In this document: in pieces, positions 1 through 64,000 of the stretch
How the letters are laid out: each line of letters starts with the position of its first letter
Numbering within the stretch: position 1 is the stretch's first letter
The notes under the pieces: model-generated
The model's database searches: none
Seen by the model: the letters and a program-made list of their open reading frames with translations, nothing else
Told to the model about the DNA's origin: nothing
Assembly (NCBI GenBank): GCA_900317285.1
Contig: ONGA01000010.1
Span: forward strand, 62,001 to 126,000
From: an uncultured Bacteroidales bacterium
Lineage (GTDB): Bacteria; Bacteroidota; Bacteroidia; Bacteroidales; P3
Direction of reading: 5' to 3'
DNA length: 64,000 bases
Translations under genes and position numbers: made by a program

Positions 1-693
1 ATAAAGAAGTGAAGCGACATCGTACTGGGCCGCGCCTCTCCTACCCCCTTGAAAGTCTATATAGTATAATTCGGAATTCAATCCAACCATGATGTTTCGC
101 GGATTGAAATCGCGATAGAGGAAGTAATTGGTGTCAGCGGAAAGAAGAGTGTCTGCAAGAGTGTTGAAGTCGTCCTCGAGATGTTGTTCGTGGAAGGGGG
201 TGTGCGTCAGTTTGAGAAAATGGTATTTAAAGTAGTTTAGATCCCAAAGGATAGATTGTCGGTCGAATTCTGGACGTGGGTAGGCATGCGAAAAATCGGC
301 GTCAGCACCGGCAATCTGGATAGATGCGAGGTCCGAAAGGGCTTGCTCATAGAGGAGAAGCATCTGTCGGTCAAATCCCCCACCCTTTTGCTTTTTCTGA
401 CGTAGAATGTCGTAGAGCGTCGTGTCGCCAAGGTCTTGCTGAAGGTAAGTACGCCTGTCGGCGCTAATAGCATAGACCTCAGGGACATTGATTCCGCGCG
501 AACGCAGGTGCTGAGCGTAAGAAAAGAATGCTTCGTTTTCTTGTATGTCATCGTTGATACAACCTATGGCTGTACGTTCGGAGTTTTCCAAACTACAGGA
601 GAGACGGTAGTATCGCCGGGAGGAACCGTTCGCACCGAGGGAGAGGCACTGAGAGGGAGCGGTGCCTGCCCATTGTCGGAAGAGTTCTTTCAT
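1..693 (-). CDS. APH-fold small-molecule kinase, 3' end outside window
   Basis: The reading frame starts at the ATG at 693-691 and stays open for 231 codons to the window edge, so the C-terminus is missing. The start overlaps the bactofilin stop as ATGA, which indicates translational coupling. The product resembles aminoglycoside/choline phosphotransferase-type kinases. It has an early glycine/serine loop (GANGSSRRYYRL, about residues 20-31), a Brenner-type catalytic motif YRDFNPRNIMV (about 194-204) and a metal-binding IDFQGGRRG motif (about 214-222). In Bacteroidota such kinases are often fused to a RapZ C-terminal-like domain, but that part would lie outside the window. The substrate is unknown; sugar or nucleoside-type substrates are known for relatives such as the AmgK cell-wall sugar kinases. 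The usual catalytic-loop His is Tyr here. Confidence 0.75.
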   Translation of the reverse strand, partial: MKELFRQWAGTAPSQCLSLGANGSSRRYYRLSCSLENSERTAIGCINDDIQENEAFFSYAQHLRSRGINVPEVYAISADRRTYLQQDLGDTTLYDILRQKKQKGGGFDRQMLLLYEQALSDLASIQIAGADADFSHAYPRPEFDRQSILWDLNYFKYHFLKLTHTPFHEQHLEDDFNTLADTLLSADTNYFLYRDFNPRNIMVGLNSELYYIDFQGGRRGAAQYDVASLLY

Positions 694-1079
694 TGTTGTT
701 CTTCGGTGGCTTCTTCCTGCTGGTGGGCTGCACGGACCTCATCGAGCATACGGCACTTACCTGTGAATACGGCACCGGGTTCGATGGAGAGTTTGTTGAT
801 GAGAATATCTCCTTTGACGCGCGCGGTGGCGTGGAGAGAGAGAAGCTCCTTAACTGAGAGGTTGCCGTTGACTGTGCCAATGACGTTGGCGTTCTGACAC
901 AAGATGTTGCCGTTAACGACGCCAGTGTCACCGATGACGAGTTTTCCGTTCAGCTGGATGTTGCCTTCAAGGGTACCGTCGAGGCGGAAGTCGCCGGTGG
1001 CGGTGATGTCACCTTTGATAAGGGTGCCGTTGTTGATGATGTTGATGGGGCTGTTTTCAGTTTCCATTGTTCTTGCCAT
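690..1079 (-). CDS. Bactofilin (polymer-forming cytoskeletal protein)
   Basis: A 129-residue protein with the bactofilin core, a right-handed beta-helix seen as repeated short strands with Gly/Val/Asn turns (ITATGDFRLDGTLEGNI, KLVIGDTGVVNGNI and similar, about residues 18-110). The tail is short and Gln/Glu-rich. Bactofilins polymerise without nucleotide and act as scaffolds for envelope or cell-shape proteins; some bind membranes through the N-terminus. The gene lies 21 bp downstream of the porW-like gene and overlaps the kinase gene by 4 bp, so the three are probably one transcript. The cargo or partner is not evident from the sequence. Confidence 0.9.
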   Translation of the reverse strand: MARTMETENSPINIINNGTLIKGDITATGDFRLDGTLEGNIQLNGKLVIGDTGVVNGNILCQNANVIGTVNGNLSVKELLSLHATARVKGDILINKLSIEPGAVFTGKCRMLDEVRAAHQQEEATEEQQ

Positions 1080-1100
1080 TTTATTAAGGTTTAAGGTTAT

Positions 1101-3902
1101 TTATTTATTCTTTAGATGATATTTTCGGAAGAAAGGTAGGTAAGCATCAAGTTTCTTTCGGTTGTAGAAAGTGGCATAGTTTTGGGTGGAGATAAAGAAG
1201 GATTGTACATCGTTGTCGGAATAGGCGCGCAAAGGACTGTCGTCCTGGGTAAGGTGACTCCAGTAGTTGCGGGCCTGTTCTTCGTTTTCAAACCGGTGGA
1301 TTGTAATGAGTTGCGTGGTGTCGGTGAAGAGTGTTGCATTGACCTTGTAACCCGCATTGGAGTAGTATTTCATGTTGAAGTCAGCAATGCGGTATTGAAG
1401 TTCGGTGGCACGTACGGTGCGGTCGTTGACGAGAACAAGAACGTAGTACTGCTGGTTGGGTCGGTAGCGATAAACTTGGGACTCGGCAGGGAGTTGGTCG
1501 TTGGAAGGTTGGGAATTTGTCGTCGGGCGTTGGGTAGAGGCTGCCACATTGACAGTTTTGTTGTTTTGAGTTGTTGGTTTCTCGTCTTCGGAGATATCTT
1601 CGGAGTGGAGATAGGCGGAGTCGTTACGGAGGAAGTTCAGTTGTGCGAGTGCAATAGGATGTATGGAATCGTTGTCGGTTGTGGAGTTGACAAGTGAGTC
1701 GAGGATAGCGATTGCATCGTGGCGGTTTCCGGTCTGTGCAAGAGCAAGTGCATGCCAGAAACGGAAACGGTGGAGTGCGGGATTGCCGGGGTATGTCTCT
1801 TCGGCTTCGGAGGCAAGTTGGATGACGGAACGGTAGTGGTGACTGGTGTAGTGGTCGTAGAGCTGTTGGTAGTCTTCGGTAATGCGGCGGTCGCGGCGAA
1901 TGAGCTCCCGGTAGTACTCGTTGTCGCGTATAAGGTTGGCAAAATCAGAGTCGGGAAATCCCATGAGAACCATGTCGCGATAGTAATTTGCCTGAGGAGT
2001 GTTTCCCTGGCGGTCGTAGATGCGGTAGAGCATATAGAATGCTTGAACAATTTCGGGGAAGGAGGTGTAGTTGTCGGCAAGGCGATGGTAGCATTGGAGA
2101 GAAAGAGGGATGTTGCCGACGCCATCGTAGAAGATATAGCCTGCGTTGAGAAGAGAAATGGAGGTGAGAGAGTCGATGGAGTCGAGTGCTTGTTGTGTTG
2201 TGGGAAGGTCTTTGAGATAATAGGCGACACAATGGGGATCGTTAGGGTCTCCATTTTTAGAGTTTGACGTTTTAAGGTCGGTCTTCAATGTGTCGGAAGC
2301 GGTTGCATCGGATTGTTCCGTTTCATCACCCTGCTGTTCGTCAAAGAGTGAGGCAAGAGAGAGCGTGTTTTTATTGGAAACAAACCACAGGTCCTCAAGT
2401 ACACGCATACCCCAACGCTGGCGGAAGGTTTCTTTCCCTTTGGAAACCGTCTTGGGATTGTAGAAGTACCAGTCGCCATTGAGGGTGTTCTGCTGGGTTT
2501 GGGCTTCATTGAGGAGTTCGGCGAGGAGTTCTTTTTCTTTGGCTTCCTGTTCCTGCTTGCGAAGTGTGTCGATGCGGGCGTTAATCAGGGCGAGGCGTTC
2601 TTCCTCCGGCATTGCCGCGATGCGGAGAATGGAGTCGTTGCGGGAGTAGGTACGGGTGTAGGATGCGAGTTCAGTGAGTATGTCGGAGCGCCGTTTGATA
2701 TCGTGGTAATGAGGATATTCGGAATCAATGTTTTGCATGACGGTGTCGTAGTAGTACTGGGCATGGTCATAGTCCTGGAAGATGTCGTAGAGTGTTTCGC
2801 CGAGTCGGAGTGCAGATTGTGCTTTCTGTGCGCGGTTGACGGTGGCGGCAGCAACGGAGAGACGGTAGTTGTCACAAGCCTTGCGGGGCTGGTTGAATCC
2901 GAGGTACATCTCGCCCAGGGCGAAGTAGATTTGATCGTGGTATTCCTTGTTTTTCTTGTCGTCGAGGAGGTCCTTGAGCTGTTTCTCAAGCCGCCGGATA
3001 TCGGAATGCTGGAGGTCGGCACATGACGCTTCTCCCAACTTGGCGTTGAATTCCATCACGTAGGGTATACGATAGTGCAATACCTGATGGTAGTATTTGG
3101 CGGCCACAGGACGTTTGTCGAGCTGGCGGTAAATTTGTGCGAGGAGGAAGGTGAGCCTGGCTTTGGCGTAGCTGTCGCCGGAGCTTTCAATGGCGAGGTG
3201 GATGTATTCGACAGCTTTTTTGTATTTTTCCTGAGGAACAGTAGCCTCAACCATGGCGGTATAGAGCTTGTCGCGCTGGGAGCGGGAGAAGTTGCCTTGA
3301 GACAGGTTGTTGACAAGTTGGTCGAGTGCGGTTTCGGCTTCGGAGTAGCGTTTTTCGCGTATGAGACAGCGTGCCAGGAGAACGGCGCCTTCATCGCCGG
3401 CACGGGTGCCGGAGAACTGTGAGACGAGTATGTTGCAGGTGTTGACGGTGGAGATGTAGTCCTGCTTATAGAAAGTGGCATAGGCAGTCAGGAGGTAGCA
3501 TTCCTTGATGTAGGGCACGTGCTCCACTCCCTTGAGGTAGATGCTATGCTTTTTGATACCCTTGATGCCTTTTTCAATGGCCCGGTCCATCTGGGGATAA
3601 ATCGAGCGGGCGTTTTCCTCGGTGCCAAGCTGTTCGGGCGGTAGCAGGCGGGTATAGTCGTCGACGGCGGTGGTGGCGAGGGTCTTGCGTCCTTCCTTCA
3701 GACTTTCGTTGCCGTTCCACCAGACGTTGTAGTGACAGGTGGTGTTGTGGTACTGAATGTTGCCCCAACGGGCTTTGTGGGTGGAACAGGAAATGAGGAT
3801 GAGGAGCGAAGATAAAAGAAGACAACGGGAGACAAAGGACAATACAAAGCCTTTGCCCCTTACATTCCGCGAGCGGAGTGATTTGTCTCCTTTTATCTTC
3901 AT
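1101..3902 (-). CDS. porW: T9SS-associated TPR lipoprotein, PorW/SprE-like
   Basis: A 933-residue protein. A hydrophobic signal ends in a lipobox (LLILISC, Cys about 39), so it should be a lipoprotein exported by Sec. The mature N-terminus has the HNTTCHYNVWWNGNESLKEG signature typical of SprE/PorW proteins. Long helical TPR-like stretches follow (about 130-420 and 560-720), then a Ser/Thr/Gln-rich linker (about 770-820). The C-terminal module begins YYVLVLVNDRTVRATELQ, a region also found in SprE. In Flavobacterium and Porphyromonas this family is needed for type IX secretion and links the outer-membrane translocon to the PorLM motor. It is 12 bp downstream of ychF. No other core T9SS gene lies nearby, which is usual because these genes are scattered. 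The family assignment is from sequence resemblance; T9SS function is inferred. Confidence 0.75.
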   Translation of the reverse strand: MKIKGDKSLRSRNVRGKGFVLSFVSRCLLLSSLLILISCSTHKARWGNIQYHNTTCHYNVWWNGNESLKEGRKTLATTAVDDYTRLLPPEQLGTEENARSIYPQMDRAIEKGIKGIKKHSIYLKGVEHVPYIKECYLLTAYATFYKQDYISTVNTCNILVSQFSGTRAGDEGAVLLARCLIREKRYSEAETALDQLVNNLSQGNFSRSQRDKLYTAMVEATVPQEKYKKAVEYIHLAIESSGDSYAKARLTFLLAQIYRQLDKRPVAAKYYHQVLHYRIPYVMEFNAKLGEASCADLQHSDIRRLEKQLKDLLDDKKNKEYHDQIYFALGEMYLGFNQPRKACDNYRLSVAAATVNRAQKAQSALRLGETLYDIFQDYDHAQYYYDTVMQNIDSEYPHYHDIKRRSDILTELASYTRTYSRNDSILRIAAMPEEERLALINARIDTLRKQEQEAKEKELLAELLNEAQTQQNTLNGDWYFYNPKTVSKGKETFRQRWGMRVLEDLWFVSNKNTLSLASLFDEQQGDETEQSDATASDTLKTDLKTSNSKNGDPNDPHCVAYYLKDLPTTQQALDSIDSLTSISLLNAGYIFYDGVGNIPLSLQCYHRLADNYTSFPEIVQAFYMLYRIYDRQGNTPQANYYRDMVLMGFPDSDFANLIRDNEYYRELIRRDRRITEDYQQLYDHYTSHHYRSVIQLASEAEETYPGNPALHRFRFWHALALAQTGNRHDAIAILDSLVNSTTDNDSIHPIALAQLNFLRNDSAYLHSEDISEDEKPTTQNNKTVNVAASTQRPTTNSQPSNDQLPAESQVYRYRPNQQYYVLVLVNDRTVRATELQYRIADFNMKYYSNAGYKVNATLFTDTTQLITIHRFENEEQARNYWSHLTQDDSPLRAYSDNDVQSFFISTQNYATFYNRKKLDAYLPFFRKYHLKNK

Positions 3903-3914
3903 TAATTCCCTTTT

Positions 3915-5015
3915 TTACACATTGAATCTGAAGTGCATGATGTCGCCATCCTGGACAACGTAATCTTTGCCTTCGACGGAAATCTTGCCTGCTTCGCGGC
4001 ATTTGGCTTCGGAGCCGAGGGCAACATAGTCGTCGTACTTGATAACTTCGGCACGGATAAAGCCACGCTCGAAGTCGGAGTGGATAATACCCGCAGTCTG
4101 AGGTGCTTTCATTCCCTTGCGGAAGGTCCACGCGCGGCATTCCTTGGGACCTGCAGTGAGGAAGGTCTGGAGGTTGAGGAGGCGGTAGGCGGCCTTGATG
4201 AGGCGGTTGACGCCGGACTCCTTGAGACCGAGGTCCTCGAGGAACATCTGTTTCTCCTCGTAGGTTTCGAGTTCGGCGATGTCGGCTTCGATACCGGCAC
4301 CAATGACGAGCACTTCGGCGTTCTCGTCCTTGACAGCCTCACGGACGGAATCGACATATTTGTTGCCGTTGACAACAGAGTTTTCATCGACGTTGCAGAC
4401 GTAGAGCACAGGCTTGGTGGTGAGGAGCATAAGGTCGCGTGCCACTTCGGCCTGGTTTTCGTCGAGCTGGACGGTACGTGCACTCTTGCCTGCAAGGAGG
4501 GCTTCCTTGTAGAGGTCCATCACCTCGACAAGTTTTTTGGCACGGGCGTCGCCACCGGCTTTGCCTTTTTTGACTTCTTTGTCGTAGCGGTTCTCGATGG
4601 TTTCGAGGTCTTTGAACTGGAGTTCGAGGTCGATGGTGAGTTTGTCGCGCACGGGGTCCACGGTGCCGTCGACATGCGTGATATTGTCGTCGTCGAAGCA
4701 GCGGAGCACGTGGATGATGGCGTCGCAGTTGCGGATATCGGCAAGGAACTTGTTGCCGAGACCCTCGCCTTTGGAGGCGCCTTTGACGAGACCGGCGATG
4801 TCGACAATCTCGACGGTGGCGGGTACGACGGAGGCCGGGCGTTCAATCTCGACGAGTTTGGCGAGGCGTTCGTCGGGGACGGTGATGACGCCGACGTTGG
4901 GTTCGATGGTGCAGAACGGGAAGTTGGCGGCCTGGGCTTTAGCGTTGCTGAGGCAGTTGAAAAGGGTTGACTTGCCAACATTGGGCAGTCCTACTATACC
5001 ACATTGGAGGCTCAT
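3915..5015 (-). CDS. ychF: Redox-regulated ATPase YchF/Ola1
   Basis: A 366-residue Obg-superfamily P-loop NTPase of full family length. The G1 motif is GLPNVGKSTLFN at about 9-20, the DIAGLVKGA switch-II motif lies at about 72-80, and a TGS domain forms the C-terminus and ends DGDIMHFRFNV. YchF/Ola1 proteins hydrolyse ATP rather than GTP and bind ribosomes and stress factors. The gene is 14 bp downstream of the glycosyltransferase and 12 bp upstream of the porW-like gene, so it is part of the leftward run. Assignment is secure. Confidence 0.97.
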   Translation of the reverse strand: MSLQCGIVGLPNVGKSTLFNCLSNAKAQAANFPFCTIEPNVGVITVPDERLAKLVEIERPASVVPATVEIVDIAGLVKGASKGEGLGNKFLADIRNCDAIIHVLRCFDDDNITHVDGTVDPVRDKLTIDLELQFKDLETIENRYDKEVKKGKAGGDARAKKLVEVMDLYKEALLAGKSARTVQLDENQAEVARDLMLLTTKPVLYVCNVDENSVVNGNKYVDSVREAVKDENAEVLVIGAGIEADIAELETYEEKQMFLEDLGLKESGVNRLIKAAYRLLNLQTFLTAGPKECRAWTFRKGMKAPQTAGIIHSDFERGFIRAEVIKYDDYVALGSEAKCREAGKISVEGKDYVVQDGDIMHFRFNV

Positions 5016-5029
5016 GATGATTTAGAGTT

Positions 5030-5962
5030 TTAAAGTTCCTTTTCTATCAGGTATTGGTTGCGGGTGGTGGAATTGCGGCAGATGAGTTCGCCGAGGAATC
5101 CTGCAAGGAAAAGAATGACGCCCAGGATGAGGAAGAGCATGGAGAGGTAGAACCAGACGCTGGTGGTGAGGGCGATGCGTCCGGAGAGGCGGAGGATGAT
5201 AACGATAATCAGGGAGATGAGGCCGAAGAGGCCGGAGAGGCTTCCCACGGCACCGAAGAAGTGCATGGGCTGTTTGCCGAATTTGGACATGAACATGATG
5301 GACATGAGGTCGAGGTAGCCGTTGATGAAACGGTTCATGCCAAATTTGGTGACGCCGAACTCGCGTTTGCGGTGCTGGACGACTTTCTCGCCGATGTTGG
5401 AGAAGCCAGCCCATTTGGCGATGACGGGGATGTAGCGGTGCATCTCGCCGTAGACTTCGATGGACTTGACGACGTCGCGGCGATAGGCTTTGAGACCGCA
5501 GTTGAAGTCGTGGAGTTTGATGCCGCTGAGCATGCGCGTGGTGCCGTTGAAGAACTTGGACGGAATGTTTTTGGCGAGTTTGGAGTCGTAGCGTTTCTTC
5601 TTCCAACCGGAGACGAGGTCGAATCCGTCTTCCTTGATCATGCGGAAGAGTTCGGGGATTTCGTCGGGGCTATCCTGCAGGTCGGCATCCATGGTGATGA
5701 CGACGTCGCCCTGGACGGCGTTGAAACCGGTGTTGAGGGCGGCAGATTTGCCGTAGTTGCGGCGGAACTTGATGCCACGGTAGGCGGGATTGGCTGCATG
5801 GAGTTTCTCGATGACATCCCAGGAGCCGTCTTTGCTGCCGTCGTCGACCATGACGACTTCATAGCTGAAACCGTGTTCGCGCATCACTTTGTCGATCCAT
5901 TCGGCCAGGTGCGGGAGCGATTCTGCCTCGTTGTATAGGGGTACTACAATAGATATATCCAT
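5030..5962 (-). CDS. Family 2 glycosyltransferase, polyprenyl-phosphate type
   Basis: A 310-residue protein. The N-terminal GT-A domain starts ISIVVPLYNEAESLPHL, with VDDGSKDGS (about 39-47) and the nucleotide-sugar/metal motif MDADLQD (about 91-97). Two C-terminal membrane helices (about 233-258 and 266-292) follow. This layout is typical of DPM1/GtrB-like enzymes that move a sugar onto undecaprenyl or dolichyl phosphate on the cytoplasmic face of the inner membrane. The DUF4199 gene sits 12 bp upstream, a pairing common in Bacteroidota. The transferred sugar cannot be told from the sequence. Confidence 0.9.
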   Translation of the reverse strand: MDISIVVPLYNEAESLPHLAEWIDKVMREHGFSYEVVMVDDGSKDGSWDVIEKLHAANPAYRGIKFRRNYGKSAALNTGFNAVQGDVVITMDADLQDSPDEIPELFRMIKEDGFDLVSGWKKKRYDSKLAKNIPSKFFNGTTRMLSGIKLHDFNCGLKAYRRDVVKSIEVYGEMHRYIPVIAKWAGFSNIGEKVVQHRKREFGVTKFGMNRFINGYLDLMSIMFMSKFGKQPMHFFGAVGSLSGLFGLISLIIVIILRLSGRIALTTSVWFYLSMLFLILGVILFLAGFLGELICRNSTTRNQYLIEKEL

Positions 5963-5974
5963 ATTATATATGTA

Positions 5975-6490
5975 TTAATGTTTTGTTTTTATTTCGGGTT
6001 TTTCGTTTTTGAAGATTACGGCGGCAAGGAAGGCGCCGAAGGAGCCGAGGACGGCCATCTTGATGCCCGTGACGAGTGCCCATGCAGCCGCCCAGTAGTT
6101 GATCTGCGGGTCGTCGACGGTGATTTCGTCGCCGGTCATGGTGAGGACGAAGAGGGCGGTCTGTTGCGGAACGGCGATGCAGAAGGCCCAAAGGAGCAGC
6201 GCGTAGAGGATGCTGGCGACGAGGGCGGTGCCGATGCCGAAGAGCATCAACTCCTTGAGAGTGACGCTTTTGTCGGGCAAGGCATTGCGGTAGGCGATGG
6301 CGAAAAGGAAGATGGAGAGGAGGAGGATGGCGTCGGAGATGTAGGACTCGGGACTCTCGGCAGGGAGTCCAATGAGGTGGCGCACAAGGATGTAGAGCGA
6401 CAGGAGCATGCCGGCAATGAAGCCGCAGCGGAGGTAGGCGCGGCGGTAGTTGCCATGGATGGTGGACTGGTATCGATGGAAGAATTTCAT
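5975..6490 (-). CDS. DUF4199 membrane protein
   Basis: A 171-residue inner-membrane protein with four predicted helices (about 20-38, 50-66, 79-105 and 134-158) and a basic N-terminus. The length and helix layout fit DUF4199, a family of unknown function that commonly precedes a polyprenyl-phosphate glycosyltransferase in Bacteroidota, as here. It may help anchor or position the transferase, but that is a guess from neighbourhood. The upstream 221 bp are filled by a repeat, with no promoter that I can recognise. Confidence 0.8.
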   Translation of the reverse strand: MKFFHRYQSTIHGNYRRAYLRCGFIAGMLLSLYILVRHLIGLPAESPESYISDAILLLSIFLFAIAYRNALPDKSVTLKELMLFGIGTALVASILYALLLWAFCIAVPQQTALFVLTMTGDEITVDDPQINYWAAAWALVTGIKMAVLGSFGAFLAAVIFKNEKPEIKTKH

Positions 6491-6711
6491 TGTCGGTTGT
6501 CCTGTTTTTAGTTTTTTTCTCCTATGTTATAGAAACGTTTTCTCCTATGTCCGGTTGGTTTTTGTACTACATTATAGAACGGTTTTCTCCTATGTCTGAA
6601 TTTTTTTCTCCTATTGTTTTACTACCATTTAACTACCATTCTATATCGGTTGTTCTATTATTCTACTATGATGCGTATATGATGCGTATATGTTTCTCCT
6701 ATGTCGGGGGG
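6491..6711 (-). repeat. Intergenic 11-bp-period CATAG repeat, type A, copy 1 (expanded)
   Basis: Read on the minus strand this begins right after the AsmA stop codon with CCCCCCGA and then 11-bp units in register: CATAGGAGAAA, CATATACGCAT twice, CATAGTAGAAT, AATAGAACAAC, CGATATAGAAT, GGTAGTTAAAT, GGTAGTAAAAC, AATAGGAGAAA (6703 down to 6605). Further CATAGGAG cores follow near 6594, 6547 and 6523. It shares its start and several units with the copies at 15.1 and 33.8 kb. No ORF or terminator is convincing within it. Confidence 0.85.
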
Positions 6712-9700
6712 TTATCTGACGTTTTTCTCGAGTGCTTTCCTGACTCTGGATTTTATTTCGAGTGCTTTCTTCTCGGCGGCGCCGTGGCGCTTGGGTTTGT
6801 AGAGGTCGGCGTAGCGTAGTTTGCCGAGGGTTATCTTGGGAGAGAAGATGTTGCCTTTGACGTCGACGGCGATTTTGGCGAGGAGCGGGTTCTTGAGCAG
6901 TTCGAGGTGGTAGGCGCAGGTTTTGTCGATGTTCTGGACACCGGATGCGCAGATCTGGTAGGAGCCGACGTTGAGGAGGAACGGGAGGACTTCAACTTCG
7001 GTGCCGAAGCCCGCGTCCATGCATGTCATCTCGACAGAGAGGCTGTCGATTCGTATCTTGTTGTCTTTTTCTTTCCACTTTTTGAATCGCATGAGTTTGG
7101 CGATGGTGGCGAGGTTGCTGTTGTCCATGACGACGAGGTCCTTGCCGCTGATGGCCGCTGCGCCCATGATGGAGGAGAGCTTGGGCTGGTAGCGCTCGTT
7201 GAGGTAGGTTTCGCCCGCGAGGTGGAAGTCGGCGTTGCCGTCGAAGGCGGAGAGGAGCGGGACGAGGGTGTCGATGCAGGGAATCATGGAGATGAGCTCG
7301 TCGATCTGTATGTCGAGGAGGTGGAAGTCGATGGCGGTGAAGAGGTTGGAGGGGCGCGGGGAGCGGTAGAATGCCGTGAGCTGCATGGTGGCGGCTTTGC
7401 AGACGAAGCCCATCTGGTCGAGGATGGCGACGCCGTCCTTGATGGTGAGGCTACCGGCGACGTCGTTGAGGTCGTTGCCGAAAGCGATGCTGCGCTTGAT
7501 GTGTGTGTGGAGCGTAATGTCGACGTCACGCGGCACGATGAAGGGGTTGGCGTCGGCCGGGGTGGCATCTTCGCGGCGCATGGCCTCAAGGCTGTCGGGG
7601 TTGGTGCCGGAGCCGCTGAAGAGCGCCATGAGCTGGTCGACATCGGCATAGGAGGAGGTGAAATTGAGGTCGCCACGGAGGAGGGTCTTGTGGCTGAGCC
7701 ATTGCTCGATGTTGTCGATGGTGCCATAGAGCTCGAAGTCGGAGTGACCGAGTTTGACCTGACAGGATTTGAGGTTGCAGTGGTTGGGCTTGTAGTCGAG
7801 ATCGAACTCCGAAAGTCGCACAGCGTCAGGCATCTGTGGCGTGTAGAGGACAGCGCTGTGGGTGAAGGCCTCGAGGACAGGGTTGTACTGGAGGAGAGGA
7901 TTTTTCTGTGTGGAGTCAAGTCGCACGGAGCCAACGAGTTTGAGTTCGCCGAGGGAGAGAATCGCCGAGTCGACCGTGGCCTCGGTCTCCCCCACCCTGA
8001 TGTCGAATGCAGCTGCCAACTGGCTCTGCATGATGTTGTTGACACCGACGCTGATGTCTGGGTGTTCGACTTTGGCCTTGATGTTGTCCTTTATGGTCAG
8101 TTGGAGGTCGCCGGCTGTGATGTGTGCGTCGGCGAGTTTGTTGCTGTGCTCTTTGGCGGGAATGGAGAGGGCGAGGTTGAGGGAGGGCGTGACGGCGTGG
8201 ATGGTGTCGTAGTTGAGGTCGAGGTTCTTGACCTTCAGGGTGCCGTTGGCATTGATTTTCTCCAAAGCCTTTTTAGTGAGGTCACTCATGCGGAAGGCGG
8301 CATGGAGGTCGAGGTCTGCATCGCCCTTAGCTTCAAGCTGCATTCCTTTGGGTATGAATGGCTTGATATCGGTGAGTGGAAGTGTTCCTTTCAATTTGGC
8401 ATCCACCCTCATGTCGCCGAGGAGGTCGTCGGCGGATGCGGAAAGGGATATCTTGGTATCGCGTGTGCGTGCGGTGAGTTTTTTGATGGTGGCAGAACTC
8501 TTGTGTCCGCGGTTGAGGTCGATGGAGGCGGTGAGGTCGGCGTTGATTTTCTCGACCTTGCAAGGCAGCACGGCAGGCTGGCTGTAACGGCCTTTCTCCA
8601 GTTTCATGGCGGCATCGATGCGGGGCATGGTAGAGTCGGTGACGGTGCCGCAGACAGTGGCGTCAAGCGAGAGCTTGCCGTCGACATCCATGCCTTTCTT
8701 CCAGTCCATGTAGGTTTCGGGAACTATTGCCAGCAGCGGCTCCAGTTGCCAGGCACCGTCGGTGTTGGCTTTGATGTCGACAGTGAGGGGCGAGGTTTCG
8801 TTTGCCAGGCAAACTTGTCCGGCAAGGGCCAGCGCATAGTCGTCGATTTGGATTGTGGAATTGTCGAAACAGATTTCTTTCCGGTTGGGTTTCACTTTCA
8901 AGTGGGGCAGCTCGACTTTCAGCAGTTTCTTTTTTGACGCCTGAAGGTTGTCGTTGACGAACTTGTTGTTCCCCATTTCGATTGTCCCGTGCTCCACCTC
9001 CAGTTTCAAATCGCTTTCGGCCAAATCCATGTCACCTTTGCCATCAAGCTTCAGGACAATATTCTGGAGTTTTGTCTGGAGGGTGGGTGTTCCGATGGAG
9101 TCTGTCTGGTTGTACGTGAGGTCCTTGGTGCCCAAGCGCAGGACCGCATCGATATCGTCGCCTTTCATCGTGCCATTGGCATTCAGTTCCAAATCCTTGA
9201 CCATGGCCAACATACGGGAGTTTGCCGAATCGCTCTTTTGGACGACCATTTTGCGGACCTCCAGGTCGAGGTCTCCGTCGATGTCTTTTTCTTTCATGCG
9301 ACCTTTCAACGACATGTCGAGATGCCGCACGGTTGCCGACATGCCGTCCCTGTCGTCGTCGAACTTGGCGTTGAGGTTCTTGATTTTGATCTTCTTGAGG
9401 TCGATGAGCTCGGGCAGCGACGAGGTGCTGGTGTCTTTCTCACTGGGCGGGAGGATGTCGAAGTTGGCTTTGCCGTCGCGGTCGATGTAGAGGTTGGCGG
9501 AGGCATCGTCGAGCAGCACCTTGTGGACGATGACTTTGTTTTCTTTCAGGAAGGCGATGAGGTCGATGCCGACGGTGAGGGTGCCGATTTGGGCAACGGT
9601 GTCGTTGGGAGAGCCCTCCATGGGGTTGAGCAGGAGGACATTCTCTATTTTGAGGCCTGCATCGGGGAAGGTGGAAAGGAGGGTGAAGTCGACGTTGCCG

Positions 9701-9867
9701 AATGATGTGGGGCAGGTGATAAAGTTATCGGCAAGGTTGTTGACGATACGGGTGAGCTTGGAAGGGGTAAGAATGAGCCAGAGGACCACTGCGAGAGTGA
9801 CGATTGTCAGTCCAAGCAGCGATCCCAGCGCTATCCATGTTATTTTCCAACCCTTTTTTATCGCCAT
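6712..9867 (-). CDS. Giant AsmA-like envelope protein
   Basis: A 1051-residue protein with one N-terminal membrane helix (about 8-33) and a long periplasmic part rich in beta strands. The N-terminal region (ILTPSKLTRIVNNLADNF, then repeated DFTLLSTFPDAGLKIENV-type strands) matches the AsmA domain. The C-terminal part resembles the AsmA-like C domain (FRSPRPSNLFTAIDFH-type strands). AsmA/TamB-like proteins are thought to form bridge-like lipid-transfer grooves between the membranes or to influence outer-membrane assembly. The gene lies 10 bp downstream of the lipocalin-like lipoprotein gene and is followed directly by a type A repeat. The transport role is inferred from the family. Confidence 0.85.
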   Translation of the reverse strand: MAIKKGWKITWIALGSLLGLTIVTLAVVLWLILTPSKLTRIVNNLADNFITCPTSFGNVDFTLLSTFPDAGLKIENVLLLNPMEGSPNDTVAQIGTLTVGIDLIAFLKENKVIVHKVLLDDASANLYIDRDGKANFDILPPSEKDTSTSSLPELIDLKKIKIKNLNAKFDDDRDGMSATVRHLDMSLKGRMKEKDIDGDLDLEVRKMVVQKSDSANSRMLAMVKDLELNANGTMKGDDIDAVLRLGTKDLTYNQTDSIGTPTLQTKLQNIVLKLDGKGDMDLAESDLKLEVEHGTIEMGNNKFVNDNLQASKKKLLKVELPHLKVKPNRKEICFDNSTIQIDDYALALAGQVCLANETSPLTVDIKANTDGAWQLEPLLAIVPETYMDWKKGMDVDGKLSLDATVCGTVTDSTMPRIDAAMKLEKGRYSQPAVLPCKVEKINADLTASIDLNRGHKSSATIKKLTARTRDTKISLSASADDLLGDMRVDAKLKGTLPLTDIKPFIPKGMQLEAKGDADLDLHAAFRMSDLTKKALEKINANGTLKVKNLDLNYDTIHAVTPSLNLALSIPAKEHSNKLADAHITAGDLQLTIKDNIKAKVEHPDISVGVNNIMQSQLAAAFDIRVGETEATVDSAILSLGELKLVGSVRLDSTQKNPLLQYNPVLEAFTHSAVLYTPQMPDAVRLSEFDLDYKPNHCNLKSCQVKLGHSDFELYGTIDNIEQWLSHKTLLRGDLNFTSSYADVDQLMALFSGSGTNPDSLEAMRREDATPADANPFIVPRDVDITLHTHIKRSIAFGNDLNDVAGSLTIKDGVAILDQMGFVCKAATMQLTAFYRSPRPSNLFTAIDFHLLDIQIDELISMIPCIDTLVPLLSAFDGNADFHLAGETYLNERYQPKLSSIMGAAAISGKDLVVMDNSNLATIAKLMRFKKWKEKDNKIRIDSLSVEMTCMDAGFGTEVEVLPFLLNVGSYQICASGVQNIDKTCAYHLELLKNPLLAKIAVDVKGNIFSPKITLGKLRYADLYKPKRHGAAEKKALEIKSRVRKALEKNVR

Positions 9868-9877
9868 GTTTCAGTGG

Positions 9878-10255
9878 TCATCTTTTTGTGAATGTCATTG
9901 TCCGGTCGGCCTCGTCTTTCCATTTCATTGAGGAGGAGGAGATTTCCTTGATGACATACTCGTGGGGGATTTCGAAGAGACCGGAGGTGCCACGGAAGGT
10001 GAGCTCCAGCTCGTCGCGGTCGAGGGTCCAGGTGAAATCGCCGTTGTTTTCATCGTCGGGGTCAAAGTCGCTGGTGACGACTTTGTTGCCCGTGCCGCCG
10101 CTATGGAATGTCCATTGTCCACGGCTGCCATTTTCCTGTTGCCAGGTGCCGACGAGCATGGCGGGGTCGACATCGATGTGCTCCTCGTCCTTGAAGCAGC
10201 CCACAAACAGGGGGCAGAGCATTGCCAGCAGGGCCAATATCTTTATTCTTCTCAC
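9878..10255 (-). CDS. Lipocalin-like lipoprotein
   Basis: A 125-residue protein with a signal peptide and lipobox (LFVGC, Cys 20). The mature part starts with an acidic linker and then has the lipocalin-like LVGTWQQENGSRGQWTF pattern and a run of beta strands ending IKEISSSSMKWKDEADRT. Such small 'lipocalin family' lipoproteins are very common in Bacteroidales and mostly uncharacterised. The gene is 20 bp downstream of hpt and 10 bp upstream of the AsmA-like gene. The ligand is unknown. Confidence 0.75.
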   Translation of the reverse strand: MRRIKILALLAMLCPLFVGCFKDEEHIDVDPAMLVGTWQQENGSRGQWTFHSGGTGNKVVTSDFDPDDENNGDFTWTLDRDELELTFRGTSGLFEIPHEYVIKEISSSSMKWKDEADRTMTFTKR

Positions 10256-10275
10256 CTCGGTAGTTGTCTTAACGT

Positions 10276-10803
10276 TTATTCATCAAGGACATACACGTCC
10301 TTGAGTGTGCGTCCATGCTCGTCGTAGTCGAGACCGTAGCCCACAATGAACTCGTTGCCAATGTTGCGTCCGACGTAGTCCACACGGTAGTCGCCCTTGA
10401 AGGCATCGGGTTTGAAGAAGAGGGTGCAGATTTTGACGCTGCGGGGGCGCAGTGCCCATACGGCATCGAGCATGTGGCGCATGGAAAAGCCTGAATCCAC
10501 CACATCCTCAATGATAAGCACGTCGCGACCCTCGATTTCGGGCGGGAAGGGCAGCATGCACTTGACCTGTCCGGTACTGGACATGCCGCTGTAGGAGGCA
10601 TAGCGGACGAAACTGACCTCGCAAGGGATGGTGAGGCGGCGCACAAGGTCGGAGGCAAACATGAAGGCACCCGTAAGTATCGGGCATGCCACGAGGTCGC
10701 CGTCTTTATAGTCGTTGCTCACTTCGGCGGCCAACCGGTGCACGATGGTGTCAATTTCGGCTTCGCAGATGAAAATCTTGAAGTTACGGTCTTTGACTTT
10801 CAT
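10276..10803 (-). CDS. hpt: Hypoxanthine phosphoribosyltransferase
   Basis: A 175-residue type I phosphoribosyltransferase. The PRPP-binding motif VLIIEDVVDSG is at about 96-106, and the PILTGAFMFASDLVRRL loop at about 41-57 is typical of HPRT. It converts hypoxanthine or guanine plus PRPP to IMP or GMP in purine salvage, releasing PPi. The gene lies 4 bp downstream of the SUMF1-like gene, and pyrE is one gene further upstream, so two PRPP-using genes share the run. Whether xanthine is also used cannot be told from the sequence. Confidence 0.95.
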   Translation of the reverse strand: MKVKDRNFKIFICEAEIDTIVHRLAAEVSNDYKDGDLVACPILTGAFMFASDLVRRLTIPCEVSFVRYASYSGMSSTGQVKCMLPFPPEIEGRDVLIIEDVVDSGFSMRHMLDAVWALRPRSVKICTLFFKPDAFKGDYRVDYVGRNIGNEFIVGYGLDYDEHGRTLKDVYVLDE

Positions 10804-10807
10804 ATCT

Positions 10808-11848
10808 TTATTGATTTTGGTGTTTCAAATCCAGTTTGGGGCTCTTCGAGTCCTGTTTACGCCCTTTGCGGCTGGCTTCCTTTTTCAGGGAGTCTTTCTT
10901 GGGGAGTTCCCTCTTGTTCAGCTCCTTGGGCATTTCCTTTTTCTGCAGCTCTTCTTTAATCTCTTTTTTCACTGCAGGTTCGGGAATCACCTCCTCGGCA
11001 GTCGAAGGCTCCATCACCACACGGAGACCGAAGGTTTCGTTTTTCCCGGTCGGGATATACCAACTGCGGTCGTAGACTGTGCAAGTGGCAGAGGTGCTGC
11101 TGTAGTGACCTCCGCGCAGCACTTTGTGCTCCCCCTCGCGGGGACCGTGGGGATTCACGGCCTCCTCGGCGGTGTAGGCGTCGACCCAGTCCTGGCACCA
11201 TTCGGCCACGTTGCCGCAGATGTCGAAAAGGCCCAGCTCATTGGGCATCCGGCTACCGACGGTATGTGTGCAGCCTTTGCTGTTCACGCAATACCAGCAG
11301 GAGGTGTCGAGGGTGGCCCGGACAAAGCCGGCGTAGGGCAGTCCCCTACCCTTGTTGCCCCCGCGTGCCGCGTATTCCCATTCCGCCTCGTAGGGCAGAC
11401 GGAAACGCTTGCCGGTCATCTGGCTCAAGAGGGTCACAAACTGCTGCGCCTCCTCCCAGCTGACCGTCTCCACGGGCAGGCTGTCGTTGCCGGCAAATCT
11501 GGAGGGATTATCCCCCATCACGGCTTTCCACTGCCCTTGGGTGACTTCGAAACGTCCGATAAAGAAGCCGTCCACCGTCACGCGGTGCTCAGGGCTCGAC
11601 TCCTCATAGGTGAGTTTCACGCCTTTGGGGGTCTCGTTGTTGCCCATGATGAAGCTGCCGCCTTCCACCCACACCATGTCTATCGCCACGTTGTCACCCA
11701 GCATCACAATGCTGTCCTGCGCCCTCATATTGGAAGACAGAAATAGCGAGAAAGACAATATCAAAGCCTTGCATAACAGGCTGATATTCTCACTTTTCCT
11801 GACTTCAAAAAAGGTGCTGCAAGACATAAGGCCTCTGTCTTCAGGCAT
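10808..11848 (-). CDS. SUMF1/FGE-fold protein with Lys/Glu-rich tail
   Basis: The frame gives up to 346 residues. An N-terminal hydrophobic segment (about 23-41) is probably a signal peptide. The formylglycine-generating-enzyme-like domain runs about 55-280 (VWVEGGSFIMGNNE, RLPYEAEWEYAARGG, LGLFDICGNVAEWCQDW, KVLRGGHYSS). A charged tail follows (about 285-346, many KKE/KEL units). True FGE uses a Cys pair near the C-terminal RGG motif. Here only one Cys (SATCTVYDR) is visible, so sulfatase activation is unlikely; many relatives are binding or structural modules. Two starts are possible: 11848, whose ATG overlaps the pyrE stop region, or Met8 at 11827, which gives a shorter n-region. Confidence 0.75.
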   Translation of the reverse strand: MPEDRGLMSCSTFFEVRKSENISLLCKALILSFSLFLSSNMRAQDSIVMLGDNVAIDMVWVEGGSFIMGNNETPKGVKLTYEESSPEHRVTVDGFFIGRFEVTQGQWKAVMGDNPSRFAGNDSLPVETVSWEEAQQFVTLLSQMTGKRFRLPYEAEWEYAARGGNKGRGLPYAGFVRATLDTSCWYCVNSKGCTHTVGSRMPNELGLFDICGNVAEWCQDWVDAYTAEEAVNPHGPREGEHKVLRGGHYSSTSATCTVYDRSWYIPTGKNETFGLRVVMEPSTAEEVIPEPAVKKEIKEELQKKEMPKELNKRELPKKDSLKKEASRKGRKQDSKSPKLDLKHQNQ

Positions 11849-12497
11849 TCATGTGGTCTTCGCTCCACTGCTCGGGGTTCTCGCGCCATTTGGCGAGGCT
11901 CTCCATCGAGTCGGGATGGATGTAGTCGCGTTCCCGTGCCACACTGAGAAGGGTGTCATAGTCGGTGAGCGTCACCAGCTCGACATTCTCGTTCTTGAAA
12001 TTGTCGGCGGCAACCTGCAGGCCATAGGTGAAGATGGCGGCCATGCCTTTCACCGTGGCGCCTTTCTCGCGCAGGGCTTTCACGGCGATGAGCGAGCTCT
12101 TGCCCGTGGAGACCAGGTCCTCGATGACCACAACGGACTGACCGGCGTGGAGTTCGCCTTCAATCTGGTTGGTCAGGCCGTGGCTCTTCTGCTCCGAGCG
12201 CACATACACGAAGGGTTTGCCAAGCTCCTGGGCCACGAGGGCACCTTGGGGAATGCCGCCGGTGGCAACGCCGGCAACAACATCCACGTCACCCCACGTC
12301 TCGTTGATGATCTCGACGAAATGCTGGCGGATAAAAGTACGTATCTCCGGGTAGGACAATGTCACCCGGTTGTCGCAATAAATAGGCGATTTGCGGCCTG
12401 AGGCCCATGTGAAAGGATGCTCGTTGTTGAGCTTTACCGCTTTCACTGTCAATAAGAATTCGGCTGTCTGTGCAGCCATGTCTTTGTTTGTAATCAT
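11841..12497 (-). CDS. pyrE: Orotate phosphoribosyltransferase
   Basis: A 218-residue enzyme of pyrimidine synthesis: orotate + PRPP gives OMP + PPi. Visible motifs are FTWASGRKSPIYCDNR (about 29-44) and the PRPP loop VVVIEDLVSTGKSS (about 121-134). The start is ambiguous. Met1 at 12497 lies only 4 bp downstream of a good -7 box (12509-12502), so the mRNA would be nearly leaderless. Met7 at 12479 would give a leader of about 20 nt and still cover the conserved domain. It is the first gene of the leftward run that continues through the SUMF1-like gene and hpt. Confidence 0.95.
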   Translation of the reverse strand: MITNKDMAAQTAEFLLTVKAVKLNNEHPFTWASGRKSPIYCDNRVTLSYPEIRTFIRQHFVEIINETWGDVDVVAGVATGGIPQGALVAQELGKPFVYVRSEQKSHGLTNQIEGELHAGQSVVVIEDLVSTGKSSLIAVKALREKGATVKGMAAIFTYGLQVAADNFKNENVELVTLTDYDTLLSVARERDYIHPDSMESLAKWRENPEQWSEDHMNA

Positions 12498-12501
12498 GCT
12501 G

Positions 12502-12509
12502 CAAAATTA
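12502..12509 (-). promoter_or_regulatory. pyrE promoter -7 box
   Basis: The minus strand reads TAATTTTG, matching the Bacteroidota TAnnTTTG -7 element, only 4 bp before the first possible pyrE start. No clear TTTG -33 box is seen; the upstream DNA is an A/T run. Confidence 0.55.
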
Positions 12510-12540
12510 CATCTTTTTTTTAATATAGAGAAAAAAAAAT

Positions 12541-12571
12541 TTTGCCATGTTTGGAAAAGTACTTACATTTG
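12541..12571 (+). promoter_or_regulatory. hppA promoter
   Basis: TTTG at 12541-12544 and TACATTTG at 12564-12571 are separated by 19 bp, the usual Bacteroidota sigma-factor arrangement. The predicted leader before the hppA ATG at 12614 is about 35-38 nt and A-rich, with no Shine-Dalgarno sequence. Confidence 0.75.
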
Positions 12572-12613
12572 TACACCGCTTTCAAACGAGAGAATTAATT
12601 AAATCTATTCAAT

Positions 12614-15010
<2,397 letters not shown>

Positions 15011-15034
15011 CACGCCTTGAGCGATAAAAAACCC

Positions 15035-15074
15035 TTACCCCCGCCTGCATCCCGCAAGCGGGGGTAAACTTTTT
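15035..15074 (+). terminator. hppA rho-independent terminator
   Basis: Perfect 10-bp stem TTACCCCCGC (15035-15044) and GCGGGGGTAA (15058-15067), followed by ACTTTTT. Confidence 0.9.
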
Positions 15075-15104
15075 CCAACCTCACCCCGGAAACAGAAAAA
15101 TGCA

Positions 15105-15200
15105 CCCCCCGACATAGGAGCAACTAAGAAGCATCATATACGCATCATAGGAGAACCCAAGGAGAAGTATAGGAGAATGGTAGTACAACCATAGGAGCCA
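15105..15200 (+). repeat. Intergenic 11-bp-period CATAG repeat, type A, copy 2
   Basis: After CCCCCCGA come eight 11-bp units in perfect register (15113-15200): CATAGGAGCAA, CTAAGAAGCAT, CATATACGCAT, CATAGGAGAAC, CCAAGGAGAAG, TATAGGAGAAT, GGTAGTACAAC, CATAGGAGCCA. The copy at 33814-33901 differs only by C/A at one unit start and at its last base. It lies downstream of the hppA terminator. Confidence 0.95.
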
Positions 15201-15390
15201 CTCCGGAGATCAATTAGATTTATAGATTACAGCCCGCCAGGGCTGGGAGAATAATCTACAAGATCCACAAGATTTGACTTCGTCTACGCTTCTGCATCTC
15301 GGCAAAGCAAGCGAGCTTGCTCTGCCCTCGACTTCCGAAGCTTCCTGCCCGCAGGGCAAGGGGCACCTTGCCTCTTTCCACTAGGCCTTG
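15201..15390. other. Gene-free stretch with palindromic segments
   Basis: No convincing gene. It contains CAGCCCGCCAGGGCTG-like, AGCAAGCGAGCTTGCT (near 15306-15321) and TGCCCGCAGGGCA (near 15347-15359) inverted repeats, plus the direct pair CTACAAGATCCACAAGAT (near 15257-15274). It looks like a REP-type or degenerate intergenic repeat. A 62-codon minus-strand frame here has no family features and is not called. Confidence 0.45.
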
Positions 15391-15399
15391 GAAAATAAA

Positions 15400-15455
15400 T
15401 TTTGCAGTTCGGAATTTTCTTCGTATCTTTGCATCGTCATTCAACAGGGAATGAC
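15400..15455 (+). promoter_or_regulatory. hicB promoter with 5' leader hairpin
   Basis: TTTG at 15401-15404, 19 bp, then TATCTTTG at 15424-15431. A few nt later is a hairpin, GTCATTC (15436-15442), loop AACAGG, GAATGAC (15449-15455), at or near the expected transcript 5' end. The whole block is duplicated at 15977-16033. Confidence 0.8.
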
Positions 15456-15476
15456 AGACATATAATGTTGTAACAA

Positions 15477-15692
15477 ATGGAATACGTAATTATCATAGAA
15501 AAGAATGCCAATGGATGGTACACAGGGCAATGTGAACAGATTCCCGAAGCCATCTCGGAGGGGGCAACACTCGAGGAGCTGAAAGAAAATATGGCTGATG
15601 CCATCAAGATGGTCCTTGACTATAAAAAGGAAGAAACCCGTCAGCATTATCTGGGAAGAAAAATCTTCCGCCGTCGTGTTGCAGTCCTATGA
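15477..15692 (+). CDS. hicB: HicB-family antitoxin
   Basis: A 71-residue protein with the HicB partial RNase-H fold: YVIIIEKNANGWYTGQCEQI, then a helix of the GATLEELKENMADAIKMVL type (about 29-47). It lacks an obvious C-terminal DNA-binding domain, as in the short HicB class. HicB proteins bind and block HicA mRNA-interferase toxins. The downstream hicA-like gene overlaps by ATGA, but hicA is broken here, so this antitoxin may have no functional partner at this locus. The stop codon of hicB is TGA. Confidence 0.85.
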   Translation: MEYVIIIEKNANGWYTGQCEQIPEAISEGATLEELKENMADAIKMVLDYKKEETRQHYLGRKIFRRRVAVL

Positions 15693-15883
15693 AACGGCAA
15701 GTACTGATAAAATTCCTGACAGAAAACAACTGAATCCTTCTGCGTGAAGGGAGCAGGCATAGTTTGTACAGAAACCTTTCCAATGGCAAGTTCACCGCAG
15801 TGCCGCGCCATCCGGACATCCAGGAGATGACGGTGAAAAGCATCTGCAAGCAGTTAGGAATACCTCAATGTAAAATCAACTAA
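15689..15883 (+). pseudogene. hicA: hicA toxin gene interrupted by in-frame TGA
   Basis: From ATG at 15689, coupled to the hicB stop, the frame reads MKRQVLIKFLTENN, then TGA at 15731-15733, then continues ILLREGSRHSLYRNL and TAVPRHPDIQEMTVKSICKQ in the same frame to TAA at 15881-15883 (64 codons). Both halves match HicA: an N-terminal helix, a GS-H-YR strand with the catalytic His, and an IxxxTVKxICKQLG end. HicA homologs usually have Cys or Trp at the interrupted position, so one substitution from TGC, TGT or TGG explains the stop. The catalytic His lies after the stop, so a terminated product would be inactive. Sequencing error is possible. Reinitiation after the stop seems unlikely because no nearby ATG is in frame. 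Confidence 0.8.
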
Positions 15884-15912
15884 ACATTATTTTACAGAAA
15901 AGAAAATTATAT

Positions 15913-15944
15913 GCCGGTTCTGCATTCGTGGAACCGGCGCTTTT
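15913..15944 (+). terminator. hicBA terminator
   Basis: Stem GCCGGTTC (15913-15920) and GAACCGGC (15931-15938) with a 10-nt loop, followed by GCTTTTTG. Confidence 0.9.
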
Positions 15945-15962
15945 TGTTATTTTCCATCTGAT

Positions 15963-16033
15963 TATGGAAAATAAATTTTGCAGTTCAGAATTATCTTCGT
16001 ATCTTTGCATCGTCTTTCAACAGATAGAAAGAC
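15963..16033 (+). promoter_or_regulatory. Second copy of the hicB-type promoter and leader hairpin
   Basis: Nearly identical to 15387-15455: TGGAAAATAAATTTTGCAGTTC, then TATCTTTG at 16000-16007, with 19 bp from the TTTG box. The leader hairpin is GTCTTTC (16012-16018), loop AACAGATA, GAAAGAC (16027-16033). Relative to the first copy the middle pair has changed A-T to T-A on both arms. From 16034 to 16237 I see no recognisable gene. An 87-codon frame over this region begins upstream of the promoter and is not supported. Confidence 0.75.
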
Positions 16034-16237
16034 CGAGAGAAAGCGCGTTTTCTCTATTCCGCGAATGTGAACTTGGACACTTCACAATGGAATTAAGTCG
16101 GAATGAGTCAATGATTTCTCACTTGTATTGTATTCGTATTTTCTACGACATACAACGAGTGGAGCTATATCAAAAGACCTTATCTACTTAATTCCAAATT
16201 AAAAGGGAGTCCAAGCCCTACATTCGGGATAGGGAAT

Positions 16238-16483
16238 ATGGATGGCTCTACTTTCCTTGTTGGTTATAATTTCTCCGAGCCGAGAACAAAAAAAGTGCCT
16301 ATGCGAAGATACTTTAGTCAACCACGGGAAGATGGCAAGTATTGTGTCGCAATGAAACGACTCGACACAGGTGAACTTGTCGAAATGGTCGGGGAGGTTT
16401 ACTTAACCGAGACCGAATCAATGCAACGAGCTAAAGAGCTCAATGAAGATTACAATGAACAGCTAAAAACTGAAAAATCATGA
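16238..16483 (+). CDS. Small unknown protein coupled to the next lipoprotein gene
   Basis: An 81-residue frame, rich in charged residues, with no signal peptide or known motif (MRRYFSQPREDGKYCVAMKR, VYLTETESMQRAKELNEDY). Its TGA stop overlaps the ATG of the next gene (ATGA), which supports translation. The start is uncertain: Met1 at 16238 or Met22 near 16301. The codon use is more AT-rich than that of the surrounding housekeeping genes, in keeping with an acquired patch. No function can be assigned. Confidence 0.5.
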   Translation: MDGSTFLVGYNFSEPRTKKVPMRRYFSQPREDGKYCVAMKRLDTGELVEMVGEVYLTETESMQRAKELNEDYNEQLKTEKS

Positions 16484-17289
16484 AAAAAACACTAAAACTG
16501 ATGGTAATGCTACTGTGTGTGGTCAGCCTCACGTCTCTCTCGTCGTGTTCGAAAGATATAGATGATGAAAACGGGAACGAAACATCAATGCAGATTGGAA
16601 ACTATACATTAGGGAAATATCATCCCGCAAAAAAAATATCTTCTCTTAGGTGTTATACAAGTGGTATTGGCGGATATGGTGCAGAGGATATCCTTTACAC
16701 ATTCTCATGGGATGGTAATAACATTGACAAAATAGTAAAAAAAGATAAGTATGGGGAAATATCATACAAATATTACTATGGGGATAACGGTTATATAACC
16801 AAAATTGAAGATGGGGAAGGTCGTATTTACTCTGTAGGGTATTGGAAAGACAAAGTGTTACTTTTTGGCACTTCGGATTTTGATTGGGAATATGGTGATT
16901 ATAATAGTATGCGATTTGAATTTGACAATAATGGCACACCAGTCAAGATATCAGGCACGGACGTCGGGGGCGGTGGTCGTGATGAATTGAATATGGTTGA
17001 CGGAAATCCAACAAATATTACCTACAGCAACAGTTATGGTTCTCATACGTTGACATTCGACAATCATCCCAATCCTCTTAAAGATTTAATAATTCCTCCT
17101 TCGCTTCGCGAACGCATTGATCCGGTATGTCTTATTTCCAAAAATAATCTTGAATATTTATGGAGAAGTTCAACTCCTTCAATAACGTACGAAGGGGAAG
17201 AGGAGTATCCAAGTTCAAACAATAGTCTATATCCTATTGATATACTAATATCTTATGGGGTTGCTTTTGAAATAGAGTATCTAAACTAA
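16480..17289 (+). CDS. Bacteroidales lipoprotein, YD-type beta-strand repeats (DUF4595-like)
   Basis: A 269-residue protein. The signal peptide ends in a lipobox (SLSSC, Cys about 23), then DIDDENGNE, a charged linker typical of surface lipoproteins. The rest is a run of short beta hairpins with Gly/Tyr/Asp turns (YTFSWDGNNIDKIVKK, YYGDNGYITKIEDGEGR, MRFEFDNNGTPVKI) as in DUF4595/YD-like Bacteroidales lipoproteins. The sequence is AT-rich compared with neighbours. It is followed by a strong terminator. The function is unknown; surface exposure is inferred from the acidic post-Cys region. Confidence 0.7.
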   Translation: MKKTLKLMVMLLCVVSLTSLSSCSKDIDDENGNETSMQIGNYTLGKYHPAKKISSLRCYTSGIGGYGAEDILYTFSWDGNNIDKIVKKDKYGEISYKYYYGDNGYITKIEDGEGRIYSVGYWKDKVLLFGTSDFDWEYGDYNSMRFEFDNNGTPVKISGTDVGGGGRDELNMVDGNPTNITYSNSYGSHTLTFDNHPNPLKDLIIPPSLRERIDPVCLISKNNLEYLWRSSTPSITYEGEEEYPSSNNSLYPIDILISYGVAFEIEYLN

Positions 17290-17302
17290 AGAAACATGAA
17301 TG

Positions 17303-17328
17303 GGGCGACCGCAACCGGTCGCCTTTTC
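17303..17328 (+). terminator. Terminator after the DUF4595-like lipoprotein gene
   Basis: Stem GGCGACC (17304-17310), loop GCAACC, GGTCGCC (17317-17323), followed by TTTTC. Confidence 0.85.
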
Positions 17329-17471
17329 TGTTTCCTTATCTTGAGTTGTCAAATATGAATTTCAAGAGCTGGTATTCACCTTGCACTTCATCAACGCATT
17401 CAAGTATATAAAATTAGGCGTACATTTCGGCCTCCTTGGTCAGTCTCTCGCTGCGGTGTACCCACACATAG

Positions 17472-17936
17472 ATGTTCCTCCCTATCATGATTTCCTTACC
17501 TAAATCTAAAGGCTCGGATTATACAACTCGTCCAACGGGCGACCTTGTCATCCCCGCGACGGTAACACACGATGGCGTTACCTACAATGTCACCTCGATA
17601 GACGAGGGTGCTTTCGCAAACTGTACTGGTCTGACCTCTATTACCATATACGCTGAAGTTCCTCCCGCCTTGGGTGACAATGAATTCGAAGAAGTACCAT
17701 CCAACATAAATGTCAATATACCGTGTGGTAATATCAATGCGGAAATCTACCAGCGCAACGGACAGGTGGTCGATGGTGCAGAGGACAACACAGTATCGTT
17801 CTACGATATCACCGGTCGCATTCTGGCCACCAAACAGGACTATGGTACGCCCCTGCGATTCGACGCTCCGGTCAGCGGCACTTATATGATAAAAATTGGC
17901 AACTATCAAGCAAGAAAGGTGGTGGTGATAAGGTGA
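17472..17936 (+). pseudogene. Remnant of a BspA-like leucine-rich-repeat T9SS cargo gene
   Basis: The 154-codon frame has no signal peptide and starts within a BspA/LRR_5-type repeat (DLVIPATVTHDGVTYNVTSI, then AFANCTGLTSITIYAEVPP). It then jumps abruptly to a C-terminal type A T9SS sorting domain (VSFYDITGRILATKQ, then SGTYMIKIGNYQARKVVVIR). Intact relatives have an export signal and many LRR units, so this copy lacks its 5' end and probably has an internal deletion. It shows that the genome uses T9SS sorting signals. It may still be transcribed, but export without a signal peptide is not expected. 17329-17471 holds nothing that I recognise. Confidence 0.7.
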
Positions 17937-17947
17937 GCCAAGGCTGA

Positions 17948-19606
<1,659 letters not shown>

Positions 19607-19629
19607 TGGTTAACGGTCAAAGTGGCCCC

Positions 19630-19667
19630 CATCAGACCCTTTAGACCCATTAGACCCACTAAAACCC
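19630..19667 (+). repeat. 9-bp-period repeat running into the atpC start
   Basis: Units CATCAGACC, CTTTAGACC, CATTAGACC, CACTAAAACC, then CATG, whose ATG is the atpC start (19668). It replaces any Shine-Dalgarno sequence in the atpD-atpC gap. Confidence 0.8.
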
Positions 19668-19904
19668 ATGAAAATCAAAATCACCAAACCCGACACCACC
19701 CTCTTCGAGGGCGACGCCAAGCTGGTGCAGCTGCCTGGCACGGGTGGTCAGTTTGAGATTCTCAACAACCACGCACCCATCATCTCCTCCCTCGCCAAGG
19801 GCAGCGTCCGCGTCGTGCTGGAGGACAACTCCGAACAGTCTTTCGACATCCGTGGCGGCGTGGTCAAAAGCCAGCAGAACGACCTCATGATACTGGTGCA
19901 ATGA
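19668..19904 (+). CDS. atpC: ATP synthase F1 subunit epsilon (short form)
   Basis: A 78-residue protein matching the N-terminal beta-sandwich of epsilon (KITKPDTTLFEGDAKLVQLP, ILNNHAPIISSLAKGSVRV). The C-terminal helical hairpin found in E. coli epsilon (about 139 residues) is missing, as is usual in Bacteroidales. The short form keeps the structural coupling role in the central stalk but lacks the helices that inhibit ATP hydrolysis. Its start is embedded in the 9-bp repeat. The stop overlaps the next gene by ATGA. Confidence 0.93.
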   Translation: MKIKITKPDTTLFEGDAKLVQLPGTGGQFEILNNHAPIISSLAKGSVRVVLEDNSEQSFDIRGGVVKSQQNDLMILVQ

Positions 19905-21040
19905 GTCTCTTCCTGCACAATGCAATGCTTAACGGTAAGGCCGTGGACATCACTATCGTCGACGGCCTTATCGTTAATGGGGAATGTGGACCGGATGCTG
20001 ACGTCATCGACTGCACCGGTCTCGCCGTCTTCCCGGGATTGATGAACATGCACTCCCACGCCCCCATGACCCTCTTCCGCGGCCTCGGCGACGACCAGCC
20101 CCTGGACGTGTGGCTGAACAAATACATCTGGCCCGCCGAGCAGAAACTCAACGACGACCTCGTCTACCAAGGCACCCTCCAGGCCTGCCGCGAGATGCAC
20201 GCCTCCGGCACCACGGCCTTCAACGACATGTACTTCCGTCTGCCCGCCATGGCGCAGGCCGTCCGCGACAGCGGTATACGCGCCCGCTTGGGACTCAACG
20301 TCTTCGGCGATGCCGACAACTTGAACGAAATAGAAAAACTCTTAACTCTTAACTCTAAACCCTTAACTTTCTCCATTGCCCCCCACTCCATCTACACCGT
20401 CAGCGAGAAAGGGCTCCGCCGTTGCGCCGACGCCTGCCGCGACCTCCATCTCCCCATGCACATCCACATGAGCGAGACCCAGAAGGAGGTCGACGACTGC
20501 CTCCGCGAGCACGGCTGCCGTCCGTGGGAATACCTGGACAAACTGGGTATTCTTGACCAACTGGGCGAGAACATCATCGCCGCCCACTGCCTGCACCTCT
20601 CCGACAGCGAGATACGTCTCATCGGCGACCACCATATCACCTGCGTCCACTGTCCCAACTCCAACCTCAAACTCGGCTCCGGCTACCGTTTCCAGATGCT
20701 CGAACTCATTGATGCCGGTGCCAATGTGATGCTGGGCACCGACGGCTCCGCCAGCAGCAACAACCTCGACATGATCGAGGTCATGAAAACCGCCGCCCTC
20801 CTGCAGAAAGGCTGGCGCATGGATCCCTCCGCGGTCCCTGCCGACCTCATCCTCCGCCTCGCCACCGGTGGTCACACCATCGCTCCCGGGCAACCCGCCT
20901 GCCTCTTCCTCGTCAAACTCAACACCTCCGACATAACTCAATCCGAAAACAATACGACCTCCAACCTCGTCTACGCCACCCATGGCGAAAATGTCAAACT
21001 GACCATCGTCGATGGAAAAATAGTCTACAACAATCTATGA
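19901..21040 (+). CDS. mtaD: 5-methylthioadenosine/S-adenosylhomocysteine deaminase-type amidohydrolase
   Basis: A 379-residue metal-dependent amidohydrolase. Zinc ligands are visible as MHSHAPM (about 47-53), HIHMSE (about 187-192), AAHCLHL (about 227-233) and the catalytic Asp in MLGTDGSASSNNLDM (about 277-291). The family deaminates MTA and SAH to the inosyl compounds, or in related members 8-oxoguanine or guanine. The gene overlaps both neighbours by 4 bp, so it is co-translated with atpC and the binding-protein gene. About residues 146-157 (LLTLNSKPLT) are encoded by a low-complexity tract of TCTTAAC-like units. The precise substrate is inferred from the family. Confidence 0.85.
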   Translation: MSLFLHNAMLNGKAVDITIVDGLIVNGECGPDADVIDCTGLAVFPGLMNMHSHAPMTLFRGLGDDQPLDVWLNKYIWPAEQKLNDDLVYQGTLQACREMHASGTTAFNDMYFRLPAMAQAVRDSGIRARLGLNVFGDADNLNEIEKLLTLNSKPLTFSIAPHSIYTVSEKGLRRCADACRDLHLPMHIHMSETQKEVDDCLREHGCRPWEYLDKLGILDQLGENIIAAHCLHLSDSEIRLIGDHHITCVHCPNSNLKLGSGYRFQMLELIDAGANVMLGTDGSASSNNLDMIEVMKTAALLQKGWRMDPSAVPADLILRLATGGHTIAPGQPACLFLVKLNTSDITQSENNTTSNLVYATHGENVKLTIVDGKIVYNNL

Positions 21041-22599
21041 AACGGCTGCTCCCCATATTGACGCTGGTGCTCCTCGCCTCATGCACCTCGCACCGTCACG
21101 ACGACAAGATGATTTTCCGCTACAACGAATCGGCAGGCATCACCACCCTGGACCCCGCTTTCGCCAAGGACCAGAGCCTCATCTGGGGCTGCCGCCAATT
21201 GTACAACGGACTCGTCGAACTGGACAGCAACCTTAACGTCCAGCCCTGCATCGCCAAAAGCTGGACCATCAGCCAGGATGGCCTTCGCTACACCTTCATT
21301 TTACGTCAGGATGTAATGTTTCACGAGCCTGTATCACGGGTAGTTACATCACAAGACTTCATCTATAGCTTTAACCGTATTCTGGACCCCTCCACCATGT
21401 CTCCCGGAGTCTGGATTTTCTCGGATGTCGACTCCTTCAGCGCCCCCGACGACACAACTTTTGTCATCACCCTCAAGCGTCCTTTCGCCCCCTTCCTCTC
21501 CCAGTTGGGCATGGTCTACTGCTCGGTGGTGCCGCACGAAATGGTGGAGCGCTACGGCAAAGACTTCCGCAAGCACCCCTGTGGCACGGGTCCTTTCCAG
21601 TTCCAGTATTGGAAGGAGGGTGTCAAACTGGTGCTCCGCAAGAATCCCCATTACTTTGAGTTTGATTCTGAGAGCCACCGTCTCCCCTATCTCGACGCCA
21701 TTGCGGTGACTTTCATCGTCGACCGCCATACGGCATTCCTCGAGTTTGTCAAAGGCAATCTCGACTTCATGAACTCGCTGGATGCCAGCTACAAGGACGA
21801 GATTCTCACCCTCGAAGGCGAACTCAAGCCCAAATATGCCGACCGCATCGACATGGTTGCCACGCCGTTCCTCAACACCGAATATCTAGGCTTTAACATG
21901 GAAAGTGCCAGCATCTTGCGCGACCGCCGCCTGCGGCAGGCAATCAATCTCGGCTTCGACCGTCGCAAGATGATGAAATACCTCCGCAACAACATCGGTG
22001 AGCCTGGTGTCTACGGCTTCATACCCCGTGGACTGCCTGGAGCCGCCGAGGAGCCGCTTTGCGAATTCAACCCCGAGAAGGCGCGCCAATTGCTGGCGGA
22101 GGTGCGGAAGCAGCACGGCACCATACCGACGCTAAAGCTCTCTGCCACTGCCAACTATTTGGACCTCTGCAAGTACATTCAGCAGCAGCTGGGATTGATC
22201 GGTCTGGATGTCAAGGTGGATGTCAACCCGCCTGCGGCGCTCAGCGAGCAGGTGGCACAAGGCAAATGCGACTGGTTCCGCAAATCGTGGGTCGCCGACT
22301 ACCCCGATGCCGAGAATTATCTGTTGCTGTTCCACTCCCCCAACTGCGCCCCCGAGGGACCCAACTACACCCGCTTCAAGAACGCCACGGTGGACAAGCT
22401 CTACCTCAAGGCTCGCCGCACTACCGATGAGCACGAGCGCACGGAACTTTACAGGCAGATCGACAAGATCATCATGGAGGAATCGCCCGTCATCGTGCTC
22501 TACTATGACGAAATACTGCACTTCACCCACAAGAATGTCAAGGGGTTGCGCAGCAATGCAATGAATAATCTGGATTTACGCCACGTCAAAATCCTTTAG
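21037..22599 (+). CDS. Peptide-type ABC transporter substrate-binding lipoprotein
   Basis: A 520-residue family 5 solute-binding protein (DppA/OppA type). The lipobox is LVLLASC (Cys about 16). Family features are GITTLDPAFAKDQ near the start of the mature part, YTFILRQDVMFHEP (about 89-102) and GTGPFQFQYWKEGVKLVL (about 185-202). It would bind oligopeptides or similar solutes at the outer face of the inner membrane. No permease or ATPase genes are adjacent, so its transporter must be elsewhere, or it has another role. The last 24 bp overlap convergently with lpxH. Confidence 0.88.
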   Translation: MKRLLPILTLVLLASCTSHRHDDKMIFRYNESAGITTLDPAFAKDQSLIWGCRQLYNGLVELDSNLNVQPCIAKSWTISQDGLRYTFILRQDVMFHEPVSRVVTSQDFIYSFNRILDPSTMSPGVWIFSDVDSFSAPDDTTFVITLKRPFAPFLSQLGMVYCSVVPHEMVERYGKDFRKHPCGTGPFQFQYWKEGVKLVLRKNPHYFEFDSESHRLPYLDAIAVTFIVDRHTAFLEFVKGNLDFMNSLDASYKDEILTLEGELKPKYADRIDMVATPFLNTEYLGFNMESASILRDRRLRQAINLGFDRRKMMKYLRNNIGEPGVYGFIPRGLPGAAEEPLCEFNPEKARQLLAEVRKQHGTIPTLKLSATANYLDLCKYIQQQLGLIGLDVKVDVNPPAALSEQVAQGKCDWFRKSWVADYPDAENYLLLFHSPNCAPEGPNYTRFKNATVDKLYLKARRTTDEHERTELYRQIDKIIMEESPVIVLYYDEILHFTHKNVKGLRSNAMNNLDLRHVKIL

Positions 22600-23355
22600 C
22601 TCCACCTTCCCGTCGGGTGTCATCACCGCATAGTTCCGGTTGTGCATCCAGTCGCCGACGTTGACGTATGTCGTTGGGCGAGGTGTGCATCCGCCATCCT
22701 TCGTTCCGCAGTCGATATTCATCACCAGCGGCGTATGGCGGTGACCGAAGATGCAATAGTCGAAATGCTCCTTCTGCAGGCGCTCTTTGCAGTAGATGAC
22801 AATGCCCTCGCGGTCGTCGCCGAGGTAGTGCAGCATGTCGCGTTTGGCGTGTTTGCGTTTGTTGCCGTCGCTCCAGCGGTGGGCAATGCCGAAGGTGAAT
22901 GCCGACGGCAGCATCTTGTACAGTTTCTGGCAGAAGCGGCTACGGAAGAACACCCTGACGAAGTCGAACCACAGGTCGATGTGGCCGAGCCCATCGCCGT
23001 GTCCGATGAGGCAGCGTTTGCCGCAGAGTTCCATCACCACGGGATCGTCGTGCATAATGGCGCCGCATTCGCGTTCCAGGTAGTCGAACATCCACATGTC
23101 GTGGTTGCCGATAAAGAAGTGGATTTCGATGCCGTCATCGGCCAGTTCGGCCAGTTTGCCCAACAGGCGCACATGTCCTCTGGGCACCAGGTAGCGGTAG
23201 GTGAACCAGAAATCGAAGATGTCTCCCAGCAGCAGCAGCGTCTTGCAGTCGTCCTTGATGCTGTCGAGCAACCGGCAGAGTTGCCGTTCCCTCTCCAGCG
23301 TGTCGCTACCGCTGCCGAGATGTGAATCCGTAATGAAGTATATCTTGTCTCTCAA
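22576..23355 (-). CDS. lpxH: UDP-2,3-diacylglucosamine diphosphatase
   Basis: A 259-residue calcineurin-like metallophosphoesterase. Metal-binding motifs are TDSHLGSG (about 9-16), GDIFDFWF (about 44-51), GNHDMW (about 82-87), HGDGLG (about 118-123) and FGHRHTPL (about 198-205). LpxH cleaves UDP-diacylglucosamine to lipid X and UMP in lipid A synthesis at the inner membrane. It lies 19 bp downstream of envC, so pfkA, envC and lpxH probably form one transcript. Length and motifs fit the family well. Confidence 0.92.
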   Translation of the reverse strand: MRDKIYFITDSHLGSGSDTLERERQLCRLLDSIKDDCKTLLLLGDIFDFWFTYRYLVPRGHVRLLGKLAELADDGIEIHFFIGNHDMWMFDYLERECGAIMHDDPVVMELCGKRCLIGHGDGLGHIDLWFDFVRVFFRSRFCQKLYKMLPSAFTFGIAHRWSDGNKRKHAKRDMLHYLGDDREGIVIYCKERLQKEHFDYCIFGHRHTPLVMNIDCGTKDGGCTPRPTTYVNVGDWMHNRNYAVMTPDGKVELKDFDVA

Positions 23356-23374
23356 TTCCTGATGTCTAATTTGA

Positions 23375-24646
23375 TTATCTCAGCCAGTTGCGCGGGTTCT
23401 GCGAGGTGGTGTTTTTCCAAAGCTGGAAGGCGAATTCAGCGCTGCCGTCGCTGTTGGTATAGACGGTGCCGAGGTTCTGTCCGGTGGCGACTTTGGTGCC
23501 CTCGCGGACGGCGACAGAGCCCATGTTGGCGTAGACGGTCATGTATTCCCCGTGGCGCACGATGACGCCCTTGGTGCCGTTGGGGCAGGTGAACACGCGG
23601 GTGACGGTGCCGTTGAAGACGCTCTTCACCGCCGCACCGGAGGCGCAGACCAGCTCGATGCCGTTGTTCATGTTCTGTCCGCCGGAAGCATGGGTGTAGC
23701 GGCCGTACTCACGACCCACCTTGGTGTAGCTCACAGGCCACGGCAGGCGTCCCTTGTTGGAGGCGAAGTCGTTGCTCAGGGCCACTTCCGCGGCACTGGG
23801 GGCAGGGGCGCTGACCACGTTGCCGCCACCCTTGCCGTTGCTGACGGTTTTGGCGGTGTTTTTGGCGCGTGCTTTCGCTATCTCCTCGTTGATGATGCGC
23901 TGTATCTGCTGCTGCAGCTGCGATTTCTGCTTCTCTTTTTTGGCAATCTGCTGCTGCAGGTTTTTCTCCTGCTGACGGCTGTTTTTCAGCGATTTCTGCT
24001 GTTGCTGGTGTTCACGCGAGAGTTCCTCTTTCTGCCGTTTCTGCTCGGCGAGGAGGGTGGTCTGCTCTTTCTGCTGCCGTTTCAGCTCCATGCCGACGTC
24101 GTTCAGTTCCTGCTCTTTCTGTCCGATAAGGCGTGCCTGGCGACGGCGGTAGCGGCTGTAGTCGCGGAAATATTTGGTGCGGAGGAAGGCGTAGTTGTAC
24201 GACTTGGTGTCGAGCACCAGCACCAGCTTGTCCAGGTTGCCGCGTTCGCGGTAGAGCACGCGCACCACGCGGCCGTATTCCACCTTCATGCTGTCTATCT
24301 GTCCACGCATGAGGGCGATGCTGTCTTCGGTGGCGGAGACTTTCATGTTCAGCAGGTTCACCTGTCCGTTGATGTTGTTGATGAGCTTGGTGCGCTCACC
24401 GATTTTTTTGTCGAGCAGGGCTATCTGCTGCTGGCCGGTCTTGCTGTTTTTCTTGGCTTTGGCGAGCTGGTTGTTGAGGTTTTTGATTTCCTTCTCCACC
24501 TGCGCCCGCTCCTTCTCCAGCTGTTTCTTGCTTTGCGCAAGCGCTGTTGAAGGAAGTAAGAGGCAAGAACTAAGAACCAGGAAGACGCAGACAATCCTGC
24601 GCAAACTTCTTAGTTCAAGGCTCTTACCTCTTAGTTCACAGTTCAT
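23375..24646 (-). CDS. envC: EnvC-like murein hydrolase activator
   Basis: A 423-residue protein: signal peptide (cleavage near STALAQ, about 32-38), long coiled coil (about 38-250, Gln/Lys/Glu-rich), then a degenerate LytM/M23 domain (about 320-423). The zinc ligands of active LytM enzymes are replaced: NNGIEL where HxxxD is expected, EYMTVYANM where the YxTVYAH motif has His, and EFAFQLW where HxH is expected. This is the pattern of EnvC proteins, which activate amidases rather than cut peptidoglycan. Start chosen at ATG 24646; a TTG at 24661 overlaps the pfkA stop and is less likely. The first 20 codons are built from GAACTAAGA-like units. Confidence 0.88.
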   Translation of the reverse strand: MNCELRGKSLELRSLRRIVCVFLVLSSCLLLPSTALAQSKKQLEKERAQVEKEIKNLNNQLAKAKKNSKTGQQQIALLDKKIGERTKLINNINGQVNLLNMKVSATEDSIALMRGQIDSMKVEYGRVVRVLYRERGNLDKLVLVLDTKSYNYAFLRTKYFRDYSRYRRRQARLIGQKEQELNDVGMELKRQQKEQTTLLAEQKRQKEELSREHQQQQKSLKNSRQQEKNLQQQIAKKEKQKSQLQQQIQRIINEEIAKARAKNTAKTVSNGKGGGNVVSAPAPSAAEVALSNDFASNKGRLPWPVSYTKVGREYGRYTHASGGQNMNNGIELVCASGAAVKSVFNGTVTRVFTCPNGTKGVIVRHGEYMTVYANMGSVAVREGTKVATGQNLGTVYTNSDGSAEFAFQLWKNTTSQNPRNWLR

Positions 24647-24651
24647 ATTTC

Positions 24652-25884
24652 TTAATTCCAATTTAGGATTTTCTTGAAGTCATATTCTTCGGGGTTCGCC
24701 ACATATTTCTTCGCGGCCTCGTAGTCGGCGGGGGTGATGTAGTCCATGATGTCGTTGACGTAGGACATGACCTTGTTCGAGTTGACGTTGACCAGGCGCG
24801 GCGGAATCTTGCCGGTCTCGGGGTCCTGCAGGTCTTTGAGGTAGAGCGGCGAGACGTTGCCCTGCTGGTCGACATACACCATGCAGCCGGTGCAGCCCTG
24901 ATTGAAGAGGGTGTGCACGCCCATGCCCATCAGCGAGCAGTAGGTGAGGTCGAAGGCGATGGGGGTGTGGCAACGGATTTCGTAGCCGACCTCCACGGGG
25001 CGGGTCTTCACTTTCAGGCCTATCTCCTTGGCTTTGCGTTCGAGCAGGTCGTTGAAGATGTGGGCTTTGGACACTTTTCCGAGTTCGGGGTGGCCGTGCT
25101 CGTCGTAGCTGAAGTGGATGCCGGAGTTCTTGATTTCCTCGTCGCTCAGCGAGTGGAACACGCCCTCGCTGATCATGGCGGCACCGTAGTTGATGCCCAT
25201 GATTTTGCGTTTGATGATGCAGGAGATGACCATGTTGATAATTTTCTCGACGGTGATCTCGGTCTTGTTGAAGAACTCGGGGATGATGACCATGGGATAG
25301 TGGCAGGCACCGGCGATACCGAGGGCGAGGTGACCTGCGGAGCGACCCATGGCGCTGACCACGAACCAGTTCTCGCTGGTGCGGGCGTCCTCCATGACGG
25401 CGGTGGCGAGCACACAACCCTGGGCTTTGGCGCTGTTGTAGCCGAAGGTAGGGCTGGAGTTGGGCAGCGGCAGGTCGTTGTCGATGGTCTTGGGAACGTG
25501 GATGTTGGCGATGGGATAGTGCTTGTCGGCCAGGAACTTGGCGATGCGGTTGGCCGTCGAGGCGGTATCGTCGCCACCCACGGTGACAAGGAGTTTGATT
25601 TCGTTGTCGGTGAAGAGCTTGAGGTTGAAGCGCTGTTCAAAATCCTCGGGAGTCGGTTTGAAACGGCTCATCTTGAGGATGCTGCCGCCCTTGTTGAAAA
25701 TTTCGTCGGCGGTGAGGAAATCGAGGTCCTGCATACGGGGTTTGTCGGTGAAGAGGGCGCTGTAGCCGCCGTGGAGACCTATGACGCGGTAACCGTCGCG
25801 CAGGAAGGTTTTGGCAACCGAGGCGACGACAGTGTTCATTCCGGGAGCGGGGCCGCCGCCGGTGAGGATGGCAATGCTTTTCAT
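24652..25884 (-). CDS. pfkA: 6-phosphofructokinase, probably PPi-dependent
   Basis: A 410-residue group A phosphofructokinase. The N-terminal loop is LTGGGPAPGMN (about 7-17). The two positions that separate donors carry the PPi-type residues: GGDDT (about 103-107, Asp instead of Gly) and PKTIDND (about 130-136, Lys instead of Gly). The enzyme should phosphorylate fructose 6-phosphate with PPi and be reversible. This fits the presence of a membrane pyrophosphatase in the same window. It has its own promoter about 55-85 bp upstream, and envC follows closely. Confidence 0.93.
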   Translation of the reverse strand: MKSIAILTGGGPAPGMNTVVASVAKTFLRDGYRVIGLHGGYSALFTDKPRMQDLDFLTADEIFNKGGSILKMSRFKPTPEDFEQRFNLKLFTDNEIKLLVTVGGDDTASTANRIAKFLADKHYPIANIHVPKTIDNDLPLPNSSPTFGYNSAKAQGCVLATAVMEDARTSENWFVVSAMGRSAGHLALGIAGACHYPMVIIPEFFNKTEITVEKIINMVISCIIKRKIMGINYGAAMISEGVFHSLSDEEIKNSGIHFSYDEHGHPELGKVSKAHIFNDLLERKAKEIGLKVKTRPVEVGYEIRCHTPIAFDLTYCSLMGMGVHTLFNQGCTGCMVYVDQQGNVSPLYLKDLQDPETGKIPPRLVNVNSNKVMSYVNDIMDYITPADYEAAKKYVANPEEYDFKKILNWN

Positions 25885-25938
25885 AATAATATAGTATTCA
25901 TTAAAATTACACTAAGGGATTCATTCAGAATCTGGGTG

Positions 25939-25970
25939 CAAAGATACGACATTTTTCCGACGTGTGCAAA
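25939..25970 (-). promoter_or_regulatory. pfkA promoter
   Basis: On the minus strand TTTG (25970-25967), 20 bp, then TATCTTTG (25946-25939). The predicted leader is about 50 nt. Confidence 0.8.
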
Positions 25971-26015
25971 ATTATTTTTCCACTATCCGCAGAGGCCTCC
26001 GCAAACCTCCCATGA

Positions 26016-26115
26016 CATAGGTGAATCATAGGTACGACATAGGAGCGACATACTATCATCCATAGACCTAGCATAGAGTTACCATAGAGGTACCATAGAC
26101 CTAGCATAGAGTTAG
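26016..26115 (-). repeat. 11-bp-period CATAG repeat, type B, copy 1
   Basis: Nine units read on the plus strand: CATAGGTGAAT, CATAGGTACGA, CATAGGAGCGA, CATACTATCATC (12 bp), CATAGACCTAG, CATAGAGTTAC, CATAGAGGTAC, CATAGACCTAG, CATAGAGTTAG. It lies between the pfkA promoter and the structured element at 26116-26242. Strand is given as that of the upstream promoter. Confidence 0.92.
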
Positions 26116-26242
26116 CGGGTATAGTTTTTTGTGAATTAAATGGATGTATTGTTTTGAAAATCAGTGCCGATGATATTTATCTTCCTGACAATCAGCCTCT
26201 ATTTTGATTTTCATATGGATTTTTCATCCCGTTTTGCAATTG
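26116..26242 (-). ncRNA. Candidate structured leader/small RNA, copy 1
   Basis: On the minus strand, downstream of the promoter at 26273-26243, this aligns without gaps to 56306-56422. Conserved arms are GGAT/ATCC (26229-26217), TGAAAATC/GATTTTCA (26213-26206 with 26162-26155) and an inner CTGA/TCAG hairpin (26195-26185). Segments between the arms have diverged to about half identity while the arms are unchanged. No open reading frame is conserved between copies. The transcript would run on through the CATAG repeat toward pfkA. Confidence 0.5.
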
Positions 26243-26273
26243 CAAAGTTACGAAAGTTGAGCGAAATGGCAAA
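26243..26273 (-). promoter_or_regulatory. Promoter of the type B element, copy 1
   Basis: Minus strand: TTTG at 26273-26270, 19 bp, TAACTTTG at 26250-26243. The position relative to the element is the same as at 56453-56423. Confidence 0.65.
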
Positions 26274-26390
26274 ATTTTTTTTTGACATTTCCGAAATGAA
26301 GTAACGTCGGCGCTAGCCAAAGGTACGAAGTTTTTTGTGATTGTTTTGTCCTTTAACTACTTTTAACTACCTTTATCTATTTTAACTGGC

Positions 26391-26419
26391 TTGATTACGG
26401 GAAAATTTTTGTATTTTTG
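26391..26419 (+). promoter_or_regulatory. priA promoter
   Basis: TTGA at 26391-26394, 17 bp, TATTTTTG at 26412-26419. The start ATG is at 26433, so the leader is only about 7-10 nt. The stretch 26350-26390 holds TTTTAACTACC-like repeats and no gene. Confidence 0.65.
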
Positions 26420-26432
26420 CAGTTTGAAAAGG

Positions 26433-28889
26433 ATGGAGGAGAAGGTTCCATATTTTGCTGATGTGCTGTTGCCGTTGCATTTGCGCGACACTTACACTTA
26501 CCGGATTCCGCGCGAGCTGGAGGGTGAGGTGCGAGTGGGCGTGCGCGTGGTGGTACAGTTCGGAGCGAAGGGCAGCCGGTTGTATTCGGCTGTTGTGCGG
26601 CGTGTGCACCAGGATGCGCCGCCGAGGATGACGAAGTATGTGATGTCGGTGTTGGACGAGGGGCCTGTGGTGAGTGAGCGGCAGATGGAGTTTTGGGAGT
26701 GGATGGCGCGGTATTATATGTGTTATCAGGGTGATGTGATGTCGGTGGCGCTGCCATCGGGGCTGAAGCTGGCGAGCGAGAGTGCTGTGGCGATTGACCC
26801 GGCGTTCGGCGGCGACCTTTCGGGTTTGTCGAAGTATGAACGGATGGTGGTGGAGGAGTTGAGCAAGCATTCTGTGATGCGTGTGGCGGAGTTGAGCCGT
26901 GCGCTGGGTTTGCAGAAGGTGATGCCGCTGATCCGCGGGATGATGGAGAGGGGTATTGTGGTGATGGACGAGGAGTTGCGGGAGCGGTTTGTTCCGAAGC
27001 GGGTGCAGTATGTCCTGTTGTCGGAAGATTACCAGGATGAGGATGCACAGAAGGGGCTTTTCGACGAGCTGGAGCGCAAGAAGCGTGTGAAGCAGGTGGA
27101 GTTGTTGATGCAGTTCCTGCAGTTGTCGCATTTCGGGAAGGAGGCTGTGGCGAAGGGTGTTTTGCCGAAGGGTTCGGCGTTGCAGACGCTTGTGAGGAAC
27201 GGTGTGTTGAGGGTGGAGGAGCGCGAGGAGAGCCGCCTGGAGGTTTACGGCGACGGTGAGCTGACGGACCCTGCCTCGATTGTTCTCAACGAGGAGCAGC
27301 AGGAGGCGTTTGGTTTAATTGATAATGGAAAAGATTCCGTCTGGCTTCTGCACGGGGTGACTTCGAGCGGGAAGACGGAGGTGTATATTAAGCTGATTGA
27401 CAAGGTGGTGAAGTCGGGCGGGCAGGTGTTGTTCCTGTTGCCGGAGATTGCGCTGACGGCGCAGCTCATCAACCGCCTGAGGAGGTTTTTCGGCGACAAG
27501 GTGGGTGTGTACCATTCGCGTTTCAGCGTGGGCGAGCGCACGGAGGTGTGGCGCCGCACGCTGAGGGGTGAGTACCGGGTGTTGCTGGGTGCGCGGAGTG
27601 CGTTGTTTCTGCCGTTCAATGATTTGCGGCTTGTTATTGTGGACGAGGAGCACGACAGTTCGTACAAGCAGTTCGAGCCCGCGCCACGTTATCATGCGCG
27701 CGATGCGGCGCTTTATCTGGCGCGCCTGTGGGGCGCGAGGACGGTGCTGGGGAGTGCCACTCCGAGTGTGGAGTCGTTTTTCAACGCGATGTCGGGCAAG
27801 TATGGCTTTGCGAGCATGCAGCAGCGCTACGGTGGTTTCAGCCTGCCGGAGGTGGTGTGTGTGGACATGAAGGAGGCGCACCGGAGGGGTGAGGTGAAGG
27901 GTGCTTTCTCGCGTGAGTTGCTGGAGGCTGTGGGGAGGGCTCTGGACGAGGGGCGGCAGGTGATTCTGTTCCAGAACCGGAGGGGTTTCTCGCTGCACCT
28001 GGAGTGCGACGACTGCCACGAGGTGCCGCAGTGTGTGCATTGCGATGTGTCGCTGGTGTATCACAAGGCGACGAATTCGCTGCGCTGCCATTATTGCGGC
28101 TATTCGATTCCGGTACCCAGCGAGTGTCCGGCGTGCCATTCGACGCATTTGAGGATGGCCGGTGTGGGCACTGAGCGCATCGAGGAGGATTTGCAGATTC
28201 TGTTCCCCGAGGCACGTGTGGCACGCATGGATTTGGACACCACGCTGCAGAAGGGCCGCTATCTGGACCTTATCAATGATTTCGAGAACCGCCGCATCGA
28301 TATTCTGGTGGGTACGCAGATGGTGACGAAGGGTTTGGATTTCGAGAATGTGACGGTGGTGGGCATTGTGAATGCCGACAATATGATTAATTATCCGAAT
28401 TTCCGTTCGTATGAGCGTGCGTTCCAGCAGATGACGCAGGTGAGCGGACGTGCGGGTCGCCACGCGAGCGGCGGGCGGGTGATTATACAGACGTACAACC
28501 CTCATCACCAAGTGATTTCGGATGTAATGAACGCCGATTACCGGCATTTGTACGAGGAGCAGATTCAGGAGCGCCGGGTTTTCCGCTATCCGCCGTTCTA
28601 CCGGCTGATTGAGATCACGCTGAAGCATCGCGACGCGGGTGTGCTGAACGAGGCGGCGGAGTGGATGGCGCATCAGCTGCGGGGTGTCTTTGCGGGTCGT
28701 GTGATGGGCCCGGAGTATCCGCTGGTGAGCCGCATCCGCGGGCTTTACCTGAAGACTGTCACGCTGCGTTTCGAGAAGAGCGAGTCGATTGCCGACGCCA
28801 AGCGTGTAGCTATGAAAATAGCCGACGACCTAACCCTGCAGGAGGGCTGGTCGTCGGTATCGGTTCTCTTTGATGTAGATCCCTATTAG
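26433..28889 (+). CDS. priA: Primosomal protein N', replication-restart helicase
   Basis: An 818-residue superfamily 2 helicase. The N-terminal DNA-binding part begins YFADVLLPLHLRDTYTYRIP. The Walker A motif HGVTSSGKTEVY is at about 306-317, the DEEH box (VDEEHDSSYKQ) at about 402-412, and eight zinc-binding cysteines lie in the CDDCHEVPQCVHCDVSL to CPACHSTHL region (about 525-570). PriA reloads the replisome at stalled forks. A TTG 42 bp upstream is in frame but lies inside the promoter, so ATG 26433 is chosen. Third codon positions are rich in G and T, unlike the C-ending codons of most neighbours. It overlaps the convergent outer-membrane protein gene by 4 bp. Confidence 0.96.
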   Translation: MEEKVPYFADVLLPLHLRDTYTYRIPRELEGEVRVGVRVVVQFGAKGSRLYSAVVRRVHQDAPPRMTKYVMSVLDEGPVVSERQMEFWEWMARYYMCYQGDVMSVALPSGLKLASESAVAIDPAFGGDLSGLSKYERMVVEELSKHSVMRVAELSRALGLQKVMPLIRGMMERGIVVMDEELRERFVPKRVQYVLLSEDYQDEDAQKGLFDELERKKRVKQVELLMQFLQLSHFGKEAVAKGVLPKGSALQTLVRNGVLRVEEREESRLEVYGDGELTDPASIVLNEEQQEAFGLIDNGKDSVWLLHGVTSSGKTEVYIKLIDKVVKSGGQVLFLLPEIALTAQLINRLRRFFGDKVGVYHSRFSVGERTEVWRRTLRGEYRVLLGARSALFLPFNDLRLVIVDEEHDSSYKQFEPAPRYHARDAALYLARLWGARTVLGSATPSVESFFNAMSGKYGFASMQQRYGGFSLPEVVCVDMKEAHRRGEVKGAFSRELLEAVGRALDEGRQVILFQNRRGFSLHLECDDCHEVPQCVHCDVSLVYHKATNSLRCHYCGYSIPVPSECPACHSTHLRMAGVGTERIEEDLQILFPEARVARMDLDTTLQKGRYLDLINDFENRRIDILVGTQMVTKGLDFENVTVVGIVNADNMINYPNFRSYERAFQQMTQVSGRAGRHASGGRVIIQTYNPHHQVISDVMNADYRHLYEEQIQERRVFRYPPFYRLIEITLKHRDAGVLNEAAEWMAHQLRGVFAGRVMGPEYPLVSRIRGLYLKTVTLRFEKSESIADAKRVAMKIADDLTLQEGWSSVSVLFDVDPY

Positions 28890-30175
28890 AAGTTGTATTT
28901 CACCAAAGCGCAGATGCGGTGGTTGGCAACCTGGTGGAGGTTGTCGTTGTTTTTGATGCTGCCGTCGGTGGCGATGTCGCCGTAGGTGCAGGCGGTCCAT
29001 TCGTATTCAAGGCCGATGTTGAAGGCTTTGACGTTGTAGCTGATGGAGGGCGCGATACGGTAGATGCTGTTGAGGTTGGTGAAATTGGTGCCACCTTTCA
29101 TGTAGATGCGGTAGTTGCCCGTACCGAAATCGTAGAGATCCTCCCCTGCCCCGAGGTTCTTCATGTAGCCGAGGAAGAGGTTGCAGCGCACTTTCTTGCC
29201 GTAGGCGATGTTGAGGTAGGAGATGGTGTTGCGGATGGGGGCATAGTTCCACGAGCCGTCGGCATTGACGCCGGTGACGGCGTAGCCGCAGAGCTGGTTG
29301 AGGTGGCTGGTGTTCTGCGCCAGAAGGGTGCGGAACTTCACGCTCCACATTCCACCCACATACTGTGCATACAGCGTCGGGGTGAAGGAGGTGACGGTCT
29401 CGTCGACTTTCTTTGTGGTGCCAGCCACTTTGGCGTGGGTGCGGGGACGGAGCATCTGCACATCGGCACCCAGCTGTGCGTACCACGGACCTTTCTTGAA
29501 GTTGAATCCGAGGAAGGCTTCTGGCACGAGGGCGTTGAGTGCGAAGTCGGTGCTGTTGGAGCTCACGTAGTCGTTTTTGGTTGCATCCCACACGGGGCCG
29601 TTGTTCATGTACTGCAGCTGGTAGAGCAATGCGGCGGTGTAGCCGATGGAGCCGAAGTACTGGATGGCGCGCACCTGGGGGGTGCGGCTGTGGGGACGGA
29701 AGGGGGCACCGGCAGCCATACCGAGCACTTCGGGCATGATGTCGCCGCTCAGGGGGTGCCAGGTCTGTCCCACAAGCAGTTCACCGTTCCAGGATTCGCT
29801 TGCAGAGCTGAGTTTCACATAGGCCTGACGGATGCGGAGCACGGTGTTGTTAGTGCCGAAGCCACCGAAGTCGGCCTCGATTTTGCCGCTGCTCTGCATG
29901 CCGAGCAGTTCGGGTCCCTCGAGGTTGAGTCCGATACGGGTGGTGAGGGCCTGGAGCTGGGCGTGGGCCACGTCGTTGACGTCGACGCCGCTCTCCATTT
30001 TCTCGTCATAGGGAATCATGTTGTATTCGCCGCCGATGACGGTGTAGGTCTTGCGGGTGTCGAGGTTGAAGTAGTTGCGCACGAAGCCGTAGGGCTTCAC
30101 GGTGACCTGCGCCGCCGCCGAAACGGCGACGCAAACCATCGCAAATATTATTATGCTTTTCTTCATGTCTCTCAT
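28886..30175 (-). CDS. Outer-membrane beta-barrel protein, porin-like
   Basis: A 429-residue protein with a signal peptide (cleavage after VSAAAQ, about 23) and a mature chain of alternating amphipathic strands ending in Phe (ICALVKYNF), the usual mark of an outer-membrane barrel. The pattern GFVRNYFNLDTRKTY, then SGKIEADFGGFGTNNTVLRI resembles Bacteroidales porin-like proteins. It begins in the SLC13 permease gene's TAATG overlap, so the two are co-translated and the barrel may bring the permease's substrate across the outer membrane. That link is inferred. Start: Met1 at 30175 couples to the upstream stop; Met4 at 30166 gives a shorter n-region. Confidence 0.75.
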   Translation of the reverse strand: MRDMKKSIIIFAMVCVAVSAAAQVTVKPYGFVRNYFNLDTRKTYTVIGGEYNMIPYDEKMESGVDVNDVAHAQLQALTTRIGLNLEGPELLGMQSSGKIEADFGGFGTNNTVLRIRQAYVKLSSASESWNGELLVGQTWHPLSGDIMPEVLGMAAGAPFRPHSRTPQVRAIQYFGSIGYTAALLYQLQYMNNGPVWDATKNDYVSSNSTDFALNALVPEAFLGFNFKKGPWYAQLGADVQMLRPRTHAKVAGTTKKVDETVTSFTPTLYAQYVGGMWSVKFRTLLAQNTSHLNQLCGYAVTGVNADGSWNYAPIRNTISYLNIAYGKKVRCNLFLGYMKNLGAGEDLYDFGTGNYRIYMKGGTNFTNLNSIYRIAPSISYNVKAFNIGLEYEWTACTYGDIATDGSIKNNDNLHQVANHRICALVKYNF

Positions 30176-31608
30176 TAGTTAAACAGCCCAAGCTTGCCGG
30201 CAAGGATCAGGCCTGCATAAGCCACTATCAAGCCGAAGATACCCACAAAGACACCCACCTTGGCCATATCGCCGGTCTTGATGAAGCCCTTGGCGTAGGC
30301 CAGCGCGTTGGGAGGTGTGGAGATGGGGAGCGACATAGCCAGCGACGAGGAGACGGCCACCGCGATGAGCAACATGGCCACACCGCCGAGGGGTGCCAGC
30401 TGCTCCTGCATACCCATGCCGACAGCGGCCAGGATGGGCACCAGGATAGCGGCCGTGGCACTGTGGCTCATAAAGGTAGCCATCACGATGCAGAGGATAC
30501 CGCTGCCGATAAGCACTGCCATCACAGGCCAGCTGCTGAAGGGGATGGTCTCCACCAGATGGCGGGCCAGACCCGTCTTATCGAGACCCACACCGAGGGC
30601 AAAGCCACCGGCAACGAGCCACAGCACATCCCAGTCGACCTTGGCGAAGTCCTTCTTGTCGAAAACGCCGAAGACGGAGAAGACAGCAAAGGGTATCAGA
30701 GCCACAATGAACGAGTTGATGCCCGTCCATTTGCCCGTGAGCCACAACAGGATGGTAGCCACAAAGGTGACATACACCAGCTTGGCCTTGGGGCTCTTGT
30801 CGAATTCACCTTCGATATTCACCTCCAGGGTGAGACCCTGACGGAAGGGGAACATCTTGAAGAGGAAGACCCACGAGACAAAGAGGATGATAAGCATGAC
30901 GGGGACCATCACTATCATCCACTGCATAAAGTCGACGCCGCTACCAGCCATCGTGTCGGTCATATACTTCACGGCGATGGTGTTGGGGGGCGTTCCGATG
31001 GGGGTTCCTATACCGCCGATATTGGCAGCCACAGGTATTGAGAGGGCCATACCGATACGGCCGCGTCCGTCGACAGGCATCTTGGCAAGCACGGGGGTCA
31101 GGATAGCCAGCATCATGGCGGCGGTGGCGGTATTGGACATGAACATAGAGAAGATGGCGGTGACAAGGATGAAGCCAAGCATCACCATGCGGGGTTTCTT
31201 GCCGAAGGGCTTCATCATCACTCTCGCCAGAGCGGCGTCAAACTTATACTTCGAGGCGGCAATGGCCAGCACGAAGCCACCCATGAAGAGCATGATAGTA
31301 GGATCGGCGAAAGCGGCCATGATGGCCTTGTAGCTGATGGCGTTCTCTGGCAGCACTCCTTCCGGACGGAAGAAGGTCACCATGCTGTCACTCGTGGTGA
31401 GCAGCATCAGCACCATCACCATCACCGAGGTGGTCCATATGGGCACAGGCTCGGTAATCCACATGGCAGCGGCAAAAATAAACAAGGCTATGACGCGCTG
31501 CTCCACAACTGTCATACCTGCAATTCCAAACCAATCGGTAGGTATGCACCATGCAAAGAGTGACAATGCAAGGCTAATGACCAATCCAATGATTTTCTTC
31601 TTTTCCAT
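30175..31608 (-). CDS. SLC13/DASS-family anion permease
   Basis: A 477-residue inner-membrane protein with about 11-12 helices. It has the two SNT-type substrate-binding motifs of the DASS family, here MSNTATAAMML (about 154-164) and MSHSATAAILVP (about 382-393). The SLC13 signatures GGIGTPIGTPPNTIAV (about 197-212) and LPISTPPNALAYAKGF (about 427-442) are also present. Members import di- or tricarboxylates or sulfate, usually with Na+. Co-translation with an outer-membrane barrel suggests an uptake pair. In an anaerobic Bacteroidales, C4-dicarboxylates are a plausible substrate, but this is inference. Confidence 0.9.
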   Translation of the reverse strand: MEKKKIIGLVISLALSLFAWCIPTDWFGIAGMTVVEQRVIALFIFAAAMWITEPVPIWTTSVMVMVLMLLTTSDSMVTFFRPEGVLPENAISYKAIMAAFADPTIMLFMGGFVLAIAASKYKFDAALARVMMKPFGKKPRMVMLGFILVTAIFSMFMSNTATAAMMLAILTPVLAKMPVDGRGRIGMALSIPVAANIGGIGTPIGTPPNTIAVKYMTDTMAGSGVDFMQWMIVMVPVMLIILFVSWVFLFKMFPFRQGLTLEVNIEGEFDKSPKAKLVYVTFVATILLWLTGKWTGINSFIVALIPFAVFSVFGVFDKKDFAKVDWDVLWLVAGGFALGVGLDKTGLARHLVETIPFSSWPVMAVLIGSGILCIVMATFMSHSATAAILVPILAAVGMGMQEQLAPLGGVAMLLIAVAVSSSLAMSLPISTPPNALAYAKGFIKTGDMAKVGVFVGIFGLIVAYAGLILAGKLGLFN

Positions 31609-31629
31609 TACTTCTATAAATCTTTAAAA

Positions 31630-31662
31630 CAAAAAAGACCTTAAAGCCCCTAAGGTCTTTAA
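31630..31662 (-). terminator. argF terminator
   Basis: Minus strand stem AAAGACCTTA (31660-31651) and TAAGGTCTTT (31643-31634), followed by a TTTTT-rich tract. An extra AAGGTCTTT unit sits next to the stem, in 9-bp register. Confidence 0.8.
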
Positions 31663-31683
31663 GGTCTTTAAGTACAATAAGTT

Positions 31684-32685
31684 TTAGTCGCCAAGGGTAG
31701 CCACCATGACGGCTTTGATAGTGTGCATACGGTTCTCGGCCTCGTCGAAGACGATGCTGTTCTCGCTCTCGAAGACCTCCTCGGTCACCTCGATGCCGTT
31801 CAGACCGAACTTCTCGTTCACGTCGCGGCCAGCCTTGGTCTCAAGGTTGTGGTAGGCGGGCAGGCAGTGCATGAATTTGCACTTGGGGTTGCCGGTTTTC
31901 TTCATCAGGGCGCTGTTGACCTGGTAGGGCATCAGCATCTTGATGCGCTCTTTCCAAACGCTGTCAGGTTCGCCCATCGACACCCAGATGTCGGTGTAGA
32001 TGAAGTCGAGGCCCTTCACGCCCTTCTCGACGTCGTCGGTGACGGTGAGCTTGGCGCCGGTCTCTTTGGCGATTTCCTGGCACTTCTTGACGAGCTCCTT
32101 GGCGGGCTGAAGTTTCTTGGGGGCGATGATGCGGATGTCCATACCCATCTTCACGCCGCCGACCATCAGGCTGTTACCCATGTTGTAGCGGGCATCGCCA
32201 ATGTAAGCGAACTTCACCTGGTTGAGGGGCTTGTCGGTATGCTCCTGGATGGTGAGGAAGTCGGCAAGGATCTGGGTGGGGTGAGCCTCAGCGGTCAGAC
32301 CGTTCCACACGGGGACGCCGGCATATTGGGCCAGCTCCTCGACGGTGGCCTGGTCGAAGCCACGGTACTCGATGCCGTCGAACATGCGACCCAGCACGCG
32401 GGCGGTGTCCTTCATGCTCTCCTTGATGCCGATCTGGCTGCCGGTGGGACCCAGGTAGGTCACGTGGGCACCCTGGTCGTGAGCGCCAACCTCAAAAGCG
32501 CAGCGGGTGCGGGTCGAGGTCTTCTCAAAGATAAGGGCGATGTTCTTGCCTTTCAGGCGGGGCTGCTCGGTGCCGGCATATTTGGCGCGCTTCAGGTCGC
32601 GGGCCAGGTCGAGCAGATAATTGAGCTCCTTCGGCGAAAAGTCGAGGATCTTAAGGAAATTGCGGTTTCTTAAATTGTAAGCCAT
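31684..32685 (-). CDS. argF: Ornithine carbamoyltransferase
   Basis: A 333-residue enzyme with the carbamoyl-phosphate motif [12 protein letters not shown] (about 56-67), HPTQILAD (about 135-142) and the FMHCLPAYH ornithine motif (about 274-282). Start is placed at ATG 32685; codons further upstream translate intergenic repeat DNA and are not homologous. The reaction joins ornithine and carbamoyl phosphate to citrulline and is reversible. Carbamate kinase lies directly upstream, which points to the catabolic (arcB) direction, making ATP from citrulline. No arginine deiminase gene is nearby, so an anabolic role (argF) remains possible. Confidence 0.94.
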
Positions 32686-32704
32686 TTCTATGAAAATTTG
32701 ATTG

Positions 32705-32757
32705 TTAATTATTTTCTGATTACTCTGATTATTCTGAATATTCCGAATATTCGGAAA
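32705..32757 (-). repeat. 9-bp-period repeat in the arcC-argF gap
   Basis: Minus strand units ATATTTCCG, AATATTCGG, AATATTCAG, AATAATCAG, AGTAATCAG, AAAATAATT. The first units form the palindrome TTCCGAATATTCGGAA. The repeat fills most of the 74-bp gap before argF. Confidence 0.8.
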
Positions 32758-32759
32758 TA

Positions 32760-33695
32760 TTATCGGACAATTCTCGTTCCGCAGTTCGGGTTGTCGAGCT
32801 GGCCGGCCTCCGTGATGATGCACTCCTTGCCGCCGTGCTCCACAAACATGATGGCGGCACGCACCTTCGGAGCCATCGAGCCCTCGGCAAACTGGCCCTC
32901 GTCGAGCAGCTTCTTCGCCTCGGCAACGGTGATGGTGTCCAGTGCCTGCTCGTTCTCCTTGCGGAAATTGATATACACCTTCGGCACATCGGTGAGGATG
33001 TAGAACTCGTCGGCACCAATCTCGATGGCGCAGAGAGCGCTGGCGAGGTCTTTGTCGATAACAGCCTCAACACCGCGCACATAATCACTCTCCTCAACCA
33101 CCGGGATACCGCCGCCACCCACGGTGACGACAATATTGCCGGCCGTGGCCAACTGCTTCACAATCTTGATATTGTTGATGCGCACAGGCTTGGGGCTTGC
33201 CACCACCTTGCGCCAGCCGTTGCCCTTCGGGTCCTCCTTGTACTTGGCACCCGTCTCGGCGGCAAACTGCTCCGCCTGCTCCTTCGTGTAATACGGTCCC
33301 ACGGGCTTCGTGGGATTCTGGAACATCGGATCCAGCTTGTTCACAGCCACCTGCGTCACAAGCGTCACCACATCGCGCTGGATATCGTGGCGCGCCATCA
33401 CATTGCGCAGACCCATCTCAATCATATAGGCAATCGAACCCTGCGTCTCGGCGACACAGAAATCCATCGGCATAGCCTGCACTCCGGCGGCCTTGCCGGC
33501 CTCGTGCTGCAACATCACGTTGCCCACCTGCGGACCGTTGCCGTGGCCAATCACCACATTGTAGTTTCTCTCCAGCAGCGCGCAAAGGCTCTCACACGTA
33601 GCCTCCACATTCGACAGCTGCTCGTCATAAGTCCCTTTCTGACCGCTACGCAACAGGGCATTACCGCCGAAAGCGACGACAGCGAGTTTTCTCAT
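32760..33695 (-). CDS. arcC: Carbamate kinase
   Basis: A 311-residue amino-acid-kinase-fold enzyme. Signatures are [17 protein letters not shown] (about 6-22), [12 protein letters not shown] (about 46-57), [11 protein letters not shown] (about 203-213) and [19 protein letters not shown] (about 227-245). It converts carbamoyl phosphate + ADP to ATP, CO2 and NH3, the ATP-yielding step of citrulline or arginine fermentation. It is followed by ornithine carbamoyltransferase after a 74-bp repeat-filled gap. The upstream 479 bp separates it from buk and contains a type A repeat. Confidence 0.95.
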
Positions 33696-33804
33696 TTTTA
33701 TACTATTTTATTAGTTTTCAATTAATTAAACACCATACGCCTCACGTATGGAAAATGCAAATGTACAAAAAAAAAACTACACCGCACAATTTTTTTTCTC
33801 GCCC

Positions 33805-33985
33805 ACCCCCAGACATAGGAGCAACTAAGAAGCATCATATACGCATCATAGGAGAACCAAAGGAGAAGTATAGGAGAATGGTAGTACAACCATAGGAGCC
33901 GTTTTTTACCGATTTCGTCCCACATTCTCCTATCCCCCATCCCACCCCATTCCCCCGAAACCCGCATTTTTCTCCTATCTCCCGC
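33805..33985 (+). repeat. Intergenic CATAG repeat, type A, copy 3, with inverted units
   Basis: CCCCCAGA, then eight 11-bp units at 33814-33901, almost identical to 15113-15200. Downstream, oppositely oriented CTCCTAT units occur at 33927-33933 and 33972-33978. ATAGGAGAATG (33870-33880) and CATTCTCCTAT (33923-33933) are exact complements and could form a hairpin. The rest of the 33696-34174 gap holds C-rich spacer DNA and the buk promoter; no gene is seen. Confidence 0.9.
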
Positions 33986-34096
33986 CATATTCCACCCCCT
34001 TCCGCGTCCAGGAAACAAAAAACTCACGAACAAAACACCTTATAACTCTAGAAACATGTATCTTACCGACATTTGTCAACAAAGGTTAAAAAAATA

Positions 34097-34129
34097 TTGC
34101 CGGAAATCAATTTTTTTTTCTTATCTTTG
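34097..34129 (+). promoter_or_regulatory. buk promoter
   Basis: TTG at 34097-34099, 22 bp, TATCTTTG at 34122-34129. The predicted leader is about 40 nt, AT-rich, with AAGGACAC before the start region. Confidence 0.7.
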
Positions 34130-34174
34130 CACCCAAATTAATTAAGGACACAAAAACAATAATTATATTTTAAG

Positions 34175-35266
34175 ATGAGTACGAAAAAATACACGTTGGT
34201 AATCAACCCCGGCGCCACCTCCACCAAGGCTGCCATCTATGAAGGGGAAACCGAAGTCTTCACCGAGAACCTGTCGCACCCCATCGAGGAAATCCAGAAA
34301 TTCAAGGAAGTTGCCGACCAGTTCGACTACCGCAAGACCGCCATCCTCGACATGGTGAAACGCCATGGCGTGGGCACCGACGAGATTGCCGTCGTCATGG
34401 GTCGCGGCGGCCTCACCCGCCCCTGCGAGAGCGGCTGCTACCGCGTCAACGACCTCATGAAACAAGAGTGCCATGCCGGTATCCAGGGCAAGCACGCCTG
34501 CAACCTCGGCGCCCTCATCAGCGACGCCATCGCCCGTGAAATCGGCCTCGACTGCGCCTACATCGCCGACCCCGGCATCGTCGACGAGCGTCCCGAGTAC
34601 GCCAAAATCTCCGGCCACCCCGAGTTCGACCTCGACCCCTCGCGCGAAGGCGTCATCTGGCACTGCCTCAACCAGAAAATGACCGCCAAGCTCTATGCCC
34701 GTGAGCTCGGCAAACGCTACGAAGACCTCAACCTCATCATCGCCCACATGGGCGGCGGTGTCAGCGTGGGTGTCCACGAGCACGGCCGTTGCGTCGAAGT
34801 CAACCGCGCCCTCTGCGGCCTCGGCGCCTTCTCCCCCACCCGTTGCGGCTCCATCAACGCCTCCAAGCTCATCGAGGTCGCCTGCAGCGGCAAGTACGAT
34901 GAAGCCAAACTCAAGAAGATGGTCACCGCCGAAGGCGGCTTCGTGGCCTACCTCGGCACCAACGACGCCTACGAAGTGGAGAAACGCGCCCTGGCAGGCG
35001 ACGAGAAATGCAAACTCCTCGTCGACGCCTTCACCTACCAAGTCTCCATGGAAATCAGCCGTCTGGCCGCTGTGGTCAACGGCAAGGTCGACGCCATCCT
35101 TCTCACCGGCGGCATCGCCTACAGCAAACCCTGGATGGCAATGATCGAGGAGCGCATCGGCTGGATCGCTCCCGTGAAGGTCTACAAGGGCGAAAACGAG
35201 ATGCTTGCCCTCGCCATCTGCGGCAAGGAAGTGCTCGACGGCGTCCAAGTGAAAGAATACAAATAA
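34175..35266 (+). CDS. buk: Butyrate kinase
   Basis: A 363-residue acetate/butyrate kinase family member. Signatures are LVINPGATSTKAAIYEGE (about 8-25), VVMGRGGLTRP (about 73-83), HMGGGVSVGVHEHGR (about 192-206) and ILLTGGIAYSK (about 309-319). It converts butyryl phosphate and ADP to butyrate and ATP, or acts on related branched acids. No phosphate butyryltransferase gene (ptb) is adjacent, so the acyl-phosphate source must be elsewhere. C-ending codons suggest high expression. It is monocistronic or weakly linked to the FKBP gene through an imperfect terminator. Confidence 0.94.
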   Translation: MSTKKYTLVINPGATSTKAAIYEGETEVFTENLSHPIEEIQKFKEVADQFDYRKTAILDMVKRHGVGTDEIAVVMGRGGLTRPCESGCYRVNDLMKQECHAGIQGKHACNLGALISDAIAREIGLDCAYIADPGIVDERPEYAKISGHPEFDLDPSREGVIWHCLNQKMTAKLYARELGKRYEDLNLIIAHMGGGVSVGVHEHGRCVEVNRALCGLGAFSPTRCGSINASKLIEVACSGKYDEAKLKKMVTAEGGFVAYLGTNDAYEVEKRALAGDEKCKLLVDAFTYQVSMEISRLAAVVNGKVDAILLTGGIAYSKPWMAMIEERIGWIAPVKVYKGENEMLALAICGKEVLDGVQVKEYK

Positions 35267-35283
35267 TCAACAACCCACATCGG

Positions 35284-35318
35284 CACCCCTTGTCTCCCGC
35301 AGCCAAGGGGTGTCTCAT
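35284..35318 (+). terminator. Possible terminator after buk
   Basis: Stem CACCCCTTG (35284-35292) and CAAGGGGTG (35304-35312), loop TCTCCCGCAGC. The following TCTCATTATA is poor in T, so termination may be partial. Confidence 0.5.
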
Positions 35319-35346
35319 TATATGTATAAGAAAACAACTATATAAA

Positions 35347-36108
35347 ATGAAAAAGACCATTCTTCTGATGGCAACATGCGCCCTGATGGGGACAGCCGCC
35401 GCTCAGGACATCCAAATCAAGAAAGGCAAGGTCACCATGACCGAGGCCCAATACAACGAACTCCGCGCCAAAGCCGACGCCTACGATAAAATGATTGCTG
35501 CACCCGCCAAGTTCAACGACTCGGCCTCCTACGCCATCGGCCGCGACATCTTCAAGCAGTGGGACGCCCAGCAGCTGGGCATCGACGGCCACTTCGCCGG
35601 CCTGGCCATGATTGAGTGCGCCGCCAAGCAGAGCCGCCTCGACGATGCCGCCGCCACACCGCTCCTCCAGCGTTTCCAGCAGGAATTCGAGCTGCGCAAC
35701 AACGCCGCGGCACGCGAGAACATCAGAAAGGGCGAAGAATACATGCGCCAAATCAGCAACAACAAGAGCGTCTACACCACCAAGAGCGGTCTGAAATACC
35801 GCCGCGTGAAAGAGGGCAACGGCAAACGCCCCAAAGCCACCGACAAGGTGAAGGTGCACTACACCGGCAAGCTCATTGACGGCAAAGTGTTCGACAGCAG
35901 CGTGGAACGCGGCGCCCCCATGACCTTCCCCCTGAACCAGGTGATTCCCGGCTGGACCGAAGGCCTCCAGCTGATGGATGAAGGCTCGAAATACCTCCTC
36001 TATGTGCCCTACAACCTCGGCTACGGCACCCGCGACATGGGCAACATCCCCGCAGGCTCCACTCTCGTATTCGAGATTGAACTGCTCGAAATCAACCCCG
36101 AGAAATAG
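35347..36108 (+). CDS. FKBP-type peptidyl-prolyl isomerase, exported
   Basis: A 253-residue protein starting at ATG 35347 (signal peptide MKKTILLMATCALMGTAAAQ). An N-terminal helical dimerisation domain (about 40-140), as in FkpA/Mip, precedes the FKBP domain (about 150-250). Active-site features are KVHYTGKLIDGKVFDSS (about 174-190), FPLNQVIPGWTEGLQLM (about 197-213) and YGTRDMGNIPAGSTLVFE (about 227-244). It should catalyse prolyl isomerisation and assist folding in the periplasm. It lies 4 bp before aroC. The longer open frame upstream overlaps buk in another frame and is not real. Confidence 0.93.
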   Translation: MKKTILLMATCALMGTAAAQDIQIKKGKVTMTEAQYNELRAKADAYDKMIAAPAKFNDSASYAIGRDIFKQWDAQQLGIDGHFAGLAMIECAAKQSRLDDAAATPLLQRFQQEFELRNNAAARENIRKGEEYMRQISNNKSVYTTKSGLKYRRVKEGNGKRPKATDKVKVHYTGKLIDGKVFDSSVERGAPMTFPLNQVIPGWTEGLQLMDEGSKYLLYVPYNLGYGTRDMGNIPAGSTLVFEIELLEINPEK

Positions 36109-36111
36109 TCG

Positions 36112-37023
36112 ATGAACACTTTCGGCGAAAAATTCAGACTGACCACCTACGGCGAGTCCCACGGTCCCGCCGTGGGTGGCATCATCGACGGCTGTCCCGC
36201 CGGCATTGCCGTCGACCTCGACGCCATACGACGCGATTTGGCGCGCCGCCGCAACGGCGCACCGCGCCAGGAAGAGGACGACATCCAGTTCCTTTCGGGC
36301 TTGCGCGACGGCATCACCCTCGGCACCCCCATCGCATTCGAGATTCCCAATCGCGATGCCCACCCTGACGACTATGCCAACCTCGAGCACCTTTTCCGCC
36401 CGGGACATGCCGACTTCACCTATTTCAAGAAATATGGCCTCCGCGAGTATCGCGGCAGCGGACGGGCTTCTGCGCGTGAAACCGTTGTGCGTGTGGTGGC
36501 AGGCTCCCTCGCCAAACAGCTGCTCAACGGCATCGCCATCTCCACCTCGGTCCATGTCGACCCCGCTGCCGAGCAGTCGGGCGACACCTACGGTGGCACC
36601 GTGCAATGCACCGTCACCGGCCTGCCCATCGGCTTAGGAGAGCCCATTTTCGGCAAACTCAATGCCCACCTGGCGTTCGCCATGCTTTCCATACCGTCGG
36701 CGATAGGTTTTGAGATGGGTTCCGGATTCTCCACCGCACAAATGACCGGCAGCGAGTACATCGACCGTTGGAACCCCGATGGCTCCACCCGTACAAACCA
36801 CTGCGGTGGTGTGCAGGGAGGCATCAGCAACGGCATGCCCGTGGAGTTCCGTGTGGCATTCCACCCCGTGGTCTCGCTCCCCCACCCCGTCGAATGCCTG
36901 CATGAAGACGGATCGCTGCACACCCTCACCATCGGTGGGCGGCACGACCTCTGCCAGGTATACCGCGCCGCCGTGGTGGTCGAGGCAATGACGGCACTCA
37001 CATTGGCAAATTATCTTTTATAA
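36112..37023 (+). CDS. aroC: Chorismate synthase, unusually short
   Basis: A 303-residue protein. Family signatures remain: TYGESHGPAVGGIIDG (about 11-26), RPGHADFTYFKKYGLREYRG (about 97-116), GRASARET (about 119-126), GVQGGISNGM (about 236-245) and GRHDLCQVYRA (about 280-290). Usual length is about 350-360. The main shortening is between AKQLLNGIAIS and GDTYGGTVQCTV, where about 45 residues of the central segment found in E. coli AroC are missing; a few more are missing after the LARRRNG motif. The FMN and substrate residues I can identify are retained. It makes chorismate from EPSP. Whether the compact form is fully active is unknown. Confidence 0.88.
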   Translation: MNTFGEKFRLTTYGESHGPAVGGIIDGCPAGIAVDLDAIRRDLARRRNGAPRQEEDDIQFLSGLRDGITLGTPIAFEIPNRDAHPDDYANLEHLFRPGHADFTYFKKYGLREYRGSGRASARETVVRVVAGSLAKQLLNGIAISTSVHVDPAAEQSGDTYGGTVQCTVTGLPIGLGEPIFGKLNAHLAFAMLSIPSAIGFEMGSGFSTAQMTGSEYIDRWNPDGSTRTNHCGGVQGGISNGMPVEFRVAFHPVVSLPHPVECLHEDGSLHTLTIGGRHDLCQVYRAAVVVEAMTALTLANYLL

Positions 37024-37026
37024 TTA

Positions 37027-37806
37027 ATGAATATGAGATTCAGAATCAACATCATTCTCTGCGCCTGCCTCCTCTTGCTGTCGGCAAGCGCATGCAAACG
37101 CAATTCGTTCACCATCTGCGGCACCATCGACGGTGGCGCCGGAAAGACCCTCTGGCTCGAGGAAATTGCTCCCGACGGCCCTGTCTTTATCGACTCTATC
37201 CCTCTTGACAGCAAGGGCCATTTCAAGTACACCTACAAGATGCCCTATCGCAGCATGTTCAACCTGCATGTCTCCGAAAACAACTTCATTGTCACCCTGC
37301 CCGACTATGGCGAAAAGGTCGAGGTAAACGGATCCTGGGAAAGCCTTTCAACCACCTACAGCGTCAAGGGCTCGCCCGAAAGCCTCCTGCTCTGGCAGCT
37401 CCAGCAGTACACCAACGACGGCGCTACTGTCCTGAACCGACTCATCGACACCACCGAACACTACTCTGCCCTGCTTGCCGCAGGAATGGTCGACGAGTCC
37501 GTCACGCTTGCCAAGAAAGACGAGACCGACTCCATCTACCGTGAGACCTTCCGTGAACAGCAGGACCTCATCTGTCATTTCATTGAAGAGAACAAAGGCT
37601 CGCTCTCCACCTTGATAGCCCTTTACAAGCCTTTCAACAACCGTCCGCTCCTCAATCCTCAAGCACCGAATACCATGGACTACTTCGACATGGTGCTCGA
37701 AGGTTTGGAGGAAACCATGCCCGACAATCCCCATACCGCGCACTTCAAAATCACCACCGAGCATCTTCGCAGCGCAGTGATGCGACAACAAGAGCAAGAA
37801 CAATAA
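37027..37806 (+). CDS. DUF4369 lipoprotein without thioredoxin domain
   Basis: A 259-residue lipoprotein (LLLLSASAC lipobox, Cys about 17). The N-terminal half has the DUF4369 beta sandwich: FTICGTIDGGAGKTLWLEEI, then FIDSIPLDSKGHFKYTYKM. The C-terminal half is helical. In Bacteroidota DUF4369 is often fused to a TlpA/AhpC-like thioredoxin domain, but no CxxC motif is present here. The gene is 3 bp after aroC and followed by a strong bidirectional terminator. The function is unknown. Confidence 0.75.
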   Translation: MNMRFRINIILCACLLLLSASACKRNSFTICGTIDGGAGKTLWLEEIAPDGPVFIDSIPLDSKGHFKYTYKMPYRSMFNLHVSENNFIVTLPDYGEKVEVNGSWESLSTTYSVKGSPESLLLWQLQQYTNDGATVLNRLIDTTEHYSALLAAGMVDESVTLAKKDETDSIYRETFREQQDLICHFIEENKGSLSTLIALYKPFNNRPLLNPQAPNTMDYFDMVLEGLEETMPDNPHTAHFKITTEHLRSAVMRQQEQEQ

Positions 37807-37812
37807 ATAACA

Positions 37813-37845
37813 AGAGCGCCCGCCGAATGGCGGGCGCTCTGTTTA
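37813..37845. terminator. Bidirectional terminator between convergent genes
   Basis: Perfect 12-bp stem AGAGCGCCCGCC (37813-37824) and GGCGGGCGCTCT (37829-37840) with a GAAT tetraloop, GTTTAT on the plus side and ATTTATT on the minus side. Confidence 0.9.
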
Positions 37846-37857
37846 TCATGCTTCCTG

Positions 37858-39969
37858 TTATTTTTTCAGCCACTGGTCGAACCAGTCGATGAAGTTGCGA
37901 TGCCATAGGAGGCTGTTCTGGGGCTTCAACACCCAGTGGGTCTCATCGGGGAAGTAGAGATAGCGGCTGGGAATGTGACGCATCTGGGCGGCATTGTAGG
38001 CAGCCATACCCTCGCTGGCGACGATGCGGAAGTCAAACTCGGAATGGATGACACAGATGGGGGTGTTCCATTTGTCGACGAAGAGGTGCGGTGAATTGCT
38101 GTAGCTCTTCTTGATTTGCGGGTTGTTCCAATCCCAGTAGGGACCACCCAGATCCCAGTTGTCAAACCACATCTCCTCGGTCTCGAGGTACTGCTGCTCG
38201 AAGTTGAACATGCCGTTGTGGGCGAGGAAAGCCTTGAAACGGCGACCCTCGTCGTAGCCCTTCACGTCGTGGTTGTGTCCAGCGAGCCAGTAGATGCTGT
38301 AGCCGCCGAAGGAGGCACCACAGGCACCAATGCGCTCACGGTCAATCTGTTTGAAGTTGTTGGCAAAATAGTCGGTGGCACTCATGTAGTCCTGCATGCA
38401 GAGTCCGCCGTAGTCGCCGCTGATTTCCTCAAGCCATTCCATGCCGAAACCGGGGCATCCGCGGCGGTTGGGGGCGATGACGAAGTAGCCGGCGCCGGAT
38501 ATCACCTCGAAATTCCAACGGGTGCTCCAGAACTGGCTGACAATATTCTGGGGACCGCCCTCGCAGAAGAGCAGCGCGGGATAGGTCTTGGTGCTGTCAT
38601 AGTCGTAAGGATAGATAAGCCAGGTGAGCATCTCCTTGCCGTCAACAGTCTTGATCCAGTAAGGCTCAGTCTTGCCCATGCGCACTTGCGAGAGGATATC
38701 GTCGTTGAAGGTGGAGAGCTTCTTGCCCTCGGATTTGTCGTCGCTGAGGTTGTAGGCGTAGAGGGTGGCGGGGTACTGGATGCTGACTTGCGAAGCAAAG
38801 ATTTTCTCGCCATTCATCTGGAAACTGTTAATGTCGTGCATACCGGCAGAGACCTGACGGATTGCTTTGGTCTCGCGGTTGAAAGCAAACACCTCAAGAG
38901 TGCCACGGTACATGACAACAGCGGCCAGTTCCTTGTCATCCTTGCTCCAGCTGATGCCGCTGACACCATAGTCAAAGTTCTCGGTGAGGTCGGTCTTGAT
39001 ACCGCTGGCGAGATCCATGACCATGAGTCGCAGCTTGTCGCTCTCGTAGCCGTCACGTTCCATGCTCTCCCACGCAATCATCTTGCCATCATGGCTGAAC
39101 ACGGGGTTCTGGTCATAGCCCATAATGCCTTCGCTGATATTGCGGGTGGTTCCATCTTCTATGTCATAAAGGAAGATGTCGCTATTAGTGGAGTGGGCGT
39201 AATCGTAGCCGGTCTTTTTGCGGCAGGTGTAGGCAAGAGTCTTGCTGTCGGGGCTGAAGTTATACTGCTCGGTACCGCCCCAGGGACGCATAGGTGTCTC
39301 ATAGGGTTCGCTGCCGAGGATGTCAACAGCCTTCTCCATCACAGCCTTGCCGTTTTCGACAGGAACGACATAAATGCGCGGAATCTCATCCACCCAGTTG
39401 TCCCAATGACGATACATGAGGTCTTCATTGATACGTCCGGTGGTTTTGTCCAGACCTTCGTAAAGTTTGTTGAGATTCTCGGGACGCTCAACAGGAATAG
39501 TGGAGATGTAGGCTATGGTTTTGCCGTCGGGAGACAGTTTGAAACCTTCAAAGCCACGCTCGCACTCGGCAACAACCGTTTCCTTCCTGCTGTCGAGATT
39601 CATCGAGAGAATTTGATTGCCACGACAGAACATGATGGTGTTGTCATCATACCACACAGGACTGAACTCGGATGCGGCCGTCGTTGTCAGTCGCACACCA
39701 TCCCCGCCCTCGGCAGGCATCAAGTAAAGTTCTGCATTGTTCTTGTTCTGCTCCATGTCGGTATAACGCACGGTGTAGAGCACCTGGCTGCCGTCGGGAC
39801 TGACAGCATACTCGCTCATCACACCCAAGCTCCACATTACCTCGGGAGTGAAGCGACCGTCAGCAACGGTGATTTGCGGTTTCTCAATCACCTGCTCCTC
39901 CGGAGCTTTCTTTTGGCATGCAGCAAAACAAAGCGAGGCTGCTGCCAGTGTTAGTAATGTCTTTTTCAT
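37858..39969 (-). CDS. S9 family prolyl oligopeptidase-type dipeptidyl peptidase (DPP5-like)
   Basis: A 703-residue protein. A signal with a lipobox (SLCFAAC, Cys 18) makes it a likely lipoprotein. A beta-propeller (about 45-420) precedes an alpha/beta hydrolase domain (about 430-700). The catalytic Ser lies in ACGASFGGYS (about 559-568), with the triad Asp in HSEFDFRIV (about 644-652) and His in DETHWVLKP (about 677-685). Porphyromonas DPP5 has a similar layout and releases N-terminal dipeptides in the periplasm for amino-acid fermentation. The specificity here is inferred only. Confidence 0.9.
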   Translation of the reverse strand: MKKTLLTLAAASLCFAACQKKAPEEQVIEKPQITVADGRFTPEVMWSLGVMSEYAVSPDGSQVLYTVRYTDMEQNKNNAELYLMPAEGGDGVRLTTTAASEFSPVWYDDNTIMFCRGNQILSMNLDSRKETVVAECERGFEGFKLSPDGKTIAYISTIPVERPENLNKLYEGLDKTTGRINEDLMYRHWDNWVDEIPRIYVVPVENGKAVMEKAVDILGSEPYETPMRPWGGTEQYNFSPDSKTLAYTCRKKTGYDYAHSTNSDIFLYDIEDGTTRNISEGIMGYDQNPVFSHDGKMIAWESMERDGYESDKLRLMVMDLASGIKTDLTENFDYGVSGISWSKDDKELAAVVMYRGTLEVFAFNRETKAIRQVSAGMHDINSFQMNGEKIFASQVSIQYPATLYAYNLSDDKSEGKKLSTFNDDILSQVRMGKTEPYWIKTVDGKEMLTWLIYPYDYDSTKTYPALLFCEGGPQNIVSQFWSTRWNFEVISGAGYFVIAPNRRGCPGFGMEWLEEISGDYGGLCMQDYMSATDYFANNFKQIDRERIGACGASFGGYSIYWLAGHNHDVKGYDEGRRFKAFLAHNGMFNFEQQYLETEEMWFDNWDLGGPYWDWNNPQIKKSYSNSPHLFVDKWNTPICVIHSEFDFRIVASEGMAAYNAAQMRHIPSRYLYFPDETHWVLKPQNSLLWHRNFIDWFDQWLKK

Positions 39970-39992
39970 TTATTATATATTTACATTAATAT

Positions 39993-40853
39993 TTATTTCA
40001 GCAGTACCTGGTCCCTGGGGCTCAGCGGGGTACGCACGTCAATGCCATAGAAGTTGAAACCTTCGGCACCGGGCTCGACGATATCTATCTTCTGGACATT
40101 CTCCGGTAGAGGCTCAAATGTAATGGTATAGATTCGCACATCATACCCTCCCCAGTTATGGGCAAAGTCGGTATACTCAGGATACAAGGTGATACCCTCA
40201 ACAGCTTTCATCGCCATGCGCTTTCCGTCGGAGCAGTCACGGATAAACACATCCGGATGGATACAGATGCCCTTGTCATTGGTTGGACGGTGCTTCGGAG
40301 TACGCGGCATATATCCAAAAAACACCTTCGTCTCCGTCTTGGTGATTTCGATACGTTCAATGCGTATCACCTCTGCGGCAGGCGAACGTCTCTCCACAAA
40401 GGGGAAATCCAGCGTACGCGGAATGCGGGGCTTCAGGTCAAGCATGTTTTTGTCAATCTTTTGCGCCACATTGTCATTACCCTCAGATTCTCTTTTGCGC
40501 TGGAGGTTGGATTCCACCCCATAGCATTTCATGTCTTCGCTGAAGGCAAAACGCAAAGTACCGGCGGGAGCACCCTTTTCTTTAGTGGAACTGTTGCGCA
40601 TCTCATAACGGCTGTACAATGCCTGGGCTTCTCCAGTAAGCGTAGCCGAATTGTACGTAATGAATGTGCCGTTACGACGATCGTGGAATGTAGCATCGGG
40701 CAATCCGTATTCTGCAACAATGTCATAGTAGGACTTGCCCATATAGACATTTTCCAAATCGGCATCTGCACTAACATAGCGTGTCCCCCAACAGGAGGTG
40801 AGGAGAAGTGCAATTGCTGCACAGAACAATAATGTGGTTTTATGCATATCCAT
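39993..40853 (-). CDS. Bacteroidales lipoprotein of unknown function
   Basis: A 286-residue protein. The signal peptide with lipobox (LLLTSC, Cys about 21) is followed by WGTRYVSADADLE. Its central part has a SmpA/OmlA-like YMGKSYYDIVAEYGLPDA pattern (about 37-54), common in envelope lipoproteins. The C-terminal half is beta-rich, ending PLSPRDQVLLK. No catalytic motif is visible. The start may be Met3 (MHKTTLL). It is 10 bp upstream of the MORN-protein stop on the leftward strand's order and 23 bp from the DPP5-like gene, so it may be co-transcribed. Confidence 0.65.
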   Translation of the reverse strand: MDMHKTTLLFCAAIALLLTSCWGTRYVSADADLENVYMGKSYYDIVAEYGLPDATFHDRRNGTFITYNSATLTGEAQALYSRYEMRNSSTKEKGAPAGTLRFAFSEDMKCYGVESNLQRKRESEGNDNVAQKIDKNMLDLKPRIPRTLDFPFVERRSPAAEVIRIERIEITKTETKVFFGYMPRTPKHRPTNDKGICIHPDVFIRDCSDGKRMAMKAVEGITLYPEYTDFAHNWGGYDVRIYTITFEPLPENVQKIDIVEPGAEGFNFYGIDVRTPLSPRDQVLLK

Positions 40854-40863
40854 ATCTGTTTTA

Positions 40864-41490
40864 TTATTCTTGATTTACAAGTTGATCCGCATGAAAAGTG
40901 CCCTTTATTTCAACACCTTCTTTTGTCACGTAGGTACCCTGCCCCTCACGTTGGTCATTAAGCCAAAAGCCGCTATATGAGGAACCGTCAGAATAAACGA
41001 TGGTTCCCTGCCCAGTCAGGTGCCACTGGTAAAAATCACCTTCATACCGGTCTCCATTTGCCCATACCTTGATGCCACGACCTGTGGCCATACCGTTGAC
41101 AAAAGGTCCTTCATAGCGTGTACCATCTGCCCAAAGGAAGTAGCCCACACCCGTACGTGAGCCATCTTTCCAATCACCTTCCATCATGTCGCCATTGGGC
41201 CAACGGTAGATGCCATGTCCCTTGATATCGCCGTTTTTCCATTGCCCATTATAGGTGCCACCGGTAACCCAATAATAGGTGCCGATACCATCCATGGTTC
41301 CTTTTTTCCATTGTCCTTCATAGCGGTCTCCGGAAACCCATGTCATGGTTCCGTCCCCATTGCGACGTCCCTTGCCGTCACGCTGTCCTGAATAAAAGGA
41401 GCCGTCGTCATAATAGGTTGTTTCACGCACTTGTGCTACAGCCATAGACCCGATTAATAGTATCAATATTATAAATGATATCTTCTTCAT
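40864..41490 (-). CDS. Exported MORN-repeat protein
   Basis: A 208-residue protein. The start is placed at ATG 41490 because the next residues are a good signal peptide (MKKISFIILILLIGSMAVAQ). About eight MORN repeats of 23 residues follow (DGSFYSGQRDGKGRRNGDGT, GDRYEGQWKKGTMDGIGTYY and so on, about 30-205). MORN repeats form beta-hairpin arrays that bind membranes or proteins. It is 22 bp downstream of the glycosyltransferase gene. Function is unknown; periplasmic location is inferred from the signal peptide. Confidence 0.88.
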   Translation of the reverse strand: MKKISFIILILLIGSMAVAQVRETTYYDDGSFYSGQRDGKGRRNGDGTMTWVSGDRYEGQWKKGTMDGIGTYYWVTGGTYNGQWKNGDIKGHGIYRWPNGDMMEGDWKDGSRTGVGYFLWADGTRYEGPFVNGMATGRGIKVWANGDRYEGDFYQWHLTGQGTIVYSDGSSYSGFWLNDQREGQGTYVTKEGVEIKGTFHADQLVNQE

Positions 41491-41512
41491 TTTCAACTTG
41501 TTTTTTAGAATA

Positions 41513-42421
41513 TTAATCTTCCGAGTAGTGCATTTTACGGATAAAAATAGCCAAACGATAGAATTCAAATTGGGAGAGCGTGATGGCTTTTCCCCCTACG
41601 AAATGCGATTCGAGCAGGGAATTGAATAATTTAAAGAGGAAATTCACGAAGCCTTGCAAATGCATGTTTCGTATGGTAGCGTATCTACGAAGCAGTTTCA
41701 GCGAATGACATAGGCGCTGGTCCTCCCATAGAATATCATAAGCTTTGACAAGATTCTCAACCTCTATGACAGTATTGTGCAGGAACTCGGCATTTGTCTC
41801 CACATTGCCACAAGTCACAGAATTTTCAATGTGCAGAATAGGGATTCTTTTTTGCTGCAATCCGTATGCATATATGGCATCGTCGCATCCAAGTTCGTCG
41901 AGAAAAGAGTCAAATTTATTCCTCTCCAACATCTCCCGTCTTATCATAAAATTGCAAGAAAGGAAATATTTGTAAGGATTTGCCCTACGGACATCAAGAG
42001 AGGCTACTTCATTTTTTTTGCCAAAAAGATAGTGGAGTTTGTGCTCGGCATCATTCGCACTTTTATCATATTCTCTCCCTCCAACTATCACAGAGGCATC
42101 ACTCTTAGAGACTTTCTTGTAATTTGAAAGGAAATCCTGCGGAATGAGAGAATCGGCATCCAGGAAGAGGAGCCATTCCCCTTGAGTGTATTTAAGAAAA
42201 AGATTTCTGGTTTTTGCCGTTCCCACATTTTCCTCGAGACGGAGATAGGTGGCTATCTCCCCAATACCCTTGTTCTGTTTAAAATTGTATCCTGTAGAGT
42301 AGTCATCAATGCATACAATCTCAAAATCGTCATCAAATTTCATCTGGTGAATTTGATTGACAAGTCGTCTAACCAATGGATAGGCATAATAATTGTGGAT
42401 AGGTATGCAGATAGATATCAT
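41513..42421 (-). CDS. Family 2 glycosyltransferase, soluble
   Basis: A 302-residue GT-A protein: ISICIPIHNYYAYPLVRRLV (start), CIDDYSTG (about 36-43), LLFLDADSLIPQDF (about 88-101, the DxD-type motif) and a later acceptor region with DELGCDDAIYAYGL (about 183-196). No membrane helix is present. The coding sequence is more AT-rich than neighbouring genes. It overlaps the MBL hydrolase gene by ATGA, so it is co-translated with the response regulator and hydrolase genes. The sugar and acceptor are unknown. Confidence 0.85.
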   Translation of the reverse strand: MISICIPIHNYYAYPLVRRLVNQIHQMKFDDDFEIVCIDDYSTGYNFKQNKGIGEIATYLRLEENVGTAKTRNLFLKYTQGEWLLFLDADSLIPQDFLSNYKKVSKSDASVIVGGREYDKSANDAEHKLHYLFGKKNEVASLDVRRANPYKYFLSCNFMIRREMLERNKFDSFLDELGCDDAIYAYGLQQKRIPILHIENSVTCGNVETNAEFLHNTVIEVENLVKAYDILWEDQRLCHSLKLLRRYATIRNMHLQGFVNFLFKLFNSLLESHFVGGKAITLSQFEFYRLAIFIRKMHYSED

Positions 42422-43185
42422 ATTTCAACAGACAAGTTATCATAGGCGAGGTGTACTCCCTCCGGTAGTTCCTTCTCGACAAGGTCATACAATCCCAACT
42501 CATGGCTTATGTGTGTTAGGAACGCTTGCTTGGGTTTAACTTTTTCAATAATATCAAGCGCCTCAGGCAGACAATAATGTGACCAGTGTTTTTCTCTCCG
42601 CAAGGCATTTAAGACAAGAAGTCTTACCCCTTGAAGTTTTTTCATTTCCTTCGGCTCGATGTAATTGGCGTCAGTGATATATGCCAGATCCCCTATGCGA
42701 TAGCCAAGGATGGGAAGGTTTTTGTGCATCACCTTAATGGGTACAACCTCAATCCCTGGGACTGGTACGAATGAAGACTCGCCATCTATCTCATGGAGAT
42801 TAGCCTCGGGAAGTCCGGGATAATCATGTGGAGCAAAAATATAATGGTAGTCCCGCAAGAGCGTTTCCTGCGCAGGGGCATTAAGATAAAGTTGCATGGG
42901 TCCCTGCTGAACATAATTGAATGCACGTATGTCGTCAATCCCGGCCACATGGTCTCGGTGAGCATGTGTGATTAGAATGGCGTCAAGAGAGGTTACTCTG
43001 TTACGAAGCATCTGCTGACGGAAGTCTGGACCTATGTCAATAAGGATACGCTTGTCCGAAACTTCTATAAGTGCAGAGGTGCGAAGTCTTCTGTCCCTTT
43101 CGTCAGCAGAATGACACACACCACACGGGCATGCTATGACTGGCACACCCTGCGATGTTCCCGTGCCAAGAAAGGTGATTTTCAT
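42418..43185 (-). CDS. PhnP-like MBL-fold metallohydrolase
   Basis: A 255-residue metallo-beta-lactamase-fold protein. It has TFLGTGTSQGVPVIACPCGVC near the start, with a Cys cluster that binds structural zinc in PhnP, and the metal motif THAHRDH (about 75-81) plus DIGPD earlier. Further ligands are D in ITDAN (about 169-173) and THISHE (about 228-233). PhnP is a cyclic phosphodiesterase; related enzymes act on other phosphodiesters or in cofactor pathways. The gene overlaps both neighbours by 4 bp. Substrate is unknown. Confidence 0.85.
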   Translation of the reverse strand: MKITFLGTGTSQGVPVIACPCGVCHSADERDRRLRTSALIEVSDKRILIDIGPDFRQQMLRNRVTSLDAILITHAHRDHVAGIDDIRAFNYVQQGPMQLYLNAPAQETLLRDYHYIFAPHDYPGLPEANLHEIDGESSFVPVPGIEVVPIKVMHKNLPILGYRIGDLAYITDANYIEPKEMKKLQGVRLLVLNALRREKHWSHYCLPEALDIIEKVKPKQAFLTHISHELGLYDLVEKELPEGVHLAYDNLSVEI

Positions 43186-43874
43186 TCCTTGTGTGTAAGC
43201 TTGAATCCTACACCGTGAACATTGACAATTTCAACGGTGGGGTCGGCTTTGAGGTATTTTCTGAGTTTGGTAATATACACATCCATGGAACGTGCCGCAA
43301 AGTAAGAATCATCTTTCCAGATACGCTGGAGTGTAGTGTTGCGGTCAACCAACTGGTTAAAATTGACAGCAAAAATACGAAGAAGGTCACTTTCTTTGGC
43401 TGTAAGGCGCTGGACATCATCACCGATGGTAAGGGTCTGATGGGAATAGTCGAAAGTGAATCCACCAATGCGGAAAAGGTTCTTGTCAGGACGGTCTTCA
43501 TTGAAAGAGCGACGCATCGTGGCGTTGAGGCGGGCCAGGAGCTCTTCCATGGAGAAGGGCTTGGTGATGTAGTCGTCAGCACCCACCTCGAAGCCCTTCA
43601 ATTTGTCTTCCTCAAGATTCTTGGCAGTGAGGAAGATTATCGGGACTTTCTTGTCGATACGACGAATTTCTTTTGCAACGGTAAAACCGTCCTTAATGGG
43701 CATCATGACATCCAAGATACATGCATCCACATCCTCGGTGTCAAACAGATTCAAGGCATCGTCTCCATCTTTCGCCCAAGCGACAGTATAGCCTTTCTGG
43801 GTGAGATAGGCTTTCAGAATGGTTCCCAAATTAGGATCATCCTCGGCAACTAAAAGTTTAATTCCCAGATTCAT
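43182..43874 (-). CDS. OmpR-family response regulator, RprY-like
   Basis: A 230-residue protein: receiver domain (about 5-120) with the acidic pair AEDDP (about 10-14), the phosphorylated Asp in CILDVMMPIKDG (about 52-63), LTAKN and TKPF. A winged-helix DNA-binding domain follows (about 135-228, RLTAKESDLLRIFAVNFNQL and RSMDVYITKLRKYLKAD). It resembles RprY of Bacteroidales. No histidine kinase is in the window, so it is an orphan here. The MBL hydrolase and glycosyltransferase genes downstream overlap it and may be its own operon rather than its targets. Confidence 0.92.
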   Translation of the reverse strand: MNLGIKLLVAEDDPNLGTILKAYLTQKGYTVAWAKDGDDALNLFDTEDVDACILDVMMPIKDGFTVAKEIRRIDKKVPIIFLTAKNLEEDKLKGFEVGADDYITKPFSMEELLARLNATMRRSFNEDRPDKNLFRIGGFTFDYSHQTLTIGDDVQRLTAKESDLLRIFAVNFNQLVDRNTTLQRIWKDDSYFAARSMDVYITKLRKYLKADPTVEIVNVHGVGFKLTHKE

Positions 43875-43965
43875 ATCGCATTATTTTTTGGTTGTTTACA
43901 TAATTATTTGTACCTTAATAACTCATTTTCTTGTGTTTTATTGTACAAATGTTAAAATTTTTATG

Positions 43966-45108
43966 TTAAACGAACTTTGCTTGCGAAAAATCCGAAACGG
44001 GCGTTTGCATGATACGGGAAAATGCATTCCGAAAAGCATCGGCAGTCAGGTAGCCCGATTGGTGGGCAAGTTGAATGAGAACGTCGGGGTTTTCGGTGTC
44101 GGGATGTTCTGCCAGAATGATGGATACAGCATGTTGAACACGTAATCCATCAATATATTCTCCAAAAGATATACCCTGATAACGATGTATGGCATCAATG
44201 ATATCATCTTCGGAGGTGTGGAAATGTTCGGCAAGCATAAAGACCGATATATCGGGATTGAGGAATGCTCGCCCTTTCTCTACATATTCCTCCAACTGGC
44301 GAATCAACAAAACGGAATCTTTGCGACTCCGGGGACGTCCCTGCAAGCTTTCTGCACTGCTGTTGATTTTGTATACCGAATGTCCGAGATAGAAGAGGCT
44401 CACGGCCAACGGCAGACAGTAGCCAAAGTAGAAGAGGTGTCGGTTTTCGTGCGAAAAAATGTTAAGGAACTGACTGATGGTCAAAATGAGGAGGCCAACA
44501 TTGGATGCAATGTAGATACCCTTTAGATTAATGTTGCGGAAGCGGTCGTCAGTGTAATACTCGGCATTGATGCGCTTGAATCGGATAAACTGACGGATGG
44601 AGGTGACGAAGATGAAGAATGCCTCGAAGAAGAATACCGTCCAGAAGAGGTAAGAATTGGCGAAGACGATGATGTTATAATGCCAGTTGCCGGGGATGAA
44701 ATTCCACGCAAGACCCTCCGCACCACGAATAGTCCATAGGCGGTACATGTCAGCTCCACCAATAATGGAGACGACAATCGTCAGTGCGATGGTTGCCAGC
44801 GAGATAATCAGTAGCAGTCGCACTTTTGAGATGGAGGCTTGTGGCTGTGTAAGGACCGTAAGCGCCATCTGGATGACAGCTGGCGAAACAAGGATAACAT
44901 CGAAGAAGAGCATCAAAAGGAGGTATTCTCCGGCAAGGAAGGTGTTGAACATCGAGCCAAGGAGGAAGAATGTGAGCGCCACAAGGGAGAGCGCCAGCAT
45001 CATGAGCCACTGGGCATTGAGCACATGGCGTTTGAACAACAAAGTGGCCAGCGGCCAAAAGAGGGCAACGAGGCCCAAAAGCGTTAATCCTAAAGATACG
45101 GGTGTCAT
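43966..45108 (-). CDS. Membrane-embedded AraC-family regulator (7TM + HTH)
   Basis: A 380-residue protein. The first part (about 1-235) has about seven hydrophobic helices; the C-terminal part (about 280-380) is an AraC-type double helix-turn-helix (DISVFMLAEHFHTSEDDIID, then GISFGEYIDGLRVQHAVSII, then SGYLTADAFRNAFSRIMQTP). Between them is a basic linker (GRPRSRKDS). AraC regulators are usually soluble, so this would read DNA from the membrane. Its start overlaps the upstream 7TM gene by ATGA. The ligand is unknown. It could sense a hydrophobic signal, redox state or a partner protein. Confidence 0.8.
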   Translation of the reverse strand: MTPVSLGLTLLGLVALFWPLATLLFKRHVLNAQWLMMLALSLVALTFFLLGSMFNTFLAGEYLLLMLFFDVILVSPAVIQMALTVLTQPQASISKVRLLLIISLATIALTIVVSIIGGADMYRLWTIRGAEGLAWNFIPGNWHYNIIVFANSYLFWTVFFFEAFFIFVTSIRQFIRFKRINAEYYTDDRFRNINLKGIYIASNVGLLILTISQFLNIFSHENRHLFYFGYCLPLAVSLFYLGHSVYKINSSAESLQGRPRSRKDSVLLIRQLEEYVEKGRAFLNPDISVFMLAEHFHTSEDDIIDAIHRYQGISFGEYIDGLRVQHAVSIILAEHPDTENPDVLIQLAHQSGYLTADAFRNAFSRIMQTPVSDFSQAKFV

Positions 45109-45905
45109 TGTTCTTTATCTTGATTTCGTATATAATCTGCAAGGAATCGGGCGTCGTAGTCGTAACGATAGGCAAAATGTCCCGTAAGATAGAAGATAAC
45201 GATGAGCAGCACGGCGCAGATGATGAGCCAGTATTTGTAGTAGAAGGGACGATAACCGATAAGGAAGGCGGTAATCACGAGGACCGGGAGGAAGAGCCAG
45301 GTAACAAGCACTATTTCGCGTATGTTGAGCTTGGGCATGTTAAGCCCCTGGGCATAGTAGCTGTCGAAACGTTTCTTGAAAAGGCGCACCTTGCGTTCAC
45401 TGTCGAACAGCAGGATACCACCAAAGACTATCAACACCGCTATAAATACAAACTGGTTCCAGAAAATCATGAAATTGTAGGCAAAATCGCCAGATTTCCA
45501 AGGGATAATGCCGTCCTCCGCCACCTCGAGGCACATAACCTGGTAGCGGCCGGGATGCATGCCGAAGGCCCCGATGGTGAGACCCGCAATGAAAAGAAGC
45601 GGTACAAGGAACACGCGCCGCTGACGGAGAGTGGCACCACGCGGCTCGGTGAGGGCACATAGGCTGATGTAATACATGGGTATGCAGAAGACTGCCGACA
45701 CCTCGAACAGGTAGTCGTAGACGAACTGGCTTCCGACACGGCCGCGGAAAAAGACGCCGGCCACTGTGATGGTGAACGCGTCAATCATCAGCGCAATGCA
45801 GAAAAGCGCCTGCGCCCGGGTAAAGTGTTTCTTGGTGAGCACAATGATGAAAGCCCACGCAATAGCCACTATCGCCGGTATATATAATATGTAACTCCAC
45901 TTCAT
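45105..45905 (-). CDS. 7TM membrane protein, partner of the AraC-type regulator
   Basis: A 266-residue protein with about seven helices (first at 3-22, last about 225-245) and a short charged C-terminus (DYIRNQDKEQ). Its helix spacing and length match the membrane half of the downstream regulator, but it has no DNA-binding domain. The two are likely paralogous halves and may heterodimerise. It overlaps ispG upstream (4 bp) and the regulator downstream (4 bp). No known family name is assigned with confidence. Confidence 0.7.
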   Translation of the reverse strand: MKWSYILYIPAIVAIAWAFIIVLTKKHFTRAQALFCIALMIDAFTITVAGVFFRGRVGSQFVYDYLFEVSAVFCIPMYYISLCALTEPRGATLRQRRVFLVPLLFIAGLTIGAFGMHPGRYQVMCLEVAEDGIIPWKSGDFAYNFMIFWNQFVFIAVLIVFGGILLFDSERKVRLFKKRFDSYYAQGLNMPKLNIREIVLVTWLFLPVLVITAFLIGYRPFYYKYWLIICAVLLIVIFYLTGHFAYRYDYDARFLADYIRNQDKEQ

Positions 45906-47035
45906 ATTTTTCTATCGTTTTCTATAAACTTAACTAATTCATCCACTGCATCCTTCTGGTCGATGTCGCGCTTGACGACCTCCTTGCCTTTGTAGAGGGT
46001 AATTTTGCCGTGGCCGGAGCCGACATAGCCGTAGTCGGCATCGGCCATCTCGCCGGGGCCATTGACGATGCAGCCCATCACGCCGATTTTCACACCGACG
46101 AGGTGCTTCGTCTTCTCTTTAATCTCGCGCAGGGCCGTCTGTATGTCGTACTGCGTGCGGCCGCAGGAGGGACAGGCGATGTACTCGGGCTGCGTGATGC
46201 GGGCACCGACGGCCTGGAGGATGTCGTAGGCGATGGGCATCTCGCGCTCGGGGTCCTCGGTGAGGGAGACGCGCACCGTGTCGCCGATGCCGTCGAGCAG
46301 CAGGGCGCCGATGCCGGCGGCGCTCTTGAGACGGCCCTGCATGCCGTCGCCAGCCTCGGTGACGCCCAGGTGTATCGGGTAGTCCATGCCGAGGGCGTGC
46401 ATCTTACTGACGAAAAGCCTGGTACTGTCCACCATCACCTTCACGTTCGAGGCCTTCATGGAGAAGACGAGGTCGTGGAAGTCCTGCTGGCGGCAGACTT
46501 CGGCGAACTCGATGGCCGACTGCGCCATACCCTCGGGCGTGTTGCCGTAGCGACTCATGATGCGCTCGGACAGCGAGCCGTGATTGGTGCCGATGCGCAT
46601 GACGGTGTGGTGCGCCTTGCAGATGTTGATGAGCGAGGCCATCCTCTCCCCTATCCGCTTCAGCTCATCGTTGTATTCCTGCTCGGTGAACTCCAGCTTG
46701 CCGGTATTGCGGTCGGTGTAGTTGCCCGGATTGACGCGCACCTTCTCCACCAGCGTGGCGGCCACCTCGGCGGCCTTGGGGTTGAAGTGTATGTCGGCCA
46801 CCAGCGGCACCTCGCAGCCGCGCTTCAGCAGTTCCTCCTTGATGCGGCCGAGGTTCTCGGCGGCTTTCACGTCCGGCGCCGTAATGCGCACCAGCTCGCA
46901 GCCGGCCTCCACCATGCGGAGGGCCTGCTCCACGGTGGCCTGCGTGTCCATCGTGTCGGTATTCGTCATGCTCTGCACGCGGACGGGTGCCCCCCCGCCC
47001 AGCGTCAGATTGCCTATCTTGATTTGTCTGCTCAT
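45902..47035 (-). CDS. ispG: 4-hydroxy-3-methylbut-2-enyl diphosphate synthase, compact form
   Basis: A 377-residue enzyme of the MEP isoprenoid pathway. The TIM-barrel half begins VRVQSMTNTDTMDT (about 19-32) and contains VADIHFNPKAAEVAA. The C-terminal [4Fe-4S] domain has CPSCGRTQYD (about 283-292) and GCIVNGPGEMADADYG (about 315-330). Sequence blocks such as IGTNHGSLSERIMSRYGNTP are those of the long Bacteroidota/Chlamydia/plant IspG class, which carries a large insert of about 230 residues between barrel and cluster domains. Here the insert is absent and the two domains join directly. The reaction is reductive conversion of MEcPP to HMBPP. Confidence 0.93.
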   Translation of the reverse strand: MSRQIKIGNLTLGGGAPVRVQSMTNTDTMDTQATVEQALRMVEAGCELVRITAPDVKAAENLGRIKEELLKRGCEVPLVADIHFNPKAAEVAATLVEKVRVNPGNYTDRNTGKLEFTEQEYNDELKRIGERMASLINICKAHHTVMRIGTNHGSLSERIMSRYGNTPEGMAQSAIEFAEVCRQQDFHDLVFSMKASNVKVMVDSTRLFVSKMHALGMDYPIHLGVTEAGDGMQGRLKSAAGIGALLLDGIGDTVRVSLTEDPEREMPIAYDILQAVGARITQPEYIACPSCGRTQYDIQTALREIKEKTKHLVGVKIGVMGCIVNGPGEMADADYGYVGSGHGKITLYKGKEVVKRDIDQKDAVDELVKFIENDRKI

Positions 47036-47038
47036 GGC

Positions 47039-47539
47039 TTAGTATTCGTTCTTTATTTTGTGTTGTCTATTTACCGTATCTACCCTCACGCTGTCGCCAG
47101 CTTCACCCCAATAATGGAAAAGGTATCCTTCGAAATTGGGAGCCGACACATATTGTGCCCACCAATCAATTTGGGTTAGGGTATAGGCACTGTCGCCCGA
47201 ATGGTAGTATATTATCATCATATAATTCCCTCGAGTGGTGTCGACGTAACTATTCTCCCAGTTTCTAACAAGTCCTTTTATCCTTAGTGTGTCCGGCAGG
47301 TGTCCATGCTCATTCCGATAAGATTCTATATTTGGCACCACCATCTCAACCGTTTTCCGGAAACACTTATCATTGTATTCTTCCGAGAGAAAGAAACCCG
47401 TGCAATGTACAATCCACCACAAACCTAAAAACACCATCAGTAGTAAAGGGAACATCCCTAACAAACTCCCTGTGGTCATCCTGCGAAGGTGTCTATGCCG
47501 CCTTCGTTGCTTAAAGTTCCATTGTCCTCTTTTCCCCAA
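47039..47539 (-). CDS. Single-pass membrane protein of unknown function
   Basis: A 166-residue protein with a very basic N-terminus (KQRRRHRHLRRM), one membrane helix (about 24-47) and an outer domain with NIESYRNEHGHLPDTLR (about 70-86), a pattern seen in pilin-like or 'type II secretion G-like' small proteins where a helix precedes a beta sheet. No prepilin peptidase site is clear. It is 3 bp upstream of ispG and likely co-transcribed. I do not recognise its family. Confidence 0.6.
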   Translation of the reverse strand: MGKRGQWNFKQRRRHRHLRRMTTGSLLGMFPLLLMVFLGLWWIVHCTGFFLSEEYNDKCFRKTVEMVVPNIESYRNEHGHLPDTLRIKGLVRNWENSYVDTTRGNYMMIIYYHSGDSAYTLTQIDWWAQYVSAPNFEGYLFHYWGEAGDSVRVDTVNRQHKIKNEY

Positions 47540-47602
47540 TTATCTCTCTGTGTTTATTGTTCGTCATCGGATTCTTGTTTCATCCGGGCAGTTTCACCGC
47601 AC

Positions 47603-47965
47603 TCACGAAATTCGGGCGATGGTGCGCTGCAGGCTCAGTACCTGACTCTTCAGCTGCTTGATTTGGTCCTGAAGGTTCGCGTTCTGGCTACGGAGCTTGC
47701 GGTTCTCCTCTATTAGCTCGTATTGGGTGGGCTCGCGGTGTTCCTCCTTGGCCTTCTGCTCCGCGCTCTGGCCGATGCTTTCGTCATTGAAGACCTTGCC
47801 GATGCCCTGCTGCTCGGCCATGCGGATAAGCTCGCTGGGCGCGAAAGGCATATCGAAACCGCTCTCGTCCTCGACATACACCATGCCGCCAGCCACTTTC
47901 TTCACAACTCCCCCGCCGATGGCGTTGAGGAACTTCACTTTGTCGCCTATTTCAAAATTCGTCAT
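47603..47965 (-). CDS. Short DUF2027-type protein with coiled coil
   Basis: A 120-residue protein. The N-terminal KOW/SH3-like part (FEIGDKVKFLNAIGGGVVKK, about 4-23, then GMVYVEDESGFDMPF) resembles the start of the Bacteroidota DUF2027/Smr-domain proteins. The C-terminal Smr domain is missing; instead a charged linker and a leucine-heptad coiled coil (about 82-118) follow. It may be a shortened paralog. It is preceded by the inverted-repeat leader at 47993-48051. Confidence 0.65.
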   Translation of the reverse strand: MTNFEIGDKVKFLNAIGGGVVKKVAGGMVYVEDESGFDMPFAPSELIRMAEQQGIGKVFNDESIGQSAEQKAKEEHREPTQYELIEENRKLRSQNANLQDQIKQLKSQVLSLQRTIARIS

Positions 47966-47992
47966 TTTTCTTTCAGATTTGTGTTTTTTTTC

Positions 47993-48051
47993 TCAATCAG
48001 AACGAAAAGAACAAAAAGAAAAGTTCTGATAGTTCTTTTAGTTCTGATTGA
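47993..48051 (-). promoter_or_regulatory. DUF2027 gene leader inverted repeat with 9-bp period
   Basis: Minus strand arms TCAATCAGAA (48051-48042) and TTCTGATTGA (48002-47993), with inner units CTAAAAGAA, CTATCAGAA, CTTTTCTTT and TTGTTCTTT in 9-bp steps. The element ends 27 nt before the ATG at 47965, like the atpD leader at 18026-18075. It starts 3 bp after the mpl stop and may also act as an mpl terminator. Confidence 0.75.
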
Positions 48052-48054
48052 GCT

Positions 48055-49458
48055 TTAAATTATTTCGTCGGCCAGAGCGGCGAAGTCAATGCCGTCGAAG
48101 TTGCCGCTACTCATCATCAGAAGGTTTTTATTTTCATTATCACGGAATAACGTCATCACGTAATCCACAAGCATCTTGCTGTCGGTGAAGACCTTCACAT
48201 CGCCGCCAAAAGCACGGCGCACCTCCTCGGGGTCGAGGGGCGGCAGTTTCTTAAGTTGCAGGGCGTGCTGGCTGAAATAGACGCAGCGCACGTCGGCCTC
48301 GTCCATCGTGCCGCGGTACTGCTGCAGGAACTCCTGCGTCAGCGAGCTGAAGGTGTGCAACTCCATGCAGGCCACCAGCTTGCGACTGGGGTACTGCTCA
48401 CGCATGGCGTGGATGGTGGCACGAAGCTTCGACGGCGCATGGGCGAAGTCCTTATATACCGCGCAAGTGTCGTTCTTCTTCACCAGCTCCAGGCGCTTGC
48501 TGGCACCCTCGAAGGTGCTTATCGCCTCATTAAACTGCTCATCCGTCACCCCCACCTGGCGGCAAGCCAATCGGGCGGCGGTAAGGTTGAGCAGGTTGTG
48601 GTGGCCGAAGACCTGCAAGGGCACCGGGTGCGCAGCCGTCTCGGCTGCAGGCAGGCGGGACGCCTGCGTACCCAGCAGATAGGTAATGCCGTTCTCCACG
48701 CGGTGCTCTGGGCAGACATACGGCAGCTTCTGTATGTCGGTGCGCTTGTTCTCCACCACCACACGGTGCACCTCGGTATCCTCGTCGCAATAGATGAGCG
48801 CACCCTTGGGCTCGATGAGGTCTATGAACTTGCTGAACTGCTCGCGGTAGATGTCGAACGTCGGGAAGACATTGATGTGGTCCCACTCGATGCCGGTGAT
48901 GATGGCCACGTTGGGCTTGTAGAGGTGGAACTTGGGGCGGCGGTCGATGGGCGAAGTGAGGTATTCGTCGCCCTCGATGACCATCACCTTGGCGGTGTGA
49001 CTCAAGCGCACCATCACCTCGAAGCCCTTGAGCTGCGCGCCCACCATATAGTCGGCCTCGATGCCGCAGTGCGCCAGCACGTGCAGTATCATCGCCGTCG
49101 TCGTCGTCTTGCCATGCGAACCGCCCACCACGATGCGCAGCTTGTCCTTCGACTGCTCGTAGAGGTACTCCGGGTAGCTGTAAATCTTCAGCCCCAATTC
49201 CTGGGCACGTAGCAACTCGGGGTTATCTATCCGTGCGTGCATACCCAATACCACGGCGTCGAGGTCTTTGGTTATCCTCTCCGGGTGCCAGCCGAATTCT
49301 TTCGGCAGCAGCCCGTACTTCTCCAGCCGACTCTTCGCTGGGTCAAAAATCTCGTCGTCACTTCCCGTGACAGTGATTCCTTTCTGGCACAGCGCGATGG
49401 CCAGATTATGCATGGCGCTGCCGCCTATAGCTATAAAGTGTACTTTGCTCACTTTCAT
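48055..49458 (-). CDS. mpl: Murein peptide ligase (UDP-MurNAc:tripeptide ligase)
   Basis: A 467-residue Mur-ligase-family protein. N-terminal Rossmann motif HFIAIGGSAMHNLA (about 6-19); ATP loop VGGSHGKTTTTAMI (about 104-117); later EGDEYLTSP and FAHAPSKLRATI (about 338-349). MurC/Mpl proteins join amino acids or recycled tripeptide to UDP-MurNAc in the cytoplasm; the length and start fit the Bacteroidota Mpl group better than MurC. The start is placed at ATG 49458, which directly precedes the conserved beta strand. ATG 49500 overlaps the upstream stop (ATGA) and would add 14 residues without homology. Confidence 0.85.
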   Translation of the reverse strand: MKVSKVHFIAIGGSAMHNLAIALCQKGITVTGSDDEIFDPAKSRLEKYGLLPKEFGWHPERITKDLDAVVLGMHARIDNPELLRAQELGLKIYSYPEYLYEQSKDKLRIVVGGSHGKTTTTAMILHVLAHCGIEADYMVGAQLKGFEVMVRLSHTAKVMVIEGDEYLTSPIDRRPKFHLYKPNVAIITGIEWDHINVFPTFDIYREQFSKFIDLIEPKGALIYCDEDTEVHRVVVENKRTDIQKLPYVCPEHRVENGITYLLGTQASRLPAAETAAHPVPLQVFGHHNLLNLTAARLACRQVGVTDEQFNEAISTFEGASKRLELVKKNDTCAVYKDFAHAPSKLRATIHAMREQYPSRKLVACMELHTFSSLTQEFLQQYRGTMDEADVRCVYFSQHALQLKKLPPLDPEEVRRAFGGDVKVFTDSKMLVDYVMTLFRDNENKNLLMMSSGNFDGIDFAALADEII

Positions 49459-49496
49459 ATTTTTTATTTTAAGGTGTTCGCCACCCCTTACGGGGG

Positions 49497-50612
49497 TCAT
49501 TGCTCTTTCGGAAAATAATGATAATATTTGGTTACTTGTTTCTCCAGGAAATGCCGGTCGAGTTGGTCGCTGGCTTCGCTGATAGGCAGGCAGCGGCCGT
49601 CCTTGTAGAGGACTTTTATCTCCTGGTCGTTGAAGTCGTAGCTTCGGTTAGCCAGTTTGCCTGTACCCTCAAAATAAGTCGAACGAACATCTGTAAATGG
49701 TTCGTTACTGAAGCGTATGGCTGGCAGGCGGCGGTTGACCATATTCTTACACAAGGTGTTCAGTATCTCGTCGTCCGAGTGTTGCCAGTGCTTAACAGCC
49801 ACCATGATGTCATCGTCGTCGAGATCTGCAAAACAGTCAAGGAAAGCAGGGTCGGCAGGGTCAAGATGGAACACCGTCGGGTCGAGTTCTCTGGCGCGCC
49901 GCAGGATGTTCAGCAGCAGCTGGTCGGCGGCGATGACAGTCTTGTGCATATACACCTGCCAATACATCAGGCGGCGGCTGATGATGAACTTCTCCACGCT
50001 GTAGATGCCTTTCTCGTCAATCACCAGCTCGTCGTCGTGCACATTGAGCATAGATATGATGCGGTCGGTACCCACTATGCCCTCGCTCACACCGGTGAAG
50101 AAGGAATCTCTCCCCAGGTAGTCAAGGCGATCCATATCGAGCTGGCTGCTCACCAGCTGATGCAGGAAATGCTTATGATAGGTGTTGGAGAAGATAGCAA
50201 TAGCAGTATTCAGAACGCCACCCATCTCTTCATTTATCCGTTGCATCATGAGCAGCGTAATCTCCTCGTGAGGCACATCGACCAGCACCCTCTCGCTGGT
50301 GTGCGAGAACGGCCCGTGGCCGAGGTCGTGCAGCAGGATGGCGAGTTTGGCTCCGCGACACTCGTCGTCGGTTATTTCCACACCCTTCAGCTTCAGCACA
50401 TCGAGCGCCCGCTTCATCAGGTTCAACGCCCCAAGCATGTGGCTGAAACGCGTATGCATGGCGCCGGGATAGACCAGATAGGTCAGCCCCAGCTGCTTGA
50501 TGCGCCTCTGCCGCTGGAAATAAGGATGCTCGATGACCTGCAGTATCACGGGGTCATCGATACTCAGGAACCCGTCATACACCGGGTCGTTGATTATCTT
50601 GCGTTTCGTCAT
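49497..50612 (-). CDS. HD-domain phosphohydrolase
   Basis: A 371-residue protein beginning MTKRKIINDPVYDGF. HD metal ligands are seen as HTRFSHMLG (about 53-61) and LLHDLGHGPFSHTSE (about 94-108), with a later D in DMDRLDYLGRD (about 161-171). The fold is that of dNTP triphosphohydrolase-like and SAMHD1-like HD hydrolases. The substrate is unknown. The start overlaps the upstream C_GCAxxG_C_C gene by ATGA; the long open frame further upstream is another gene read out of frame. Confidence 0.88.
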   Translation of the reverse strand: MTKRKIINDPVYDGFLSIDDPVILQVIEHPYFQRQRRIKQLGLTYLVYPGAMHTRFSHMLGALNLMKRALDVLKLKGVEITDDECRGAKLAILLHDLGHGPFSHTSERVLVDVPHEEITLLMMQRINEEMGGVLNTAIAIFSNTYHKHFLHQLVSSQLDMDRLDYLGRDSFFTGVSEGIVGTDRIISMLNVHDDELVIDEKGIYSVEKFIISRRLMYWQVYMHKTVIAADQLLLNILRRARELDPTVFHLDPADPAFLDCFADLDDDDIMVAVKHWQHSDDEILNTLCKNMVNRRLPAIRFSNEPFTDVRSTYFEGTGKLANRSYDFNDQEIKVLYKDGRCLPISEASDQLDRHFLEKQVTKYYHYFPKEQ

Positions 50613-50965
50613 ATAATGTCGCTTATCAGGCCGGCGGCATAGGCTACCATCTCGGGGCAGGGTTTCTTGCCTTGGGTTAGGAGGCGACCACAGACGATAT
50701 CGCCGTTGTCCTCGCGGAATTTCTCTATCATGGGTCGCACGTCGGCGGTGTGGCCTGTGAGGCCACAGACCATGGCCATGCCACTGACACAGCCACACAC
50801 CTCGCGGGTGCCGGCGAGGCCGCGACCGAAGGGAGCGGCCATATTCATTGCATTATCAGGCGTTATTGGAAGCTTGTCGGCATAGGCCATCACCACAGCC
50901 TGGCAGCAATTGCAGCCCTGCTTGTGAAGGCTGCGGGCCTTGTCCATTCTCTCCTCTTTATTCAT
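50609..50965 (-). CDS. C_GCAxxG_C_C family redox/metal protein
   Basis: A 118-residue protein starting at ATG 50965. Conserved cysteines fall in GCNCCQAVV (about 17-25) and VCGCVSGMAMVCGL (about 56-69), plus a later CG and a CPE near the C-terminus, which is the C_GCAxxG_C_C family pattern. A glycine-rich segment, PFGRGLAGTREVCG, joins them. The family is found in anaerobes and is thought to bind a metal or take part in redox chemistry, but no function is established. The gap before its start is filled by an AATTGAYA repeat. Confidence 0.8.
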   Translation of the reverse strand: MNKEERMDKARSLHKQGCNCCQAVVMAYADKLPITPDNAMNMAAPFGRGLAGTREVCGCVSGMAMVCGLTGHTADVRPMIEKFREDNGDIVCGRLLTQGKKPCPEMVAYAAGLISDII

Positions 50966-51003
50966 ATTACTTTCAATTATCAATTGTCAATTATTGTCAA
51001 CTA
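50966..51003 (-). repeat. AATTGAYA short repeat at the trmH junction
   Basis: Minus strand reads ATTGATAGTTGACAATAATTGACAATTGATAATTGAAAG in pieces of 7-9 bp (AATTGATA, GTTGACAA, AATTGACA, ATTGATA, ATTGAA). It encodes the last codons of trmH and fills the gap to the next gene. Confidence 0.75.
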
Positions 51004-51545
51004 TCAATTCTCAACTTCTTGAACATTTCCCATATCACGATGGCAGCGGCGCAGCTGACGTTGAGCGAGTGCTTGGTGCCGTACTGCGGAATCTCCAGAG
51101 AGCCGTCGCAGAGTGGCAGCAGGCTCTCCTGCACGCCCTCAATCTCGTTGCCCATGACGATGGCAATAGGATGCCCCTCAATTGCCAACTCCTTGTTACT
51201 AATTCCTATTTTTATGCTGTCGTCCACTTGCTCCACGGCATATATCTTGTAGCCACGCTCTTTCAGTCCTTTCACACATTCGGCGGTGTCCTCGTGATAG
51301 GACCAGGCTACGCTGTCTTCGGCGCCGAGGGCGGTCTTGTGTATCTCGCGGTGGGGTGGGGTGGCGGTGATGCCGCAGAGGGCTATATGCTCCACGCGGA
51401 AGGCGTCGGAGGTGCGGAACACGGAGCCTATGTTGTTCAGCGACCGCACGTTGTCGAGCACCACCGTCAGCGGCAACTTCTCGCTGGCGCGGAATTCCTC
51501 GACGCTCATGCGTCCCATCTCCTCGGTCGTCAGCTTGTGCGTCAT
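50997..51545 (-). CDS. SpoU/TrmH-family RNA 2'-O-methyltransferase
   Basis: A 182-residue SPOUT-class methyltransferase. Motif 1 is LNNIGSVFRTSDAF (about 36-49), motif 2 IVMGNEIEGV (about 126-135), motif 3 HSLNVSCAAAIVIWEMF (about 155-171), which form the knotted SAM site. It would methylate tRNA or rRNA ribose; the exact site is not predictable. The last codons (KLRIDS) come from the short repeat at the junction, so the C-terminus has probably drifted. The stop of the lipoprotein gene upstream overlaps the start by 4 bp. Confidence 0.88.
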   Translation of the reverse strand: MTHKLTTEEMGRMSVEEFRASEKLPLTVVLDNVRSLNNIGSVFRTSDAFRVEHIALCGITATPPHREIHKTALGAEDSVAWSYHEDTAECVKGLKERGYKIYAVEQVDDSIKIGISNKELAIEGHPIAIVMGNEIEGVQESLLPLCDGSLEIPQYGTKHSLNVSCAAAIVIWEMFKKLRIDS

Positions 51546-52087
51546 TTCTTTGATTTTTTTTCGTATTCAAGCAGCTCGTCACGATACTCCTGCCAAGCCT
51601 CATACCATTCCGACGACTGCATCAGCTGGTGGAACTTCTCGGGATGACGTTTCTCTATCTCGACAGCCTTGTCCCACAACATCTCGGATACCCAGCCGTC
51701 GCTCCAGTCGAACCACTTGAGGTATAGTTCCATCATATCCAGCGTATCGGCTGCGGCCATCTCGCCAGCAATCAGAAACAATGCTCGAGTGAGCTCCACA
51801 TCTTGCCCATCTACCACAATGACAGAATATGGTTCTGTTGCCATGAAGACGTGGAAGTCCACCTTGTTCTGCGGCATCAGGGCTTGCAGGTGTTTAATCG
51901 ATATCTCACTTCCGGCAATGACGCTGTCTTGTAAGTCGATAAGTTCTTTGAAATAAAACAGTTTCTCTTCAAACCGATCCCAGTTGTCAAAACATACCGC
52001 AGGCTCATCAACCTCTTCCTGAGGCTGTCTGTCGGTTGTGCATGCCACTACCAAAAACAATGCTATAACCCCAATCCACTTTTTCAT
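51542..52087 (-). CDS. Lipoprotein of unknown function
   Basis: A 181-residue protein with a lipobox (LFLVVAC, Cys 16), then a negatively charged linker (QPQEEVDEPA). The rest is helical with Trp/Asp-rich stretches (LDMMELYLKWFDWSDGWVSE, about 115-134). The C-terminus is Lys-rich (YEKKSKK). No domain recognised. Located 1 bp after sufB and overlapping trmH, so part of the same leftward operon. Confidence 0.6.
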   Translation of the reverse strand: MKKWIGVIALFLVVACTTDRQPQEEVDEPAVCFDNWDRFEEKLFYFKELIDLQDSVIAGSEISIKHLQALMPQNKVDFHVFMATEPYSVIVVDGQDVELTRALFLIAGEMAAADTLDMMELYLKWFDWSDGWVSEMLWDKAVEIEKRHPEKFHQLMQSSEWYEAWQEYRDELLEYEKKSKK

Positions 52088-52088
52088 G

Positions 52089-53537
52089 TCAACCTACGCT
52101 TCCTTCCAGAGATATCGATAAAAGTTTCTGCGCTTCGACGGCGAACTCCATGGGGAGTTTCTTCAGCACGTCCTTGGCGTAGCCGTTCACGATGAGACCC
52201 ACCGCGCTCTCGGGCGTGATGCCACGTTGTTGGCAGTAGAAGAGCTGGTCCTCGCTGATCTTGCTGGTGGTAGCCTCATGCTCAAGGATAGCGGTGTGGT
52301 TGTCGGCTTTGATGTAAGGCCAGGTGTGGGCACCGCATTGGTCGCCCAGCAGCAGGCTGTCGCACTGCGAATAGTTGCGGGCGTTGTCAGCCCCCTTGCC
52401 AATCTGCACCAGACCGCGATAGCTGTTGTGGCTCTTGCCGGCACTGATGCCCTTGCTCATGATGGTCGAGTGGGTGTTCTTGCCCACATGTATCATCTTT
52501 GTACCGGTATCGGCCTGCTGGTAGTTGTTCGTCACGGCGACGGAATAGAACTCTGCCGTGGAATCATCTCCCTGCAGTATGCACGACGGATACTTCCACG
52601 TGACAGCAGAACCCGTCTCCACCTGCGTCCAGCTGAGCTTCGAGTGCGAGCCCTTGCAGATGCCGCGCTTGGTGACGAAGTTGTAGATGCCGCCCTTGCC
52701 ATCCTTGTCGCCTGGATACCAGTTCTGCACGGTGCTGTATTTCACCTCGGCATCCTTCATGACGACAATCTCCACGATTGCCGCATGCAGCTGGTTCTCA
52801 TCGCGTTGCGGAGCAGTACAACCCTCCATATAGCTCACATATGCACCTTCGTCGGCCACGATAAGCGTCCTTTCGAACTGGCCCGTGCCTTTGGCGTTGA
52901 TGCGGAAATAGCTGCTCAGCTCCATCGGGCAGCGCACACCCTTGGGGATATAGCAGAACGAGCCGTCACTGAAGACAGCACTGTTGAGGGCGGCGAAGAA
53001 ATTGTCCATCGACGGCACCACCGAGCCAAGGTACTTCCTCACCAGGTCGGGGTGCTTCTGCACCGCCTCGCTGATGGGCATGAAGATGATGCCCTTCTCC
53101 TCGAGGGCTTTCTGGCTGGTGGTCTTCACACTCACCGAGTCCATGATGGCGTCGTAGGCGACTCCCGCGAGAGCCTCACGCTCCCGCAGCGGGATACCCA
53201 GCTTGTCGAACGTCGCCAGCAGTTCGGGGTCCACCTCGTCCATGCTTTTCTTCTTCTCCTGTTTCGGAGCGGCGAAGTATATGATGTCCTGATAGTTAGG
53301 AGTCTCGTATTCGAGGTGTGCCCAGTCGGGCTCCTTCATTTTCTGCCAGCGGCGGAATGCCTCCAGTCGGAACTCCAGCAGCCATTCCGGCTCACCTTTC
53401 TTCTGCGAAATCAAGCGCACAATATCCTCGTCCAAACCCTTGCGGATGGTCTCGGTGTCGATATCTGTGGTGAAACCCCACTTGTATTCTTCATTGGTAA
53501 CTTCCTGAATAATATCTTTTTCCGTATTCTCCATCAT
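52089..53537 (-). CDS. sufB: Fe-S cluster assembly protein SufB
   Basis: A 482-residue SufB. Features include [16 protein letters not shown] (about 51-66), [15 protein letters not shown] (about 199-213), [15 protein letters not shown] (about 238-252) and the C-terminal beta-helix with [20 protein letters not shown] (about 390-409), which carries the conserved Cys that receives sulfur. It forms the scaffold SufBC2D with SufC and SufD. In most bacteria sufC and sufD follow directly; here a lipoprotein gene follows, so they must be elsewhere. It has its own promoter. ATG at 53537 (MM) or 53534 are both possible. Confidence 0.95.
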
Positions 53538-53561
53538 TAAATATTTATATTAAATAAAATG

Positions 53562-53569
53562 CAAAAATA
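53562..53569 (-). promoter_or_regulatory. sufB promoter -7 box
   Basis: Minus strand TATTTTTG, about 30 nt before the sufB start. Upstream is the T-rich tail and stem of the MATE-gene terminator, so promoter and terminator share DNA. Confidence 0.65.
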
Positions 53570-53570
53570 C

Positions 53571-53594
53571 AAAAAAAGTCCGACATGCGGACTT
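53571..53594 (-). terminator. Terminator after the MATE gene
   Basis: Minus strand stem AAGTCCG (53594-53588) and CGGACTT (53582-53576), loop CATGT, followed by a T-run at 53577-53571. Confidence 0.85.
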
Positions 53595-53595
53595 G

Positions 53596-54957
53596 TTATT
53601 TCATCTCATTTTTCAACTTTCGGTTAATCCAGACCGCATATGGTACCGATAGCAGGAATGTGAGCACATCCGCGACCCCTTGCGCCATCTGCACGCCTGT
53701 CAGTCCGAGCCACATGGGCAGCAACAGTAGCGCCGGGAGGAAGAAAAGTCCGTTCCTGCAGACACTTAGCAGCGTGGCGGGACCTGTCATCCTGATGTTT
53801 TGGAAAAGCATGCCGGTGGTGGTGAACAACGCCACCAGCGGGAAAGCGGCGCACTGCCAGCGCAGTGTCACAGCCCCTATCTCAATCAGCACCGGATCCT
53901 CGGCACGGAAAAGCGCAACTATCTGTGGTGCAAAGATTAAGCCCACGGCAGAGATAAACAGTAGGAACCCCGTACCCACCCAGGTGGCAAAGACCCACGA
54001 CTCGCGTACACGCCCATAGAGTTTGGCACCGAAATTGTAGCCGCACACAGGCTGGAACCCCTGGCTGAAACCCAGCACCACGCTGAAAGCGAACATCATG
54101 ATGCGCGTCACCACGGCAAATGCCGCCACGGCGCTCGCCTCCTGACCGGGGGCGGCATAAAGGGCGGCACAATAGTTCAGCGACACCGCCGCGGCACAGT
54201 TGAACACCTGCCGGAAAAGCGACGGCAAACCGCCACGGAATATCTCGTAATACACCCTCCAGCTTGGCTTGAAGTCACGCAGTCTAATATGCACGCTTTC
54301 AGGTCTGAATGTTCCATATAAAAGCAGTCCCCAGGCAAAGAGTTGGCTGATGGCGGTAGCCAGCGAGGCACCGCTCACGCCCATGCCTAAGGTGAAGATA
54401 AACAGCGGGTCGAGGACAATGTTGAGAATGGCGCCACTGACGATGCCCACCATACCGAAACGGGCGTTGCCCTGCAGGCGCAACTGGTTGTTGAGCGTTA
54501 GCGCAGACATCATAAATGGCGTAGCCACAACGATATAGCGCAGGTAGTCGTTGGCGTATGGCACCACATCAGCCGGGGCTCCCAGCAGCCGGCTCAGCCA
54601 GCTGAGGTTGGGCAGGCACACCAGCGCCGCCGCAAGCCCCAACAGGAACGGCGTGATGAACCCCACCGTGGCAACGACGCTTGCCGACGAGATATTCTTG
54701 GCACCCAAAGCCCTGGAAATGTGATTGCCGCTACCGTGTCCAAAGAAGAATCCAAGTGCCTGTATAAAAGTCATGTAGGCGAACGAGATGCCGATGCCAG
54801 CAGTACCCCCGGTACTCAGGCGGCCAATGAAGGCGGCATCGACGACGTTGTAGAGCGCCGTGGTGACCATCGCGATGATGGTCGGCACAGCCATCTTGCA
54901 TACCAGCAGCTTCACCGGCTGCCGCGTCATCTCCTCGTATTTGTCTTCAAGTGTCAC
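53596..54957 (-). CDS. MATE-family efflux transporter
   Basis: A 453-residue, 12-helix inner-membrane protein. The two halves show the MATE layout, beginning LLVCKMAVPTIIAMVTTALYN (about 17-37 in pieces) and having GIGISFAYMTFIQALG-type helices and NYCAALYAAPGQEASA. MATE exporters use Na+ or H+ to expel cationic drugs or metabolites. The start is GTG at 54957, overlapping the htrA stop (GTGA); an ATG nine codons later is the alternative. Substrate unknown. Confidence 0.9.
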   Translation of the reverse strand: MTLEDKYEEMTRQPVKLLVCKMAVPTIIAMVTTALYNVVDAAFIGRLSTGGTAGIGISFAYMTFIQALGFFFGHGSGNHISRALGAKNISSASVVATVGFITPFLLGLAAALVCLPNLSWLSRLLGAPADVVPYANDYLRYIVVATPFMMSALTLNNQLRLQGNARFGMVGIVSGAILNIVLDPLFIFTLGMGVSGASLATAISQLFAWGLLLYGTFRPESVHIRLRDFKPSWRVYYEIFRGGLPSLFRQVFNCAAAVSLNYCAALYAAPGQEASAVAAFAVVTRIMMFAFSVVLGFSQGFQPVCGYNFGAKLYGRVRESWVFATWVGTGFLLFISAVGLIFAPQIVALFRAEDPVLIEIGAVTLRWQCAAFPLVALFTTTGMLFQNIRMTGPATLLSVCRNGLFFLPALLLLPMWLGLTGVQMAQGVADVLTFLLSVPYAVWINRKLKNEMK

Positions 54958-56084
54958 TTGCGGATAATCGACGTATTTCCGTTAGAATTAAGCAGTTTCA
55001 CTTTCACAACATCGGCCTTTCCGTTACGCACATAATCCACATCCACCTCGTCGCCGGGGGTGAATATTCCGAGCTCTTCCATCATCTCAGCAAAGGTGTT
55101 CACCTCCTTGCCAGCCACCCTCAGGATGATATCGCCCTGTCGGATGCCGGCACGCTCGGCGGCACAGTCGGGCATCACCTTCGCCACATAGAGCCCCTTG
55201 ATTTCGCGGGCACCCGTCTGGCGTGCCACATTGGCGTCAACCTCAGTGACTTGCACCCCAAGATAGCCACGCTGCACATAGCCGTACAGCTTCAGGTCGG
55301 CAGCCACCTTGACGGCAATATTCGACGGGATGGCGAACGAGTAGCCGATATAGTTGCCCCCGTTGCCTGAGGCAATAGCGGTAACAACGCCTATCAATTC
55401 GGCCTGCGAGTTCACCAAGGCACCTCCACTGTTACCCGAATTGACAGCTGCATCTGTCTGAAGGAACGACTCTAACGGACTCTCATTCGAGCGGGGATTG
55501 TCGATGATATGCATGTTGCGGGCCTTGGCACTGATGATGCCGGAGGTCACTGTCGAGGTAAGGTTGAACGGATTTCCGATGGCGAGAACAGGCTCTCCAA
55601 TGCGCACCAAGTCACTGTTGCCGAACGGGATATAGGTCAAGTCTTCAGCCTCCACTTTAATCACCGCCAAGTCGGTGGCAGGGTCGTTGCCCACCAGTCT
55701 CGCTGGCAGTTCGCGGCGGTCGTTAAGGGTCACCGTGATGCGTTCGGCGTCCTGAACCACATGGTTGTTGGTCAGGATATAGCCGTCGGCAGTGATGATA
55801 ACACCCGAACCATAGGCGTTATAGACCTGTTTCTGAACGCCTTGCTGGATAATAAAACCAAAAAACGACTGATAGAGGGGCGTCATCTGCGTCATCTCGG
55901 TCTTGATATGCACCACGCCGTTGATGGTCGCCGCCGCCACATCGGTAAAGTCGGTAAGCGTCAGGCGCGGCTCACGTACCTGGTCCGTCACCCCAGATAC
56001 ATTCTGAACCTCAGCCGGTTGTGCATTGCACGACTGCATGACAAATACGCCAATTGCAGCAACAAGACAGACAATCTTTTTCAT
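54954..56084 (-). CDS. htrA: HtrA/DegQ-like periplasmic serine protease, one PDZ
   Basis: A 376-residue protein starting at ATG 56084 (signal with lipobox-like VMQSC, Cys about 19). The trypsin-like domain has the triad His in ILTNNHVV (about 103-110), Asp in DPATDLAVIK (about 133-142) and Ser in NSGNSGGALV (about 214-223). One PDZ domain follows (about 270-370: GLYVAKVMPDCAAERAGIRQGD). DegQ-type proteases degrade or refold damaged envelope proteins. It has only one PDZ, as in DegS, but no N-terminal membrane helix beyond the signal. The long leader upstream contains the second type B element. Confidence 0.92.
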   Translation of the reverse strand: MKKIVCLVAAIGVFVMQSCNAQPAEVQNVSGVTDQVREPRLTLTDFTDVAAATINGVVHIKTEMTQMTPLYQSFFGFIIQQGVQKQVYNAYGSGVIITADGYILTNNHVVQDAERITVTLNDRRELPARLVGNDPATDLAVIKVEAEDLTYIPFGNSDLVRIGEPVLAIGNPFNLTSTVTSGIISAKARNMHIIDNPRSNESPLESFLQTDAAVNSGNSGGALVNSQAELIGVVTAIASGNGGNYIGYSFAIPSNIAVKVAADLKLYGYVQRGYLGVQVTEVDANVARQTGAREIKGLYVAKVMPDCAAERAGIRQGDIILRVAGKEVNTFAEMMEELGIFTPGDEVDVDYVRNGKADVVKVKLLNSNGNTSIIRK

Positions 56085-56216
56085 ATCCAAAAACATCTTT
56101 ATTTTCTTTTTCCAAAACAACAAATAACACTTTTTATTGTCCAAGCCGCGAAAAAAAAATCCCCAATTCCCCACCCCTCCTCCAGACCTTCTTGCCTATG
56201 CTAAATCATAGGTACG

Positions 56217-56305
56217 ACATAGGAGCGATATACTATCATCCATAGACCTACCATAGAGTTACAATAGAGGTACCATAGACCTAGCATAGACCTACCGGAC
56301 ATAGT
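56217..56305 (-). repeat. 11-bp-period CATAG repeat, type B, copy 2
   Basis: Units on the plus strand: CATAGGTACGA, CATAGGAGCGA, TATACTATCATC (12 bp), CATAGACCTAC, CATAGAGTTAC, AATAGAGGTAC, CATAGACCTAG, CATAGACCTAC. Same order and register as 26027-26115, including the single 12-bp unit. Confidence 0.93.
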
Positions 56306-56422
56306 TTTTTGTAAATTAAAGCAATGTATTGTTTTGAAAATCAACGCAACTAACAGTTATCTCACTGATAATCAGCCCTTATTTCGATTTTCACATGGAT
56401 GCTTCATCCCGTTTTGCACTTG
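56306..56422 (-). ncRNA. Candidate structured leader/small RNA, copy 2, upstream of htrA
   Basis: Gap-free counterpart of 26116-26242. Arms: GGATG/CATCC (56409-56397), TGAAAATC/GATTTTCA (56393-56386 with 56342-56335) and inner CTGA/TCAG (56375-56365). The copy 1 arm GGAT/ATCC extends to five pairs here. A transcript from the promoter at 56453-56423 would continue through the CATAG repeat into htrA, giving a leader of about 330 nt. Confidence 0.5.
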
Positions 56423-56453
56423 CAAAGATACGAAAGATATCCGAACCGACAAA
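56423..56453 (-). promoter_or_regulatory. Promoter of the type B element, copy 2
   Basis: Minus strand TTTG (56453-56450), 19 bp, TATCTTTG (56430-56423). Confidence 0.75.
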
Positions 56454-56478
56454 AAAAATTTTGAACATTTTCAAAAAC

Positions 56479-56512
56479 AAAAAAAAACGGGAGCCAAAAA
56501 GCATCCCGTTTT
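56479..56512 (-). terminator. rluB terminator
   Basis: Minus strand stem AAAACGGGA (56512-56504) and TCCCGTTTT (56493-56485), with a T-run after it. Confidence 0.85.
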
Positions 56513-56536
56513 AAAGTAAAGCATTCGGAATCAACC

Positions 56537-57454
56537 CTAAATCATTTTCAGGTAACCCACCTCTTTTTCCGTAAGCTCTCTCCAGCGTCCACGGGGAAGA
56601 TCCTTCTTGGTGAGGCCGGCGAAGGTGGTGCGGTCCAGCTTGTGCACCTCGTAGCCGAGGGCTTCGAAGAGGCGGCGCACGATGCGGTTGCGACCACTGT
56701 GCAGCTCGACGCCCACGACGCGTTTGTCGATGGTCTTGCCAACGGCAGCATACTGTATATCATCCACATGCATGGGTCCATCCTCCAACTCGATACCCTC
56801 CAGGAGCTTCTTCATGTCCTCCTTGGTGACGGGCTTGTTGAGCTCCACCTGATATATCTTGTACACCTGCGTGGAGGGGTGAGTCAGCTTTTTCGCCAGT
56901 TCACCGTCGTTGGTGAAGAGCAGCAGACCCGTGGTGGCACGGTCGAGACGACCGACGGGATAGATGCGCTCGGAGCAGCAGCCGTCCATGAGCATCATCA
57001 CCGTACGGCGCTCCTGCGGGTCGTCGGTGGTGGTGATGAAGCCCTTGGGCTTGTTGAGAAGGAAGTAGCGCAGGCGCTCGCTGCGAAGCTTCTCTCCGCC
57101 GTATTGCACCTCGTCGCCGGGCATCACCTGGTAGCCCATCTCGGTGACCACCTTGCCGTTCACCTTCACGCTGCCTGCGGCGATGAGCTCGTCGGCCTCA
57201 CGGCGCGAGCAGATACCTGCATGGGCGATGTACTTGTTGAGGCGCATGGCTCCCTCGGGATGCGGCTCCTTGGGTTTCTGGGGACCAGCAGGCTTTTTGC
57301 CTACGGGACGAGTGCCACGAGCAGGCTTGGTAGCCCGGTAGGGTTTGTCCCCTCTTTCGGCTCTATTGGGTCTATCGCCTCTATCGGTCCTGCCCTGCCC
57401 TGTCTTCGCAGGCTTACTGTTCTCCTTTTTCTGTCTGTTGTCTTTCTGTATCAT
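56537..57454 (-). CDS. rluB: RsuA/RluB-family rRNA pseudouridine synthase
   Basis: A 305-residue protein. A basic, disordered N-terminal extension (about 1-65) is followed by an S4 RNA-binding domain (MRLNKYIAHAGICSRREADEL, about 70-90) and the catalytic domain with GRLDRATTGLLLFTNDG (about 168-184), in which Asp is catalytic. It converts a uridine in 23S or 16S rRNA to pseudouridine. The N-terminal tail contains tripeptide units (DRG, DRP, NRA, ERG) encoded by 9-bp repeats. The upstream gene overlaps its start by about 40 bp. Confidence 0.92.
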   Translation of the reverse strand: MIQKDNRQKKENSKPAKTGQGRTDRGDRPNRAERGDKPYRATKPARGTRPVGKKPAGPQKPKEPHPEGAMRLNKYIAHAGICSRREADELIAAGSVKVNGKVVTEMGYQVMPGDEVQYGGEKLRSERLRYFLLNKPKGFITTTDDPQERRTVMMLMDGCCSERIYPVGRLDRATTGLLLFTNDGELAKKLTHPSTQVYKIYQVELNKPVTKEDMKKLLEGIELEDGPMHVDDIQYAAVGKTIDKRVVGVELHSGRNRIVRRLFEALGYEVHKLDRTTFAGLTKKDLPRGRWRELTEKEVGYLKMI

Positions 57455-57926
57455 GATTGTCTGTTTTTTGTTTCCATTCTTCCAAATCTTTCATCGCACG
57501 GTAGTGGCCGCCGAAATGCATCACATACGGCCAGATGTACTCCTTCTCCTGGTATTTCAGGAACCTCTCCACCTCGCGCACAAGCATCAGTAGCACACCG
57601 AGCTTGTTCTTGTAGAGCCACTTCAGCGAGTCTATATCGTGACGGCAGGCAAGGGCGAAGCGCAGGTTGACAGGCGTCAACCCGTTGCGTACCCAGTCGA
57701 TGGCTTTCTCGTCACCGTCACAGGCATTGCTCAATATCGCCAACCAGGCATAATTGTTCTTGAAAAGCCACACCATGGCATCGTCGTCACCACGGATGGC
57801 GTTGCTGAAGGCCGCCAACTCCGGATAGCCGCCCCCCACAAGGAATTTGAAGAAATCCGTACGACCTCCGACGCTCTTCACCAGCGCCAGCAGCACCTTG
57901 ACATCGTATTGTTCCAAGCCTTGCAT
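57414..57926 (-). CDS. Helical repeat-like unknown protein
   Basis: A 170-residue protein starting at ATG 57926 (MQGLEQYDVKVLLALVKSV). It consists of short helices with repeated patterns such as AFSNAIRGDDDAMVWLFKNN and ILSNACDGDEKAIDWVRNG (each about 33 residues), suggesting an ankyrin-like or HEAT-like solenoid. Bacteroidales members without assigned function share this style. It overlaps rluB by 41 bp, so the two are probably one transcript. Codons before 57926 translate promoter DNA. Confidence 0.65.
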   Translation of the reverse strand: MQGLEQYDVKVLLALVKSVGGRTDFFKFLVGGGYPELAAFSNAIRGDDDAMVWLFKNNYAWLAILSNACDGDEKAIDWVRNGLTPVNLRFALACRHDIDSLKWLYKNKLGVLLMLVREVERFLKYQEKEYIWPYVMHFGGHYRAMKDLEEWKQKTDNHDTERQQTEKGEQ

Positions 57927-57995
57927 GCCCCTTATTAACGGCGACCTTGCATTTATTATTGTGCATACACACAATATATTTAAGAAAGAATACAA

Positions 57996-58003
57996 TATTT
58001 TTG
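57996..58003 (+). promoter_or_regulatory. Promoter -7 box of the Nfn-type fusion gene
   Basis: TATTTTTG, 37 bp before the ATG at 58041. The -33 region is weak. Divergent to the unknown protein gene at 57926. Confidence 0.55.
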
Positions 58004-58040
58004 CCCTTTTGACGTTACCGAATCAAAAATTAACACTATT

Positions 58041-60296
58041 ATGTACGAAATCATCAGCAAGCGGCTGCTCAACAGCCACGAGATCTACCGGATGGAAATC
58101 CACGCCCCTTGGATATCGCTCAGCGGCAAGCCCGGCCAGTTCGTCATTGTCATCCCCAATGAGAACGGCGAACGCATACCCCTCACCATCAGCGATATCG
58201 TCTACCAGCGGCAGTCTGTCGTCATCGTCTTCCAAGTCGTCGGCGAAACTACACGTCAGCTGGCCGAGATGAACGAGGGCGACGACCTCTACACCATCGT
58301 GGGTCCCCTCGGTCGTCCGAGTGAGCTGATTGAAAAACATGAGAAAGGCGAACTGAAGCGCCTCCTTTTTGTGGCTGGAGGCGTGGGCATCGCCCCGGTG
58401 TTTCCGCAGGTGAAATGGGCATTCCGTCAGGGCATCCCCACCGACGTCATCATCGGCGCCCGTTCCAAGGACCTCCTCTTCTATGAAGACGAGCTGCGCG
58501 CCGTGTGCCAGAACCTGCACATCATGACTGACGACGGCTCCTACGGCGAGCAGGGATTGGTCACCGCCAAGGTCGACGAGCTCTGCACCAAAGGCGTGGA
58601 ATACAGCCATTGCGTCGCCATCGGTCCGCTGCCGATGATGAAATTCGTAGCTCTCACCACCAAGAAATACAGCCTGCCCACCATCGTCAGCCTCAACTGC
58701 ATGATGGTCGACGGCACCGGCATGTGCGGCGCCTGCCGCGTCCGCGTGGGCGACGAGGTGAAGTTCTGCTGCGTCGACGGTCCCGAATTCGACGGTCATC
58801 TGGTGGACTTCGACGAAGCCGCACGCAAACTCAAGACCCCCGACGCCCGACGCTACCGCATCGCCACCGCCGAAAGCGGTCACAAATGCAACCTGGCACC
58901 GGCAGTGGAAGCCGCTGTCAGCGAGACAAAAAAGCGCCAGAAACCCCGCGAGCAAGACCCCAAAGTGCGTGCCCGCAACTTCGACGAGGTCTCTTTCGGC
59001 CTCACCGAGCACCAGGTCCTCGTGGAAGCCAGCCGTTGCCTGCAGTGCAAGAAGCCGCGCTGCGTCGAAGCATGCCCCGTGGGCATCAACATCCCGCGTT
59101 TCATACAGAATATCAAGGAAGAAAACTTCAACCAGGCCTATATCACCATCTCTCACGACTCTGCCCTGCCCGCCGTCTGCGGCCGCGTATGCCCGCAGGA
59201 GACGCAGTGCGAAGGCAGCTGTGTGATGGGCGTGAAGTCCGAACCCATCGCCATCGGCGCCCTCGAGCGTTTTGTGGCCGACAACCACCGTGCCAAATCC
59301 AAGCCGCAAAGCCCCTGCTACCCCGCCGGACGCAAGGTGGCAGTCATCGGCTCCGGCCCCAGCGGCCTCACTTGTGCCGGCGACCTCGCCAAACACGGCT
59401 ATCAGGTCACCGTCTTCGAAGCCCTGCACCATGCAGGCGGCGTGCTCGTCTATGGCATCCCCGAATTCCGTCTACCCAAGCAGCGTGTCGTGGAACCCGA
59501 AATTGAGAACCTGCGCCGTCTGGGCGTCGAAATACGCACCAACGTCATCATCGGCAAGAGCATCACCATCGACCAGCTCTTCGAGGATATGGAATACGAC
59601 GCCGTCTATATCGCTTCCGGTGCCGGACTGCCCAAGTTCATGGGCGTCAAGGGCGAAACCCTCATCGGTGTCATCAGCGCCAACGAACTCCTCACCCGCA
59701 CCAACCTCATGCACGGCTACGACGAACAATACGACACCCCCATCTACCTCGGCAAGAAGGTCATCGTGGTGGGCGGTGGCAACGTGGCAATGGATGCCGC
59801 TCGCACAGCCCTGCGATTGGGCAGCGAGGTCACTGTCGTCTACCGTCGCGGCCAGGAGGACATGCCCGCCCGCCGCGAGGAGGTGCACCACGCCATGGAA
59901 GAGGGCGTACAGTTCATGTTCCAGACAGCTCCCGTGGAGATTCTCGGCAACGTGGACGGCACCGTCCGTGCCCTTCGCTGTGTAAAAATGGCGATGGGTG
60001 AGCCCGACGAGAAAGGCCGCCGCAAGTTCAGCCCCATCGAGAACAGCGAGTGCGATGTCGAGGCCGACACCATCGTCGCCGCCCTCGGCACCAGCCCCAA
60101 CCCCCTCATCCGCACCACCACCCCCGGTCTCGACTGCGAAACCTGGGGCGGCATCAAGGCCGACGAGAACGGTCAGACAAGCCGTAAGCTCATCTTTGCC
60201 GGTGGTGATGCCGTCAGTGGCGCTGCGACAGTCATCCTCGCCATGGGCGCCGGCCGCAAAGCGGCCAAGGCTATCATGGAGGCGCTGGAGAATTGA
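58041..60296 (+). CDS. Single-chain NfnAB-type ferredoxin:NADP oxidoreductase / glutamate-synthase-like flavoprotein
   Basis: A 751-residue fusion. The N-terminal part (about 1-280) is a PyrK/ferredoxin-reductase-like FAD and NAD domain (GVGIAPVFPQVKWAFRQG, about 115-132) with a [2Fe-2S] Cys set in CMMVDGTGMCGACRVRVGDE (about 220-239) and CC after it. The C-terminal part (about 300-751) is a GltD-like module with two [4Fe-4S] Cys clusters (CLQCKKPRCVEACPVG, about 334-349, and CGRVCPQETQCEGSC, about 379-393), FAD site VIGSGPSGLTCAGDLAKHG (about 436-454) and NADP site VVGGGNVAMDAA (about 577-588). In Nfn, two separate subunits exchange electrons among NADH, ferredoxin and NADPH by bifurcation; here they are one chain, common in Bacteroidota. 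Glutamate synthase is the alternative name given in databases. Confidence 0.85.
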   Translation: MYEIISKRLLNSHEIYRMEIHAPWISLSGKPGQFVIVIPNENGERIPLTISDIVYQRQSVVIVFQVVGETTRQLAEMNEGDDLYTIVGPLGRPSELIEKHEKGELKRLLFVAGGVGIAPVFPQVKWAFRQGIPTDVIIGARSKDLLFYEDELRAVCQNLHIMTDDGSYGEQGLVTAKVDELCTKGVEYSHCVAIGPLPMMKFVALTTKKYSLPTIVSLNCMMVDGTGMCGACRVRVGDEVKFCCVDGPEFDGHLVDFDEAARKLKTPDARRYRIATAESGHKCNLAPAVEAAVSETKKRQKPREQDPKVRARNFDEVSFGLTEHQVLVEASRCLQCKKPRCVEACPVGINIPRFIQNIKEENFNQAYITISHDSALPAVCGRVCPQETQCEGSCVMGVKSEPIAIGALERFVADNHRAKSKPQSPCYPAGRKVAVIGSGPSGLTCAGDLAKHGYQVTVFEALHHAGGVLVYGIPEFRLPKQRVVEPEIENLRRLGVEIRTNVIIGKSITIDQLFEDMEYDAVYIASGAGLPKFMGVKGETLIGVISANELLTRTNLMHGYDEQYDTPIYLGKKVIVVGGGNVAMDAARTALRLGSEVTVVYRRGQEDMPARREEVHHAMEEGVQFMFQTAPVEILGNVDGTVRALRCVKMAMGEPDEKGRRKFSPIENSECDVEADTIVAALGTSPNPLIRTTTPGLDCETWGGIKADENGQTSRKLIFAGGDAVSGAATVILAMGAGRKAAKAIMEALEN

Positions 60297-60356
60297 AAAC
60301 CACCTTATTCTAAAGCATTAAATAAACATTTTTTACGAAGATTCTAAAAAGATTTG

Positions 60357-60421
60357 TATCTTTGCAGTTGCGCTTCGCAAGAGGAAGCACACGGTAATTA
60401 ACCTGTAACGGAATGTTACAG
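60357..60421 (+). promoter_or_regulatory. DUF349 gene promoter and leader hairpins
   Basis: TATCTTTG at 60357-60364. The leader contains TTGCGCTTCGCAA-like pairing near 60368-60380 and the hairpin CTGTAAC (60403-60409), loop GGAAT, GTTACAG (60415-60421), 30 nt before the start codon. Confidence 0.65.
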
Positions 60422-60451
60422 AAGTAGTTCTATCAAATTAAAACCAGTAAA

Positions 60452-62413
60452 ATGGAAGAAACCAATGAGATGCAGAATGCTTCGATGGAAGCGCTGCCTA
60501 ACACTGAAGAGGTCAACACCACAATGACCGAAACAACCGAAACTGAAACCGTTGCCGAACAGGCAGCCGAACCCCTAGCTGAGGAGAAACCGGCCGAAGC
60601 CCCCGAACAGGAGGAGAAGGAACCCGAGGTCGACTACAGCAACCTCTCGCGTGAAGAGCTCGTGGCAGCCTTCAAGGAACTGCTGGAGCAGGACGTGCAG
60701 AAAATCAAGAACCGCGTGACTCTTCTCCGCACCCGCTTCAACGCCTTGGAAAGCGAGCGCAAAGCCGAAACACCCGAACCCACACCTGAACCTGAGCCTG
60801 CCGAAGCTGAGGCCCAGACAGAAAACAACGAGAAAACCGAACAGCCCGTAGAGAAACCCTTCCGCGACGAAATCAGCGAAGAGTTCCACCGCCTGCAGAA
60901 CCGCTACCGCGAACTGAGACAAAAATATTTGGACAACTTGGAGGAACAGAAAAAGAAGAACCTTCAGGCCAAGCAGGCCCTTATCGAGGAACTGCGCCAA
61001 CTGATAGACTCCGAGGAGGAGCAGGTACGTTCCGCCCTCGACAAATTCAATAATATCCAAGAGCGCTGGAAAGGCATCGGTGAGGTGCCGCGCGACCAGA
61101 TGAACGACCTCTGGCAGAACTACCACTTCCAGATTGAACAGTTCTTCAACAAGTTAAAAATCAACCGCGAACTCCGCGCCCTCGACCAGAAGCGCAACCT
61201 CGAAGAGAAAATCAAACTCTGCGAAGCTGCCGAAGAGCTCATCATGGAGACTTCCGTCACCAAGGCATTCAAAGGCATGCAGGATCTGCGCGCCCGCTGG
61301 AAAGAGGTCGGTCCTGTGCCCGCCGAACAAAACGAGGAGATTTGGCAACGCTTCTGCAACGCCGCCAACCAGATTGACGAACGCCGCAAGGAATACTACG
61401 ACCAGCGCAAGGAGGAACTTGACAACAACCTCCTCGCCAAACAGGCTCTTATCGACAAGGCTGCCGAGCTGACAGAAAAACGTCCCGAAAGCACCAAGGA
61501 GTGGAACGATACCACCAGCGCACTCGACGAGTTGCTGAAGGTATGGAAGACCATCGGCCCCGTGCCCCGCGAAGTGAACGAGGAAATCTGGACCAAGTTC
61601 AAGGGCATGATTGACAAGCACTACAACGAAAAGAAAGAATACTTCAGCACCATTCGCGACGAGCAGGAATCCAACTACCAGAAGAAGATGGACCTCTGTC
61701 TGAAAGCCGAAGCCATCGCCAAACGCGAAGACTGGAAGAAAGCCACCGCCGAACTGTTGGAGCTCCAGCAGGAATGGAAGAACATCGGCTCGACAAGCCG
61801 CAAGGTCAGCGACAAAGTCTGGCAGCGCTTCCGCAAAGCCTGCGACGAATTCTTCGCCAAGAAGGGTGAATTCTTCGCTGAGCGACGCACCTCCGAGAAT
61901 GAGAACCTCGCCAAGAAAGAGGCAATCATCGCCGAGCTGAAGGCTCACGAATTCGGTGACAACCGCGAGGAAAACCTCGCTGCCATCAAGGAGTTCCAGC
62001 GCCAGTGGGCGGAAGTGGGCTTCGTGCCCATGGCCGACAAAGAACGCCTGCATAAGGAATTCCGTGGCGAAATCGACCGCATCTTCGAACAACTGAAAAT
62101 CAGTGCCCGCGAAGCTGAAGAAACCGCCTACCGCGAAAGAATCCGCAATGTCGGCGCCGACGCCCACAAGTTTGTCATGAGCGAGAAGCAGGAGTTGCAG
62201 GACAAGATTGAAAAGCTGCGCAACGACCTGAACCTCTGGGAGAACAACTTGGGATTCCTCGCCAGCTCGAAGCAAGCCGACCTCCTGAAGCAGGAGTTCG
62301 AAAAGAAGATGCAGGGTGCCCGTCAGCAGATTGCGCTCCTTCAGGCAAAACTGCGCATCCTCGTCGAGGCTGAAAAAGCCGAGAAAGCCGAAAAAGAAGA
62401 AGGCGAGAAATGA
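60452..62413 (+). CDS. DUF349 repeat coiled-coil protein
   Basis: A 653-residue cytoplasmic protein. Residues about 1-65 and 105-140 are acidic and Pro/Glu-rich (TPEPTPEPEPAEAE). From about 150 to 600 come about six DUF349 units of 70-75 residues, each with a W-I-G-V-P motif (ERWKGIGEVPRDQMNDLW, ARWKEVGPVPAEQNEEIW, KVWKTIGPVPREVNEEIW and so on). The C-terminus is coiled coil. DUF349 proteins are widespread in Bacteroidota; their role is not established. The last codons overlap the next gene by ATGA. Strong charged composition suggests an elongated scaffold. Confidence 0.88.
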   Translation: MEETNEMQNASMEALPNTEEVNTTMTETTETETVAEQAAEPLAEEKPAEAPEQEEKEPEVDYSNLSREELVAAFKELLEQDVQKIKNRVTLLRTRFNALESERKAETPEPTPEPEPAEAEAQTENNEKTEQPVEKPFRDEISEEFHRLQNRYRELRQKYLDNLEEQKKKNLQAKQALIEELRQLIDSEEEQVRSALDKFNNIQERWKGIGEVPRDQMNDLWQNYHFQIEQFFNKLKINRELRALDQKRNLEEKIKLCEAAEELIMETSVTKAFKGMQDLRARWKEVGPVPAEQNEEIWQRFCNAANQIDERRKEYYDQRKEELDNNLLAKQALIDKAAELTEKRPESTKEWNDTTSALDELLKVWKTIGPVPREVNEEIWTKFKGMIDKHYNEKKEYFSTIRDEQESNYQKKMDLCLKAEAIAKREDWKKATAELLELQQEWKNIGSTSRKVSDKVWQRFRKACDEFFAKKGEFFAERRTSENENLAKKEAIIAELKAHEFGDNREENLAAIKEFQRQWAEVGFVPMADKERLHKEFRGEIDRIFEQLKISAREAEETAYRERIRNVGADAHKFVMSEKQELQDKIEKLRNDLNLWENNLGFLASSKQADLLKQEFEKKMQGARQQIALLQAKLRILVEAEKAEKAEKEEGEK

Positions 62414-63342
62414 AACGCATCTTTTTCATCATCGCACTCACACTCATAGTCACCGGTTGCGGCCACAAAGCCGAGCCGGTGACTATTCATCGTTTTGAGC
62501 AGCTTCTTTTTGCCAACCAAGGCAACGCAGCTGACTTCAACTCACCTCTCATCAACTACCTCCCCGACAACCCCGAATTCATGGCCATGGTGGCGGACTT
62601 TGTCGGCGACCCCGTCGTGCACCGCATCTATACGGTGACCGACAGCCTCTACCACGACCTATCATGGCTCGAACAGGATTTGGGCGATGCCATGTCTCGC
62701 GCCCACAGTATTTGCCCGGAAATCGACTACCACCGTTTCTATACGCTGGTCACTGCCGACTTCGGCAACTACGCCAATCGGGTCTTCTGCTACGGCAACG
62801 ATATGGCAATTGCCATCGACTGCTACACCCTTGGCGAAGTTGCCGAGATGCAAATGTTTGGTGTGCCGACCTATATCATGAATCTCTGTCGGCGTGAGTA
62901 TATCACATCCGACTGCATGGCAGCAGCAGCACGCAGCCATATTGAGCTGCCAGACGATGACCTCACCTTCCTCGACTGCGCTATCGCCGAGGGCAAGGTG
63001 CTCTGTTTCCTCGACCAGGTGCTGCCCTCCACTCCCGACACCATAAAGATTCGATACACCGCCGACCAACTGGCTTGGATGGAGGAGAATGTCGAAAATG
63101 TTTGGGGATGGATTATCCAGAACGACGTGCTCTACAGCTCCGACCGCTCACATCTGCGCAACCTCATCGACGATGCCCCCAAGACCAACGCTTTCGGCGA
63201 AGGCTCGGCTCCGCGCACCGCCGCCTACATCGGGTGGCAGATTGTTCGTCGCTACATGAAGAAGAGTGGCGTCACAATGGAAGAGTTGTTTAAAGAGACC
63301 GACAGCAAGAAGATTCTCAACGAATCAGGGTGGAGACCCTGA
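62410..63342 (+). CDS. gldB: GldB-like lipoprotein
   Basis: A 310-residue lipoprotein (lipobox LIVTGC, Cys about 17). The C-terminal block APRTAAYIGWQIVRRYMKK (about 265-283) followed by SKKILNESGWRP matches GldB. The central region has NYLPDNPEFMAMVADFVGDP. GldB is required for gliding in Flavobacterium, but homologs occur in non-gliding Bacteroidales and may serve envelope or T9SS functions. It overlaps the DUF349 gene by 4 bp and precedes a membrane protein gene by 13 bp. No gliding-specific genes are seen here. Confidence 0.8.
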   Translation: MKRIFFIIALTLIVTGCGHKAEPVTIHRFEQLLFANQGNAADFNSPLINYLPDNPEFMAMVADFVGDPVVHRIYTVTDSLYHDLSWLEQDLGDAMSRAHSICPEIDYHRFYTLVTADFGNYANRVFCYGNDMAIAIDCYTLGEVAEMQMFGVPTYIMNLCRREYITSDCMAAAARSHIELPDDDLTFLDCAIAEGKVLCFLDQVLPSTPDTIKIRYTADQLAWMEENVENVWGWIIQNDVLYSSDRSHLRNLIDDAPKTNAFGEGSAPRTAAYIGWQIVRRYMKKSGVTMEELFKETDSKKILNESGWRP

Positions 63343-63355
63343 AAAATAATCAATC

Positions 63356-64000
63356 ATGATAAAGAAGAGCTATAGTATATATAAGTACATAATATATAAA
63401 TGGCTATTGGCATTTGCCGCCCTGATGGCCATGCAAGTGTTGTTCCTTGTCGCCAACCGACACATATTCCGCCCAGAAAGTGCGGCAGAATGGCTGAATA
63501 TTCTATGGGGTAACGTGGTCTTCGGTGCCGCCACTGTCAGCACCTTTCTCCTCCCCTACCTCATCCTGATGCTTATCCCCGGCGACTTCCGATGGAAGAA
63601 AGGCTGCCGCATCGCCGCCGAAACGCTCTATCTGGTCCCCATGCTCTTCGTACTCATCACCCGCGGCGCCGATTCAGCCTATTTCCAGTACACCTACCGC
63701 ATGCTGTCGAACGAAATCTTCACCTACCTCGGCAACAGCGGTCCAATGGAAAAGCTCATTCCCAACTTCATGATTAACTATTGGTATGCGTGGGTATTCG
63801 GCATCGCCATCATCGTCGCATTCCTGCTGTTTAACCGCCGTTTGAAATTAGGAAACCAGAAACCATCAGGTTTCCAGTGGGCAGCGACAGCGGCAGGACT
63901 GCTTTTGGTTTGGTTCATGGCCCGCGGTGGTTTCGGCCATTTCTTGCGTCTCGACGACGCTGTCCATTACTGCCAGCCCAAGAATATTCCCGTGGTCAGC
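63356..64000 (+). CDS. Multi-pass membrane protein, probable LTA-synthase/sulfatase-family N-terminus, cut by window edge
   Basis: The frame from ATG 63356 stays open for 215 codons to the window end. It has about five hydrophobic helices (about 16-34, 52-75, 87-101, 140-158 and 175-190) with arginine-bearing loops (NRHIFRPESAAEW; ITRGADSAYFQYTYRM). The pattern resembles the membrane half of phosphoglycerol transferase/LTA-synthase-like sulfatase-fold proteins of Bacteroidota, whose catalytic domain follows the membrane part. That domain is outside the window, so the call is tentative. Confidence 0.6.
   Translation, partial: MIKKSYSIYKYIIYKWLLAFAALMAMQVLFLVANRHIFRPESAAEWLNILWGNVVFGAATVSTFLLPYLILMLIPGDFRWKKGCRIAAETLYLVPMLFVLITRGADSAYFQYTYRMLSNEIFTYLGNSGPMEKLIPNFMINYWYAWVFGIAIIVAFLLFNRRLKLGNQKPSGFQWAATAAGLLLVWFMARGGFGHFLRLDDAVHYCQPKNIPVVS

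Follow-up and report, generated by a model that had tools for sequence, protein, structure and literature searches.

A dispersed, apparently non-coding element with a promoter box and an 11-bp array in an uncultured Bacteroidales bacterium

The intergenic DNA between pfkA (PF00365; 24652–25884, minus strand) and priA (PF17764 plus helicase domains; 26433–28889, plus strand) raises the question of what kind of unit is placed there. An earlier note on the window (the whole stretch of 64,000 nt analysed, to which all positions refer unless a contig is named) had read positions 26116–26273 as copy 1 of two of a candidate structured RNA with its own promoter, serving as a leader or a small RNA.

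Layout, copies and borders of the element

Copy 1 lies on the minus strand and shows, in this order, a Bacteroidales -7 promoter box, a head of ~115 nt and about nine 11-nt units. The promoter is there as the note had described it, with TTTG at 26270–26273, 19 bp upstream of the -7 box TAACTTTGCA (26241–26250), and its equivalent precedes copy 2, also on the minus strand (TTTG at 56450–56453, the same 19 bp spacer, box TATCTTTGCA at 56421–56430). Behind the box come the head, i.e., the 5′ part of the putative RNA (26127–26240 in copy 1, 56307–56420 in copy 2), and then the array (26016–26124 and 56207–56304), which in copy 1 consists of about nine units of the TAGGTCTATGG type with CCTATG closing the last one. 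The match of ~130 bp reported between the two places is real and was drawn too short, the copies sharing 84% identity over 267 bases including the 11-bp array (26024–26290 against 56204–56470, E 1.9e-77). In the same way, the extent given for copy 1 covered promoter and head and left out nearly all of the array.

The count of two fails at the level of the genome (2,069,581 bases in 28 contigs), where a query of 281 bases round copy 1 revealed at least 34 loci. As the search scored 40 of its 79 first-look candidates, which yielded 40 matches, the figure is a minimum; chance is excluded as an explanation by the number of loci within one genome together with the best other copy, which matches copy 1 with E 8.3e-93. 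A further copy lies past the window's end, at C3:133136. Classified by their heads, 21 copies are full and of the main type, three are of the main type with an insertion or a large deletion, one has lost most of its head, eight have a diverged or different head (several of these retaining short motifs of the main one by eye, e.g., CTGAT...CAG) and one is cut by a contig end; internal deletions were found, for instance, at C25:26415, C11:14715, and C14:26626. The other six matches are the second piece of a deleted copy and five promoter segments of other genes, namely a PNPase-like gene (two matches), ribosomal protein L13, an AMP-binding enzyme and tRNA-His, all of which the element resembles in its DNA up to the box.

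The head and the array differ in how far they reach. A covariance model of the head found 24 places, all in the host genome, and had no match in 119 other genomes of the genus under stricter filters and with the best 30 candidates per genome scored. The exact array pattern gave 31 matches in the whole host genome, all within known copies, and three loci elsewhere in the genus, in one genome of 118 others (G056), with weak partial blastn matches of the array in the sister genomes G002, G008, and G022. Judged from these matches, the array is not strictly private to the host species, unlike the head. Searches for carriage on a phage or plasmid found no match, viral contigs giving four 19-mer matches that lacked the remaining head and none for the array. 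In none of the 11 relatives checked was pfkA found adjoining priA.

The mean pairwise identity of the 17 ungapped main copies is 0.26–0.28 upstream of -60 (counted from TTTGC), 0.57 just before the box and 0.91 at the box, then runs through 0.70, 0.85, 0.62, and 0.88 along the head, reaches 0.93 in the array core, the most conserved part of the element, and drops to 0.71 for the later units and, past +265, to 0.28. Since identity falls away on both sides, we consider the unit discrete, with its left border at the promoter. The outer flanks of the copies are unrelated, and the upstream DNA is of more than one kind by eye, including GTAGTTAAA-rich and PNPase/L13-promoter-like versions. By all appearances we are dealing with a non-coding element that is dispersed and specific to its lineage. 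A second repeat, GTAGTTAAA / TTTAACTAC, advancing in 10–11-bp steps, was seen in the window at 26350–26387 and 6617–6640; many copies have it in the gap that separates their promoter from the divergent gene, and it precedes priA as well.

Promoter, base pairing and a putative array RNA

All 33 copies that have upstream DNA carry TAnnTTTG[CT] before the array, the nearest box being 73–173 nt away and at exactly 151 nt in 19 of them; in the intergenic strands around them, where 42,529 positions held 34 boxes, a stretch of 180 nt has a chance of ~0.13 of containing one. TAnnTTTG is the consensus of the Bacteroides primary sigma factor according to PMC7366714. Even the eight copies with diverged or different heads keep box and array. 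A -33 TTTG with a spacer of 17–23 bp is present in only 14 of the 33, and among 20 copies examined for a terminator 4 have a hairpin and T-run behind the array, with no consistent intrinsic terminator apparent in this set. The element is probably transcribed into RNA.

The structured nature of that putative RNA is another matter. The earlier note had seen three kept pairing arms and taken them as a sign of selection on RNA structure. Over 21 aligned copies 92.5% of the cells of these arms are paired, with clear differences among them: the 8-bp stem (5′ arm GAAAATCA at 26205–26212 and 3′ arm TGATTTTC at 26156–26163 in copy 1, minus strand; 56385–56392 with 56336–56343 and one G-U pair in copy 2) pairs in 100%, CTGA/TCAG in 95.2% and GGAT/ATCC in 74.7%, being broken in 21 of 83 cells, so that the outcome which the note had named as refuting, additional copies that break the arms, is seen for one of the three. 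The 8-bp stem is intact in all 21 copies yet almost invariant, its few changes all keeping the pair via G-U. RNAalifold on the 21 aligned heads returned this stem plus a weaker inner helix, with a covariation term of almost nil.

Measured against 500 shuffles, the paired percentage of the three arms was reached by 28 and their covariation score by 50, and with the inner helix replacing the third arm by 23 and 31, respectively; pairs with a double change were reached by 364 (three arms) and 162 (inner-helix variant), so among these 21 copies we found no compensatory changes beyond the shuffled controls. Slid controls paired far worse than the structure, as expected for a structure taken from these very sequences. 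The full 225-nt RNA of copy 1 folds no better than its shuffles (z -0.15 on the minus strand, +0.29 on the plus strand), and ten of the 21 aligned heads gave z from -1.1 to -3.0 (mean about -1.7), values that are not independent because the copies are related. Selection on base pairing is therefore not borne out, with covariation within reach of the shuffles, one arm broken in a quarter of its cells and the folding energy of copy 1 unexceptional, and the "structured RNA" reading is only partly supported.

Two other remarks of the note were sound. Within the head, divergence does peak in the segment between two of the arms (identity of 0.62 in the 17 ungapped copies, with 0.85 and 0.88 in the segments flanking it), and no known RNA family could be assigned, Rfam giving no match at gathering score in the window; a search of 25950–26350 with Rfam 15 at E up to 1 gave a sole sub-threshold match, snR76 (E 0.92, 16.6 against 55 bits). 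Conservation is patchy, being high for the box (0.91), the array core (0.93) and the stem-bearing segments (0.85–0.88) and lower for the loops (0.62–0.70), a pattern compatible with selection.

We take the promoter-driven array to be the constrained unit because box and array persist where loops, and in some copies entire heads, have changed. The explanation that we prefer, with evenly balanced confidence, is that copy 1 may be one of at least 34 lineage-specific, dispersed, non-coding transcription units whose array RNA would act as a multi-site platform. A copy consists of a -7 box of the sigma-ABfr type, a head of ~115 nt, which in the main subfamily includes a clamp stem, and about nine 11-nt units; transcription would yield an RNA of ~200–230 nt in which the repeated 11-nt motif could be the constrained working part. 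The array would then offer binding sites, one per helical turn, to a protein or RNA partner, and the simplest model is an RNA produced from many loci with about nine evenly spaced sites for a single partner, perhaps working as titrating RNAs or multicopy sRNA families do. No binding partner emerged, a scan of the host genome for RRM_1 proteins detecting none. As the flanks are unrelated, the element has presumably spread by being copied to new intergenic sites. If transcribed, dozens of similar array RNAs would be expressed by this genome beside mostly housekeeping genes, and to our knowledge few RNA regulators are known in the phylum.

Among known systems the FopS family of sRNAs comes closest. 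According to PMC11697453, FopS of Bacteroides thetaiotaomicron comprises 14 copies of ~65–70 nt, conserved across the Bacteroidaceae and bound by the RRM protein RbpB. The element shares with it the many paralogous, mostly intergenic genes per Bacteroidota genome and the canonical sigma-ABfr promoters, and as far as FopS is described there it is set apart by its at least 34 copies, the predicted ~200–230 nt, the restriction to one species and the 11-nt array. Many paralogous loci (at least 34, with 24 heads found by the covariance model) and a sigma-ABfr -7 box before every copy (33 of 33) are features of a multicopy sRNA family. A by-phylum survey of exact 11-mer tandem repeats is reported in PMC4060949. 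In the open-licence PMC literature we found no description of the element or of 11-bp arrays in Bacteroidales.

Two further comparisons may be drawn. Titrating RNAs of the CsrB/RsmZ type have few genes, GGA motifs and CsrA as a partner; the proposed likeness is that of one RNA with many short motifs soaking up its partner, although the element has 11-nt CUAUG-type units and tens of genes. Dispersed repeats of the REP/BIME and MITE types are multicopy, intergenic and species-specific, as is the element, and the palindromes of a sister genome (G009, see below) are REP-like; the element differs from them in its 11-bp internal periodicity and its promoter box, and no link to a Y1 transposase was seen.

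Arrays of 11-bp units across the genus

A possible though unlikely alternative is that the element works as DNA, the array serving either to bind a protein in helical phase or, as a repeat, to organise the chromosome, with an incidental promoter and an RNA that has no role. It draws its strength from the genus, where 11-bp arrays of varying sequence are the commonest tandem repeat in the intergenic DNA sampled. We sampled 54 stretches of 43 genomes (mostly the first 20 kb of a contig, some picked beside priA or known arrays), and in their 343 intergenic regions 53 of the 153 best TRF arrays have period 11, the next being period 9 with 14; counting periods 22 and 33 as well, 58 of the 343 regions, about one in six, carry such an array. 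A subset of 13 genomes had 13 period-11 arrays against 0.3 per shuffled set, other periods also exceeding their shuffles less strongly (period 9, 7 against 0.5; period 8, 5 against 0.7). In 73 intergenic regions identity is in excess at lags 11, 22, and 33 (z 10.6, 6.9, and 4.1), with lag 8 high too (z 8.3) and lags 6, 7, and 14 raised. Six other families of the order, with 5.6 kb of intergenic DNA, showed no lag-11 excess, and period 11 accounted for 3 of their 8 best arrays.

Unit sequences vary by species, although some neighbours have similar units (examples are L216 of G009 at 1006, 9324, and 15111, L218 of G012 at 4819, L222 of G003 at 13970 and L217 of G010 at 1262). The genome G009 has a dispersed family of palindromic 11-bp units (CTACCAACTCC / GGAGTTGGTAG, e.g., L257–L281) with at least 80 match rows on both strands (40 of 211 candidates scored), and when 23 of its copies are lined up the arms of the near-perfect palindromes change together by eye, as would suit a site read in DNA. 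Another dispersed family, of 22 rows at 11 places, was found in G003. A promoter box within 200 nt pointing at the array, from either direction, was present for only 1 of 40 sister-species arrays, hand-chosen from 58 by leaving out 18 that were short, A+T-rich or poor. The 39 arrays without a box tell us that such arrays can exist without an array RNA. What speaks against the DNA-level reading is the host itself, since incidental capture would not lead one to expect a box in all 33 copies with upstream DNA, at an almost constant distance.

Taking both sets of arrays together, we speculate, with still less confidence, that the genus may hold a fast-turning class of 11-bp-unit elements which in this species would have become a promoter-driven family of array RNAs with a functional motif, the machinery involved reading helical phase and not sequence. 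The question that this wider pattern poses is which process makes or keeps repeats at the helical turn.

Three CTATNGTANNN units used as a pattern hit 74 stretches in GTDB genomes, 66 of them titled Bacteroidota. With four viral stretches added (78 arrays, oriented by mechanical gene calls), the CTAT strand is antisense to both neighbours in 26 and sense in 8 (p 0.003). A stop-codon barrier, suggested by units that seemed to hold stops on the sense strand, was rejected: in a set of 58 arrays, those between tandem genes gave much the same counts for sense (48) and antisense (47), and the strand excess observed was reached by 13 of 300 sets with shuffled units. G008 (L068) and G022 (L069) have a common element with an 11-bp CTATGGTAACT-like array, a hairpin ATTATTATATCTTCGATATAATAAT ahead of it and differing left flanks. 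Long 11-bp arrays also occur, among the matches listed, in the MEOG01 contigs of Bacteroidetes bacterium GWF2_35_48 (L093, L105, L135), and in some of them units of either orientation surround a single site.

Somewhat more doubtful than either of these readings is a selfish repeat of the MITE kind, with a promoter and without a function for the cell, its conservation reflecting recent spread. Such a repeat could account for a head model that matches one species only, for the unrelated flanks and for the internal deletions of some copies. However, neither terminal inverted repeats nor target duplications were seen by eye in the aligned ends, and recent spread alone predicts even divergence, yet the loops diverge far more than box and array. 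No reverse transcriptase was detected in the host genome, and the only Y1 transposase found sits among different, REP-like hairpins. This sole match (G000:C13:30811–31152, L232) lies between hairpins of the CCCCGTAGGGGCG and CCGTGGGC types by eye. A RAYT-mobilised REP was rejected, the single transposase being flanked by other hairpins and the array pattern being absent from its 3.3-kb locus.

Neighbouring genes and reading frames

Another reading makes the element a cis-acting leader or regulator of its neighbouring genes (pfkA for copy 1). Orientation was derived from gene calls by codon usage trained on the window's genes, and Pfam agreed with the called strand in 19 of the 20 left and 7 of the 10 right genes that were scanned. 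On its promoter side (left) the element has a divergent gene in 28 of 32 copies (p 2e-5), and the gene beyond the array is convergent, facing the element with its 3′ end, in 23 of 33 and in the same direction in 10. Between tandem genes the element is antisense in 20 cases and sense in one, which is copy 2 of the window; mechanical gene calls differ, with 15 antisense and 4 sense between tandem genes and 7 and 7 for the other arrangements. This bias suggests that insertion has a preference, or else that a promoter which would read into genes is selected against. Among the left neighbours, Pfam matched priA, RecA, a Clp ATPase, SRP54, a topoisomerase, TGT, DapB and two tRNA-modifying enzymes, together with a TonB receptor, an outer-membrane efflux protein and peptidases, and no common pathway was seen among the neighbours scanned with Pfam.

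The orientation bias and the lack of a common pathway argue against a cis leader, which we regard as very improbable. Copies 1 and 2 do stand upstream of same-direction genes, and 10 of 33 copies have such a gene beyond the array, but the other 23 face a convergent gene, 20 of them running antisense between tandem genes, the neighbours share no function, and pfkA has a second promoter-like box closer to its start by eye. In the choice between a leader and a small RNA that the earlier note had left, a leader of pfkA is thus the unlikely branch.

Least credible of all is a small peptide gene read through the array (MLGLWYLYCNSM...), which we rejected for want of protein-level constraint in the array frame. 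The note's statement that no reading frame is shared was confirmed, with none of the six frames free of stops over head plus array in any of the 17 ungapped copies. One frame is open across the first 21 array codons in most copies, and the longest ATG-to-stop frames on the element strand span 19–35 codons in 24 main copies; against a coding role, over those 21 codons 25 copies show 0 synonymous and 12 non-synonymous single-base codon variants (40:149 being possible), several copies have internal stops, and 7 of 33 have ATA in place of the first ATG.
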